A stretch of 45,730 nucleotides of DNA, from positions 1 to 45,730 of the forward strand of contig JAPLGS010000134.1 in NCBI GenBank assembly GCA_026390015.1, in the 5' to 3' direction. This DNA is from Chloroflexota bacterium (GTDB lineage: Bacteria > Chloroflexota > Anaerolineae > Anaerolineales > Villigracilaceae). How positions within the stretch are numbered: the first letter of the stretch is position 1; the number at the start of each line of letters is the position of its first letter. Shown piece after piece: positions 1 through 45,730 of the stretch. The notes under the pieces are model-generated. The model had not been told where the DNA came from. It made no database searches and worked only from the letters and a program-made list of their open reading frames with translations. A program made the translations under genes and the position numbers.

Positions 1-1068
1 AGTTTGTTGAGCGGTGCCGAGCGCCACTTGTTGAATGGTGGTCGCGATCTGGCTGGTGGCCTCACCGGATTGTTCGGAGGCCGTGGCAAGCTGAGCCGAA
101 GCGGCTGAGACCGCGTTGGCGCTTTCGGCGATCAGGCTGACGGCATCGCGCAGACCGGCGATCATCTTGGCAAAGGAATTGCCGAGTTCATCTTTAACTG
201 ATTTGGGTGTGACTGTGGTGGTCAGATCGTTTTCAGCAATGGCAGTGGCAGCGACGCCCATACCCTGCATATAATTGATCAATGCATCGAAAGCGTTGCT
301 GATATCCCCGATCTCATCCTTACGTTTTCGGACCGTGTCTTTTTCTGCTTCGCTCACATCGCGTACCATGTCGCCGACGGAGAGCGCTTTCGCCAGTTTG
401 GTGAGGAAAGCCAATGGATTGGCAATGCTGTTGGAAATGATGACGCCAAATCCCATCGCCAGCAGTACCGCAATAATGATGATCACGATCATGATCGTAG
501 TGGCCTGATTGGCAATAGCTGTATTGCCGTTGGAAACTTCCTTGGCCTGCTCCACTTTCATAACCTGCATCGCATCAAGACCTGTCTCTACTGCCTTGGC
601 GCTTGTAAAGGCATCGCCGCGTAACAAAGCCAGTGCTTCAGTATCTTTTCCTGCAACTGCCAATGCTTGGATCTGATCGCGGTAGCCAGTGAACTCGGTG
701 TAGTCTTTCATATAGGTGTCAAATAATGCCCGCATTTCTGCGGAAACGATCAACTTTTCATATTCAGCCGACACCGTGGTTATCTCAGTGTCAAGTGTTT
801 TGACCGTATCGACATACTTTAGCATTTCTGTATCGGATGTTGCAAGTAACATATCACGCAGATTGACGCGTGTGCGTTGGAATGCGGTGGCAACATCAGC
901 GATCTGGCTGATCGGCACCGTCTGGTTTTGATAGAGCTGGGTATCTGCGGCATCGATCTGTTTGATATAGTAAATTGCCACAATCCCGACGATCGCCGTA
1001 ATGATGGCGATGATCAAAAAACTACCGATCAATTTAACACTTGTCTTTAGGTTATTGAGGAAATTCAT
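1..1068 (-). CDS. Methyl-accepting chemotaxis protein, N-terminal 356 residues (cut by window edge)
   Basis: Transmembrane chemoreceptor that feeds CheA; the start is inside the window and the C-terminal signalling hairpin lies beyond base 1. The reading frame is open from the ATG at 1068 to base 1. It shows a short cytoplasmic start, TM1 at about residues 12-34, a periplasmic four-helix-bundle type sensor of about 150 residues, TM2 at about 187-208, a HAMP linker, and the beginning of the Ala/Ser/Gln-rich signalling helix. An AAGGAGA ribosome site lies about 10 nt before the ATG. The ligand cannot be told. A small Cys-rich gene sits 47 bp upstream on the same strand and may be cotranscribed. 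Identification is firm at family level. Confidence 0.93.
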   Translation of the reverse strand, partial: MNFLNNLKTSVKLIGSFLIIAIITAIVGIVAIYYIKQIDAADTQLYQNQTVPISQIADVATAFQRTRVNLRDMLLATSDTEMLKYVDTVKTLDTEITTVSAEYEKLIVSAEMRALFDTYMKDYTEFTGYRDQIQALAVAGKDTEALALLRGDAFTSAKAVETGLDAMQVMKVEQAKEVSNGNTAIANQATTIMIVIIIIAVLLAMGFGVIISNSIANPLAFLTKLAKALSVGDMVRDVSEAEKDTVRKRKDEIGDISNAFDALINYMQGMGVAATAIAENDLTTTVTPKSVKDELGNSFAKMIAGLRDAVSLIAESANAVSAASAQLATASEQSGEATSQIATTIQQVALGTAQQT

Positions 1069-1115
1069 GATATTTTATTCTCCTTGAAACAGTAATGAAA
1101 ATTCTTGATTTGGCT

Positions 1116-1307
1116 TTATTCAACCATCGCGAATATCGCGGTCTGTTCATTTACTAATGGTATTGAAAAGATTAACGACTCAACCAGCGCTACCTCCTCT
1201 GCCAGTCCAATATTGAAACGGCATAGCGGACAATTTTTCATCGCCTGTGCCAACAGACAACATTTGCACATTGCAATATAAGATTCGATTTTTTCCTGTT
1301 CACTCAT
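1116..1307 (-). CDS. Small cysteine-rich protein, 63 aa, unknown function
   Basis: I do not recognise this family. The N-terminal half carries five cysteines as C-x-CC, then about ten residues later CPLC, a pattern able to bind a metal or cluster; the C-terminal half has none. The ATG at 1307 is preferred over ATGs at 1313 and 1340 because an AAGG sits 8 nt upstream of it; the ATG at 1313 is too close to that site. There is no signal peptide or membrane segment. It lies 47 bp before the chemoreceptor gene on the same strand, so it may be cotranscribed with it. Whether it is expressed is uncertain because of its size, but the ribosome site and the non-random cysteine spacing support a real gene. 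Confidence 0.55.
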   Translation of the reverse strand: MSEQEKIESYIAMCKCCLLAQAMKNCPLCRFNIGLAEEVALVESLIFSIPLVNEQTAIFAMVE

Positions 1308-1635
1308 GGTCATATCCTTTTTTATTCCTGGGTCGATCACCTTGGCTCAAGAATGGCATAATAGACTTTGGTAACCCATAAATTAATAACAAAAATATAG
1401 GGTTGTCAATTCCCTACCATTGTATAAACAAGGGCGTTTTTCCATAATAAAAATAAAAGTAAGAACCCATTAATACTGCGTAAATTTCTTCAGCCTCGTT
1501 TTGCAGGATTTTCGCGCGCGGTAGTTTTTTTTCCCCGAGTCAACGCTCCGCTTTCGCTCTGTCGGCGGGTACTCAAGTCAAGCAGGGTCAGCCGGCGGGG
1601 AAAATTAACGGCCTTTTTATTACAGTTGGGGTGGA

Positions 1636-1663
1636 TTTACACTAAAATAATTTATTGTGTGCG
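1636..1663 (+). promoter_or_regulatory. Candidate promoter for the EAL-HDOD gene
   Basis: TTTACA (1636-1641), 16 bases, then TGTGCG followed by CTAGA. The arrangement resembles TTTACA-N16-TATGCT before flbD and TTTACT-N16-TATGCT before cheA, but its -10 box is degraded. An alternative is ATTACA (1619-1624), 18 bases, TAAAAT (1643-1648). Either would produce a leader of about 140 nt before the start codon at 1807. Confidence 0.35.
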
Positions 1664-1673
1664 CTAGATCATG

Positions 1674-1790
1674 CACCTCTCCCGAAAAAAACATCGGGAC
1701 GGCACTTGCGCTGTACGCCAGCGTCGTGGGGATCTCTGAGGTGATATCGGACGTATGGTGTTCAAATGGGTTCGTATAAGGCGAGCCATT
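1674..1790 (+). ncRNA. Candidate structured 5' leader RNA of the EAL-HDOD gene
   Basis: The leader can fold compactly. A six-pair helix CACCTC (1674-1679) with GAGGTG (1738-1743) encloses two hairpins: TCCCGA (1680-1685) with TCGGGA (1694-1699), and GCGCTG (1708-1713) with CAGCGT (1719-1724), the latter backed by CAC/GTG across a small internal loop. A third hairpin, AATGGGTTCG (1765-1774) with CGAGCCATT (1782-1790), has nine pairs and one bulge and ends four bases before the GGGAGG ribosome site. No known riboswitch consensus was recognised; the conserved c-di-GMP-I core bases are not visible. Folding was judged by eye only. Confidence 0.4.
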
Positions 1791-1806
1791 ATTCGGGAGG
1801 GAAAAT

Positions 1807-3060
1807 TTGTCAGAACTACTCGTAGGCCGCCAACCGATCTTAAACAGTTATAAAGAGACCATCGGTTATGAATTGTTGTATCGAGCCTTGCTGACAGACA
1901 CAAACGCTGTGTTTAAAGATGGAAACACCGCCACCTCCCAGATTTTTGCGAACACACTTTTTGAAATGGGGCTGGAAGCCATTGTGGGGCCGCAGCTTGC
2001 TTTTATAAATTTCACAAGAGACTTCCTCGTAAAAGATGATCTGATTCAATTGTTGACAGCAATTCGATCGGAGAACTTTGATCCCAGAAAGATCGTCCTG
2101 GAGGTCTTGGAAGATATAACACTTGATAATGAACTCTTTCAGGCGCTTCATAAATTCAAAAAAAAGAATTTCCAGATCGCGTTGGATGATGTAATTTCTA
2201 TAGATAAGATCGCGCCGATCCTCGGCCAGGGTCTGGTTGATCTGATCAAGATCGATCTGCTTGCTGTAAACAGATCGGATCTTCCTGAGCTGGTAAATTC
2301 AATTAAACAACACGGCATTCTCTTGCTGGCCGAAAAGGTGGAAACGCTGCAGGATTTTTCAATTTGCCTGGAACTGGGATTTGATTTCTTTCAAGGGTAC
2401 TTTTTCTATAAACCAGAGACCATAAAAAATAAAAATAAAAAAATGGATGTATCGCGTCTAAGTCTTATGCGCTCCCTGGCGGCCACCATGGATACCCAGA
2501 CCAGCTTCCACGTTTTAGACCCGATCATTTCCCAGGATATCGGCCTGAGTTACAAACTGCTGCGCCTGGTGAACTCCGGTTATTATTCCCTGGCAGATCA
2601 GGTCAAATCCATTCAACAGGCCATTGCCATGATCGGCCTGCAGCAACTCCGCAGCTGGATGATGCTTCTTATGATGGCAACCGTGGATGACAAGCCGCAT
2701 GAACTGACAGCGACGGCCCTTCAGCGCGCAAAGATGTGTGAAATGCTTGGAAAAGCGCTGAGAGACCGGCACGCCGAATCATATTTCCTGATCGGCCTAC
2801 TCTCCGTTTTGGATGCCATCATGGATCTTCCGATGGTTCAGGTGGTTGAGAGTCTGTCGCTTACCGCCGAAATCACTGAAGCACTGATATATCGGAAAGG
2901 AAAATTGGGCCTGGCGCTGAGTGCTGTGATCGCAACAGAGGGCGGCGATTGGGATCCCATTTTACAACTGGGGATCAAACCGCATGTCTGGCGGAATATA
3001 TATTTTGAGTCCGTGAAAAGCACCACTCTTATTATGAATGAAGTACACGCGGCGCAATAG
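1807..3060 (+). CDS. EAL-HDOD (YuxH-type) c-di-GMP-related signalling protein
   Basis: A 417-residue cytoplasmic protein with an EAL phosphodiesterase domain (residues 1 to about 195) followed by an HDOD domain (about 215-400). The EAL signature reads ELL within IGYELLYR, and most acidic catalytic positions appear retained: Asn in INFT, Glu in LEVLED, the DD pair in ALDDV, Lys in IKID, Glu in AEKVET, and Gln in FFQGYFF. c-di-GMP hydrolysis is therefore possible, although this family is often thought to act as a sensor or scaffold. The start is TTG at 1807, chosen for its GGGAGG site six bases upstream. A structured leader precedes it. It sits beside a chemoreceptor and the flagellar genes, so a switch between motility and sessile life is a reasonable inferred role. 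Confidence 0.88.
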   Translation: MSELLVGRQPILNSYKETIGYELLYRALLTDTNAVFKDGNTATSQIFANTLFEMGLEAIVGPQLAFINFTRDFLVKDDLIQLLTAIRSENFDPRKIVLEVLEDITLDNELFQALHKFKKKNFQIALDDVISIDKIAPILGQGLVDLIKIDLLAVNRSDLPELVNSIKQHGILLLAEKVETLQDFSICLELGFDFFQGYFFYKPETIKNKNKKMDVSRLSLMRSLAATMDTQTSFHVLDPIISQDIGLSYKLLRLVNSGYYSLADQVKSIQQAIAMIGLQQLRSWMMLLMMATVDDKPHELTATALQRAKMCEMLGKALRDRHAESYFLIGLLSVLDAIMDLPMVQVVESLSLTAEITEALIYRKGKLGLALSAVIATEGGDWDPILQLGIKPHVWRNIYFESVKSTTLIMNEVHAAQ

Positions 3061-3178
3061 GGATATTATTCCGTTCTTACATTGAGATTTGAAAATAAAT
3101 ATTCAAACCAGACGTAAGATCCACCCTTCGAAATTTAACCTGTTTTTTATGGGAATTGATTGAGGAACCGTTATACTA

Positions 3179-3808
3179 TTGGCAGACTTTTTATTACAGA
3201 CATCCCATGAGGCATTCGTGATTTCCTTTGAGTATGTAACTCTCGAAACAGAACAATTGCAATTTGAGCAAAAAGGATCGCAAATTGAGCAAGGGGAACT
3301 ACAAACAATCCTGCGGCCATCTGTGACTGCGCCTGTCGCTGAGATAAAGCTTGAAGAGCAAAACCTCTCAACAGATAGGGGAGTCAGTGAAATCGTTGAG
3401 TTGGAATCTGAACCGCAGATCTCATACGAGCTGTCGTATTCCTGCTTGTTAATTCCCCGTTTCCCAGATCATTATCTGGCTGGTGATATCACGGAGGATC
3501 TGCCCAATTGGGTAAGACAAATTTGCATCTCATACAGCTGGCGGCTGGATGATATTATGATTCGGCCCGGACACCTTCAGTGGGTCATGACAGTTCCCCT
3601 CACTGTAAACCCGGCCCAGTTCATGCGGATCATACGTCAGCTATCTTCGCAGAAAATATTTGAGTACTACCCCAGATATTCACGTAAAAATCTCTCCGGC
3701 CAATTCTGGTCTCCTGGGTTTTTGGTTGTCCCCGGAAAACAGCTTCAATCTATGGAGGTGATCAGCAATTTCATCCTTCAAACACGCAAACAGCAGGGAA
3801 TTTACTAA
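3179..3808 (+). CDS. Exapted IS200/IS605 TnpA-like (Y1 transposase) domain protein, catalytically dead
   Basis: A 209-residue protein whose residues from about 83 to the end align by eye with the small Y1 (HUH) transposase TnpA, including the strand after YELSYSCLL, the block around IMIRPGHLQW, the helix with RIIRQLSSQKIFEYYP, and the FWSPGF block. The HUH motif is reduced to H132-L-Q134, and the position of the catalytic Tyr is F198. Strand cleavage is thus not expected; DNA or RNA binding may remain. The first 80 residues are an acidic, Gln- and Glu-rich extension not seen in TnpA. The TTG at 3179 has only a distant AGGA site; a GTG at 3218 with GAGG five bases upstream is a good alternative start. 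A TATACT box at 3172-3177 would favour the GTG. No insertion-element ends were seen, so it is a resident gene rather than a live element. Confidence 0.72.
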   Translation: MADFLLQTSHEAFVISFEYVTLETEQLQFEQKGSQIEQGELQTILRPSVTAPVAEIKLEEQNLSTDRGVSEIVELESEPQISYELSYSCLLIPRFPDHYLAGDITEDLPNWVRQICISYSWRLDDIMIRPGHLQWVMTVPLTVNPAQFMRIIRQLSSQKIFEYYPRYSRKNLSGQFWSPGFLVVPGKQLQSMEVISNFILQTRKQQGIY

Positions 3809-3946
3809 AAAATAATCAGAACTGTTGGATGGCGGATTTGAAATTGATCCCTGTCTGGCAGTTTTTATTTAATCGATCTGATGGGGAAATTGATTCAGCT
3901 GAAATGACGCCGATCTTGTCATAGGTACTCCACAAAACTCCCGCCC

Positions 3947-3973
3947 TAAAGATTTCACCAATACTGCCGACTC
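3947..3973 (+). promoter_or_regulatory. Sigma-28 (FliA) promoter for the DUF1521 gene
   Basis: TAAAGATT (3947-3954), exactly 11 bases, then GCCGACTC (3966-3973). The classical FliA consensus is TAAAGTTT-N11-GCCGATAA; the -35 matches seven of eight positions, and the -10 keeps the GCCGA core. It lies 33 bases before the ATG at 4007, which has a GGGAGG ribosome site. This ties the next gene to late flagellar expression. Confidence 0.8.
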
Positions 3974-4006
3974 TAGTTATAGATTCGATCTAGCCCGGGA
4001 GGCAGT

Positions 4007-4969
4007 ATGAGTAACGTTACATCGGTTGATATATCCAATTTAATGGTGGCACGTCGTCTGATGGAAATTGAAAAAAACGCCGCACTGCGCCGCAGCGGAA
4101 AACAAGTGGAGGATAAATCAGCGCTGGAATATTTTGAAGAAGATCAGGCATTTATCAGCGACCCTGCCCAGTCTGCTCAAAATCAGGGTTCCAAGCCTTT
4201 GCCGCCAATTGACAATATCAACATTAATTTAGCTGACTCGCAGAAAGTGACAACAGATCGCAGAAACGCCGCGAAGCCAGGAACACTTCCTGCCCAGGAA
4301 AATAATGTTGAAGAGGGATTCACCGTAACAGGCACTCAGAGCGTGGAGATCAAGTTGGAATTACGCATCCGATCAAACACCGCGCTGGAAGGCCTGGTGG
4401 TTCACGATCAGAATTATGCCGAATCAGACCGCTACCTTTTCAAATTTGCCGATGGCGCCACCTTCACAATTTTCGACAAATGGAGCAATAAAAGCACCAC
4501 CGTTTGGGGCGACCCGCATGTGGATGTCGATGATGTAGCCGGTAATAATAATGGAGACTTCAAAGACTTAAAATCCAGCGACGACTTTACAACCTTTATG
4601 TTGTTGGATGGCACGCGCGTGACCTTCAAGGCACAGGATGCTGGAATTATCGAACAGGTGGATATCTTCAAAGGGGCACAACATGTGATCGGAGTTGGTG
4701 CGGCTTCCAAGGATTTTTCACCCGAAAGCGGACTTTTCTCAAATCAGGTTTTGGAAAACGGGGCGTTTGTTGCGAACAAGACTTCCATCGGCGATCTGGT
4801 CTTCGCTGGCGGTGATGGAAATGACTGGTTCGACTCCAGCAACAAACTGATCTGGGGCAAGACCACTGGCGCGGTAATTACTCAACGTCCGCTGGCCACA
4901 TTAGAGTTTTACTATAGACAGACTGTTTCGCAATCCATAAGCATGCAAACGATTGTAAAAACCGCGTAG
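4007..4969 (+). CDS. DUF1521 / MIIA-type protein with a GDPHVD self-cleavage motif
   Basis: A 320-residue protein. Residues 1-50 are helical and charged, 51-100 are a low-complexity linker, and about 105-320 form a beta-rich domain of DUF1521 type. The sequence VWGDPHVDVDD (G168-D169-P170-H171) matches the GD-PHVD site where the related domain of the rhizobial type III effector NopE1 cuts itself when calcium is added. The adjoining Asp- and Asn-rich stretch (173-187) could bind the metal. No signal peptide is visible, which fits export through a type III apparatus, possibly the flagellar one. It stands alone behind a sigma-28 promoter, between a TnpA-derived gene and the flbD operon. Function in this organism is unknown; the domain assignment rests on the motif and its surroundings. 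Confidence 0.75.
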   Translation: MSNVTSVDISNLMVARRLMEIEKNAALRRSGKQVEDKSALEYFEEDQAFISDPAQSAQNQGSKPLPPIDNININLADSQKVTTDRRNAAKPGTLPAQENNVEEGFTVTGTQSVEIKLELRIRSNTALEGLVVHDQNYAESDRYLFKFADGATFTIFDKWSNKSTTVWGDPHVDVDDVAGNNNGDFKDLKSSDDFTTFMLLDGTRVTFKAQDAGIIEQVDIFKGAQHVIGVGAASKDFSPESGLFSNQVLENGAFVANKTSIGDLVFAGGDGNDWFDSSNKLIWGKTTGAVITQRPLATLEFYYRQTVSQSISMQTIVKTA

Positions 4970-5233
4970 CGCAGTACGGGGATAAGCTACTCAATAAAGC
5001 GCGGGCGTTTTAAAAAGATTAGGGCTGGTTATAACGCATCACTTGTTTTTTCTGCTGAATTGTTTCGCCGGGCTGTTTTTTTCACCCTGTCTGACGCAAT
5101 AATTTTAGCCAATCTTTATATTCCTTTCACGGCCTATTTACACGAATATTTACGGCGATATGCTAAAGTTACGCATGGATGACTGCCTGCGTTTGAATTT
5201 GTTTCTGCGATCCCGGCAGAGAGGAAACTGTTC
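4970..5233 (+). other. Intergenic region upstream of flbD
   Basis: A gene-free stretch of 264 bases holding the candidate promoter at 5137-5164. I saw no convincing terminator after the DUF1521 gene, no repeat, and no small gene with a credible ribosome site. Confidence 0.5.
5137..5164 (+). promoter_or_regulatory. Promoter for the flbD-motAB-fliLMNOPQ operon
   Basis: TTTACA (5137-5142), 16 bases, TATGCT (5159-5164), followed by AAAG. The same TTTAC word recurs at 5149-5153. The same form with the same 16-base gap and an identical -10 box precedes cheA. A FliA-type reading of GGCGATAT was considered, but no TAAA box lies at the right distance. The ATG of flbD is about 70 bases downstream. Confidence 0.55.
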
Positions 5234-5452
5234 ATGATTTTTCTTACCCGTACCAATGGTATTAGTTTTTATATAAATCCAGAGTTAATCCAAACTGTGG
5301 AATCGACACCAGACACGATCGTCACGCTGGTGAACAACAAAAAATTGCTGGTTAAAGATACCCCTCAAGAAATTGCCGAGCGTTTTATTGAATACCGGCG
5401 AAAAACCCTGGCGCCATTCATCTCACAAAAACCAGGCACCGTTTCTTTATAA
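5234..5452 (+). CDS. flbD: FlbD family protein
   Basis: A 72-residue protein of the small FlbD family found at the head of flagellar operons in Gram-positive bacteria, spirochaetes and relatives. It begins MIFLTRTNG and contains the typical NPELI and TPDTIVTLVNNKKLLVKDTP blocks. Its molecular role is not settled in the family. A GAGGAAA site precedes the ATG. It is the first gene of the unit and lies 27 bp before motA, the usual order. Confidence 0.93.
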   Translation: MIFLTRTNGISFYINPELIQTVESTPDTIVTLVNNKKLLVKDTPQEIAERFIEYRRKTLAPFISQKPGTVSL

Positions 5453-5479
5453 TACTAAATGGAAATTCAGGAGTAGTTC

Positions 5480-6313
5480 ATGGATATTGCGACCATCTCG
5501 GGTTTGGTCTTGGCTCTTACTGTAATTGTTGTCGCGTTGATTATGGATGGCGGCTCGCCCGCAGAATTATTTGCTGCTCCCGCCGCGCTGATCCTGATCT
5601 TCGGCGGGTCACTCGGAGCTACGATCATCACCTCCCCGATGAGACTGGTACTCAAACTGCCAAAATACATTGCGCAGGCGTTTACCACAAATAAGTACGA
5701 TACCAAGGGAACCATTGATCTTTTGAGCAAACTGGCTGACAAAGCGCGCCGTGAAGGTCTGCTTGCGCTGGAAGAAGACAGCCGCAAGATCGATGATAAA
5801 TTCCTTCGAAAAGGAATCATGATGGTGGTGGATGGCGTCGACCCTGAACAGGTGTCATCCATCATGGAAACCACAGTCGCACAAATGCGAGCCCGCCATA
5901 AGGAAGGCATGGGATTCTTTACCGCGGCCGGCGCATTCGCTCCAACTTTCGGCATTATCGGAACAGTGATGGGGTTGATCAGCGTCTTGAAACAATTGGA
6001 TAACCCAGGCGCGCTCGGCGAGGCGATCGCCACCGCATTTTTAGCAACGTTATGGGGTCTGCTATCAGCAAACTTGATCTATTTGCCCATCGCTGGAAAG
6101 CTAAAAGCAAAAGATGAAGAAGAAGCTCGTAATCGCTATATGCAGTTGGAGGGTATTCTCTCCATTCAGGCTGGCGAAAATCCACGCATTGTACGCGACA
6201 AGTTGACCGCCTATCTGGCACCGGCAGATATCAAGAGCGATGAAGAAGGCGAGAAAGCCAAGGGCTCTGAAAAGAAACCAGCCGCAGTCAAAGCTGAGAA
6301 GGCGCAAGCATAA
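5480..6313 (+). CDS. motA: Flagellar motor stator protein MotA
   Basis: Inner-membrane stator subunit that with MotB couples ion flow to rotor torque. The 277-residue protein has two N-terminal membrane segments, a large cytoplasmic loop with the charged ADKARREGLLALE segment that contacts FliG, and two C-terminal membrane segments around PTFGIIGTVMGL and GEAIATAFLATLWGL. The conserved prolines of the channel region are present. The C-terminal 35 residues are a Lys/Glu/Ala-rich tail, longer than in most MotA proteins. AGGAG lies upstream of the ATG, and motB starts two bases after the stop, so the pair is translationally coupled. Confidence 0.96.
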   Translation: MDIATISGLVLALTVIVVALIMDGGSPAELFAAPAALILIFGGSLGATIITSPMRLVLKLPKYIAQAFTTNKYDTKGTIDLLSKLADKARREGLLALEEDSRKIDDKFLRKGIMMVVDGVDPEQVSSIMETTVAQMRARHKEGMGFFTAAGAFAPTFGIIGTVMGLISVLKQLDNPGALGEAIATAFLATLWGLLSANLIYLPIAGKLKAKDEEEARNRYMQLEGILSIQAGENPRIVRDKLTAYLAPADIKSDEEGEKAKGSEKKPAAVKAEKAQA

Positions 6314-6315
6314 TT

Positions 6316-7086
6316 ATGGCACATCGAGCAGAAGAACACGAAGAACATCATGATGAACGCTGGCTGGTGAGCTATGCAGATTTCATTACCCTGTTGATGG
6401 TTTTGTTTGTCGTTCTTTATTCCATGAGTCAGGTGAATGTTGAGAAGTATAAGATCCTGGCCACAAGCATGCGCTCAGCCTTCGCTCTTGGCGGACCGTC
6501 TCAAGTGGTGGATAGTCAGATCAATCAGTCTGGCGGCACAAGTGAAGACGGAACATCCAAGCCGATAGTTGTGCCGGGTATTCCCGAAGGCCCAACTCAA
6601 TCGGAGGAAGTCGCCGGACAATTGACAGCCATGCTTTCTTCACAGAATCTTGGTAATCAAGTTAGCGTCCAGACCAATATCGAAGGTGTGTTGATCTCTC
6701 TGAGCGAACGCCTGATTTTCAAGAATGATCAGGTAGAACTGCCCGCCGAATCTTTGCAGGTGCTCGATACCATTGTGGAAATGCTGCGCCCGATCAACAA
6801 CAAGGTTCGGCTCGTTGGGCATACCAACAACACGCCGTCCACTAACCCAAGTTATCCAACAAATTGGGAGTTATCGTTAGCGCGTGCTGCATCCGTTGCA
6901 AAATATTTGATCAATGCCGGTGTTGCCCCTGAGCGGCTGATCATTTCCGGGCAGAGTGAATATGCGCCGGTGTTCCCAAATGACACTGAACAGCATAAAA
7001 ATTTGAATGCCCGTGTGGAAATTGTGATCATTTATAAAGTAGACAGCAATATGATAGACATCAATTCCCCTGTCATTCTGCCGTAA
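6316..7086 (+). CDS. motB: Flagellar motor stator protein MotB
   Basis: The 256-residue partner of MotA. A His/Glu-rich cytoplasmic start is followed by one membrane helix carrying the proton-accepting Asp (D22 in SYADFITLLMV), a plug and linker, and a C-terminal OmpA-like peptidoglycan-binding domain (about 130-245). In that domain the usual GHTD is GHTN and the usual NRRVEI is NARVEI, two departures at peptidoglycan-contact motifs, while the NWELSLARA block is intact. It lies between motA and fliL; a palindromic repeat copy separates it from fliL. Confidence 0.95.
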   Translation: MAHRAEEHEEHHDERWLVSYADFITLLMVLFVVLYSMSQVNVEKYKILATSMRSAFALGGPSQVVDSQINQSGGTSEDGTSKPIVVPGIPEGPTQSEEVAGQLTAMLSSQNLGNQVSVQTNIEGVLISLSERLIFKNDQVELPAESLQVLDTIVEMLRPINNKVRLVGHTNNTPSTNPSYPTNWELSLARAASVAKYLINAGVAPERLIISGQSEYAPVFPNDTEQHKNLNARVEIVIIYKVDSNMIDINSPVILP

Positions 7087-7137
7087 TGGGCAAAAGGCCT
7101 CCTGCATAAGAGGCTACAGCCCACAGGGTAATAAGTG

Positions 7138-7194
7138 CACAGAGACCTTTGAGATAAGACTCTTAAACCTCGGTTTTTCTCAGTGCTCTCTGTG
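7138..7194 (+). repeat. Dispersed imperfect palindromic repeat, copy A
   Basis: CACAGAGA (7138-7145) pairs with TCTCTGTG (7187-7194). The interior shares CTTAAAC and CGG words with copy B at 32408-32476, in the same order and orientation. Together they look like members of a mobile or REP-like intergenic family. Here it sits between motB and fliL, within the operon, and would form a hairpin in the transcript. Confidence 0.5.
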
Positions 7195-7262
7195 GCAGAA
7201 GAGACTTTCGCAAGAGCTCTAAAACATAAATCAGTTCAAGCTTGCTTTTGAATCGGAGTCAT

Positions 7263-7850
7263 ATGGTAGATAAAATCTTAAAAATCCTTAATATCATCAC
7301 ACAGGTAATTTTGTTAATTACGGCTTTTGTTTCGATTTTTACAGCCTATATTATCTTTGCTCCTGATGAACTTCCAAAACCTTTTCGCCTGCAATATCAG
7401 TACGAAACCGCGTTCACGACACCGGTTTCTGGAGCTGCGGAACCGGCAGTAGGAGAGGTCACTCCCGCGCCTGAGGCGCATAATTACATTCCTGGTGAAG
7501 GCATCATGCTTAATATGTCCACCAAGATCATCAATCTGGTCGATCCGGGTGGGCGAAGATATATACGGCTGACCGTTGTTGCAGAGTTTGCGCCGGACAA
7601 TCCGGAATATGAATTACTACCAGAAGCGGAAAAGACAGCGTATCTAGCACTGTTTAATGAAAAGCTCAATTCGCGCCTGCCCATCATGGATGACACCGTG
7701 ATCACACTACTCTCCACCAAAACCTACGAGGACCTCTATACGGCCGATGGCAAGGAAAAGTTGCGAATGGAAATAATGGAAACCCTAGCCAAAAAACTTG
7801 TTGACCTGCATATCCTTTCTATCTATTTTACAGAATTCGTGGTTCAGTAA
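7263..7850 (+). CDS. fliL: Flagellar basal body-associated protein FliL
   Basis: A 195-residue single-pass membrane protein that surrounds the stator in other bacteria. One membrane helix lies at about residues 10-32; the outer domain follows and contains GIMLNMSTKIINLVDPGGRRYIRLTV-type sequence and ends in a Phe-Val-Val-Gln tail, both typical of FliL. The ATG at 7263 is chosen over the upstream TTG at 7242 because GGAG lies just before it and because the product then starts with a short charged segment. It is followed four bases later by fliM. Confidence 0.9.
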   Translation: MVDKILKILNIITQVILLITAFVSIFTAYIIFAPDELPKPFRLQYQYETAFTTPVSGAAEPAVGEVTPAPEAHNYIPGEGIMLNMSTKIINLVDPGGRRYIRLTVVAEFAPDNPEYELLPEAEKTAYLALFNEKLNSRLPIMDDTVITLLSTKTYEDLYTADGKEKLRMEIMETLAKKLVDLHILSIYFTEFVVQ

Positions 7851-7853
7851 ATC

Positions 7854-8894
7854 ATGTTAGCTCAATCAGAAATTGATGCTTTATTATCTGGCGCGATCAA
7901 CATCAGCCAGAAGAACGGCGAGGAAGGTGTTAACCTGGCTGAAATAATGAATCAGCCGGGCGAGAGCGCCAAGTCGAAGGCCAGCGGGGAAAAGAAAATC
8001 CAAACTTATAACTTCTGGTCACCCGCCAGGTTCTCAAAGGAACAAATGCGCGCGGTTGAGCTGGTGCACGAAGATTTGAGTGAACGGTTGACAACATCTC
8101 TTCCAACTTTTTTGCGAACCAATGTGCGCCCGCGTCTGGTTCTCATGGAGCAGGGCCGTTTCCATGACTTCCTCAAGGATTTTCCAGACCACACATTGTT
8201 CCACTTAATTTCACTCGCGCCCCTGCCCGGCCATATGGTGCTGACCTTGAGCCTTAATGTGAGTTATTTGATCCTGGAGCAGCGCCTTGGCGGAAAGATC
8301 GAGGGTCGTTTCACGGAGCGTACATTGACCGAAATAGATCAATCCCTTTTGCGTGGAATGGTGGAACACATGCTTGGTGATGTGAAAAGCGCCTGGAGCA
8401 AAGTCGTTTCCCTCGAGCCGTCTTTGGAAGACAGCACGATCAACCAGCATTGGGTACAGATGATGATGGGAAATGAGCGCGTTTTGTTGATCGCCATTGA
8501 AATTAATATCCAGGGCGTTACAGGCACCATGAGTATTTTTATCCCCTTTAATACTCTTAAGCCGATCGCTGATGTTCTTAACCCCCACATCTGGATCGCA
8601 GGACGCAAGGAAAAACAACAGGATCCGATCGCTCGTCAGGCGGCGATCCAGACCATGATGAAAGCGATCATCCCAATTAAGGTGATCCTGGGAAATGCGG
8701 AACTGACGTTGAAAGATCTTGCAAACCTTTCAATTGGAGATGTGATCGAACTGGATCAAAATATTGACAACCCATTGGTGGTGCAGGTGGCGAACAAAAA
8801 ACAATTCATGGCCAATGTCGGAAAATCTCGTAAGCGGATGGGCGTTCAAATTACCGGAGTGTATCGTCAGTACGATGAAGTTCAAACAGGATAA
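7854..8894 (+). CDS. fliM: Flagellar motor switch protein FliM
   Basis: C-ring switch subunit, 346 residues. The N-terminal LAQSEIDALLSG is the CheY-P-binding peptide. The middle CheC-like domain (about 50-240) includes YNFWSPARFSKEQ and the LGGKIEGRF segment; the C-terminal SpoA-like domain (about 265-335) interacts with FliN. No strong ribosome site precedes the ATG, which lies three bases after the fliL stop, suggesting coupling. The window has separate fliM and fliN, not the fused FliY of Bacillus. Confidence 0.96.
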   Translation: MLAQSEIDALLSGAINISQKNGEEGVNLAEIMNQPGESAKSKASGEKKIQTYNFWSPARFSKEQMRAVELVHEDLSERLTTSLPTFLRTNVRPRLVLMEQGRFHDFLKDFPDHTLFHLISLAPLPGHMVLTLSLNVSYLILEQRLGGKIEGRFTERTLTEIDQSLLRGMVEHMLGDVKSAWSKVVSLEPSLEDSTINQHWVQMMMGNERVLLIAIEINIQGVTGTMSIFIPFNTLKPIADVLNPHIWIAGRKEKQQDPIARQAAIQTMMKAIIPIKVILGNAELTLKDLANLSIGDVIELDQNIDNPLVVQVANKKQFMANVGKSRKRMGVQITGVYRQYDEVQTG

Positions 8895-8909
8895 TCTAGC
8901 AGAGGTCAA

Positions 8910-9263
8910 ATGGAAAACATAAATGACGAAATTCAAGAAATGCCAGTCAGCAGGATCCAAGACGGCGCAGCTGAAAAGCCCGTTCGAAAACCGGAAATAA
9001 GCAATTTATCAAATATAGAATTTCTCATGGACGTTTCACTGCGGGTCACGGTCGAACTGGGACGTACTCGGATGCAGCTGGCCCGGATCATCGAGTTGAA
9101 ACATGGCTCCGTGGTTGAGTTGGATCGGCTCGCAGGAGATCCGGTGGATGTTTTTGTGAATGACCATATGGTGGCCCGCGGTGAAGTTGTTGTCGTGGAT
9201 GATAAATTTGGCGTTCGCATCATTGAAATGGTCTCGGCCAACGGCGAGAAGGTTGCTCCCTAA
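8910..9263 (+). CDS. fliN: Flagellar motor switch protein FliN
   Basis: A 117-residue C-ring protein with a roughly 40-residue variable lead and one SpoA domain: FLMDVSLRVTVELGRTRM, the LKHGSVVELDRLAGDPVDVFVN block, and ARGEVVVVDDKFGVRI, all diagnostic. AGAGGTC precedes the ATG. Its stop overlaps the fliO start by one base. Confidence 0.96.
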   Translation: MENINDEIQEMPVSRIQDGAAEKPVRKPEISNLSNIEFLMDVSLRVTVELGRTRMQLARIIELKHGSVVELDRLAGDPVDVFVNDHMVARGEVVVVDDKFGVRIIEMVSANGEKVAP

Positions 9264-9784
9264 TGCCTGGAATAATGACGATCATCAGAAAGTGGCTGGA
9301 AACCAGCAGTAAAAAGCAAAAGCTGATCGTTGCCCTGCTTATTATCGGTTTTCTCATTACGGGTGTGCTTCTATCTTTGGGCGGCGCTTCGCAGACCACC
9401 AATGATCCGCTGGGCTCCACTCCATTTTATTATGTGAGCGCCTTTGTGAAATTGATCGGGGTATTACTGTTGATCGTCGGCAGTTCTGTGCTTTTTCGAC
9501 GCTGGCTGCAACTTGGCCCGAATGGAAAGATAAACCGTCAAATGCGCCTGCTCGAAACAGTCAGGTTATCTCCAAAGCAGGCGCTTCACTTGATCGTCAT
9601 CGGCGACCAAAAGCTATTGATCGGAGCCACGGATCAAAATGTTTCCCTGATCGCTGCGGTTGAATACAATGAAGCTCCCGTTCCAGCCGCGCAAGATCAA
9701 ACTCAACAGGGTTTGGATTTTGGTACAGTGCTTCAATCTTTTAATTTCAAGCTGCCCAGTGAGAATTTAAAAGGAAAGGGATAG
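9263..9784 (+). CDS. fliO: Flagellar biosynthesis protein FliO
   Basis: A 173-residue membrane protein that helps assemble FliP in the export gate. Two membrane segments are seen, at about 20-40 and 55-75; the two-segment form differs from the one-segment enterobacterial protein. The cytoplasmic domain carries the RLLETVRLSPKQALHLIVIG motif typical of FliO. The start codon overlaps the fliN stop. FliO is divergent, and the call rests on this motif and on position between fliN and fliP. Confidence 0.88.
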   Translation: MPGIMTIIRKWLETSSKKQKLIVALLIIGFLITGVLLSLGGASQTTNDPLGSTPFYYVSAFVKLIGVLLLIVGSSVLFRRWLQLGPNGKINRQMRLLETVRLSPKQALHLIVIGDQKLLIGATDQNVSLIAAVEYNEAPVPAAQDQTQQGLDFGTVLQSFNFKLPSENLKGKG

Positions 9785-9793
9785 AGATCAGCC

Positions 9794-10618
9794 ATGTTTG
9801 AAAGTAAGCTTTCCAAAAAGGGATCGAAAATATTCAAAGCGGCGGCAAAGCGATACGGCAAGCCGTTCAATAAAGGATTCATTTTTATTTTTATCCTGCT
9901 AATTTTCGGCGTGTTGTTGAGCGGATGTTCAACCGCCCCCGGAGTTTCATTGACAGTTGATTCGCAGTCGCCAGACCCGAAACAAGTCACGTCAGGTGTG
10001 CAGTTACTGGTGCTCATGACCATACTTTCCCTGGCTCCGAGCGTATTGATCCTGTCCACTTCTTTTACCCGGATCGTTATTGTATTGTCTATGTTACGAA
10101 ACGCGATCGGTACGCCCTCCATTCCACCCAATCAGGTTCTGATCGGGCTTTCTCTGATCCTCACTTTTTTCATCATGGCTCCTGTTTATAAGCAAATGGA
10201 TAAAGAGGCCATCCAGCCTTTCATCAATGAACAAATAGACCAGAAGACCGCGCTGACGCTGGCGCAAAAACCGATCCGTGAATTCATGTTCAAGCAAACG
10301 CGGGAAAAAGACATTCAACTATTCCTGGAGTTGGGGAATGAACCCCAGCCAGTCACCATTGACGATATCCCCACTGTATCTTTATTCCCGGCTTTTATTA
10401 TCAGTGAACTGCGCACAGCCTTCACCATGGGATTCGTCCTTTATATTCCCTTCCTGGTCATTGACCTGGTCGTTTCAAGCATCCTGCTTTCGATGGGTAT
10501 GATGATGCTGCCGCCTTCATTGGTATCGCTGCCGTTCAAGGTGCTGCTCTTTGTAATGGTGGATGGCTGGTATTTGATCGTTCGAAGTTTGGTTTTGAGT
10601 TTCACGGGTACCTCGTGA
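9794..10618 (+). CDS. fliP: Flagellar type III export protein FliP with a lipobox-like N-terminus
   Basis: Export-gate channel subunit, 274 residues. The core from about residue 70 is standard: VLILSTSFTRIVIVLSMLRNA, the PPNQVLIGLSLILTFF block, and the C-terminal MMLPPSLVSLPFKVLLFVMVDGW region. The N-terminus is odd: a 28-residue basic lead, a hydrophobic run, then L-L-S-G-C with the Cys at position 45, a perfect lipoprotein signal-peptidase II motif. FliP is normally made with an ordinary cleavable signal. No alternative start in the right place removes this part. It precedes fliQ by five bases. Confidence 0.95.
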   Translation: MFESKLSKKGSKIFKAAAKRYGKPFNKGFIFIFILLIFGVLLSGCSTAPGVSLTVDSQSPDPKQVTSGVQLLVLMTILSLAPSVLILSTSFTRIVIVLSMLRNAIGTPSIPPNQVLIGLSLILTFFIMAPVYKQMDKEAIQPFINEQIDQKTALTLAQKPIREFMFKQTREKDIQLFLELGNEPQPVTIDDIPTVSLFPAFIISELRTAFTMGFVLYIPFLVIDLVVSSILLSMGMMMLPPSLVSLPFKVLLFVMVDGWYLIVRSLVLSFTGTS

Positions 10619-10623
10619 GGTAA

Positions 10624-10896
10624 ATGATGACAGAAGCTTATGTTCTTACACTGGGTCAAAACGCGATCATGATCTCCCTCGTTCTGGCCGGGCCGGTTTT
10701 GTTGGTCAGCTTGATAATAGGCAGTTTGGTCAGCCTGGTTCAGGCCGCGACTCAAATCAACGAGTCTACGCTTATATTCATTCCCAAATTGATCGGCATC
10801 ATTCTGGTTTTGGTGCTGCTTGGCTCATGGATGCTCCAACAGGCAATGACCTTTACTCATAATTTGTTTACAAGTTTGCCCAGCCTGGTTCCCTAG
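10624..10896 (+). CDS. fliQ: Flagellar type III export protein FliQ
   Basis: A 90-residue two-helix membrane protein of the export gate. It shows the family pattern of LVLAGPVLLVSLIIGSLVSLVQAATQINESTLIFIPK-type sequence. GAGG lies upstream, and ATG at 10624 or 10627 are both possible starts. In most genomes fliR follows directly; here two regulatory genes and a terminator come first. Confidence 0.96.
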   Translation: MMTEAYVLTLGQNAIMISLVLAGPVLLVSLIIGSLVSLVQAATQINESTLIFIPKLIGIILVLVLLGSWMLQQAMTFTHNLFTSLPSLVP

Positions 10897-10917
10897 ATCA
10901 TTTCTTAAGGCCATCTT

Positions 10918-11769
10918 ATGTTGTCACAAAGAGTTGAAAATATCATTCAATCAGTAACAAGCCTCAGGCCGATGCCTTCAAATGTAACTCGCATCATGAA
11001 TGAGATCGAAAAGCAGAACGTTACCATTGATGTTCTGGTCGGGCTGATCGGTCTGGATCAGGCATTGGCGGCCCTGGTTTTGCAAATGTCAAACTCAGTT
11101 TCGTTGGGTTATTCCCGCACTTGTTCAACCCTCAACGAAGCGATCATGCTGATCGGTCTTGGGCGCCTGAAAACGATCCTGCTGACATCCTCTGCCACCG
11201 GCATAATGAAGCGCAGCCTGAGCGGGTATCGGCAGGGCGCAGGCGAATTGTGGCATCACTCTCTGGTAACCGGCGTGGCCTCGGAATGGCTGGCACAGGC
11301 TTTGCGCTATCCGAATCCTGAAGAAGCGTACGTCTCCGGCTTGCTGCATGATATAGGCAAACTGCTTCTCGACCAGGTGGTATTAAGCAATTACAACGAG
11401 ATCATTGACTTGGTTCAAAAATATCGAATGCCGTTATGGCAGGTGGAGGAGAAACTGATCGGTATCGACCATGCCAAGGTGGGCGGGCTGATCGCCGAAC
11501 ATTGGAATTTTCCTGTGGTGTTGGTGGATGCGATCCGTTGTCATCACGCTCCATCCCTTGCCAGAGCCAACCAGCGCCTGCCGGCCATTGTCAATTTGGC
11601 GAATTCTTTTGCCGAAGATTACCAGTTGACCGAGTCATCGCTGTTAAGTTTTGAGATCCATCCTGAATCATTGAATATCCTCAAGTTAGAAGAGTCAGAT
11701 GTCGAAAAGCTGAAATTAAAAATGAAAGATTCGGGCGTGTTTCCAGACCTTTCAAAACCGGAAAAATGA
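10918..11769 (+). CDS. HDOD domain protein (HD motif retained)
   Basis: A 283-residue cytoplasmic HDOD-domain protein. The N-terminal helical half has LRPMPSNVTRIM and SLGYSRTCSTLNEAIMLIGLGRLK, typical of HDOD. The SGLLHDIGKLLLD motif at about 140-150 keeps the His-Asp pair of the parent HD family. Its biochemical role is not established; family members act as signalling or scaffold modules. It sits between fliQ and a lone receiver gene, one base before the latter, so the two are likely one signalling pair. Confidence 0.88.
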   Translation: MLSQRVENIIQSVTSLRPMPSNVTRIMNEIEKQNVTIDVLVGLIGLDQALAALVLQMSNSVSLGYSRTCSTLNEAIMLIGLGRLKTILLTSSATGIMKRSLSGYRQGAGELWHHSLVTGVASEWLAQALRYPNPEEAYVSGLLHDIGKLLLDQVVLSNYNEIIDLVQKYRMPLWQVEEKLIGIDHAKVGGLIAEHWNFPVVLVDAIRCHHAPSLARANQRLPAIVNLANSFAEDYQLTESSLLSFEIHPESLNILKLEESDVEKLKLKMKDSGVFPDLSKPEK

Positions 11770-11770
11770 T

Positions 11771-12166
11771 ATGAAACGTGAAACCCTTTCAATTCTTGTT
11801 CTTGAACCCAATATCCTGCAGTGTGATCTCATAAAGATGGCGCTGATCCGCCATAGCATGAATCCGATCATCTGCGACCAGCCGTCCGCCCTGCGTCAGC
11901 AGTTGATCCAGCATCTTCCTGATGTGCTTCTGGTGGATACCTACCTGCCCGGTCAGAATGGACTGGACTTGATCGACGAACTGAACTCGGAAGTTCTTCT
12001 AAAAAGAACGAAAGTTTTTTTTATCTCCTCCATGGGATTTCCAGAGATCGTACATAAAGCAGTCAAAATGGGAGCTAGTGGATTTCTGGTCAAGCCGCTT
12101 AACCCTGATATGATGGCGACCCGTATCTTGAGCTGCTTTGGCCGTTCTGGAGGATTATCCAATTAA
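11771..12166 (+). CDS. Single-domain response regulator (receiver)
   Basis: A 131-residue receiver domain. The phospho-acceptor Asp lies in VLLVDTYLPGQNG, the switch Ser in FFISSMG, and the conserved Lys in LVKPL. The acidic pocket is reduced to a single Glu in VLEPN, where most receivers have two acidic residues. No output domain is present. It follows the HDOD gene by one base and is followed by a strong terminator. It is unlike the CheY at 28103 and probably belongs to a different circuit. Confidence 0.88.
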   Translation: MKRETLSILVLEPNILQCDLIKMALIRHSMNPIICDQPSALRQQLIQHLPDVLLVDTYLPGQNGLDLIDELNSEVLLKRTKVFFISSMGFPEIVHKAVKMGASGFLVKPLNPDMMATRILSCFGRSGGLSN

Positions 12167-12242
12167 TTTTGACAAATATCCCAGAGTGATCCGCCGGCCC
12201 TGCCGGGAAGAAGATCTGTCTGAAAATTAAAAATAGTTAACG

Positions 12243-12281
12243 AAATCCTGAAGGGGTGCTGAACCTTCAGGATTTATTTTT
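12243..12281 (+). terminator. Rho-independent terminator after the flbD-fliQ-receiver unit
   Basis: A 12-bp perfect stem AAATCCTGAAGG (12243-12254) with CCTTCAGGATTT (12264-12275), a nine-base loop, and ATTTTTT after it. It ends the unit 77 bases past the receiver stop. The remaining bases to fliR (up to 12444) hold AT-rich sequence with TTTAC words at 12345, 12372 and 12378 that may belong to a promoter. Confidence 0.88.
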
Positions 12282-12444
12282 GGCTGATAGCAATGCCTTT
12301 TACGGGGATATGAACGGCGGGAAATCATATTTCGGAAAAAATAATTTACGCATAATTTAGTTTTGCTTCACTTTACATTTACAGACACAAAAAGGCGAAT
12401 CAGGTATCATATTTTTTAGGAAGCGATATTAAAAAAAATATATT

Positions 12445-13206
12445 ATGTCAATCTCCGTAGCTCAGGCGCAAGTATTCTTTCTGGCCTTTACCCGCATCAT
12501 GGCCATTCTCATTCATGTGCCGGTGTTTGGGGGCCAGAACATCCCCACTCAGGTACGAGTCGGATTGGGCTTTGCGCTGGCCATGGTTCTTATTCCCTGG
12601 CAGCCGCTTCCACCAGACGCAGCCACGATCGGAACCTTTGCCTATGCTATTTCCATCGGCAAGGAAATCTTGATCGGGACCTTGATCGGATTTTCCGCTG
12701 ACCTTGCTTTTGGAGCAATTCAAATAGCAGGTTCAGCGATGGGTATGGGAAGCGGTTTTGAATCCAGCCGCATTTTCAACCCGGCGTTGGGAGAAGCCGG
12801 CTCTGCTTTTGACCAGATCTTTGTGATGACGGCCTCCATGGTTTTTCTGGTGATCGATGGGCATCATCTCGTTTTGATCGCCATACAAAATACATTTAAT
12901 GCCGCCCCATTGAATGGCAGCCTTCCGTTTAGTGGAGCCGAAGCGGTCATAAAAATGACATCAACATTTATATCCGCTGGTTTACAAATGGCCTTACCGG
13001 TCATGGCCGCGCTGTTTTTGACAGATCTCACGCTTGGATTGTTGGCGCGGGTGGCACCTCAGGTTCAGGTCTATTTTCTTGGTTTGCCCGTCAAAGTGGT
13101 TGTGGCGATGATCGCATTGGGAATGATCTTTGCAGTTATTTTTCCCAACCTGGCAGCTTTGTATAAACTTATGATCAAAAACATGCTTATTTTTGTGGAG
13201 CAATAA
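12445..13206 (+). CDS. fliR: Flagellar type III export protein FliR
   Basis: A 253-residue polytopic export-gate protein. It starts with the family's QAQVFFLAFTRIMAILIHVPVFGGQNIP pattern and has about six membrane helices with the GFSADLAFGAIQIAGSAMGM-type central block. The ATG lacks a good ribosome site, only an A-rich run before it; the sequence fits the usual FliR start so the site was kept. It heads a new transcription unit after the terminator, which is unusual because fliPQR are normally contiguous. Confidence 0.94.
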   Translation: MSISVAQAQVFFLAFTRIMAILIHVPVFGGQNIPTQVRVGLGFALAMVLIPWQPLPPDAATIGTFAYAISIGKEILIGTLIGFSADLAFGAIQIAGSAMGMGSGFESSRIFNPALGEAGSAFDQIFVMTASMVFLVIDGHHLVLIAIQNTFNAAPLNGSLPFSGAEAVIKMTSTFISAGLQMALPVMAALFLTDLTLGLLARVAPQVQVYFLGLPVKVVVAMIALGMIFAVIFPNLAALYKLMIKNMLIFVEQ

Positions 13207-13212
13207 AGCGAA

Positions 13213-14316
13213 ATGGCAGACAATAAAACTGAAGCCCCTACCAGTCATCGCCTGCAAGAGGCCCGTGACGAAGGTCAGGTCGTACGCAGCCAGGAATTGA
13301 TCTCCGCGGTCATTATTTTAATGAGCGCGCTCCTGCTGCGCGGTCCGGGAAAAAACCTGGCGGTGGATTTTCAGGGATTGGTGACAAATGTTATTGTGGA
13401 ACTTCCGAGTGTTAATTTATCCATTGAATGGCTGAGGGGAATGATAATTAAATTCGGTTTGCAGATCTTGCCATCTTTCAGCCTGATCCTGATTGGTCTG
13501 ATGCTGACCGGAGTTGTTGTCACTTTGGCCCAAACCCAATTTTTATGGGCTGGCAAAAAGATCGGTTTTGATTTCAAGCGCGTGAATCCACTTGAAGGCT
13601 TTAAGCGGATCTTTTCATCACATGGTTTATTTGAATTGCTTCGATCATTGCTAAAACTGGGCTGGGTCTCATGGATCGCTTATAGTTTTCTACGCTCCAA
13701 ATTTTATGATCTGGTTTCATTTAGTCAGTTCGATTTTCGTATTGGAGTGGGCAAGTTTGCCGAGATGGCAATTTCGCTTGCCCTGCGGGTCGGCAGCATG
13801 TATCTGGTGCTTGCGGTTGCTGATTATGCCTATCAACGCTGGGATCTATACAAAAACCTGCGGATGAGCAAAGAAGAGATCAAACAGGAAAACAAACGCT
13901 CGGAAGGCGATCCTCTGATGAAAAGCCGTATCCGCAGCATGCAGCGTCAAATGGCGCGCGGGCGAATGATGGCGAATGTTTCAAAAGCGACTGTCGTTGT
14001 CACCAACCCAACGCATCTTGCAATCGCGATTGAATATCAGGAAGGAATGAAAGCTCCAAAAGTACTGGCCAAAGGTCCCTATAGAGTTGCTGAAAGGATC
14101 GTGAAAATTGCCAGGGAAAATAATATTCCAGTTGTACAGAATATCCCGGTGGCGCGTGCTATTTATAAAACAATTGATATTGGGCAGGAAATATCGTCAG
14201 ATCTTTATTTGGCGATGGCAGAGATCCTGGCTTACGTTTACAAACTCCGCGGGAAAGCCCCCGTCAGTTCGAGAAAATCAGATCTTCAATATGAAATAAA
14301 TGGAATTAGCGAATGA
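13213..14316 (+). CDS. flhB: Flagellar export switch protein FlhB
   Basis: A 367-residue membrane protein with four membrane helices and a cytoplasmic domain that governs substrate switching from hook to filament. The auto-cleavage motif NPTH is intact at N265-P266-T267-H268, in VVTNPTHLAIAIEY. The start MADNKTEAPTSHRLQEARDEGQV is canonical. Its stop overlaps the flhA ATG in the ATGA form. Confidence 0.97.
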   Translation: MADNKTEAPTSHRLQEARDEGQVVRSQELISAVIILMSALLLRGPGKNLAVDFQGLVTNVIVELPSVNLSIEWLRGMIIKFGLQILPSFSLILIGLMLTGVVVTLAQTQFLWAGKKIGFDFKRVNPLEGFKRIFSSHGLFELLRSLLKLGWVSWIAYSFLRSKFYDLVSFSQFDFRIGVGKFAEMAISLALRVGSMYLVLAVADYAYQRWDLYKNLRMSKEEIKQENKRSEGDPLMKSRIRSMQRQMARGRMMANVSKATVVVTNPTHLAIAIEYQEGMKAPKVLAKGPYRVAERIVKIARENNIPVVQNIPVARAIYKTIDIGQEISSDLYLAMAEILAYVYKLRGKAPVSSRKSDLQYEINGISE

Positions 14317-16403
14317 CCACTACAACGCCTGTTAGAAGTCCAATTGTTGTTGCTTTACAAGGTTTACTGCGCTCGAACGATATCGTCATGGCGCTCAGCC
14401 TGGTATTGCTGGTTGGGATGCTGCTTATTCCCCTGCCGGCCTTCCTGGTTGACCTGGCGGTGGCCTTGAGTATTGCGGTTTCGATGGGTATCGTCTTGAT
14501 GACCATGTTCATTAAACAACCGATGGAGTTCTCTGTTTTTCCGACCGTGTTGCTGCTGGTCACGCTCTTCCGGCTTGGCATAAATGTTTCAGTCAGCCGG
14601 TTGATCCTGCTCAGCGGAGAAGCCGGACAGATCATTACAACATTCGGCAACCTGATCGTAGGCGGTAATTATGTGGTGGGTGTGGTGATCTTCCTGATCT
14701 TAATGATCATCCAATTCGTGGTGATCAATAGTGGTGCCGGGCGTGTGGCAGAAGTTGCTGCGCGCTTTACCCTGGACGCCATGCCAGGCAAACAAATGGC
14801 GATCGACGCCGACCTGAACGCCGGCTTGATCGATGAAACTCAGGCCCGTCAGCGCCGCAAGTCGATCGAATCGGAAGCTGATTTTTATGGCGCGATGGAT
14901 GGCGCCAGCAAGTTCGTAAAGGGTGATGCGATTGCCGCCATCATCATCATGCTCGTCAATATTATTGGCGGCTTTGTCATCGGTGTGATCCAGCGTGGAA
15001 TGCCATTGGTAACCGCTTTGCAAACTTATGTTCTGTTGACCATCGGCGCGGGGCTGGCAGTGCAGGTGCCATCCTTGCTGGTTTCTGCGGCTGCAGGTTT
15101 GATCGTTACGCGTTCTACATCAGAAACATCCCTGGGTACTGAAGTATCCACTCAAATATCGAATTTCAATGTGCTGGCAGTCGCTGCGGGCGTGGTTGCC
15201 CTAATGATGTTGGTCCCCGGTTTGCCCACGCTGCCCTTTGGGCTTGTAAGCGTCGGCCTGGGTGTTGGCGCTTTCTTTGTCAACCGCGAACAAGCCAGCG
15301 CCACCGCGATCGAAGAGGCTTCCAGTTTGCCCGCTCTTCGTCCATCTGAGCCGGAGACTCCTGAGCAAATGTTGGAAATGGTTGTGGTTGACCCGATCGA
15401 GTTGGAAATTGGCTATAGCTTGATCCCGATCATTGACGAGGATAGCCAGGATAACCTGCTTCGCCGCATTACCAGCATCCGCCGTCAATTAATGAGCGAA
15501 ATAGGGCTGATCCTCCCCGTGGTTCGTATCCGGGATAATCTACGCCTGGCGCCGCAGTCTTATCGCATAAAAATCCGCGGGCAGGAAGTGGCGCTAAACG
15601 AGATCATGCTCGATCGGCTGCTGGCCATCCCCGGCTCTGATATTGAAGAACCACTTTCAGGCACGCCCACTTCCGAGCCTGCGTTTGGGCTGCCGGCGAT
15701 TTGGATCAGTACGGCCGAACAAAATCAGGCTGAGCTGAAAGGCTACACAGTCGTGACTCCGCTTTCTGTTTTATGTACTCATCTCACAGAGATCGTTCGG
15801 AGTCATGCCTCCGACCTGTTGAGCCGCCAACTTGTGCAGGAAATGTTAAATCAATTACGGCAAAGGAATCCGGCCTCAGTGGAAGGGGTTGTGCCGGAAA
15901 TGCTAAACCTGGGAGAAGTTCAAGGCGTGCTTCGCAATCTTCTGCGCGAGCGTGTGCCCATCCGCGACCTGAGCGGGATTTTGGAAGTTTTGGCAAATAA
16001 TGCCGGCTCCACGCGTGATCCATACATCCTGGCTGAAGCTGTACGCCAGAGCATGGCAAACACAATTTCCAGCCAATACAAAGATGATACAAACACCTTG
16101 CATGTCTTTACCCTGGCGCCGCAATTGGAAGCCAGCCTGCGCACCTCTTTGGTTTCTTCAGAGGGCAGCCCGGGACTTCAAATTGACTCGACCCTGGCCC
16201 AGCGGATCCTGGTAAAGACCGGCGAGCAGATGGAAGCTCTTGCGCAATTGGGTCATGTTCCCGTTTTGATCTGTCCTCGTGAATTGCGATTGGCGTTTCG
16301 GCGCCTTGTTGAACAGTCACTGCCCAACTTGATCTTCATGGCTTTTTCTGAAGTAGGGCCGGGCGTAAAAGTAAAAGCACATGGAATTGTTAAATTAGAT
16401 TAG
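14313..16403 (+). CDS. flhA: Flagellar export apparatus protein FlhA
   Basis: The major export-gate protein, 696 residues, the usual length. The first half has eight membrane helices with MEFSVFPTVLLLVTLFRLGINVSVSR and the FHIPEP-type loop containing RFTLDAMPGKQMAIDADLNAG and ARQRRKSIESEADFYGAMDGASKFVKGD. The C-terminal half (about 350-696) is the cytoplasmic ring that docks chaperones. It overlaps flhB by four bases and precedes flhF by eight. Confidence 0.97.
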   Translation: MTTTTPVRSPIVVALQGLLRSNDIVMALSLVLLVGMLLIPLPAFLVDLAVALSIAVSMGIVLMTMFIKQPMEFSVFPTVLLLVTLFRLGINVSVSRLILLSGEAGQIITTFGNLIVGGNYVVGVVIFLILMIIQFVVINSGAGRVAEVAARFTLDAMPGKQMAIDADLNAGLIDETQARQRRKSIESEADFYGAMDGASKFVKGDAIAAIIIMLVNIIGGFVIGVIQRGMPLVTALQTYVLLTIGAGLAVQVPSLLVSAAAGLIVTRSTSETSLGTEVSTQISNFNVLAVAAGVVALMMLVPGLPTLPFGLVSVGLGVGAFFVNREQASATAIEEASSLPALRPSEPETPEQMLEMVVVDPIELEIGYSLIPIIDEDSQDNLLRRITSIRRQLMSEIGLILPVVRIRDNLRLAPQSYRIKIRGQEVALNEIMLDRLLAIPGSDIEEPLSGTPTSEPAFGLPAIWISTAEQNQAELKGYTVVTPLSVLCTHLTEIVRSHASDLLSRQLVQEMLNQLRQRNPASVEGVVPEMLNLGEVQGVLRNLLRERVPIRDLSGILEVLANNAGSTRDPYILAEAVRQSMANTISSQYKDDTNTLHVFTLAPQLEASLRTSLVSSEGSPGLQIDSTLAQRILVKTGEQMEALAQLGHVPVLICPRELRLAFRRLVEQSLPNLIFMAFSEVGPGVKVKAHGIVKLD

Positions 16404-16411
16404 AGGTCAGC

Positions 16412-17659
16412 ATGGTCACTAAAACATTTAAAGCTGAATCAACAATACAAACTTTGCAATTGGTACAGGAAGAACTTGGAGCCGATGCGATCGTGATCTC
16501 GATGCGCGAATTGCCGCTTGGGCCATCGTGGAATCCCTGGAAGAAGTCTTCAGTTGAGATTGTCGCGGCCGGCGCGGATGCTCTGGCTGAATCTCAGAAG
16601 CCTCAAGCGATGTCCAAACCAGTTGCCGTTGCGGCTGATGATGTTTCGCAGTCATCTGAAAATAAAAATGTTTTTGAATTTGCTGAAGTCAGGCCTGAAA
16701 TTGAATGGGTGTCTGAGCCGGAAAAGAAAACTGTCAAGAAACCATTCCAACAACCACCCAAGTTGAAGCTTAATCTCGATCCTGTCAACGATACCTTGCC
16801 TACATTTGCGACAGCGGTCGTTCCTCAAAAAACAGTGGCGAAGCCGCTCTCTGATGAAAAATATATACCCCCGTCTCTGAAAAAGATCCGCCAACAATTA
16901 ATGAATCAGGGAGTGGATGTTACCCTGGTAGACGGCCTCATCAGTGTCGCGCTTGAGACGTTGAGCCCGGGCACGCTTGCTAATGTTGAGATCTGCAAGA
17001 AATCCATCGCCCAACTTCTTGGGGCTGAACTGCGTGTGCAACAGGGAGCTGGGAAATATTTTTCAAGCAACGTGGTTTGTTTGATCGGCACGAGCGGCAG
17101 CGGTAAAACCAGCACAATGGCCAAGCTGGCCCTCTTCTTCAGCCAAAACCTGAAAAAAAAGATTACCTGGGTCTGCGCGGATACGGTCCGAATTGGTGCC
17201 ATTGCCGAAGCGCGCGCGTATACTGATGCCTTCGGATTCAAGCTCGAACTTGTTTACACTCCTGCAGACCTAAAGGGAATTTTACAAAAATCAGATGAGG
17301 CTGATCTTTTTCTGGTGGATACCCCCGGCTACAACCCGTGTAATGAAAGCCAGATGATCGAACTAGGCGCATTACTTTCAGAAATTCCCAAGCGTTGCAC
17401 CTACCTTGTCGCGCCTGCAACCACCAAGGAGGCGGATTTGTTTCAATCTTCCGCTTCGCTGGGTATCTTCAACCTGGATGGATTGATCATTACAAAACTG
17501 GATGAAACCCATACCTTTGGCAGTGTGTATAACTTTGCCCGAAAGAATCAAGTTCCGCTTGGTTACTTTACAACTGGTAAGGAAGCCTCCCGCCATTTGG
17601 AAGTTGTGGACCCTGCACGGCTGGTATCAGCTTTGTTTGGAAGAGAATGGAATAAATGA
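16412..17659 (+). CDS. flhF: Flagellar placement GTPase FlhF
   Basis: SRP-type GTPase that sets where flagella are built; 415 residues. After a variable B domain (about 1-150) and helical N domain comes the G domain: P-loop GTSGSGKTST at about 226-235, the DTVRIGAIAEARAY block, the DTPGYNP motif and ITKLDET. The second G-domain motif departs slightly from the common DTYRIAA. Its stop overlaps the next gene's ATG. The usual partner FlhG (a MinD-type ATPase) is not downstream. Confidence 0.93.
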   Translation: MVTKTFKAESTIQTLQLVQEELGADAIVISMRELPLGPSWNPWKKSSVEIVAAGADALAESQKPQAMSKPVAVAADDVSQSSENKNVFEFAEVRPEIEWVSEPEKKTVKKPFQQPPKLKLNLDPVNDTLPTFATAVVPQKTVAKPLSDEKYIPPSLKKIRQQLMNQGVDVTLVDGLISVALETLSPGTLANVEICKKSIAQLLGAELRVQQGAGKYFSSNVVCLIGTSGSGKTSTMAKLALFFSQNLKKKITWVCADTVRIGAIAEARAYTDAFGFKLELVYTPADLKGILQKSDEADLFLVDTPGYNPCNESQMIELGALLSEIPKRCTYLVAPATTKEADLFQSSASLGIFNLDGLIITKLDETHTFGSVYNFARKNQVPLGYFTTGKEASRHLEVVDPARLVSALFGREWNK

Positions 17660-18099
17660 AAACAGAAAATGTGAACGTGACTCCTTCAGAACAACAGGTT
17701 CCTGCCGCCAAAAGCAAGGCGAATAAGAAAAACGAATCGGATGGTGTCATGCTTCCGATCCTGGTTGAATTTACATTCACGTTTTCTGCCGTGATCCTGT
17801 CTATTTTATTTTTGACAGTGACCAGTATCTTAATACTATCAGGTGCAAAATTGCTCGATATTGTTATTCGTACAAGTATCACCATGCTCGTGATCGGAGG
17901 CCTGCTGATTTTGATATCCCAGCAGATTGCCCAAGATTACATGAAATCCACGCTTGTTCAGGAAGATGAGATAGAACAAAAACAAGCCGAACAAACACAC
18001 GTAGAGTCGATCCACTCAGGAAATCAACACTCCGTTGATCTTGAAGGATTTGAAAAAAATGAAGGCGCTGAAAACAGCATTCCATCAGAGGTGCATTAA
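17656..18099 (+). CDS. Two-TM membrane protein of unknown function between flhF and fliA
   Basis: I do not recognise this 147-residue protein. It has a Lys-rich cytoplasmic start (1-35), two membrane helices at about 37-63 and 70-92, and an acidic, Gln/Glu/His-rich tail. It occupies the position where flhG (ylxH) stands in many flagellar operons, but it has no P-loop and is not FlhG. It overlaps flhF by four bases and precedes fliA by three, so it is surely cotranscribed. A role in flagellar control is inferred from place alone. Confidence 0.75.
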   Translation: MKTENVNVTPSEQQVPAAKSKANKKNESDGVMLPILVEFTFTFSAVILSILFLTVTSILILSGAKLLDIVIRTSITMLVIGGLLILISQQIAQDYMKSTLVQEDEIEQKQAEQTHVESIHSGNQHSVDLEGFEKNEGAENSIPSEVH

Positions 18100-18102
18100 T
18101 CC

Positions 18103-18858
18103 ATGGTGATGCAAGCGGAAGCCGCGGATCTATTGAACGAATTTTTTACAGAGCGCTCACCAGAGCTGCGTGAAAAACTGGTGCTGCAATCTGTTCCTCT
18201 GGTTCATTATCTGTTGGCGCGGATGGGGATCACCCAGGAACGGGGAAGTGATTATGAAGACCTGGCTCACCAGGGCTTAATTGGTTTGATAGAGGCTGTG
18301 GATCATTTTGATCCCAAATTTAATACACGGTTCAGCACGTATGCGAGTTTGCGGATCCGCGGGAAAGTTTTGGATTACCTGCGCACGTCAGATTGGATGC
18401 CGCGTACAGCACGTAAACGGACACGCATGATACGGAAATCCATTTCAGCGTTGTGGTCAGAAAATTCGCGCGAGCCCACTGAAGATGAAATCGCCGCTCA
18501 TCTTGGGATCAACGTGGAGGATGTTCAACAAGGCCTGTCCGATTCGAACAGAATTCTGGTTTCATTGGATATGGTGATGGATGTTGACCAGGATGGAGAC
18601 AGCTCCCTGTACGAACGCTTGGGCGATGAAAAACAGACCGATCCATCGGAGCAGTTTGAAAAAGAAAGTTTAATGGAAGAGATGGCCGGCGCCATCCAAA
18701 ATTTACCCGAACGTGAAAAGTTGGTATTATCCTTGTATTACAACGACAACCTCACATTTAAAGAAATTGGAAAAGTATTGGATATCACAGAATCACGGGT
18801 TTGCCAGCTGCACGCCCGCACAATCCTTTCCTTAAAGGCGATGATGAATAATGAGTAA
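18103..18858 (+). CDS. fliA: RNA polymerase sigma factor FliA (sigma-28)
   Basis: A 251-residue sigma factor of the FliA/SigD/WhiG group. Region 2 has YEDLAHQGLIGLIEAVDHFDP and FSTYASLRIRGKVLDYLRTSDWMPR; region 3 follows; region 4 has LPEREKLVLSLYYNDNLTFKEIGKVLDITESRVCQLHAR as its helix-turn-helix. AGAGGTG lies nine bases before the ATG. It would read the TAAA-N15-GCCGA promoters seen at 3947 and 20769 and be held by the FlgM at 20837. Its end overlaps the next gene by eight bases. Confidence 0.95.
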   Translation: MVMQAEAADLLNEFFTERSPELREKLVLQSVPLVHYLLARMGITQERGSDYEDLAHQGLIGLIEAVDHFDPKFNTRFSTYASLRIRGKVLDYLRTSDWMPRTARKRTRMIRKSISALWSENSREPTEDEIAAHLGINVEDVQQGLSDSNRILVSLDMVMDVDQDGDSSLYERLGDEKQTDPSEQFEKESLMEEMAGAIQNLPEREKLVLSLYYNDNLTFKEIGKVLDITESRVCQLHARTILSLKAMMNNE

Positions 18859-19270
18859 TATTCCGAAAGTATCCCTTGAAGATTCATTGTATGTTCTTCA
18901 GCTGGCCCGTGAGACAGCCCTGGCGCAGAATCGTCAGGCTCAGGCTAAGCGCATGATGCCGCTGGTGGATGAAATGCAAAGTCTGGTTTCCAATCCGCCG
19001 CAGCCGGCAGCCATCCCGCCTTCGACAGGTGTGATGGGACAATCGGATTTCAAAACTCTATTGACGGTTACCCAATCGCGCGTCAACCAAACCGCGACAG
19101 TTGATTCGACCGCCGCGATCATGGATCGTAACCGATTGATCGGCGCGATGTCCGAAGCCAATATGTCCGATGTGGATATCGCCCGCCAGTTTAGCATCAC
19201 CCGTGATGAGGTCCAGCTGGTTTTGAATATCCAACAAAATAATAAAAGTTATGGAGATAGAATCAGATGA
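18851..19270 (+). CDS. Small protein with C-terminal HTH-like segment, downstream of fliA
   Basis: A 139-residue soluble protein I cannot name. The first half is helical and Gln-rich, then a Pro-rich linker near residues 49-60, and a C-terminal segment AMSEANMSDVDIARQFSITRDEVQLVLNI that reads as a helix-turn-helix. A similar short C-terminal motif is found in proteins next to sigD/fliA in Gram-positive flagellar operons. It overlaps fliA by eight bases and the next flg gene by four. DNA binding or an aid to sigma control are both possible. Confidence 0.72.
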   Translation: MSNIPKVSLEDSLYVLQLARETALAQNRQAQAKRMMPLVDEMQSLVSNPPQPAAIPPSTGVMGQSDFKTLLTVTQSRVNQTATVDSTAAIMDRNRLIGAMSEANMSDVDIARQFSITRDEVQLVLNIQQNNKSYGDRIR

Positions 19271-20025
19271 TAAAGGGTCTTTACTCAGCTGTCTCTGCCA
19301 TGGTGATGAATGCCGCCCGTCAGCAGGTACTCAGCCACAATATCGCGAATCTACAAACTCCCGGCTTCAAGCAGATCTTGACCACAGCCGAAGATTTTAT
19401 GCAGAACCAGGCGGTCTATTCGCCAGGGCTTATTCAAACCAACTCGATCGAATACCTTGGGACTATGGGTCTGGGTACTCAGATCGGCCCGGAATTCATT
19501 GATTTTGGACAGGGCGCATTGCAGGATACCGGTAATCCGCTTGACCTTGCATTGCAGGGTAATGGGTTTTTCAACGTAAAAACGCCCGATGGAAATCGAT
19601 ACACTCGTGACGGACGTTTTCTGCGGGATGCCGACAATACCCTGGTAACCGTCGAAGGCTATCAGGTGCTTGACGATGCAGGCCAGCCGATAACACTGCC
19701 GGATGGAGATGTCTCTGTCTCTTCGCAAGGAGCCGTCAGCGTTAACGGGACTGCTGTCGCCCAGCTAGGGATCGGTGTTTTTAGCGCCCCGCGCACCGAT
19801 CTGCAGCACACAGAAGGCAATTTATTCAGCGGCCCAACCGCATCTACCAGCGAGGAAGTTGCCCGAGTGTCGCAGGGTTATCTTGAATCATCCAATGCCA
19901 ACACGGCGCAGCTAATGACCCAACTGGTGGAAGTTGCCCGCTCGTATGAAGCCTCTCAAAATATAGTACGAAACCAGGATGAGCTGCTGGGCAAGACTAT
20001 CGCTTCGCTGGGCCGGATCGGTTAG
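19267..20025 (+). CDS. Flagellar rod protein, FlgG/FlgF family (FlhO-like)
   Basis: A 252-residue hook-basal body protein that builds the distal rod. The N-terminal helix has MIKGLYSAVSAMVMNAARQQVLSHNIANLQTPGFKQ-type sequence, the middle has QGNGFFNVKTPDGNRYTRDGRF, and the C-terminal coil ends in ANTAQLMTQLVEVARSYEASQNIVRNQDELLGK. By sequence it is slightly closer to a proximal rod or FlhO type. Which of the two tandem genes is FlgF and which FlgG cannot be decided by eye. Confidence 0.9.
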   Translation: MIKGLYSAVSAMVMNAARQQVLSHNIANLQTPGFKQILTTAEDFMQNQAVYSPGLIQTNSIEYLGTMGLGTQIGPEFIDFGQGALQDTGNPLDLALQGNGFFNVKTPDGNRYTRDGRFLRDADNTLVTVEGYQVLDDAGQPITLPDGDVSVSSQGAVSVNGTAVAQLGIGVFSAPRTDLQHTEGNLFSGPTASTSEEVARVSQGYLESSNANTAQLMTQLVEVARSYEASQNIVRNQDELLGKTIASLGRIG

Positions 20026-20039
20026 GATAAGGAGTCAAC

Positions 20040-20771
20040 ATGTCATCTTCACTTTTTCACACGCTTAACATTTCACGTCAGGATATTCTTGGACGCCTGA
20101 ATGCACTGGATGTGACCAGCAATAACCTGGCCAACATCAATACTGCCGGATATAAGACCAACCGTTCCAATTTTCAGGAAATTTTCAGCCAGCAACTGAA
20201 GGAAGGCGCGCAGTTGAAAAACACCCAATTGCAGACGGCACAGGGTAATTTGCGCGATTCCACCAATCCCCTGGATTGGGCGGTCCAAGGTGAAGGTTTT
20301 TTTAGTGTAACTCTGCCAGATGGGACAATTGGATATACCCGTGATGGACAGTTTGGCCTCGACGCAGACCTCAAACTGGTGACAGCCGGCGGCTATCCAC
20401 TGATTTGGGACGGAACGATTGTCGATGGGATGAAGGATATTAATATCAGCCAGGAAGGAAAAGTAACTGCGTTGGATGCAAAAGGTATTAGCGTCGCAGT
20501 GGGCACTGTCCAATTGACTCGATTTCCCAACCCCAGCGGAGTCACCAGCCGAGGCGACAATATCCTGCTGGAATCTGATGCTTCCGGCGCAGCCCAGGTA
20601 GGCGCCGCCGGAGCGGAAAATTACGGGACGATCAACGCCTATAGGGTCGAACAATCTAATATAAATATAGCCAGGGAAATAACCCAGCTCAAATCGGTCA
20701 CCATGTCTATCAAAGCCTTCCAACAGACCGATACAATGATCTCCCAGGCGATCAACCTGCGCAAGGCGTAA
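20040..20771 (+). CDS. flgG: Flagellar rod protein, FlgG family (FlhP-like)
   Basis: The second rod gene, 243 residues. It has SRQDILGRLNALDVTSNNLANINTAGYKTNRS at the N-terminus, VQGEGFFSVTLPDGTIGYTRDGQF in the middle, and a C-terminal coil with VEQSNINIAREITQLKSVTMSIKAFQQTD. Such pairs (FlhO and FlhP) make the rod in monoderm bacteria. Its stop codon is part of the flgM sigma-28 promoter -35 box. Confidence 0.88.
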   Translation: MSSSLFHTLNISRQDILGRLNALDVTSNNLANINTAGYKTNRSNFQEIFSQQLKEGAQLKNTQLQTAQGNLRDSTNPLDWAVQGEGFFSVTLPDGTIGYTRDGQFGLDADLKLVTAGGYPLIWDGTIVDGMKDINISQEGKVTALDAKGISVAVGTVQLTRFPNPSGVTSRGDNILLESDASGAAQVGAAGAENYGTINAYRVEQSNINIAREITQLKSVTMSIKAFQQTDTMISQAINLRKA

Positions 20772-20795
20772 TGTTTTCAAAGAAACAGCCGATAA
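20769..20795 (+). promoter_or_regulatory. Sigma-28 (FliA) promoter for flgM
   Basis: TAATGTTT (20769-20776), exactly 11 bases, GCCGATAA (20788-20795). The -10 is a perfect match to the FliA consensus and the -35 differs at one position of eight. It begins at the stop codon of the upstream rod gene and lies 41 bases before the flgM ATG. Confidence 0.85.
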
Positions 20796-20836
20796 TGGTA
20801 TTGTGAATTAAAATACCTTGCAGGAGAACCTATCCG

Positions 20837-21133
20837 ATGAAAATTGAAAATAACAACTTATTGCCACTTTCAGCCAAACCAACTGAAGTTACCCCTCCGG
20901 TCGAAAAGAAGGATGACCACAACGGGGTAAGTTCTGTTCGGTCCGGACAGGATCGAGTGGAAATGTCAGAGAACGCGCGCTTGTTAGCCAAAGCGCGGAC
21001 TGCCCTCGGGAATGTGGATGAAACCGACTCCCAACGTCTCCTTATGCTCAAAAATCAGATCGCGAGCGGAGATTACACAATTCAGGTGAGTGAACTCGCC
21101 AGGAAATTAATGGCAACATTGTTTCCGAAATAA
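20837..21133 (+). CDS. flgM: Anti-sigma-28 factor FlgM
   Basis: A 98-residue protein that binds FliA until the hook is complete and is then exported. The first half is low in complexity and likely disordered. The C-terminal half has RVEMSENARLLAKARTALG and LLMLKNQIASGDYTIQVSELARKLMATL, the standard sigma-binding helices. A GCAGGAG site precedes the ATG. The gene has its own sigma-28 promoter, giving negative feedback on sigma-28. Confidence 0.93.
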   Translation: MKIENNNLLPLSAKPTEVTPPVEKKDDHNGVSSVRSGQDRVEMSENARLLAKARTALGNVDETDSQRLLMLKNQIASGDYTIQVSELARKLMATLFPK

Positions 21134-21156
21134 TCTGGTACCCAAGGACTCCTTAT

Positions 21157-21672
21157 ATGGTAGATAAATTCACAATCAATCGATTCGAGCTTGAGCAGGT
21201 GTTGGTACAGCAATTCAGGATATTGCAGGATTTGATCGTGCTTTCCAAAAGAGAGCGCATATGTTTACTGAACGAGCCTGATCAGATCCTTCAAATCGTA
21301 GAGGACAAGGAAGTTCTGCTCGACAAAATGGGGATAATGGAAGATAAATGCCGGCAGATCATCCAGGAACTTTCCCTTTCCCTAAACTTACATTTGGAAG
21401 ATACCTCAATCCAGGCTTTATTGCCGTATTTCAAACCAGAAGACGCCAGCCGCATTAAAAACTTATCCGAAGGAATTTATAGTCTTGCCAAACAGGCGCG
21501 CGAACTGAACCATGCCAGTCAGGCGCTCGCGTTGACCAAATTGGATTGGGTAAAGGCAACACAATTATTTTTAATTAGCATTTTTCAACCAGAGTCCGGT
21601 TACCGATCTCCAAAAGGCGGGGCAGCACATCAGGACCCGGCAACTGGTTTGGGCGTAGAGTTCCACGTTTAA
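21157..21672 (+). CDS. flgN: FlgN-type chaperone for FlgK and FlgL
   Basis: A 171-residue all-helical cytoplasmic protein. It has the family's long first helix (ELEQVLVQQFRILQDLIVLSKRERICLLNEP), the ILQIVEDKEVLLDKMG block, and an Asn-rich late helix near LNHASQALALTKLDW. The position between flgM and flgK is typical. AGGA is found upstream of the ATG. Confidence 0.88.
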   Translation: MVDKFTINRFELEQVLVQQFRILQDLIVLSKRERICLLNEPDQILQIVEDKEVLLDKMGIMEDKCRQIIQELSLSLNLHLEDTSIQALLPYFKPEDASRIKNLSEGIYSLAKQARELNHASQALALTKLDWVKATQLFLISIFQPESGYRSPKGGAAHQDPATGLGVEFHV

Positions 21673-21683
21673 GGATTTCTATT

Positions 21684-23108
21684 ATGCCATCCCTTGCATC
21701 CATCTCAACCTCCTTACAAGCAGTCCTGACGCAATCTCAGGTGTTGGAGATCACGCAGCATAACATTGCCAATGCCAGCACACCGGGCTATCGCCGCCAG
21801 TCTGCGATCCTGACCGCGGCAGTTCCAACCTCAATGAGTGGCTCGGAATTTTTGAACGCCGCCGGACAAAGGGGCGGGGGCGTCACCATTGCAAAGGTGC
21901 AGCGCTTCAACCTTGAATTCTTTGATGGAAGATTCCGCACCGTTTCAGCTGAAACAAAAAACTGGGAAGCTCAGGGCGAGGTGCTCAATCAATTGGAAGC
22001 GACCCTGGCGGAAACCTCGGAAGATGGCTTGCTCCCCAAACTGGATCAATTCTGGGCGGGTTGGCAGGCTTTATCCAGCGACCCGACAAATGTCAGCCTG
22101 CGTGGAGTCCTTCTGGATGACGCAAGTTCTCTGGCAACAGCTTTTAACCGTCGTGAGGCGCAGATCAACATGCTGCGCAGTGATCAGAATCAGGTGATCA
22201 TCAGTCAGGTGGATAAGGTCAATTCTCTGGCAGACGAGGTCGCCAAATTGAATGGCGAGATCTCGCACGTTCTCTCGATCGGAGAACAACCCAACGATCT
22301 GATGGATAAGCGCGATCTGGCCCTCGACCAGCTCTCAGATCTGACCGGTTCGGTTTCATTCGAGCAAAAGAACGGTGAAATGGTGGTTTCGATCGGCGGG
22401 CAGGTTTTGGTGGTCGGCCATGAAACCATAAAACTGACAACCAAATCCAGACCTGCCCCTGATTCCAATGTGGTGGATGTTTATTGGGGGGGCACGCAGC
22501 TTCTCGTACCGCCCAGTGGGAAGATGAAGGGGATACTGGAAGTGCGTGATGTTATTTTGAAAGAACAGTTGGCTGGGCTGAATACTTTGGCCGGCGGGAT
22601 AATGACACAGGTCAATGACATTCACAGAAATGGATATGGTCTGAACAATGCCCACGGTCTGGATTTCTTCAAAGGCACTGTGGGCAGCGAAGCGGGTTCG
22701 ATCAAGGTCAACTCCGATTTGGATGCGGCAAGTATCGCGGCATCCAGTAGTTTGGATATATATGGGAATACTGAAGAGGGAAATAATAAGATCGCCCTGG
22801 ATATCGTTGCATTAAAAACTTTCAAAGGGATGCTGACTGGTACTGCCACCCTGAATGACTTCTATAATGTTCAGATCACTGATCTGGCGGTGACCACCCA
22901 GCGCGCGGCGACCAACACCTATCAGCATGGATTGGTGGCAAAGGCCCTGAGCGACCAGCGTGAATCGGTCTCGGGTGTTTCTCTCGATGAAGAAGCCGCG
23001 AATATGGCCAAAGCACAAAAAGCTTATCAGGCTGCAGCGCGGATGTTGACCACGTTCGATGAACTTCTCGACCTGGTCATTAATCGTATGGGCCTGGCTG
23101 GCCGTTAG
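21684..23108 (+). CDS. flgK: Hook-associated protein 1 FlgK
   Basis: The first hook-filament junction protein, 474 residues. N-terminal helix with LAVLTQSQVLEITQHNIANASTPGYRRQ-type sequence; LPKLDQFWAGWQALSSDPTN in the D1 domain; C-terminal helix SGVSLDEEAANMAKAQKAYQAAARMLTTFDELLDLVINRMG. Exported by the flagellar type III system with FlgN. Confidence 0.96.
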   Translation: MPSLASISTSLQAVLTQSQVLEITQHNIANASTPGYRRQSAILTAAVPTSMSGSEFLNAAGQRGGGVTIAKVQRFNLEFFDGRFRTVSAETKNWEAQGEVLNQLEATLAETSEDGLLPKLDQFWAGWQALSSDPTNVSLRGVLLDDASSLATAFNRREAQINMLRSDQNQVIISQVDKVNSLADEVAKLNGEISHVLSIGEQPNDLMDKRDLALDQLSDLTGSVSFEQKNGEMVVSIGGQVLVVGHETIKLTTKSRPAPDSNVVDVYWGGTQLLVPPSGKMKGILEVRDVILKEQLAGLNTLAGGIMTQVNDIHRNGYGLNNAHGLDFFKGTVGSEAGSIKVNSDLDAASIAASSSLDIYGNTEEGNNKIALDIVALKTFKGMLTGTATLNDFYNVQITDLAVTTQRAATNTYQHGLVAKALSDQRESVSGVSLDEEAANMAKAQKAYQAAARMLTTFDELLDLVINRMGLAGR

Positions 23109-23125
23109 GAATAGAAGGAGCCGCT

Positions 23126-24235
23126 ATGAGGATCACCAATCTGATGATGGCGAATAACGCCATCCAAAATATTGCAGATAATCAGGAAAAAATAAACAAA
23201 TTGCAGAATCAAGTTGCCACGAATAAGGAGTTCCAGACCGCTTCAGAAAACCCTATTCAGGCTTCTGCCAGTCTTAGCTTGCGTTCCAATTTGAAGACCA
23301 TTGAATCCTATTCCGAGACAGCCGCCACAACCACTAACTGGATGAATACCACTGACTACGCCCTAAACCAACTCGAAGAGATTGGAATTCAGGCGTCGAA
23401 CTTGATCTTGCGCGGGCTTAATGATTCGCTTTCAGCAAACGAGCGCTACACTGCCTTGGGAACTGAAATGAAGGGTCTGATCGATAAGGCGATTGAAATT
23501 GGCAACACTAATGTAAATGGTCAGTTCATCTTTGCCGGGTATCAGATCAACCAGAAACCATTTGATATGACCGATGTACCTTTGAATTCGAATGAGCTGC
23601 CTCAAGTGGATTATAAAGCCGTTCCATTTACCCAGAAACTCCTCAATTACCGTGGAGATAAGGGAAGTATGCAGCGCAATCTGGGTCCAGATCAATCTAT
23701 TCCCATGAATGTGCGCGGAGATCAGGCTATTCAGAAATTCATTGAGGATTTAATCGTAGCCAGCAATGCCCTGATTCAAAATAATATCCGTGGTACTTAT
23801 GCAGCGCCTGCATACAATGATCCGTCCTTTTACGACACCACTAAAACCCCATGGGTGCGCCTTCCAGCGCCAGATCAAATTTGGAATAATCCCACCTATT
23901 ACACCCCTACTGACCCTCCCGGTATCGTCGCTCCCTACGGTGCTCCGCCCGCCCTGCCTACTTTGCAAGATTCATTGACTAGGGTAAAATTATCTTCGGA
24001 TATTGTGAATCAATTCCGCACATCGAATGGTGCGCGAATGCGTCAGGTCGATTCAGCGTCAAATTTCCTGGAGACGGTTAAGATCGAAACGAAGAACTTG
24101 CTTTCTCAAAAAGAAGACACCAATCTGGCTGAAGGGATCGCGTTGCTTACAAACCAGCGAACCACCTTCCAGGCCGTTTTAGAGGTCAGCCAGCGCGCGA
24201 TCTCGGCCCTCAGTCTTTTTGATTATATGCGATAG
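23126..24235 (+). CDS. flgL: Hook-associated protein 3 FlgL
   Basis: The second junction protein, 369 residues. It has MRITNLMMANNAIQNIADNQEKINKLQNQVATNKEFQTASENP at the start, the VNGQFIFAGYQINQKPF motif, and a C-terminal coil ending ALSLFDYMR. Between about residues 225 and 280 there is a Pro- and Tyr-rich insertion (around NPTYYTPTDPPG) that most FlgL proteins lack. AGAAGGAG precedes the ATG. Confidence 0.95.
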   Translation: MRITNLMMANNAIQNIADNQEKINKLQNQVATNKEFQTASENPIQASASLSLRSNLKTIESYSETAATTTNWMNTTDYALNQLEEIGIQASNLILRGLNDSLSANERYTALGTEMKGLIDKAIEIGNTNVNGQFIFAGYQINQKPFDMTDVPLNSNELPQVDYKAVPFTQKLLNYRGDKGSMQRNLGPDQSIPMNVRGDQAIQKFIEDLIVASNALIQNNIRGTYAAPAYNDPSFYDTTKTPWVRLPAPDQIWNNPTYYTPTDPPGIVAPYGAPPALPTLQDSLTRVKLSSDIVNQFRTSNGARMRQVDSASNFLETVKIETKNLLSQKEDTNLAEGIALLTNQRTTFQAVLEVSQRAISALSLFDYMR

Positions 24236-24307
24236 CCTCCGTCTCAGCGAATACATCTTCAACGCCGTTGAATTCCCTAAAAACTCTGGTATGTGGAGTG
24301 TTTCGAC

Positions 24308-24598
24308 ATGTTGGTAATATCGCGCAAGGTGGATGAGAGCGTCATGCTCGGAGATACGATCGTTCTAACCATTCTCGCGATCGAAGGCGACCGGGTTAAG
24401 ATCGGGATCAACGCTCCGCGCGAAACGATCATATTACGGCATGAAATTTATCAGGCAGTGCAAGACCAGGAAAAGATCCAGGAATTACTGGCAACAGAAA
24501 CTGAATCAGACTCTTTTGAACAACTGCGGAAGTTATTGGTATCTGAAAGCGAAAAAGAAGAAAATGAAGAACAGGGAAAAAATGAAAGCGTTCCCTGA
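24308..24598 (+). CDS. csrA: Carbon storage regulator CsrA with acidic C-terminal tail
   Basis: RNA-binding global regulator that in flagellated bacteria represses flagellin translation. The product begins MLVISRKVDESVMLG, so the ATG at 24308 is used and not the in-frame GTG at 24293; GGAG lies nine bases before it. The core (about 1-58) ends in APRETIILRHEIYQ. The remaining 38 residues are Glu/Lys-rich, making it longer than the usual 60-75. The FliW antagonist, usual beside CsrA in such organisms, is not in this window. Confidence 0.95.
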   Translation: MLVISRKVDESVMLGDTIVLTILAIEGDRVKIGINAPRETIILRHEIYQAVQDQEKIQELLATETESDSFEQLRKLLVSESEKEENEEQGKNESVP

Positions 24599-24623
24599 TG
24601 ATTTCCTCGAACCTACTGACCAA

Positions 24624-24664
24624 AACACAAAAGCCGCCTTCCATAGGAAGGCGGCTTTTGTGTT
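24624..24664 (+). terminator. Strong terminator after csrA
   Basis: A 19-bp perfect stem AACACAAAAGCCGCCTTCC (24624-24642) and its complement (24646-24664) around the three-base loop ATA. The right arm contains TTTTGTGTT, and the left arm AAAA, so it could work on both strands. It closes the fliR-csrA unit 26 bases after the csrA stop. Confidence 0.92.
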
Positions 24665-24792
24665 AATAAAGTCTGTTGAGCAGCGCGGGAAAAAAGGGGT
24701 CGAGACCGCAGGCTGGGCGGTATCGCGGGGTAAAGGGTCTCGTATTATTTGTAAATAAATTTACCTGTTTTTTCGTTTCTCTTTACGGATGA

Positions 24793-24820
24793 TTTACTGC
24801 AAAAATAGCGCTAGTATGCT
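24793..24820 (+). promoter_or_regulatory. Promoter for the che operon
   Basis: TTTACT (24793-24798), 16 bases, TATGCT (24815-24820). The same gap and -10 box as the flbD promoter at 5137-5164. A further TTTAC at 24782 lies 11 bases before the -35, as a second TTTAC also lies 12 bases away in the flbD case. The cheA ATG is about 40 bases downstream. Confidence 0.6.
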
Positions 24821-24860
24821 ATCTTTTGTCATCTAGAAACAAAAGGACATTGGGTACTCT

Positions 24861-26954
24861 ATGGAAATCACTTTTGACATTAGTGAAGATGAACTTCCGG
24901 TTTTTCTGGCCGAGGCGGATGAGCATTTACAGGTTTTAGATGACAGTTTAATCCGACTGGAACGCGAATCATCAGATTCTGAACTCGTACAAACCGTGTT
25001 TCGCTCTGCGCATACCATCAAGGGGATGTCTGGCATGATCGGGCACAAGCGGATGACCGCGCTGACCCACGCCCTTGAAACCGTACTGGATGGCGTTCGC
25101 AAGAACAGCATCCAGGTCACGAAACCACTGATCAATATTTGCCTCGAGGCTGTTGATCATATGCGGCTGCTGCGTGAAGAAGTGATCAGCTCGCAAACCT
25201 GCGATCTGGATATTGATGATATCATTTTGTCGCTGAAAGATTTTAATGAGGGCGTAAAAAAAGAATCTTTGTATGTAGATCCAAACATCGTTCATGCGGA
25301 AAATAAGAATCCGCCGGACCAAAAAACTGAATCGGAAAAGATCGAAGGCGGCAATTCAGATCAGCAAAGCAGCACCTTTCAGATCCATGCCAAAATTGAC
25401 GAGAACAGCATCGCCTCTGCGGCGCGTGCTTTTCAATTGATGATGGCATTGCAGGATGCCGGTGACATTCAGTCCATGACCCCCAGCCAGGCACAGATCG
25501 AGACGGCCGGCGCTGTCGGTGATTTTTCAGCCGTCATCGTTACAACTCATTCTTTTGAAAAAATCCGCGCCGCGTTGACGATGCTCTCAGGGATCGACGA
25601 GATCTCGATTGATGACAAAATTATTCTTTCCAACGGGTCGACTGTTCTGGAGCATGTTCAAAAAACCGAGCCTGAACAAACACAGCAGGCAGCAGCCGTC
25701 GAACAAAGCCCGGTTCTTCCATCCAAGGGTAATCTCATGAACGAGAAACGCGCTGCCACTCCTTTTGGCAGGCGCAGCGCAGACATGACGATCCGTACCA
25801 ATGTGGAGCGTCTGGATAATCTTATGAACCTGGTGGGTGAATTGATCACCGACCGCAACCACCTGAAACAAATTCACAGCCGTCTGGCGCGCGCCAATAG
25901 TAATGACGATCAGATATTTGAAACGATCACGCATTTGGGGCGCATCACTGACCAGCTTCAGGAAGAAGTCATGCATATTCGCATGTTGCCGGTTTCGAGC
26001 GCCTTCGGAAAATTTCCGCGCATGGTACGCGACATGGCTGAGAAGATCGGCAAGAATATTGACCTGATCATTCGTGGTGAAGAAACTGAAATGGATCGTT
26101 CGATGATCGAAGAGATCAACGACCCGCTGATCCACCTGGTGCGTAATTCGGTAGACCACGGCATCGAGTTGCCCGAGGTTCGCCGGCTTGCCGGGAAGCC
26201 GGAGCGGGGCACGCTCACCCTGACCGCCCGCCACGAACAGGGCCGCGTCATATTGACCGTTGAAGATGACGGCGGTGGTATTGATGGGGAAAGACTCCGT
26301 AAAAGCGCAGTCCAAAAAGGGCTGATCACAGAAGAAGAAGCTGCCAATCTGACCGAGGAACAGTCGATTGACCTGATGTTCATGGCGGGGCTTTCCACCG
26401 CTCAAAAAGTAACAGATCTTTCAGGGCGGGGAGTTGGCCTTGATATTGTCAATACCAATATTCAACGCGTCAACGGATCCATTCAGGTCGAGACAAAACT
26501 TGGCAAGGGTTCGCAATTCCAGATCGTTTTACCGCTCACGCTGGCCGTGGTGCCCGCCTTGATGGTCAGCGTCCGTCAAGCCACATTTGCCATTCCGCTG
26601 GTGATGATCACAGAGACCCTGCGTCTCCAGCCTGATGATATTAAGAACGTCTACCGAAAACCGGTCACAAGACTGCGTGGAAAGGTACTCTCGTTGATAC
26701 GCCTTTCAGAGATATTTAAATCCCCCGAGAGCACGGAACAACAAAAATATCTTTTTGCGGTGGTCGTACAATCCGGCAAGCAGCGAATTGGCCTGATCGT
26801 CGACAAACTCCTGGGGGAAGAGGATGTCGTTGTAAAACCCCTGGGCGCGTTCATCGGTGATATCTCCGGCATTTCCAGCGCCGCCATTCTTGGCGATGGA
26901 CAGGTGGCGTTAATTGTTGATGTTTTTGGTTTGTTCAAGCTGGCAGGAATTTAA
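24861..26954 (+). CDS. cheA: Chemotaxis histidine kinase CheA
   Basis: Central kinase of chemotaxis, 697 residues. P1: H51 in RSAHTIKGMSGMIG. P2-like CheY-binding domain at about 170-260. P3 dimer helices near TNVERLDNLMNLVGELITDRN. P4 ATPase: HLVRNSVDHGIELP, VEDDGGGIDGE, GRGVGLDIVNTNI. P5 CheW-like domain to the end, VDKLLGEEDVVVKPLG. It phosphorylates CheY and CheB and is docked to receptors by CheW, whose gene is not in this window. The operon order is cheA-C-D-Y-B-R. Confidence 0.97.
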   Translation: MEITFDISEDELPVFLAEADEHLQVLDDSLIRLERESSDSELVQTVFRSAHTIKGMSGMIGHKRMTALTHALETVLDGVRKNSIQVTKPLINICLEAVDHMRLLREEVISSQTCDLDIDDIILSLKDFNEGVKKESLYVDPNIVHAENKNPPDQKTESEKIEGGNSDQQSSTFQIHAKIDENSIASAARAFQLMMALQDAGDIQSMTPSQAQIETAGAVGDFSAVIVTTHSFEKIRAALTMLSGIDEISIDDKIILSNGSTVLEHVQKTEPEQTQQAAAVEQSPVLPSKGNLMNEKRAATPFGRRSADMTIRTNVERLDNLMNLVGELITDRNHLKQIHSRLARANSNDDQIFETITHLGRITDQLQEEVMHIRMLPVSSAFGKFPRMVRDMAEKIGKNIDLIIRGEETEMDRSMIEEINDPLIHLVRNSVDHGIELPEVRRLAGKPERGTLTLTARHEQGRVILTVEDDGGGIDGERLRKSAVQKGLITEEEAANLTEEQSIDLMFMAGLSTAQKVTDLSGRGVGLDIVNTNIQRVNGSIQVETKLGKGSQFQIVLPLTLAVVPALMVSVRQATFAIPLVMITETLRLQPDDIKNVYRKPVTRLRGKVLSLIRLSEIFKSPESTEQQKYLFAVVVQSGKQRIGLIVDKLLGEEDVVVKPLGAFIGDISGISSAAILGDGQVALIVDVFGLFKLAGI

Positions 26955-26972
26955 GGAAAATGGAGTTTCGTT

Positions 26973-27581
26973 ATGGTAGATAATATTCCGTTTGATCATG
27001 ATCTGTTGGAAATGTTGAAAACCATTGCCAGCGAGGGCATTACCAATGCCGCCCGCGGTTTTTCTGGAATGGTCGGCCGAAAGATCGAAGTCAGCAATCC
27101 GGCGCTTAAATTGGTGCCTTTGTTTTCGATCGCCAAGATGGTTGGCGGGCCGGAAGACGATGCGGTGGGTATCTATTTGCGCTTCGAGGGTGACATGGTC
27201 GGGCAGATCATGATGATCATGCCTTATCATAAGGCTCTGGAATTGGTGGATCTATTAATGGATCTGCCCGAGGGCACCACACAACACATGGGTTCAATGG
27301 AAAGGTCTGCGCTGGGTGAATTGGGAAATCTCTCCGGCTCGTTTTTCTTGAATTCGCTTGCCAATTTGGTTGGAGCCAATATCATGCCCTCCCCGCCGGC
27401 GGTCATGGTGGATATGGTGGGCGCGATCCTCGATATCGTGGTGGCAACAGCTGGCGGTATCAGTGAACAGGTCTTGTTGATGCAGGCCAATTTTATGGAT
27501 GGAGCCCGCAGTGTTGAAGCCAATTTCTGGGTCATCCCCGATCTGAATGCGCTAAAAGATCTATTAAAGAAGAACTCATAA
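26973..27581 (+). CDS. cheC: CheC-type CheY-P phosphatase with one active site
   Basis: A 202-residue CheC. The family has two E-x-x-N active sites. The second is intact in SALGELGNLSGSFFLNSLANL. In the first (MLKTIASEGITNAARGFSG) the Glu and Asn align with Thr and Ser, so only one site should work. It lies three bases before cheD, whose product it binds in other bacteria, linking phosphatase activity to receptor deamidation. Confidence 0.9.
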   Translation: MVDNIPFDHDLLEMLKTIASEGITNAARGFSGMVGRKIEVSNPALKLVPLFSIAKMVGGPEDDAVGIYLRFEGDMVGQIMMIMPYHKALELVDLLMDLPEGTTQHMGSMERSALGELGNLSGSFFLNSLANLVGANIMPSPPAVMVDMVGAILDIVVATAGGISEQVLLMQANFMDGARSVEANFWVIPDLNALKDLLKKNS

Positions 27582-27584
27582 AGT

Positions 27585-28082
27585 ATGAAGAAAGATCCGA
27601 TCAGCTTGGGATTAGGTGAACGCGCCATCAGCCGGGACCCGGATGATACTCTTGTGGCGTATGGCTTGGGTTCCTGTCTTGGGGTTTCAATGGTGGACCC
27701 CATTACACGGATTTCCGGATTGCTGCATGCGGTACTGCCCAGTGCCGCAAATGGACTGCCTACGAGTGATCCGAACTCTCACAAATATGTAGACAGTGGA
27801 ATTGAAGATATGCTCGCGGCAGTGATCAAGGAAGGCGCGGTCAAAAGCAGGCTGATCGTGCGTATCGTCGGCGGCGCGAATATGTTGATCTCACCCGGAA
27901 TGACAACTTCCTTTGACATTGGGACGCGCAACATGGATACAGCCCGCAAGACCCTGCAAAGATTGAATTTGAGAATTACAGCGGAAGAAGTGGGCGGGCA
28001 TACTGGAAGAACCGTCCATGTTTATGTTGCCGACAGCCGTGTGACCGTAAGAGTCATCGGTGAGAAAGAACGTGATATATAG
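27585..28082 (+). CDS. cheD: Chemoreceptor glutamine deamidase CheD
   Basis: A 165-residue deamidase that converts Gln to Glu in receptors. The catalytic Cys is in YGLGSCLGVSM and the catalytic His in GLLHAVLP, with KYVDSGIEDML and RIVGGANML blocks conserved. The start ATG lies four bases after the cheC stop. Confidence 0.95.
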   Translation: MKKDPISLGLGERAISRDPDDTLVAYGLGSCLGVSMVDPITRISGLLHAVLPSAANGLPTSDPNSHKYVDSGIEDMLAAVIKEGAVKSRLIVRIVGGANMLISPGMTTSFDIGTRNMDTARKTLQRLNLRITAEEVGGHTGRTVHVYVADSRVTVRVIGEKERDI

Positions 28083-28102
28083 AAACCAAAGAGGAGTATC
28101 GT

Positions 28103-28459
28103 ATGACAAAAGTTTTGGTAGTAGATGATGCTGAGTTTTTACGGGTGCGTTTGACCAAGATGCTGGTTACCGATGGCTATGAGGTCTTTCAGGCTGAAAA
28201 CGGACTCAAGGCCGTGGGTACCTATAAAGAGATCCATCCTGAAATCGTCCTGATGGATGTGACCATGCCGGAAATGGACGGACTGGCAGCGCTTAAGGAA
28301 ATCATGGAGTTCGATGCCAAAGCGAGAGTCATTATGTTAACTGCGCTCGGACAGGAATCAGTCGTGCTGGAAGCAGTTAAATCCGGCGCAAAAGATTTTA
28401 TTGTCAAGCCTTTTGAACACGACCGTGTGATGAAAGCCATTACAAAACTTTTGTCCTGA
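28103..28459 (+). CDS. cheY: Chemotaxis response regulator CheY
   Basis: A 118-residue receiver. VVDDAEFLR gives the acidic pocket, D52 in VLMDVTMPEMDG is phosphorylated, MLTALG gives the switch Thr, and IVKPF the Lys. Phospho-CheY binds the N-terminal peptide of FliM. AGAGGAG precedes the ATG. CheC and the two CheX proteins nearby are its likely phosphatases. Confidence 0.94.
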   Translation: MTKVLVVDDAEFLRVRLTKMLVTDGYEVFQAENGLKAVGTYKEIHPEIVLMDVTMPEMDGLAALKEIMEFDAKARVIMLTALGQESVVLEAVKSGAKDFIVKPFEHDRVMKAITKLLS

Positions 28460-28470
28460 CATGATGGATC

Positions 28471-29568
28471 ATGATCGATAAAAAAACACCCCTCGAAAGT
28501 AATAAATTACCAAACCCGATCCGGGTAATGGTGGTGGACGATTCTGCGTTCATGCGTTTTGCCATTACCCAGCAGCTCAACGAAGATTTTGAATTGCAGG
28601 TGGTCGGGACTGCCTCCAATGGGAAGGAAGCCCTCCAACTGATCCCTCAATTTCAGCCGGATGTCATTACGCTGGATGTGGAAATGCCCCACATGGACGG
28701 ACTGACAACTCTGCGCGAGATCATGGCTAAATTCCCGCGGCCGGTCATCATGTTCAGCAGCCTAACCAAGGAAGGCGCTGCCGAAACGATCCAGGCGCTT
28801 ATGCTCGGCGCAGTCGATTTCATTGCCAAGCCGGATAACCGTCTCGATATCCGTACTGAAATGAGCGAAATTGCAGCCAAGATCAAAGTAGCCGCCAAGG
28901 CAAAGGTGAAATCAAGCATGGTGTCGCGGCGGACGCCTGTCGTTTTGCAGCCAGTAGACAAATCTAACAAGGTGGTGCGTCCGTATCGAAAAACCACACC
29001 CGTGATCCTGATCGGATCCTCCACCGGCGGACCCGGCGCGCTAAACGAGATCATTCCGTGCCTGCCCGCCAATCTAACTTCACCGGTTGTGATCGTGCAG
29101 CACATGCCAAGCGGATTTACCCGTTCGCTGGCCGAACGCCTCAATAATATTTCACCGCTCAAGGTGAAGGAAGCCGAGCCCGGTGACCAACTTCTGGTTG
29201 GGCAGATCCTGCTTGCGCCCGGTGGGTTTCACATGATCCTCGATGAAAATGAACGGGTTGTGTTAAATCAGAAACCAACGGTTCACGGCGTACGACCCTC
29301 AGTGGATGTGACCCTCAACTCGCTGATCCAGCGCTATGGCAAGAACATCGTCGCTGTGATCCTGACGGGCATGGGCAGCGATGGAACTCTCGGCTCATCC
29401 ATTTTGCATACTGCCGGTGGACACGTGATCGCCGAGCATGAGACTACCTGTGTGGTCTGGGGAATGCCGCGCAGCGTGGTCGAGGCCGGGGCGGCCAATG
29501 AAATTTTGCCGCGCCCGCAAATTGCCAAAGCCATTGAAGCGGCGATTGTAAATATGATGAACACCTGA
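28471..29568 (+). CDS. cheB: Chemotaxis methylesterase CheB
   Basis: Response regulator and receptor methylesterase, 365 residues. Receiver at about 10-135, with the Asp in VITLDVEMPHMDGL; linker; methylesterase at about 170-360 with catalytic Ser in GSSTGGPGAL, His in VQHMPSGFT and Asp in LTGMGSDG. All triad residues are present. It opposes the CheR encoded next. Confidence 0.97.
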   Translation: MIDKKTPLESNKLPNPIRVMVVDDSAFMRFAITQQLNEDFELQVVGTASNGKEALQLIPQFQPDVITLDVEMPHMDGLTTLREIMAKFPRPVIMFSSLTKEGAAETIQALMLGAVDFIAKPDNRLDIRTEMSEIAAKIKVAAKAKVKSSMVSRRTPVVLQPVDKSNKVVRPYRKTTPVILIGSSTGGPGALNEIIPCLPANLTSPVVIVQHMPSGFTRSLAERLNNISPLKVKEAEPGDQLLVGQILLAPGGFHMILDENERVVLNQKPTVHGVRPSVDVTLNSLIQRYGKNIVAVILTGMGSDGTLGSSILHTAGGHVIAEHETTCVVWGMPRSVVEAGAANEILPRPQIAKAIEAAIVNMMNT

Positions 29569-29597
29569 TTGCTTTCAGACAAAATAGGAAAATAAAT

Positions 29598-30392
29598 ATG
29601 GATGCAAATGATTATATTCAGATCAAGGCCTCGATCAAGCGCTCGTTCAATATAGACCTGGTGCATTATAAGGATGAACAGATGAAACGCCGTCTGGATT
29701 CATGGCTGGTCCGCGCGCACGCCGAGAGTTGGAAGGAATATTTTCAATTGCTTTCCACCGATACAACTGAGCTTGAACGTTTTCGGAATTATTTAACCAT
29801 CAATGTTACAGAATTTTTTCGCGACACAAACCGCTGGGACTCCGTGCGCCAGGACATTTTGCCCTACCTGATCAAGAACTCGAAGGAGAACCCGCAGGCC
29901 GGCGGGTTGAAACTTTGGAGTGCCGGCTGCTCCATTGGAACCGAAGCCTACACCATGGCGATCATGCTGGATGAATCGGCTCCAACACAAAAATACACCC
30001 TGCTCGCGACTGATCTGGACCGCGGGGCGCTGCTCAAAGCCAAGGCGCGCGGCCCATACAGCCAGGATGACATCCGCAGTCTGACTCCCCTGCAGCGCCG
30101 CAAATATCTGACAGCGGCGGCTCCCTTTCACGCAGTCGAGAGCCTGCAAAAGAACATCCGCTTTCAAGAGCAGAACTTGATCGCAGATCGTTTTGAAACC
30201 GGTTTTGATCTGATCGTTTGCCGGAATGTCGTCATTTACTTTACAACCGAAACAAAGGATATCCTCTATGCAAAATTCAGTGCGGCCCTGCGCCCTGGTG
30301 GAGTATTATTTGTGGGCGGCACTGAGATCATCTCAGGATCCAGTAAATTCGGCCTTCAAAGTTTTGGCATATCTTTCTATAAGAAAGCATGA
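29598..30392 (+). CDS. cheR: Chemotaxis methyltransferase CheR
   Basis: SAM-dependent receptor methyltransferase, 264 residues. N-terminal helical domain (to about 75), TINVTEFFRDTNRWD motif, SAM-binding LKLWSAGCSIGTEAYTMAIML, and FDLIVCRNVVIYFT. Receptors carrying the matching sites include the one at 1-1068. Confidence 0.97.
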   Translation: MDANDYIQIKASIKRSFNIDLVHYKDEQMKRRLDSWLVRAHAESWKEYFQLLSTDTTELERFRNYLTINVTEFFRDTNRWDSVRQDILPYLIKNSKENPQAGGLKLWSAGCSIGTEAYTMAIMLDESAPTQKYTLLATDLDRGALLKAKARGPYSQDDIRSLTPLQRRKYLTAAAPFHAVESLQKNIRFQEQNLIADRFETGFDLIVCRNVVIYFTTETKDILYAKFSAALRPGGVLFVGGTEIISGSSKFGLQSFGISFYKKA

Positions 30393-30399
30393 TAAATAA

Positions 30400-31245
30400 A
30401 TGATGAAATACTCAATAGATCAGCTTATCAAGCAAGCCGACAAACTTCCTCCCATCCCTCAGGCGGCGCAGAAGGCGCTTACGATCATCCGCAGCCCGGA
30501 ATCGAGCGCTTCCAGCCTGGCGCGCGTCATCGAGATGGATCAAGTCTTAACGACCCAGGTATTGCGCTGGGCCAACTCGGCCTATTATGGAATGGAAAAT
30601 CGGATCGCGACCGTGCAGCAGGCCATCGTTGTGCTGGGATTGGAGATCATCCAGGAATTGATCATGACCTATTCCTTTTCAGACCGCCTGTATAAGCCCC
30701 TGCCCGGGTATGAACTTCAGCGCGGCGAGCTTTGGCAGCACGCGTTGGGGACTGCCATCGGCGCGAAACTCATCTCGAAACAATTTCATCTAAAGATCGA
30801 TGAAGATGCCTACTTTGCCGGTTTATTGTGCGATGTTGGAAAACTCGTCTTTGAAAAACTGCTGCGTGATGCTGATATGAACAGCTCAGATTCGGACCAG
30901 TATTCCTTTTTGGAATTGGAACGCACCAGCTTTGGGATCGACCATGCCATGTTGGGGGCTGAGATCGCCCGCCGCTGGCTGCTGCCCGACAACCTGGTGA
31001 CCGCGATCGCCTGTCACCATGAACCTCAATCGGCGGAAAATTATAAAACGCTGGTGGCGGCGGTTCATGTGGCGGATGTTTCCATGATGATCCTGGGTGT
31101 CGGCATCGGGATCGATGGACTGCGTTATCCCCTCGAGGATGATGCTCTCAAGCGCATCGGCATGACCTGGGATGATATGTTCCGTTTGATCGAACGTATC
31201 GCTGAAGAATTGGCCAAGGCAAAGGAAATGATCGCGATCCGTTGA
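30400..31245 (+). CDS. HDOD domain protein (HD motif degraded)
   Basis: A 281-residue HDOD protein, the third in the window. KLPPIPQAAQKALTIIRSPESSA and RWANSAYYGMENRIATVQQAIVVLG are typical. At the motif position it reads AGLLCDVGKLVFE (about 139-151), so the His of HD is Cys. It differs from the protein at 10918 that keeps His-Asp. It is downstream of cheR and before cheX, so it likely acts with chemotaxis. Two adjacent ATGs are possible starts. Confidence 0.87.
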   Translation: MMKYSIDQLIKQADKLPPIPQAAQKALTIIRSPESSASSLARVIEMDQVLTTQVLRWANSAYYGMENRIATVQQAIVVLGLEIIQELIMTYSFSDRLYKPLPGYELQRGELWQHALGTAIGAKLISKQFHLKIDEDAYFAGLLCDVGKLVFEKLLRDADMNSSDSDQYSFLELERTSFGIDHAMLGAEIARRWLLPDNLVTAIACHHEPQSAENYKTLVAAVHVADVSMMILGVGIGIDGLRYPLEDDALKRIGMTWDDMFRLIERIAEELAKAKEMIAIR

Positions 31246-31293
31246 AAATTGATCGGGCTTTATTCCCGATCGCCTATTGGAGGTAGAAAATAA

Positions 31294-31827
31294 TTGGATG
31301 CTAAATTGTTAAACCCGTTTATTCAGGCCGCTGTCGAAGTTTTGGAGGCGGAGGTGAGCGCTACTGTTTCACGCAAGGAAATTTCCATGCAAAATTCCTC
31401 GCTGACCTCGGATGATATTACCGTGTTGATAAACCTGATTGGGGATGTTTATGGCGTGGTGATGTACGGCATGTCTACCAAGACCTGCATGAATCTGATC
31501 TCAAAGATCATGGGACAGGAATTCACCGAGCTTAATTCGCTGGCGCAGAGTGGTGTGGCTGAGCTGGGGAATGTGATCAGTGGCCGCGCGACCATCAAAT
31601 TCTCAGAGGCCGGTTACATTTCGAATATCTCCACCCCCACGGTTCTGAAAGGCAGCGGCATTGAAATTTCCACACTCGGCTTTTCAAGGATCGTGGTGCC
31701 TCTGGATACTCAGTTTGGAGTCTTAACGGTTCACATCGCGTTGAGAGAAAAAAATTCGGGCGACCTGCCCGTCCCTGATGCATTAGTATCACTGATCAAC
31801 GCCCCGCTTTCCCCAAAGGGCTCCTGA
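31294..31827 (+). CDS. cheX: CheX-like CheY-P phosphatase, copy 1
   Basis: A 177-residue CheX. The start is TTG at 31294, backed by GGAGGT nine bases upstream and by alignment with copy 2 (both read ...LNPF near the N-terminus). The active-site motif E-x-x-N is intact in GVAELGNVISGRA. It removes phosphate from CheY. Copy 2 follows 36 bases later and is clearly homologous. Confidence 0.86.
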   Translation: MDAKLLNPFIQAAVEVLEAEVSATVSRKEISMQNSSLTSDDITVLINLIGDVYGVVMYGMSTKTCMNLISKIMGQEFTELNSLAQSGVAELGNVISGRATIKFSEAGYISNISTPTVLKGSGIEISTLGFSRIVVPLDTQFGVLTVHIALREKNSGDLPVPDALVSLINAPLSPKGS

Positions 31828-31863
31828 TCACAGGTTTGATCATTAGGTGTATAGGAGGTATTG

Positions 31864-32385
31864 ATGAATGTTAAGTTTTTAAATCCTTTTGTAGACGCGG
31901 CCCATGATATCTTAAGCCTGGAGACGCATCAACCCGTTCAGCGCGGAGAGTTGCGCCTCGAGGCTGGCGCGTACCAGACCGATGATGCGACTGTGATCAT
32001 CTCGCTGGTCGGCGCTGTGGATGGAACCGTTTTTTATAGCATGTCTAAGGAAGTGGCTGTGGGGCTGGCCTCGGTCTTGATGGGCGAGAAGTTCGAGTCC
32101 CTCGACCGGCTGGCGCAGAGCGGGATCGCAGAGTTGGGAAATGTCATCACCGGGCAGGCCAGTATGAAGCTGGCGGCGGCCGGTTTTGAATCGAATATCT
32201 CAACGCCTTCCTTGATCCTCGGCAAGGGTGCCTCAATTTCCACGCTTGAATTCCCGCGCCTGATCGTGCCGCTGGTTACGTACATTGGCCCCATGACGAT
32301 CCATCTGGCCCTGCGCGAGGGACTCCAACCCAATTTGAAGACCCCCCAACTTGGAATTCCGAAAGTTGATCTGTTGAACAGGTAG
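31864..32385 (+). CDS. cheX: CheX-like CheY-P phosphatase, copy 2
   Basis: A 173-residue paralogue of the preceding gene, similar throughout (NPF start, GxAELGNVIxGxA active-site block, SNISTP, EIPRLIVPL-like end). E-x-x-N is intact. The ATG at 31864 is preferred over a TTG at 31861 because the GGAGGT is almost touching the TTG. It is the last clear gene of the che unit. CheX dimerises in other bacteria, so hetero-dimers are possible. Confidence 0.86.
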   Translation: MNVKFLNPFVDAAHDILSLETHQPVQRGELRLEAGAYQTDDATVIISLVGAVDGTVFYSMSKEVAVGLASVLMGEKFESLDRLAQSGIAELGNVITGQASMKLAAAGFESNISTPSLILGKGASISTLEFPRLIVPLVTYIGPMTIHLALREGLQPNLKTPQLGIPKVDLLNR

Positions 32386-32407
32386 ACCCCTTGCAAAATT
32401 ATTGATC

Positions 32408-32476
32408 TTAACCGCAGAGACGCGGAGAACGCAGAGAAGTTCTTAAACTCGGCGAACTCGGCGCTTCTGCGGTTAA
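32408..32476 (+). repeat. Dispersed imperfect palindromic repeat, copy B
   Basis: Perfect 11-bp terminal inverted repeat: TTAACCGCAGA (32408-32418) with TCTGCGGTTAA (32466-32476). The interior has GAGAACGCAGAG and CTTAAACTCGG words. Copy A at 7138 shares the CTTAAAC/CGG interior and related ends. It lies in the gene-free stretch between cheX copy 2 and the 21-bp array. Confidence 0.6.
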
Positions 32477-32569
32477 AAGGTTTTGACCTGTCTACACAGG
32501 AGCCTGCATTTCCCTGACGATTTTGCCTCAAAACCTGCCTAATTCGCATTTTTCAACGTCCTGAATGAG

Positions 32570-32890
32570 GTGGAAGGCTACCAACTAGGTAACCTTCAAG
32601 TTAAACCAATTAACCTTGAAGTTAAACCAATTAACTTTCAAGTTAAACCAATTAACTTTGAAGTTAAACCAATTAACTTTGGAGTTAAGCCAGGTAACTT
32701 TGGAGTTAAGCCAGGTAACTTTGGGATTAAGCCAGGTAACTTTGGAGTTAAGCCAGGTAACTTTCAAGTTAAGCCAGGTAACTTTGGAGTTAAGCCAGGT
32801 AACTTTGGAGTTAAGCCAGGTAACTTTGAAGTTAAGCCAGGTAACTTTGAAGATAAGCCAGGTAACCTTGAAGTATCACCGACAAACTGA
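32570..32890 (+). CDS. Possible repeat-encoded heptapeptide protein
   Basis: A 106-residue open frame made almost wholly of the 21-bp array, so the product is a seven-residue repeat (V-K-P-G-N-F-G and variants). It starts at a GTG with GAGG abutting, which is too close to be a good ribosome site, and stops right before the terminator. Because the repeat unit is 21 bases with few stop codons, several frames stay open, including a longer plus-frame (32616-33254) that reads L-S-Q-V-T-L-E heptads. Coding is therefore unproven. Confidence 0.28.
   Translation: MEGYQLGNLQVKPINLEVKPINFQVKPINFEVKPINFGVKPGNFGVKPGNFGIKPGNFGVKPGNFQVKPGNFGVKPGNFGVKPGNFEVKPGNFEDKPGNLEVSPTN
32582..32875 (+). repeat. Tandem array of fourteen 21-bp direct repeats
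   Basis: Units run end to end without spacers. Unit form is AAGCCAGGTAACTTTGGAGTT (units 6-14) or AAACCAATTAACTTTGAAGTT (units 2-5), with unit 1 degenerate. The two sequence types are grouped in blocks rather than mixed, and changes are concentrated at the same positions. The period equals two helical turns. It ends five bases before the flanking frame's last codons and 18 bases before a terminator. Confidence 0.93.
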
Positions 32891-32892
32891 AA

Positions 32893-32928
32893 AAAAAGAC
32901 GGCTTAATCAGAGTTAAACCGTCTTTTT
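32893..32928 (+). terminator. Bidirectional terminator between the array and the MmpS-like gene
   Basis: AAAAAGACGG (32893-32902) pairs with CCGTCTTTTT (32919-32928); inner TTAA words can extend the stem. A-runs on the left and T-runs on the right allow use on both strands, ending the che unit from the left and the small minus-strand gene from the right. Confidence 0.8.
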
Positions 32929-32957
32929 ACTCAATGAAGCGGACAGCGGGAAATGCT

Positions 32958-33356
32958 TCAGGGCACGATCCCGGCGCAGGCGACACCATTTTTGGGGGTG
33001 CTGATCGTTTCTGTTTTCCAGGCTTTATTCTCCAGAAAAATATTGCAGGTGATCTCGCCGGTCGCGGTTGGGTTGGATGCCGTCAGATAGACCGTCGTGC
33101 CGCTTTTAACTCTTATGGTGCGCGTCCAGGGCGCGGTGACGGTGGTTGGTTCGGGCATGTTCACTGTCCCGGCCCGCAGGGTGATGCTTGCAAATCCGCC
33201 GGAGGCTTGCACCTCAAAGCGTACACTGCTGCTGCTGTTCTTGACCGGCCTTGATGCGATCAAATAATTCAAGAGGAGAAGTGCGCCGGCACATAAGGCT
33301 AATACAAAAATTGCTTGAAGCGCGTTCTTCTGGCCATTAGACAGATTATTAAACAT
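32958..33356 (-). CDS. MmpS-like membrane-anchored protein
   Basis: A 132-residue protein with one N-terminal membrane helix (about 13-34), a short Ser-rich linker, and a beta-rich outer domain. The domain shows the pattern of the MmpS fold: a strand with VRFEVQASG, a PWTRTI segment, TTVYLTASNP, and GEITCNIFLENK with a second Cys near the end that could form a disulphide. In actinobacteria such domains partner MmpL transporters; none is nearby, so only the fold is claimed. GAAGGAGA lies before the ATG. It is convergent with the 21-bp array. Confidence 0.65.
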   Translation of the reverse strand: MFNNLSNGQKNALQAIFVLALCAGALLLLNYLIASRPVKNSSSSVRFEVQASGGFASITLRAGTVNMPEPTTVTAPWTRTIRVKSGTTVYLTASNPTATGEITCNIFLENKAWKTETISTPKNGVACAGIVP

Positions 33357-33518
33357 GTTCTTTCTCCTTCTTCCAAAATAATTATATCAAGAAAGGCAAT
33401 TCCAAAGTTATGTTCGCCGCATTGGGATCAATTACGAATGGCGTTTTTTATAGGATTTTTATCATTAAAAAGGTGAAGGGTTGTTATACTGCAATAGTAA
33501 TAACCTCAAAGAATATGG
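33357..33518. other. Divergent intergenic region
   Basis: A 162-base gap between the MmpS-like gene and the first glycan gene, which point away from each other. TATACT at 33486 is a candidate -10 for the rightward gene, but a matching -35 is not evident. No repeat or RNA structure was seen. Confidence 0.4.
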
Positions 33519-35141
33519 ATGAGATCGAACGAGAAACCCATGAGCAAACGTAATTCCAGATATTCAAGTCGACCGGGTGCTACCCTCAAGCCGCAGAGTC
33601 AGGGTGAAGATGCGAGTGGGCCGCTTAACGATGATGTGATCGTGGTGAACACTGATGGCAGGGAAGCGCCCCAACCGGGCGATGGCCTTATTCCTTCAAG
33701 GAAAAATAAAATAATCGCAAATTTGGGTGACAAATCCCAGCTCGTGAGTGTCTTTTTGATGGGGTACAACCGTTTGGAAAAAACAAAAACCAGCCTCGAG
33801 AGCCTGTTAAAATATACAACCGATATCGATTTTGAACTTGTGCTGGTGGACAACGGTTCAACCGATGGCACATTGGATTATTTCAGATCAATCGAGTATG
33901 CCCATAAAAAAATTGTCAGGGTTACAAAGAATTTGGGCGCCTTTGGATCTGTCTGGGATCATTTGAGCGGTAGGTATCTTGTTGGTATTCCGAACGATGT
34001 CTATGTTTCCAAAAATTGGCTCGCAAATCTGCTTACATGTGCCGCAAGTGATGACCGTATTGGTATGGTGGTGCCGGTTTCTTCCAATGTTAGTAATTAT
34101 CAAAACCTGGATATCCACTTCGATACACTTGATGAAATGAATGAAAAAGCTGCGCAACATAATATTTCCGACCCGCGTCAATGGCATGAAAGGCTTCGGC
34201 TTTTGCCTGTAGTCGGACTCTACAAGCGCGAAGCTCTGGATATGGTCGGCAGGTTTGATTATGGGTTTTTTCATGATTTTGCAGATGATGATATTACCTT
34301 TCGGATTCGGCGGGCGGGCTATAAGGCGGTCTTGTGCAAGGACACCTTTGTTCATCATGACCATGACTATGCAAAAGATAAAGACCCCGAAGTGTTCAAG
34401 CGCTCCCTTGAAGCCGGCAGAAATGATTTCATTAGTAAATATTACGGCGTGGATGCCTGGGAAGATGTGAACAATTATGAACCGGTCATGATGTCGCTAG
34501 TGGAACCTGAGGAAACTAAAGAACACAATGAAGTGAATATCCTGGGGATTGATGTTTTATGCGGCACACCCATCTTGGAGTTGAAAAATAAGCTCAGAGA
34601 AGCTCAAGTTTACGATGCCCGGCTTTCGGCGTTCTCAACCGATGCAAAATATTGGCTTGACCTGAAGACGATCTGTGAAGGCGAAGTCTTCGTGGATAGG
34701 ATCGAGTATTTGGGCGGGTATTTTTCCGAGCAAAAATTTGATTACATCATCCTGGGCAAACCAATTAATTCATATAATGTTACCTTTAATAAGCTGCTTA
34801 AGGAAACCCTGAACTTCTTAAAAAAAAACGGGCATTTGTTGATAAAATTGCGCAACACCTACGATGTAATGACATTCGTCACGACCATGGGCGGCAGTAT
34901 GGGAAACCCCCTGCCCGACAATATTACTTCCACCCAGGTGCGTATTGAAGAGTTGATCGAGCAGTTGCATAAATTGGGATTCGTCCACAAAAAGATAGGT
35001 CTCGAATTTTTACCAATGGATGAAAACACCCAGAAAAATTTGCGTGATTTGATAACCAAAACAGGCATTGGTACTGATCCCAATGAAGCCTTTACCCGGG
35101 CGGCAGTACGGGATTATGTGATCGATGTTGTCAGGAAATGA
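33519..35141 (+). CDS. GT2 glycosyltransferase fused to a methyltransferase-like domain (paralogue 1)
   Basis: A 540-residue fusion. Basic tail at 1-70; a GT-A family 2 domain at about 75-285 with SVFLMGYNRLEKTKTSLESLL, LVLVDNGSTDGTLDYF, a NDV motif (PNDVYVS) at the DxD position, and GYKAVLCKDTFVHHDHD; and a C-terminal domain (about 340-530) resembling a SAM methyltransferase with a weak glycine loop (LGIDVLCGTP), FDYIILG and GHLLIKLRN. An ATG at 33540 is an alternative start that better matches the paralogue at 40789. A nucleotide-sugar transferase with methylation or sugar-binding role is likely; the target is unknown. Confidence 0.85.
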   Translation: MRSNEKPMSKRNSRYSSRPGATLKPQSQGEDASGPLNDDVIVVNTDGREAPQPGDGLIPSRKNKIIANLGDKSQLVSVFLMGYNRLEKTKTSLESLLKYTTDIDFELVLVDNGSTDGTLDYFRSIEYAHKKIVRVTKNLGAFGSVWDHLSGRYLVGIPNDVYVSKNWLANLLTCAASDDRIGMVVPVSSNVSNYQNLDIHFDTLDEMNEKAAQHNISDPRQWHERLRLLPVVGLYKREALDMVGRFDYGFFHDFADDDITFRIRRAGYKAVLCKDTFVHHDHDYAKDKDPEVFKRSLEAGRNDFISKYYGVDAWEDVNNYEPVMMSLVEPEETKEHNEVNILGIDVLCGTPILELKNKLREAQVYDARLSAFSTDAKYWLDLKTICEGEVFVDRIEYLGGYFSEQKFDYIILGKPINSYNVTFNKLLKETLNFLKKNGHLLIKLRNTYDVMTFVTTMGGSMGNPLPDNITSTQVRIEELIEQLHKLGFVHKKIGLEFLPMDENTQKNLRDLITKTGIGTDPNEAFTRAAVRDYVIDVVRK

Positions 35142-35188
35142 ACCTGTGCTATTTTCTGAATTGATAAATCAGGAGGCGAAGTAACCTT

Positions 35189-35959
35189 ATGAAAGTTGTT
35201 ATCCTTGCTGGAGGACTCGGCACACGGCTGGCCGAAGAAACAGACATCATTCCCAAGCCGATGGTCGAAATCGGAGGGAAACCGATTCTCTGGCATATTA
35301 TGAAATACTATGCCAGTTTTGGATTCAAGGAATTTTATATCGCCCTGGGTTATAAAGGCGAGGTCATCAAGCATTTTTTTGATAATTATTTCAGAATTAG
35401 TGGGGATATATCCATTGATCTGGCAAGGGGTAAGGTAAAAAAAATAAAGGAAGATAGTGAAGATTGGGTGGTCAATTTGATCGAAACGGGTTTGGAGACC
35501 TCCACGGGGGGCCGTCTCAAGCGCCTCGAACCGTGGTTGAAGAACGAGGCATTTATGGTGACTTATGGGGATGGTCTCAGCGATGTAAACCTGCATAAAT
35601 TGGAGCGCTTTCACCGGGCACATAAACGGTTGGCCACGATCACTGCTGTCCGCCCGCCCGCCAGATTTGGGGGTATTAAAGTGGAAGGAGATCTGGTTAC
35701 TGAGTTCATTGAAAAACCTCAAATTGGAGAGGGTTGGGTCAATGGCGGCTATATGGTGATGGAGCCAGGTGTACTAAAATATATATCTGGAGATCAAACT
35801 AACTTGGAGTTACACGTTCTTGACCGTCTGTCATCGGAAGAGCAATTGGCAGCCTTTAAACATGATAATTTTTGGCAGTGTATGGATAACATCAGAGAAA
35901 AGCGCTACCTTGAAAAAATATGGCAGGATAAACAAGCGCCGTGGAAAAAATGGGATTGA
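35189..35959 (+). CDS. rfbF: Glucose-1-phosphate cytidylyltransferase
   Basis: Makes CDP-glucose from CTP and glucose-1-phosphate, the first step of CDP-deoxysugar synthesis. The 256-residue protein has the signature ILAGGLGTRLAEETDIIPKPMVEIGGKPILWHIMKYYA and YIALGYKGEVIKHFF. Length and motifs match RfbF. The usual next gene rfbG (CDP-glucose 4,6-dehydratase) is not adjacent. A GGAGG site precedes the ATG. Confidence 0.95.
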   Translation: MKVVILAGGLGTRLAEETDIIPKPMVEIGGKPILWHIMKYYASFGFKEFYIALGYKGEVIKHFFDNYFRISGDISIDLARGKVKKIKEDSEDWVVNLIETGLETSTGGRLKRLEPWLKNEAFMVTYGDGLSDVNLHKLERFHRAHKRLATITAVRPPARFGGIKVEGDLVTEFIEKPQIGEGWVNGGYMVMEPGVLKYISGDQTNLELHVLDRLSSEEQLAAFKHDNFWQCMDNIREKRYLEKIWQDKQAPWKKWD

Positions 35960-35978
35960 ATTTCTTGGGAGTAAACTG

Positions 35979-37214
35979 ATGCTTGTTTGTCGCGCTTGTG
36001 GAGAAAAGGAATTGCTTCCCATCCTATCGCTGGGACAAATGCCATTGGCGAATGCGCTTTTGACCCACGAGCAGTTAATTTTGCCCGAGGAAACATTTCC
36101 GCTCGATCTGGTATTTTGCCCACACTGCGCCCTGGTGCAGATCACCGAGACCGTTTCACCGGACAAGTTATTCCGTGAATATTTATATTTTTCATCTTTC
36201 TCAGAAACGGTTTTGCAAAACGCATGTGATATCGCGGAAAAGATGATTCAACGCTGTAAGTTAAATGAGAAGAGTTTTGTTGTGGAAGTGGCAAGCAACG
36301 ATGGGTATCTATTGAAAAATTATCGAGAAAGAGGTATCTCTGTTCTGGGCGTGGAACCTGCCCTCAATATTGCCAAAGTAGCAAATGAGCGCGGCATACG
36401 AACTGTCAGCGAATTCTTCAGTGAAGAATTGGCACGCCAGCTTCGGGGTCAGAATGAAGCCGCGGATGTGATCCATGCAAATAATGTTGTGGCGCATGTC
36501 GCCGATCTGCATGGTGTTGTGAAGGGGATGTCCATTCTGTTAAAACCTAATGGCGTGGTGGTAATTGAAAATCATTACGTTAAAGATTTGATTGATGGTG
36601 TCGAGTTTGATTCGATCTATCACGAACATTTATGCTATTACTCGGTTACTTCGTTTCGCAATCTATTCGCACTGCATGGATTAACACTGGTGGATGTGGA
36701 ACGCTTACCCGTGCATGGTGGTTCTCTGCGGGTTTATTTCCAACGTGCCGATGGCCCTCGTTCTTTGGAGAAGGAAGGCAAGCACCGCGTCGAAGCTCTC
36801 TTGAAGGAGGAGGCAGGTTGGGGTGTTGATCAATTTGTTTTTTATCGAAACTTTGGTGAGAAGGTGGAACGCTTACGCCTCGAACTTTTAGCACTTTTGA
36901 GAAAGATCAAATCAGATGGAAAACAAATTGCGGTATATGGTGCTTCTGCCAAGAGCGCAACCTTGTTGAATTATTATGGCATTGGCGTAAGTATTCTGGA
37001 TTATGTGGCAGATCGTAGTACCTACAAGCAAGGCAGGTTCACACCCGGCACACATTTGCCAATCCTTTCGCCCGAAACCTTGCTCGAAGGACAACCCGAA
37101 TATGTATTGTTGCTGACCTGGAATTTTGCGGATGAGATATTGGCTCAACAGGCAGAATACCGGCGGCGTGGCGGCAAATTCATTATCCCGATTCCAGAGT
37201 TAATGGTGGTATAG
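35979..37214 (+). CDS. SAM-dependent sugar C-methyltransferase (TylCIII/NovU-type)
   Basis: A 411-residue protein of the three-part C-methyltransferase family: N-terminal zinc site (C4, C7 and C-x-x-C in VFCPHCALV), central SAM domain with FVVEVASNDGYLLKNY and VIHANNVVAHVADLHG, and the C-terminal domain with QIAVYGASAKSATLLNYYG and YVADRSTYKQGRFTPG. Such enzymes add a methyl to a keto-deoxysugar carbon. The ATG at 35979 has GGGAG seven bases upstream; the frame extends further upstream through rfbF, but those starts have no ribosome site. Confidence 0.9.
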   Translation: MLVCRACGEKELLPILSLGQMPLANALLTHEQLILPEETFPLDLVFCPHCALVQITETVSPDKLFREYLYFSSFSETVLQNACDIAEKMIQRCKLNEKSFVVEVASNDGYLLKNYRERGISVLGVEPALNIAKVANERGIRTVSEFFSEELARQLRGQNEAADVIHANNVVAHVADLHGVVKGMSILLKPNGVVVIENHYVKDLIDGVEFDSIYHEHLCYYSVTSFRNLFALHGLTLVDVERLPVHGGSLRVYFQRADGPRSLEKEGKHRVEALLKEEAGWGVDQFVFYRNFGEKVERLRLELLALLRKIKSDGKQIAVYGASAKSATLLNYYGIGVSILDYVADRSTYKQGRFTPGTHLPILSPETLLEGQPEYVLLLTWNFADEILAQQAEYRRRGGKFIIPIPELMVV

Positions 37215-37215
37215 A

Positions 37216-37746
37216 GTGATCTTCACTGAAACCAAGCTGAAGGGTGCGTTTATTATCGCCCTTGAACCCCGCGAAGACGAGCGTGGATTTTTTGCGCGTT
37301 CCTGGTGCGAAGATGAGTTCAAACAGAATGGGTTGAATCCGCGCTTAGCTCAATGTAATATATCTTTTAATAAAAAACGAGGCACCTTGCGCGGCATGCA
37401 CTATCAGGCCGCCCCGTTTGCGGAAGCAAAACTTGTGCGATGTACGATGGGCGCGATCTATGACGTCATTGTTGACCTGCGGAATGATTCGCCTACTTTC
37501 AAGCAATGGGTTTCTGTGGAATTGACCGCCGAGAACCGCCTCGCCTTATACGTTCCCGAAGATTTTGCGCACGGTTTTCAAACGTTGATGGATAATACGG
37601 AAGTGTTTTACCAGATGACTGAGTTCTATCATCCTGAATGTGCGTGGGGTGTGAGATGGGATGATCCTGTTTTTGGAATTGTATGGCCCCCAGAATCACA
37701 TATCAGTTCCCTCTTGGATAGAGAATATTCGGATTATCAGAGATGA
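37216..37746 (+). CDS. rfbC: dTDP-4-dehydrorhamnose 3,5-epimerase family protein
   Basis: A 176-residue cupin-type sugar epimerase. Conserved features: RGFFARSWCEDEF, GTLRGMHYQ, KLVRCTMGAIYDVIVDLR, VPEDFAHGFQTL, and the catalytic His of RGMHYQ. Given the CDP-sugar context the real substrate may be a CDP-4-keto-6-deoxy sugar rather than dTDP-4-keto-rhamnose precursor. GTG start two bases after the previous stop; ATGA overlap with the next gene. Confidence 0.9.
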   Translation: MIFTETKLKGAFIIALEPREDERGFFARSWCEDEFKQNGLNPRLAQCNISFNKKRGTLRGMHYQAAPFAEAKLVRCTMGAIYDVIVDLRNDSPTFKQWVSVELTAENRLALYVPEDFAHGFQTLMDNTEVFYQMTEFYHPECAWGVRWDDPVFGIVWPPESHISSLLDREYSDYQR

Positions 37747-38654
37747 AAAAGGTTCTTATTACTGGCGCATCTGGCTTTATCGGACGTCAATGCTTAGCTC
37801 CTTTAATTGAAAGAGGTTTTGAAGTTCACGCCCTTGCGCTGGAGCCACTAGCAGAGTACGAAAAGGATGTTGTTTGGCATTGCCAAAATTTTCTGGATGA
37901 TGAAAAAACCCGCGATCTTATAAAAACTGTCCAGCCAGGTCATTGTCTGCATTTGGCATGGTATACCGAACCGGGGAAATACTGGTCTTCCCCGGAAAAT
38001 TTAAAATGGACTGCCTCCAGCCTTACATTGATACAGAGTTTTCAACAACAAGGTGGGCAAAGGTTTGTCGGGGCTGGTACCTGTGCTGAATACGATTGGA
38101 GATATGGGCATTGCTCGGAAGCAATAACTCCGCTTGAACCTGCCACGCTATATGGAACCTGTAAAAACAACTTGCAAAAAATATTGGCTTCCTTCTCAGA
38201 AAATGGTTTGTTAAGCAGTGCATGGGGGAGATTGTTCTTACTTTACGGTCCACATGAAAATATTGTCAGATTGGTCCCGAATGTGATTAATTCATTGTTA
38301 CGCGGCGAACAGGCACTTTGTACACATGGCAATCAATTACGTGATTTTATGTATATAAGTGATGCAGCCAATGCATTGGTGTGCTTGTTGGATGGGGAAA
38401 TAATGGGTCCTGTTAATATAGCTTCGGGGAACCCTGTATCTATTAAGGATGTCGTAAGCAAAATTGCACAGCTAATGGAAGGTGTTGATAAATTAAAATT
38501 AGGAGCACTTACTGCAAAAAATGAGCCTGCAGTGCTGACAGCAGATGTCTCAAGATTATGGGGTGAAGTTGGTTTTATTTCTTGCGTTGACCTGGAGCTT
38601 GGCTTGGATCTGACAATAGAGTGGTGGAAAAAACTGCTGGAGCAGAATAGATAA
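37743..38654 (+). CDS. NAD(P)-dependent sugar epimerase/reductase (extended SDR)
   Basis: A 303-residue extended short-chain dehydrogenase. The Rossmann motif GASGFIG is at residues 7-13, and YGTCKNN supplies the active-site Tyr and Lys. GDFMYI- and DAANAL-type blocks follow as in UDP- or CDP-keto-sugar reductases. It would finish the deoxysugar after the epimerase and C-methyltransferase. Exact substrate cannot be read. AT content rises from here onward. Confidence 0.88.
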   Translation: MKKVLITGASGFIGRQCLAPLIERGFEVHALALEPLAEYEKDVVWHCQNFLDDEKTRDLIKTVQPGHCLHLAWYTEPGKYWSSPENLKWTASSLTLIQSFQQQGGQRFVGAGTCAEYDWRYGHCSEAITPLEPATLYGTCKNNLQKILASFSENGLLSSAWGRLFLLYGPHENIVRLVPNVINSLLRGEQALCTHGNQLRDFMYISDAANALVCLLDGEIMGPVNIASGNPVSIKDVVSKIAQLMEGVDKLKLGALTAKNEPAVLTADVSRLWGEVGFISCVDLELGLDLTIEWWKKLLEQNR

Positions 38655-39844
38655 TGAATGATCAATGTCCAATTTGCGGAACCAACGTTACGAATGAATT
38701 TCTTAAAAGAGACAAAGTTCCCGTACATCAAAACTTTCTTTTTGAAGGGGAACAAGATGCTATTGATATTAAGAGAGGTGCGTTACGCATCTGCATTTGC
38801 AGTTATTGCGGATTTGTTTTTAATTCCGATTTTGACGAATCACTAATGTCATACAATGAGAATTATGAAAATACGCAAAGTTACTCCCCTGTTTTTGAAA
38901 AATATTTGGATGACAGCATAGATTACCTGGTCAATCAAAGAGGCGTTAAGAATTCCAGGATCATTGAGGTTGGCTGTGGAAAAGGGCACTTTTTGCAAAA
39001 ATTGGTTGAGCGAGGCGAGAATTCTGGGTGCGGCTTTGACCCCAGCTATATTGGCCCCCTGGAGAAATTGAATGGCAGGTTAATATTCAAAAAAAATTAT
39101 TATGATGAATCGTCATCCGATCTTGTTGCTGATGTCATTATCTGCCGTCATGTGATTGAACATATTGGAAATCCACTTGGCATGTTGGGCACAATCCGTA
39201 GGGCACTTGCCAATTCTTCTCATGCAAAAGTCTTTTTTGAAACCCCGGATGTGGAATGGATGTTGAGAAACCAGGTGATTTGGGATTTCTTCTATGAACA
39301 TTGTTCTTACTTTAGCGCGCCGTCTATTCGATTGGCTTTTGAAAAATCAGGATTCATTATAGACGATCTTAAAACGATCTTTGGAAATCAATATTTGTGG
39401 ATTGAGGCCCATCCGGCGGTTGAACCGATTATTCTGGCTCATAACAATGTGGATAATTTGATTAAATTTTCGTACGATTTTTTTGACGCGAACGCTGAAT
39501 TAATCCTTTGGAAAGAAAAACTTATGGAGATATCCTCACTTGGCAATATTGCCATTTGGGAAGGCGGAGCAAAAGGGGTAACGTTTGCAAATAAGTTCGA
39601 CCCGAAAAAGGATTTGTTTTCGTGCATTATCGATATTAATCCTCAAAAACAAAACAAATTTCTCCCAGGAACCGGCCACCCGATTGTCGGTTATCATGAA
39701 TTACTGCAAAAGAATATTAAGCCAGTGGTTATTTTAAACCCTAATTATCGTCATGAAATCGAGAATTTACTTGAAGCGTCTGGGGCAAACGATATAACGG
39801 TCTACGAATTTGTGTCAGGAGTTGAAAATGAGAATCATTATTGA
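38654..39844 (+). CDS. Class I SAM methyltransferase with N-terminal zinc site
   Basis: A 396-residue protein with C-P-I-C and C-S-Y-C cysteine pairs at the N-terminus, a SAM domain with RIIEVGCGKGHFLQKLVERG and VIICRHVIEHIGNPLG, and a C-terminal Rossmann-like part near IAIWEGGAKGVTFANKF. The architecture is that of the C-methyltransferase group, but it is divergent from the gene at 35979. It starts one base inside the previous stop. Methylation of sugar or carbamoyl groups is possible. Confidence 0.82.
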   Translation: MNDQCPICGTNVTNEFLKRDKVPVHQNFLFEGEQDAIDIKRGALRICICSYCGFVFNSDFDESLMSYNENYENTQSYSPVFEKYLDDSIDYLVNQRGVKNSRIIEVGCGKGHFLQKLVERGENSGCGFDPSYIGPLEKLNGRLIFKKNYYDESSSDLVADVIICRHVIEHIGNPLGMLGTIRRALANSSHAKVFFETPDVEWMLRNQVIWDFFYEHCSYFSAPSIRLAFEKSGFIIDDLKTIFGNQYLWIEAHPAVEPIILAHNNVDNLIKFSYDFFDANAELILWKEKLMEISSLGNIAIWEGGAKGVTFANKFDPKKDLFSCIIDINPQKQNKFLPGTGHPIVGYHELLQKNIKPVVILNPNYRHEIENLLEASGANDITVYEFVSGVENENHY

Positions 39845-40598
39845 TACGGAAATGGAAAGTCTACAAGTAGAATCTCAAACGGGCGAAAAAAATATGGGAT
39901 TGTATTCGAAGGAAGCCTTTGAGTTGATATCGAAGATCTGGGTAAAAACAGGCTGGAACCAAAAATATATATATACTTTTTCCTGGCTTGGTCGCCCTAT
40001 GATTCAATTGCCTGAAGACGTTTTGCGAATTCAAGAAGTCATTTATCACTTGAAGCCGGATGTAATCATCGAAACTGGTATTGCGCACGGCGGCTCGTTA
40101 ATTTTATGGGCCAGTCTGTGTAAGGCTATGGATAAAGGGCGTGTAATTGGTGTTGATATTGAAATTCGTCCGCACAACCGGCAAGCGATTGAATCGCACG
40201 AACTGTTTCCATGGATTACTTTGATCGAAGGCAGTTCTACAAGCCCTGAAATCGTTCAGAAAGTAAAATCCTTGATTAACCCCTCTGATATTGTATTAAT
40301 CATTCTTGATTCCAACCATACAAAACAACACGTACTGGCCGAACTTGAGGCATACCATGAAATGATAACGCCGGGCTCTTACATAGTTGCTACAGACGGT
40401 ATAATGCAAGATTTATACGATGTTCCAAGAGGTAATCCGGAATGGGTAAGCGATAACCCAACTGAAGCGGCGATTAAATTTTCCCAATATCACCTGGATT
40501 TTGTTGTTGAGCAGCCGTCCTGGGTTTTTAATGAAAGCGAACTTGATAAAAATATCACGCATTGGCCAGGTGCATGGCTTCGTCGGATTATAAGATGA
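39828..40598 (+). CDS. CmcI-type methyltransferase (cephalosporin hydroxylase family)
   Basis: A 256-residue protein. The motif IIETGIAHGGSLILWASLC and VIGVDIEIRPHN are the SAM-site blocks of the CmcI/rhamnosyl O-methyltransferase family; the D-S-N-H-T segment follows. O-methylation of a sugar hydroxyl fits the setting. The ATG at 39828 has GGAG six bases upstream and overlaps the previous gene by 17 bases. It is the last gene of the rightward sugar unit. Confidence 0.85.
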   Translation: MRIIIDTEMESLQVESQTGEKNMGLYSKEAFELISKIWVKTGWNQKYIYTFSWLGRPMIQLPEDVLRIQEVIYHLKPDVIIETGIAHGGSLILWASLCKAMDKGRVIGVDIEIRPHNRQAIESHELFPWITLIEGSSTSPEIVQKVKSLINPSDIVLIILDSNHTKQHVLAELEAYHEMITPGSYIVATDGIMQDLYDVPRGNPEWVSDNPTEAAIKFSQYHLDFVVEQPSWVFNESELDKNITHWPGAWLRRIIR

Positions 40599-40788
40599 TA
40601 TTAATTTACGGTCTAATTCAATCCGGTTTTTGTGTATCTAGAACAGACACGATTAGCACGTAGGTGAAACAATATTGTGTGCGGTGTTAGGTCTTATGAG
40701 CTCAATTTTTCATTTACGCTTAGTATAAGAAAAGACTAGATCCTTACAAATTGTGTTGCATTATTGAGCGCGTTGCGAGGTAAAAAAC

Positions 40789-42426
40789 TCAATTCCGGAT
40801 AATGTCGAAGACATAGTCCCGTACAACTGCTCGAAAAAAAGTTTCATCGGGGTTTTTATTAAAGCTTGTGGCGGTAATGGTGTTTCGTAAGATTATTTGA
40901 TCTTGTTCGCTCAATGGCCAGTTTTCAAAAGCTATTTTTTTATGAATGAAACCAGCATTTTTTTCATGGCCAATCAATTCCTCGACACTCAACTGATAAC
41001 CATTATTTACAGAGGCTGGAATACCGGCTCCCAAAGTTTTAAAAAGTGATACAACATCATAAGTATTGCGTAATTTAAGCAGTAGGTGCCCGTCACTTTT
41101 TAAGTGTTTGAGCAGACTATGAAGTAGTTCCAGTGGATTTTGATATGCATTAATGGGTTTACCCAAAATAACATAATCAAAGCATGTGCCGACAAAATGC
41201 TCATTCATAAACTCTATCCGGTCGACCACCACATCTCCGGTACAGATTGTGTTTAAATCCAACCAATATTTTGGATCCGTGGAAAACGCTGAAAGCCTTG
41301 CGTCATAGACATGAGCTTCTCGGAGCTTATTCTTTAGCTCTAGCAATGGTGTGCCACATAAAACATCAATGCCCAGTATTTCAACCTTTTGACTTCCTTG
41401 GTGGTTGTGCGGGTTGACCAAAGACATCATCACGACTTCGTAATTGTATACATCATCCCAGGCATCTATCCCAAAAAATTTATTTTTAAAATCCGTTTTC
41501 CCGGTTTCGAGCGAACGCCTATATTGTTCGATATCTTTTTTGTCCGATTGGGTACGAATATGATCATGATCAACAAATGTGTCTCTGCAGAGGACCGTTT
41601 TATATCCTGCCCGGCGGATACGGTAGGTGAGATCATAATCGCCAAAATCATGGAAATAACCATAATCAAGCATCCCTACTATTTCCAGGGCTTCTCGTTT
41701 ATAGAGTCCCACTACGGGAGTAAGTGTCAGTCGATCGTGCCATAACGCTGGATTAGAGATATTATGCGCGGCTGCTTTCTCTTGCATTTCCTCCAACGAA
41801 CTAAATATGATGTCTGCCCCTTGCAAGTCTGTCGCATTGGAAAATACCGGGGCAACCATGCCAATTGCATCCTCACTTTTCAAGCAAGCGAGAAGATTTG
41901 TCAACCAGTTCTGTGTCACATAAACATCATTTGTTATATAGGCAAAATATCTGCCACTCAATTGTCTAAAAACAATAGGAACAGAACTCCCTATATTATT
42001 CGTGACCCTTATGATTTTTTTTCTGGGATGCTCGACTGAAATAAAATAATTCAATGTTTGATCGGTGGATCCGTTATCAACGAGTATTAACTCATATTCG
42101 ATATCCGCTGTATATTTTAAGATGCACTCTACACAAATTTTTGTTTTTTCCAACCGGTTATATGCCTGGACGACAATGCTTACTAATTCAGCCTGCTTGC
42201 CCAACGAGGCAAGCAGGAGATTTTTCCTCGACGCAATCAGCCCGTCATCCGACTCTTTGAGTGGGGGATCATCTGTATTTACAATAATTATTTCATTTGG
42301 AGTCTGGTTAGTCACCTGATAAGTTGCTAATCCAATGTCTGTTAAATCAATTTGACGATTGGCTTTATGCTCATTTTTTTTTCGGATTAAATTGTTTAGG
42401 TTGTGTTGCCGAGATGGTCTAGACAT
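40789..42426 (-). CDS. GT2 glycosyltransferase fused to a methyltransferase-like domain (paralogue 2)
   Basis: A 545-residue paralogue of the gene at 33519, on the opposite strand. The same layout is seen: basic tail, GT2 domain (SIVVQAYNRLEKTKICVECIL, LILVDNGSTDQTLNYF, TNDVYVT), and C-terminal SAM-like domain (LGIDVLCGTPLLELKNKLREA, FDYVILGKP, GHLLLKLRN). It is moderately diverged, with both copies keeping the same motifs. It is convergent with the CmcI-type gene and divergent from the GT92-type gene at 42633. Confidence 0.86.
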   Translation of the reverse strand: MSRPSRQHNLNNLIRKKNEHKANRQIDLTDIGLATYQVTNQTPNEIIIVNTDDPPLKESDDGLIASRKNLLLASLGKQAELVSIVVQAYNRLEKTKICVECILKYTADIEYELILVDNGSTDQTLNYFISVEHPRKKIIRVTNNIGSSVPIVFRQLSGRYFAYITNDVYVTQNWLTNLLACLKSEDAIGMVAPVFSNATDLQGADIIFSSLEEMQEKAAAHNISNPALWHDRLTLTPVVGLYKREALEIVGMLDYGYFHDFGDYDLTYRIRRAGYKTVLCRDTFVDHDHIRTQSDKKDIEQYRRSLETGKTDFKNKFFGIDAWDDVYNYEVVMMSLVNPHNHQGSQKVEILGIDVLCGTPLLELKNKLREAHVYDARLSAFSTDPKYWLDLNTICTGDVVVDRIEFMNEHFVGTCFDYVILGKPINAYQNPLELLHSLLKHLKSDGHLLLKLRNTYDVVSLFKTLGAGIPASVNNGYQLSVEELIGHEKNAGFIHKKIAFENWPLSEQDQIILRNTITATSFNKNPDETFFRAVVRDYVFDIIRN

Positions 42427-42564
42427 AGTTGCAACTCTTTAGAAAACAAAAGTAATTAAGGCAGCAAGGGAACTGGTTATTAGGATGGGGCAATTTTCCT
42501 GTTTATCATAATCTGCAACCTGCGTTTCAGCTGTAAAAGTACCATAAATTGTTGATTCCTGAGG

Positions 42565-42581
42565 AAAAATCGGCGATTTTT
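42565..42581 (+). promoter_or_regulatory. Short palindrome upstream of the GT92-type gene
   Basis: AAAAATCG (42565-42572), one base, CGATTTTT (42574-42581). A perfect inverted repeat between the divergent genes. It may be an operator or short hairpin; no further support. Confidence 0.3.
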
Positions 42582-42632
42582 TATGCCTACTTTACGATTC
42601 TCCAGCGGCGCTTTTGGTATGATATGTTCACT

Positions 42633-44264
42633 ATGGATTATCTGAGTTTGTGCCTGATTTGCAAAGATGAAAATGAGTACCTGCCGGAATGGTTGGATTA
42701 CCACATCCTGATGGGTGTCGATCGCTTTTATATTTACGACAACGAAAGCCAGATCAGCCTCCGGAAGAGCTTAAAAGAGTATATCGAACGTGGCTGGGTT
42801 GTGGTCGTAGATATCCCCGGCAAAGCCATGCAACTCTATGCCTATGACCACTGCCTTCAAACTTTTGGAATCCGGTCATTCTGGATGGGTTTCATTGATA
42901 CAGATGAGTTCCTAGTGCCAAAGACTGGCTTGGATCTGAAGGAGTTGCTGAAGAATTATGAAGGTTTCGGCGGACTGGCGGTCAGTTCGCTGTTTTTTGG
43001 CTCAAGCGGACACAAAACCCGTCCGGCGGCCGGGCAGATCAGCGGGTACGTCCGGCGTACCCACGCGACATTTAAGGAAAATGAACTCGTAAAAAGTATC
43101 GTCCAGCCAAGGCTGGTGTTGATGCCGAATTCTCCGCATGATTTCACCTTTGAACAGAATACCTGGTGTGTCAATGAAAGCCTGCAACGGGTAGATTATC
43201 AACGTTTCCCCAACCACATCGATAAAATTCAGCTTAACCATTATTATTGCCGCTCAGAGAATGAGATCGACCAGAAATTGAGTCGCGGAAATAGTGGAGC
43301 AGTTGCCTGGCCGCGCAGACTTTTCGATGCAGTTAATTTGATGGCGACTTATCAGGATACGAGCATCCTTAAAAATTTGGAGGTACTCTTTCAGCAAGCC
43401 GGCCTCGATTCTAATTGTCAATTAACTGTGCCTGGAGTGGCCGGTTTGCTCGATAAAATGGCAACCCTAGCGTACGCCCGACGCCCGTCTCCGCTTGAAA
43501 TACCCTTAATATGTGAAGCGCGCATCTTTCGGGTTGAATTGTCCAGTATGGAGGCTCTCAAAGATCAAACGCGGGCGGCATTAATGCGCGAAGAATTCTA
43601 TGAGGGCAAGCGTTTAATATCGCTCCTGTTGCAAAGGGCTCCACAAAACATAATTTTGTATGATGTACTTGCGGGCGTTTTACTTGACCTGGACGACCCG
43701 GCTGCGGCCTGGCAGACGTTAACCAGCGCCTGGCAGATTTCTTCTAATAATTACATTGTCCTGAGTGGTATGGCGTATTATTTTTTGAGAGTCAATAATT
43801 TCAGCATGGCCGAGAAGACCTGCCGTCTAGTGCTGGAACTCGCACCTCATGATATGGCTGCATTGGCACTGCTTGCCCATAGTCTGATTGGGCAGGGACG
43901 TTACGAGGAGGCGCTTAAGGTGGGGGTACCGGTGATTGAGCTTTCCGGGAAACTTGGCGAACTTCCAGAGCGGATGGGTGTCTTCCTGGTCAAGAAAATG
44001 GCTGATTATCTATTGGAAAAGAAAGATTACACAGGCGCGGTGCGGTTGTGGGAGGCCGGGGTGAAATGCCGGCCGGGCGAGGTGAACGCGCTAATTGAAC
44101 TTAGTTATGCACTGCTGCTCGCTGGAGACAAAACCCAGGCGCACCATCGTTTAGCTCAGGCTCAAGTGTTGGCTCCGCAAAATGAAACAGTGTTGGACCT
44201 TCTCAGGCAGGTTGGTCCCCAGCAACCTACTCCGAACCGCTATGGAAAAAAAAGGAGACATTAA
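42633..44264 (+). CDS. GT92-like glycosyltransferase with TPR tail (copy 1)
   Basis: A 543-residue protein. The N-terminal part (1 to about 240) has MDYLSLCLICKDENEYLPEW, YIYDNES, the DxD-like FIDTDEF motif, and HYYCRSENEID, as in GT92/DUF23-type glycosyltransferases. The C-terminal part (about 320-530) is helical, with TPR-like A-x-x-x-L-x-x-A repeats such as ALALLAHSLIGQGRYEEAL. TPR-linked transferases such as OGT modify proteins, so a protein acceptor (flagellin) is possible. The ATG at 42633 was chosen by alignment with copy 2; upstream in-frame ATGs at 42624 and a TTG at 42549 lack a ribosome site. Confidence 0.82.
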   Translation: MDYLSLCLICKDENEYLPEWLDYHILMGVDRFYIYDNESQISLRKSLKEYIERGWVVVVDIPGKAMQLYAYDHCLQTFGIRSFWMGFIDTDEFLVPKTGLDLKELLKNYEGFGGLAVSSLFFGSSGHKTRPAAGQISGYVRRTHATFKENELVKSIVQPRLVLMPNSPHDFTFEQNTWCVNESLQRVDYQRFPNHIDKIQLNHYYCRSENEIDQKLSRGNSGAVAWPRRLFDAVNLMATYQDTSILKNLEVLFQQAGLDSNCQLTVPGVAGLLDKMATLAYARRPSPLEIPLICEARIFRVELSSMEALKDQTRAALMREEFYEGKRLISLLLQRAPQNIILYDVLAGVLLDLDDPAAAWQTLTSAWQISSNNYIVLSGMAYYFLRVNNFSMAEKTCRLVLELAPHDMAALALLAHSLIGQGRYEEALKVGVPVIELSGKLGELPERMGVFLVKKMADYLLEKKDYTGAVRLWEAGVKCRPGEVNALIELSYALLLAGDKTQAHHRLAQAQVLAPQNETVLDLLRQVGPQQPTPNRYGKKRRH

Positions 44265-44271
44265 GTTTTCT

Positions 44272-45730
44272 ATGGATTATTTGAGTTTGTGCCTGATCTG
44301 CAAGGACGAGAACGATTACCTGCCGGAGTGGTTGGATTACCACATCCTGATGGGTGTCGATCGCTTTTATATTTACGACAACGAAAGCCAGATCAGCCTC
44401 CGCGAGAGCTTAAAAGAGTATATAGAGCGTGGCTGGGTTATTGTGGTAGATATCCCCGGCAAAGCCATGCAGCTATATGCCTATGACCACTGTATGCAAA
44501 CTTTTGGATCTCTCACCTTTTGGCTGGGTTTCATCGATACAGATGAGTTTCTAGTACCGAAGACCACTCTGGATTTGAAGGAACTCCTTAAAGCTTACGA
44601 AGCCTATGGCGGATTGGCGGTTAGCACGCTGTTTTTTGGCTCCAACGCTCATCAATTTCGCCCTGTGGCGGGGCAGATAGCTAGCTATAACCGGCGTACC
44701 CACGCAACGTTTAAGGAAAATGAATTAGTAAAAAGTATCGTTCAGCCAAGGCTGGTGCTGATGCCAAATTCTCCGCATGACTTCACAATTAAGGAGAGTA
44801 CCTGGTGTGTCAACGAAGGTTTGCTTCGGGTGGATGGACAGCGTTTTCCTAACTGTGTGGATAAGGTCCAGCTCAACCATTATTATTGCCGTTCAGAGCA
44901 GGAGATCGACTTGAAGCTACGCCGCGGAAACAGTGGGGCCGTTGCCTGGGCGCGCAAACGTTTCGAGATGGTCAACGAACTGGCTACGAATGAGGATACT
45001 TGCATCCTTAAAAATTTAGATATGCTCTTTCAACAAGTGGGTTTCGATTCTCGTGGTTTGTTGGCTACGCCTCTACTCGAAAAGATGGCTATCCTAGCCT
45101 ATGCGCGGCGTCCAGAACCCTTGGAAATAAGCCCTGTACGTGAAGTGCGCAGCTTTCGGACTGAATTTTCCGAAATGGATGATCTTAGAGCTCAAACCCG
45201 TTCGGCAATTAATCGCAAAGAATTTGAAGAGGTCAAACGCTTGATGTCGCTTCTGTTGCAAAAGATGCCGCAAAATATAATTCTTTACGAAGTCGATCTC
45301 GCGGGTGTTTTACTTAATCAAGGAGACACCGTTGCGGCCTGGCAGGCTTTGAGCCATGCTTGGCAGCATTCTCCTAATAATTATATTGTCCTGGGGGCAA
45401 TGGCGTTTTATTTCCTAAGGATCGATAATTTCAGCATGGCCGAGAACACCTGCCGTCTTTTGCTTGAACTTGCGCCTCATGATTTGGTTGCATTGGGGAT
45501 GTTGACCTATAGCCTGATTGGGCAGAGACGGTTTGAGGAAGGTCTCAAGATAGGGTTACCGGTGGTTGAGTTAGCTGGTCAGTTTGGAGAACTACCAGAG
45601 CGGATGGGCGCCTTCCTCGTCAAGAAAATGGCCGATTATCTGCTTGAAAAGAAGGATTACGCTGGCGCTATCCGCCTGTGGGAGGCCGGGATGAAGTGTC
45701 AGCCTGGGGACGTGAGTGTGTTATTAGAAC
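44272..45730 (+). CDS. GT92-like glycosyltransferase with TPR tail (copy 2, cut by window end)
   Basis: At least 486 codons without a stop, running off the window. It starts ATG at 44272 with GGAG 14 bases upstream, eight bases after copy 1 ends. The first 30 or so codons are nearly base-for-base the same as copy 1 (for instance a shared run of over 70 bases around 44330-44402), while the TPR part is much more diverged. Same motifs: FIDTDEF, HYYCRSEQEID. A tandem duplicate with a conserved catalytic part. Confidence 0.82.
   Translation, partial: MDYLSLCLICKDENDYLPEWLDYHILMGVDRFYIYDNESQISLRESLKEYIERGWVIVVDIPGKAMQLYAYDHCMQTFGSLTFWLGFIDTDEFLVPKTTLDLKELLKAYEAYGGLAVSTLFFGSNAHQFRPVAGQIASYNRRTHATFKENELVKSIVQPRLVLMPNSPHDFTIKESTWCVNEGLLRVDGQRFPNCVDKVQLNHYYCRSEQEIDLKLRRGNSGAVAWARKRFEMVNELATNEDTCILKNLDMLFQQVGFDSRGLLATPLLEKMAILAYARRPEPLEISPVREVRSFRTEFSEMDDLRAQTRSAINRKEFEEVKRLMSLLLQKMPQNIILYEVDLAGVLLNQGDTVAAWQALSHAWQHSPNNYIVLGAMAFYFLRIDNFSMAENTCRLLLELAPHDLVALGMLTYSLIGQRRFEEGLKIGLPVVELAGQFGELPERMGAFLVKKMADYLLEKKDYAGAIRLWEAGMKCQPGDVSVLLE

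Follow-up and report, generated by a model that had tools for sequence, protein, structure and literature searches.

A transposase fold that has lost its chemistry lies beside a flagellar gene cluster in the window, the 45,730-nucleotide stretch of Chloroflexota DNA analysed here. The protein in question, dT, is encoded at 3218–3808 on the forward strand, and its residues 83–205 have the fold of an IS200/IS605 TnpA (Y1) transposase. To judge from sequence comparison across related genomes, dT is an offshoot of a polA-linked protein composed of receiver, Roadblock and TnpA domains, a relationship invisible from one window. The reading favored here, to which we assign a probability of about one half, is that dT is a domesticated, catalytically dead TnpA that serves as a non-catalytic adaptor, either sharing a partner with that parent protein or dimerizing with it.

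Results

Gene start and acidic tail

The frame at 3179–3808 (+) is open in the window and extends back to a TTG at 3179. The start of the dT gene is probably the GTG at 3218 and not this TTG, since a GAGG-N5-GTG arrangement, of which only the N5 varies, is kept in 8 of 8 aligned loci of the flagellar type (type B below); the putative ribosome-binding site GAGG lies at 3209–3212 (+), and the product from the GTG is 196 amino acids long. Residues 14–82 (3218–3424, +) form an acidic tail with a net charge of −10 that is largely predicted to be disordered: in the AlphaFold model, built on a 73-row alignment, 60 residues have pLDDT below 50, nearly all of them within residues 1–75. The TnpA-fold domain follows at residues 83–209 (3425–3808, +) with a net charge of +4, and the whole protein comes to −6. 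The sequence-only reading had described an acidic extension of 80 residues; low pLDDT and charge (−10) confirm that the extension is real, while the probable start at 3218 shortens it to about 69 residues.

TnpA fold and loss of the catalytic motifs

The Pfam Y1_Tnp model (PF01797) matches dT residues 83–199 with E = 3e-12 (47.2 bits, cutoff 23), the NCBIfam IS200 model scores 48.5 bits, below its cutoff of 55, and a PDB profile search matches 2ec2 (E = 1.3e-14). The modelled domain has pLDDT above 90 over most of residues 83–209. Foldseek places TnpA-type transposases at ranks 1–29, with the REP transposase 4er8 at rank 30, and VIA-align returns Z scores of 16.3 for 2fyx, 16.0 for 2ec2 and 15.8 for 2xo6 (ISDra2 Y132F), against at most 7.9 for 4er8 (7.9) and unrelated folds. 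The sequence-only reading had proposed a Y1 domain along residues 83–209 and had staked it on a structural match to TnpA; the Pfam match and a fold that extends over 83–205 bear the proposal out.

Motifs were compared in an alignment of 133 domain rows, 4 from genuine TnpAs and 129 from others. Left out of the counts were L001 and L003 (duplicates of the window and of L063), identical domains, and the short rows L004–L023, 10 of which 20 are places without a later equivalent under a G handle. In this alignment the HUH motif of dT is degenerate, reading H-L-Q (H132-L133-Q134; 3572–3580, +), and the position of the catalytic tyrosine is occupied by phenylalanine (F198; 3770–3772, +), both as had been read from the letters. 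HxH and Tyr are present in all 4 genuine TnpAs and occur together in 0 of the 129 related domains; HxH without Tyr occurs in two of the 129 (L025 and L124), both with Phe. At the Tyr column the related domains divide into 75 with Tyr, 50 with Phe, 2 with Met and 2 with Leu, and none of the Tyr rows belongs to the flagellar clade. By-eye counts over the 17 distinct flagellar-type sequences give Phe 14, Met 2, Trp 1 and Tyr 0, the Trp row being L185, which is badly aligned at its end, and HxH in one of the 17. The latter is L025, an orthologue of the window protein that is H-L-H by letter and has Phe at the Tyr position, so that no orthologue with both HUH and Tyr intact was found among these 17 and the dead motifs recur as the sequence-only reading had anticipated. 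From these column counts, loss of the metal motif is near family-wide, whereas loss of the tyrosine is complete only in the flagellar type.

Two further features of genuine TnpAs were followed in the alignment rows. The class-1 Y1 signature is given as ‘Y---Q’ in the accessible text of PMC6006769; its Gln position is T202 in dT, and Gln is present in only two of the 4 genuine TnpAs. The basic stretch that follows strand 1 in genuine TnpAs reads F-P-D-H in dT. In the three gaps examined around the dT gene, the only inverted repeat is an imperfect one of 9 nt in the upstream gap, the two gaps downstream having none. The same genome also holds a real TnpA beside a TnpB, with HSH and Tyr and 99.9 bits to PF01797.

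Association with flagellar genes

Downstream of dT lies a run of flbD, motA, motB, fliL, fliM, fliN and fliP (5234–10618, +), in which Pfam matches for FlbD, MotA, MotB, FliL, FliM, FliN and FliP, together with synteny, substantiate the adjacent flagellar operon named by the sequence-only reading; the run also spans an ORF at 9263–9784 outside the Pfam set. The gene next after dT (4007–4969, +) encodes a DUF1521 protein (PF07481, E = 3e-7) and is found downstream in 11 of the 17 flagellar-type genomes, in 2 of these across a contig break. The name DUF1521 is reportedly linked to self-cleaving NopE1-type effectors, and the protein is possibly a flagellar export substrate. Upstream of dT is an EAL-HDOD protein gene (1807–3060, +; Pfam and synteny). 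The usual upstream neighbor in flagellar-type loci is an MCP or CheW gene, and EAL-HDOD in three; among the other flagellar-type loci fetched, a similar EAL-HDOD gene stands upstream only in L024 (on the same contig as L084) and L185.

FliM (E of 1e-20 or better) was found in 17 of 152 family genomes, and a flagellar-type copy is present in exactly these 17 and in 0 of the 135 without FliM. A copy was called flagellar-type at an identity of at least 54 per cent and at least 156 bits, a line set after the list had been seen, the next match being a long form at 151.8 bits. For independent genomes the chance of identical sets would be 1 in C(152,17), or ∼7e-23, although these genomes share ancestry and linkage. 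The 17 span four genera, three of which also include genomes without FliM; two 37-genome genus sets, which both give the same 7 genomes out of 37, share members with the 152-genome sets and are not independent of them.

In keeping with the expected synteny with fli genes, 13 of the 17 genomes have the copy on the same contig as motA-motB-fliL-fliM and upstream of that run, at times with 1–3 genes between. Contig ends intervene between the copy and the motA run in two others (G002, G424), and in the remaining two (G843, G850) the copy is elsewhere: on the assembled contigs it does not adjoin motA, and its retention there speaks against pure linkage. Six flagellated genomes of other families in the order (G038, G041, G046, G048, G050, G052) have no flagellar-type copy, and thus a flagellum as such does not require it. 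Given that, in the related genomes searched, the copy is found only where there are flagellar genes, the old TnpA fold has probably been repurposed for motility.

Selection and transcription

Purifying selection on the dT domain is clear. Against L024, dN/dS is 0.18 for the domain, 0.29 for the whole protein and 0.72 for the tail (few sites), and against L025 it is 0.07 for the domain, a comparison in which dS has reached 1.7; change in the tail is faster than in the domain. Of the exaptation advanced by the sequence-only reading, a kept fold, lost motifs, purifying selection, and flagellar synteny and co-occurrence are supported.

A sigma-28-like site, TAAAGATT-N11-GCCGACTC, stands before the DUF1521 gene (3947–3973, +) and matches 13 of 16 positions of the sigma-28 consensus, a score equalled by 0 of 500 Markov resamples of the gap. 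Sites scoring 13–14 of 16 lie 3′ of the dT gene in five of seven loci (the window, L024, L025, L026, L028); in the stretch after the dT gene L027 scores 12 and L088 scores 10, but 15 in a longer stretch. Upstream of the dT gene the best score is only 11 of 16, and sigma-28 control of the dT gene itself was rejected on that ground. The site after the gene suggests a separate transcription start there, and since none better than 11 of 16 precedes the gene, dT is probably its own transcription unit. A sigma-70 scan near the gene gave 5 promoter-like sites against 4.1 expected, one of them on the plus strand, in the gap before flbD; terminator-like sites numbered 5 against 2.1 expected, all on the minus strand, and L026, L027, L028 and L088 have, by eye, differing terminator-like hairpins in the gap after the dT gene.

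The whole window contains 3 sigma-28-like sites with at most three mismatches, against 0.86 expected. A stronger one (1 mismatch) lies at 20769–20795, at the end of a flagellar hook/rod-like ORF and before a start codon near 20838. Elsewhere in the window, the ORF at 32616–33254 carries tandem LSQVTLE/LNQLTLK-like heptad repeats and may be a coiled protein or no gene.

The polA-linked parent protein

The window genome has two further homologues, of 539 and 187 amino acids. The long form (type A) opens with a receiver domain, continues through a Roadblock-fold domain and an acidic linker, and ends in a dead TnpA. Pfam receiver matches in type A reach E = 1.6e-13 (L054), 7.9e-12 (L073) and 3.4e-7 (L065), with weak ones at 0.0045 (L048) and 0.23 (L003). 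Of 88 aligned parents, 85 retain the receiver Asp (4 of 92 rows lacked the cut pattern and were left out), and 73 of the 88 have the Lys, a count biased upward because K-P-F was among the patterns used to cut the stretch. The middle domain, modelled by AF2 at a mean pLDDT of 85.2, has a predicted Roadblock fold: p14/LAMTOR2 and MglB head the Foldseek results, in which the 50 rows listed bear the names MP1-p14, Ragulator/LAMTOR, EGO complex, MglB or Roadblock, except for two that are named only as human heteromeric complexes. A profile search with this domain also put MglB at the top, weakly (E = 0.065), and Pfam Robl_LC7 matched 2 of 57 parent members (best E 0.097).

Typing by neighbors of 144 loci, some counted twice as the G handle and the named contig of one genome, gave 97 of type A (polA at most four genes downstream), 13 of type B, 15 of type C and 19 untyped, including the 4 genuine TnpAs. 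Type A (L003, L044–L063, L091–L163) is usually directly upstream of polA, which was identified by Pfam in one locus (L061) and by BLAST elsewhere. The family matched in 51 of 61 related genomes. Class-wide, matches occur in 85 of 396 genomes, genuine TnpA included, and 20 of these regions were examined: they include 13 long ORFs from six other families with a Roadblock and a dead domain by HMM and a receiver-like N terminus (Pfam run on two), and polA adjoins 8 of the 13. A search of the phylum for the Roadblock domain found it in 38 of 400 genomes, the four outside the class being weak (26–31 bits). Named contigs from the genome scan, in the best 80 of 140 matches, are labelled Chloroflexi or Chloroflexota and include Anaerolineae and Anaerolineales MAGs. 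By these matches the parent is a protein of Anaerolineae-type Chloroflexota.

Some polA-linked relatives have no dead domain. L176 and L177 are receiver-Roadblock genes, and L178 and L179 Roadblock-only genes, all directly upstream of polA, so that the dead domain was either added to a polA-linked gene or dropped from one. A beta-clamp-like motif was found in 0 of 91 parent linkers. Among deep type A members, L065, L068 and L073 have long acidic linkers in which T-R-x-[LF]-D-D-like motifs recur, and these motifs resemble docking or phospho-Thr sites. A scan of viral contigs for the family gave 25 pattern matches and 0 confirmed; plasmid matches comprise 16 records at 20–29 per cent identity, 15 annotated as IS200/IS605 transposase and one unannotated.

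Free-standing offshoots

The flagellar type (nine labelled and two unlabelled rows) is one clade in the tree, with support of 100/100. Its sister group, at 98/84, comprises two unlabelled rows and all but one of the 15 type C rows, the fifteenth (L139) joins at 95/95, and types B and C are all nested among long forms. The tree is midpoint-rooted on few columns, drew long-branch warnings and is unsure in its deep branches; because genuine TnpA falls among the deep parents and not outside them, it was used solely for the flagellar clade and its sister. From this nesting the flagellar copies look like a spun-off C-terminal domain of the long form, and, types B and C being joined, one spun-off domain may underlie both. 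The type C operon (L030–L041, L002) encodes an Mrr-like nuclease, a TPR protein, a GAF-histidine kinase, and MraZ-like and AAA-like proteins (Pfam on members), as well as a response regulator (by eye). Its Mrr-like nuclease matches the PADLOC candidate PDC-S02, and the two dT proteins tested gave no PADLOC defence match.

Discussion

Within this order the constraint on the dead domain has moved to other residues. Nine residues (C89, H98, W111, W135, N171, S173, R203, Q206 and G207) are near-invariant in the order-level rows of types A (82), B (11) and C (15), the lowest conservation among them being that of N171 and S173, each kept in 12 of 15 rows of type C; in the 4 genuine TnpAs these positions are mostly different. 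Since these residues are common to the long form and the free copies, we propose that the dead TnpA domain would now act as a binding module, and that the flagellar copy would either bind whatever partner the C-terminal domain of the parent binds or, by way of the former TnpA dimer face, pair with that domain itself. The two subunits of a TnpA dimer share their active sites, with which the title of a 2005 study by Ronning agrees, and pairing of a free copy with its parent would thus be a natural possibility; the one line of evidence that points to the dimer or shared-partner step is the shared conservation. The 13 deep parents from other families keep few of the new residues (W111 in 5 of 13, H98 not among the commonest, R203 in 11 of 13), so any such docking code would be order-level and not class-wide. 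In functional terms, the flagellar copy would couple the receiver-Roadblock signalling protein to the assembly of the flagellum or to motility, and the disordered acidic tail would tune or tether this contact.

A wider history can be put forward tentatively, and we hold it as possible without thinking it probable. A dead transposase may long ago have been fused onto a polA-side receiver-Roadblock protein and have become a core Anaerolineae-type signalling module; the free copies it later gave rise to would link other systems to this module, one group serving the flagellum and one the two-component operon with the Mrr-like nuclease, the old dimer face or hairpin site being the common docking code.

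The main rival to the adaptor reading, somewhat unlikely in our estimate, is that dT is a regulator whose dead domain still binds an ssDNA or RNA hairpin, with repression or activation of flagellar genes as the outcome. Hairpin binding is the ancestral role of TnpA in the accessible text of PMC8266576, and a Phe in place of the Tyr is no bar to binding, since the structure of 2xo6, a Tyr-to-Phe TnpA among the best structural matches, is of a DNA complex. Flagellar-type domains carry a mild positive charge, between +1 and +5 in each of 9 rows; R94, R153 and R203 are nearly invariant in types A, B and C, with R122 weaker at 10 of 15 type C rows; the 4 genuine TnpAs all have Lys where dT has R94 and R153; and the gene sits at a flagellar locus. 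Against these stand the acidic domains of deep relatives (11 of 13 at −3 to −10, the other two at 0 and +1), the net charge of the whole window protein, the replacement of the basic stretch after strand 1 by F-P-D-H, and a window with no Rfam match. A conserved-hairpin test around the dT gene gave a consensus energy of 0 for the real and all shuffled alignments alike and hence had no power. The sequence-only reading had called dT a nucleic-acid binder and suggested a repressor of flagellin; charge pulls both ways on the former (−6 for the protein, yet +4 for the domain with its conserved Arg), and neither proposal has found support so far.

Two further accounts deny dT a role of its own at the locus. 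That it is a neutral passenger travelling with the flagellar cluster would suit the fast tail (0.72 against L024 on few sites) and the linkage to motA-fliM in 13 of 17 genomes, but it sits poorly with the low dN/dS of the domain (0.18 and 0.07), with the retention of the copy in G850 and G843 and with its presence only alongside FliM among the 152 genomes, and we consider it improbable. A working or recently decayed IS200/IS605 element is scarcely credible: the Pfam family is named ‘Transposase IS200 like’ and the long-form relative L061 exceeds the NCBIfam IS200 cutoff (55.6 against 55), but HUH and Tyr are gone, synteny is conserved, the domain is under purifying selection, the neighbors tested are not TnpB, and the real TnpA-TnpB pair elsewhere in the same genome provides the contrast. 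On motifs, selection, synteny and that pair, an active or decayed element is ruled out.

The ‘dead’ Y1 family to which dT, a domesticated transposase, belongs has a recurring architecture, polA synteny, purifying selection in its flagellar clade and an offshoot that tracks FliM one for one in the 152 genomes. This suggests that not TnpB alone but also the TnpA half of an IS605 element can become a cellular part. What a dead TnpA binds becomes testable with small proteins. There is also a practical consequence, in that a conserved signalling gene can be misannotated as an IS200 transposase, as the long-form gene L061 would be. A survey of TnpA-Y1 proteins retained 722 of 924, namely those that carry HuH as well as Y, and read missing core motifs as a mark of non-functional proteins, according to the accessible text of PMC6006769. 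The text of an exaptation review (PMC8987985) does not contain the term TnpA, and a search of titles and abstract openings, in which subscription journals are thinly covered, found no account of a dead TnpA joined to a receiver domain or associated with polA or with flagella.

Among known systems, the TnpAs of IS200/IS605 elements (IS608, ISDra2) share with dT the fold over residues 79–207 (Z up to 16.3) and sequence homology. Unlike them, dT has neither HUH nor Tyr, has other residues near-invariant, carries an acidic tail, and stands in conserved chromosomal synteny with no TnpB among the neighbors tested. TnpA-REP (RAYT) proteins resemble dT in being chromosomal, domesticated, low-copy Y1 proteins, TnpA-REP being presented as the first domesticated prokaryotic transposase and one that cleaves REPs (PMC8266576, PMC6006769, accessible text). 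As described there, domesticated Y1 transposases of this kind carry HuH and Tyr and process REPs, whereas dT and its family have not kept the catalytic residues. An identity of dT with RAYTs is ruled out by the NF047646 score (19.6 bits against a cutoff of 80) and by HuH and Tyr not being intact; 4er8 also fits worse in structure (Z 7.9).

The sequence-only reading had further drawn a parallel to the TnpB-derived repressors of flagellin (TldR), of which the shared kind of origin and the flagellar neighborhood stand and nothing beyond those two. TldR is derived from TnpB. To our knowledge no guide RNA is known for the window dT protein, and the Rfam scan of the window, which gave no match, does not test for one. 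In the accessible text of PMC13418256, which covers TldR, it is like dT an exapted IS605-family protein linked to flagella, but it is RNA-guided and phage-encoded, whereas dT has no TnpB domain (Pfam finds only Y1_Tnp). The Roadblock proteins MglB and LAMTOR, finally, have a fold like that of the parent's middle domain by Foldseek (3cpt, MglB 6hjm and others). The window protein itself has no Roadblock domain; in its parent, unlike in MglB and LAMTOR, the Roadblock is fused between a receiver and a dead TnpA.
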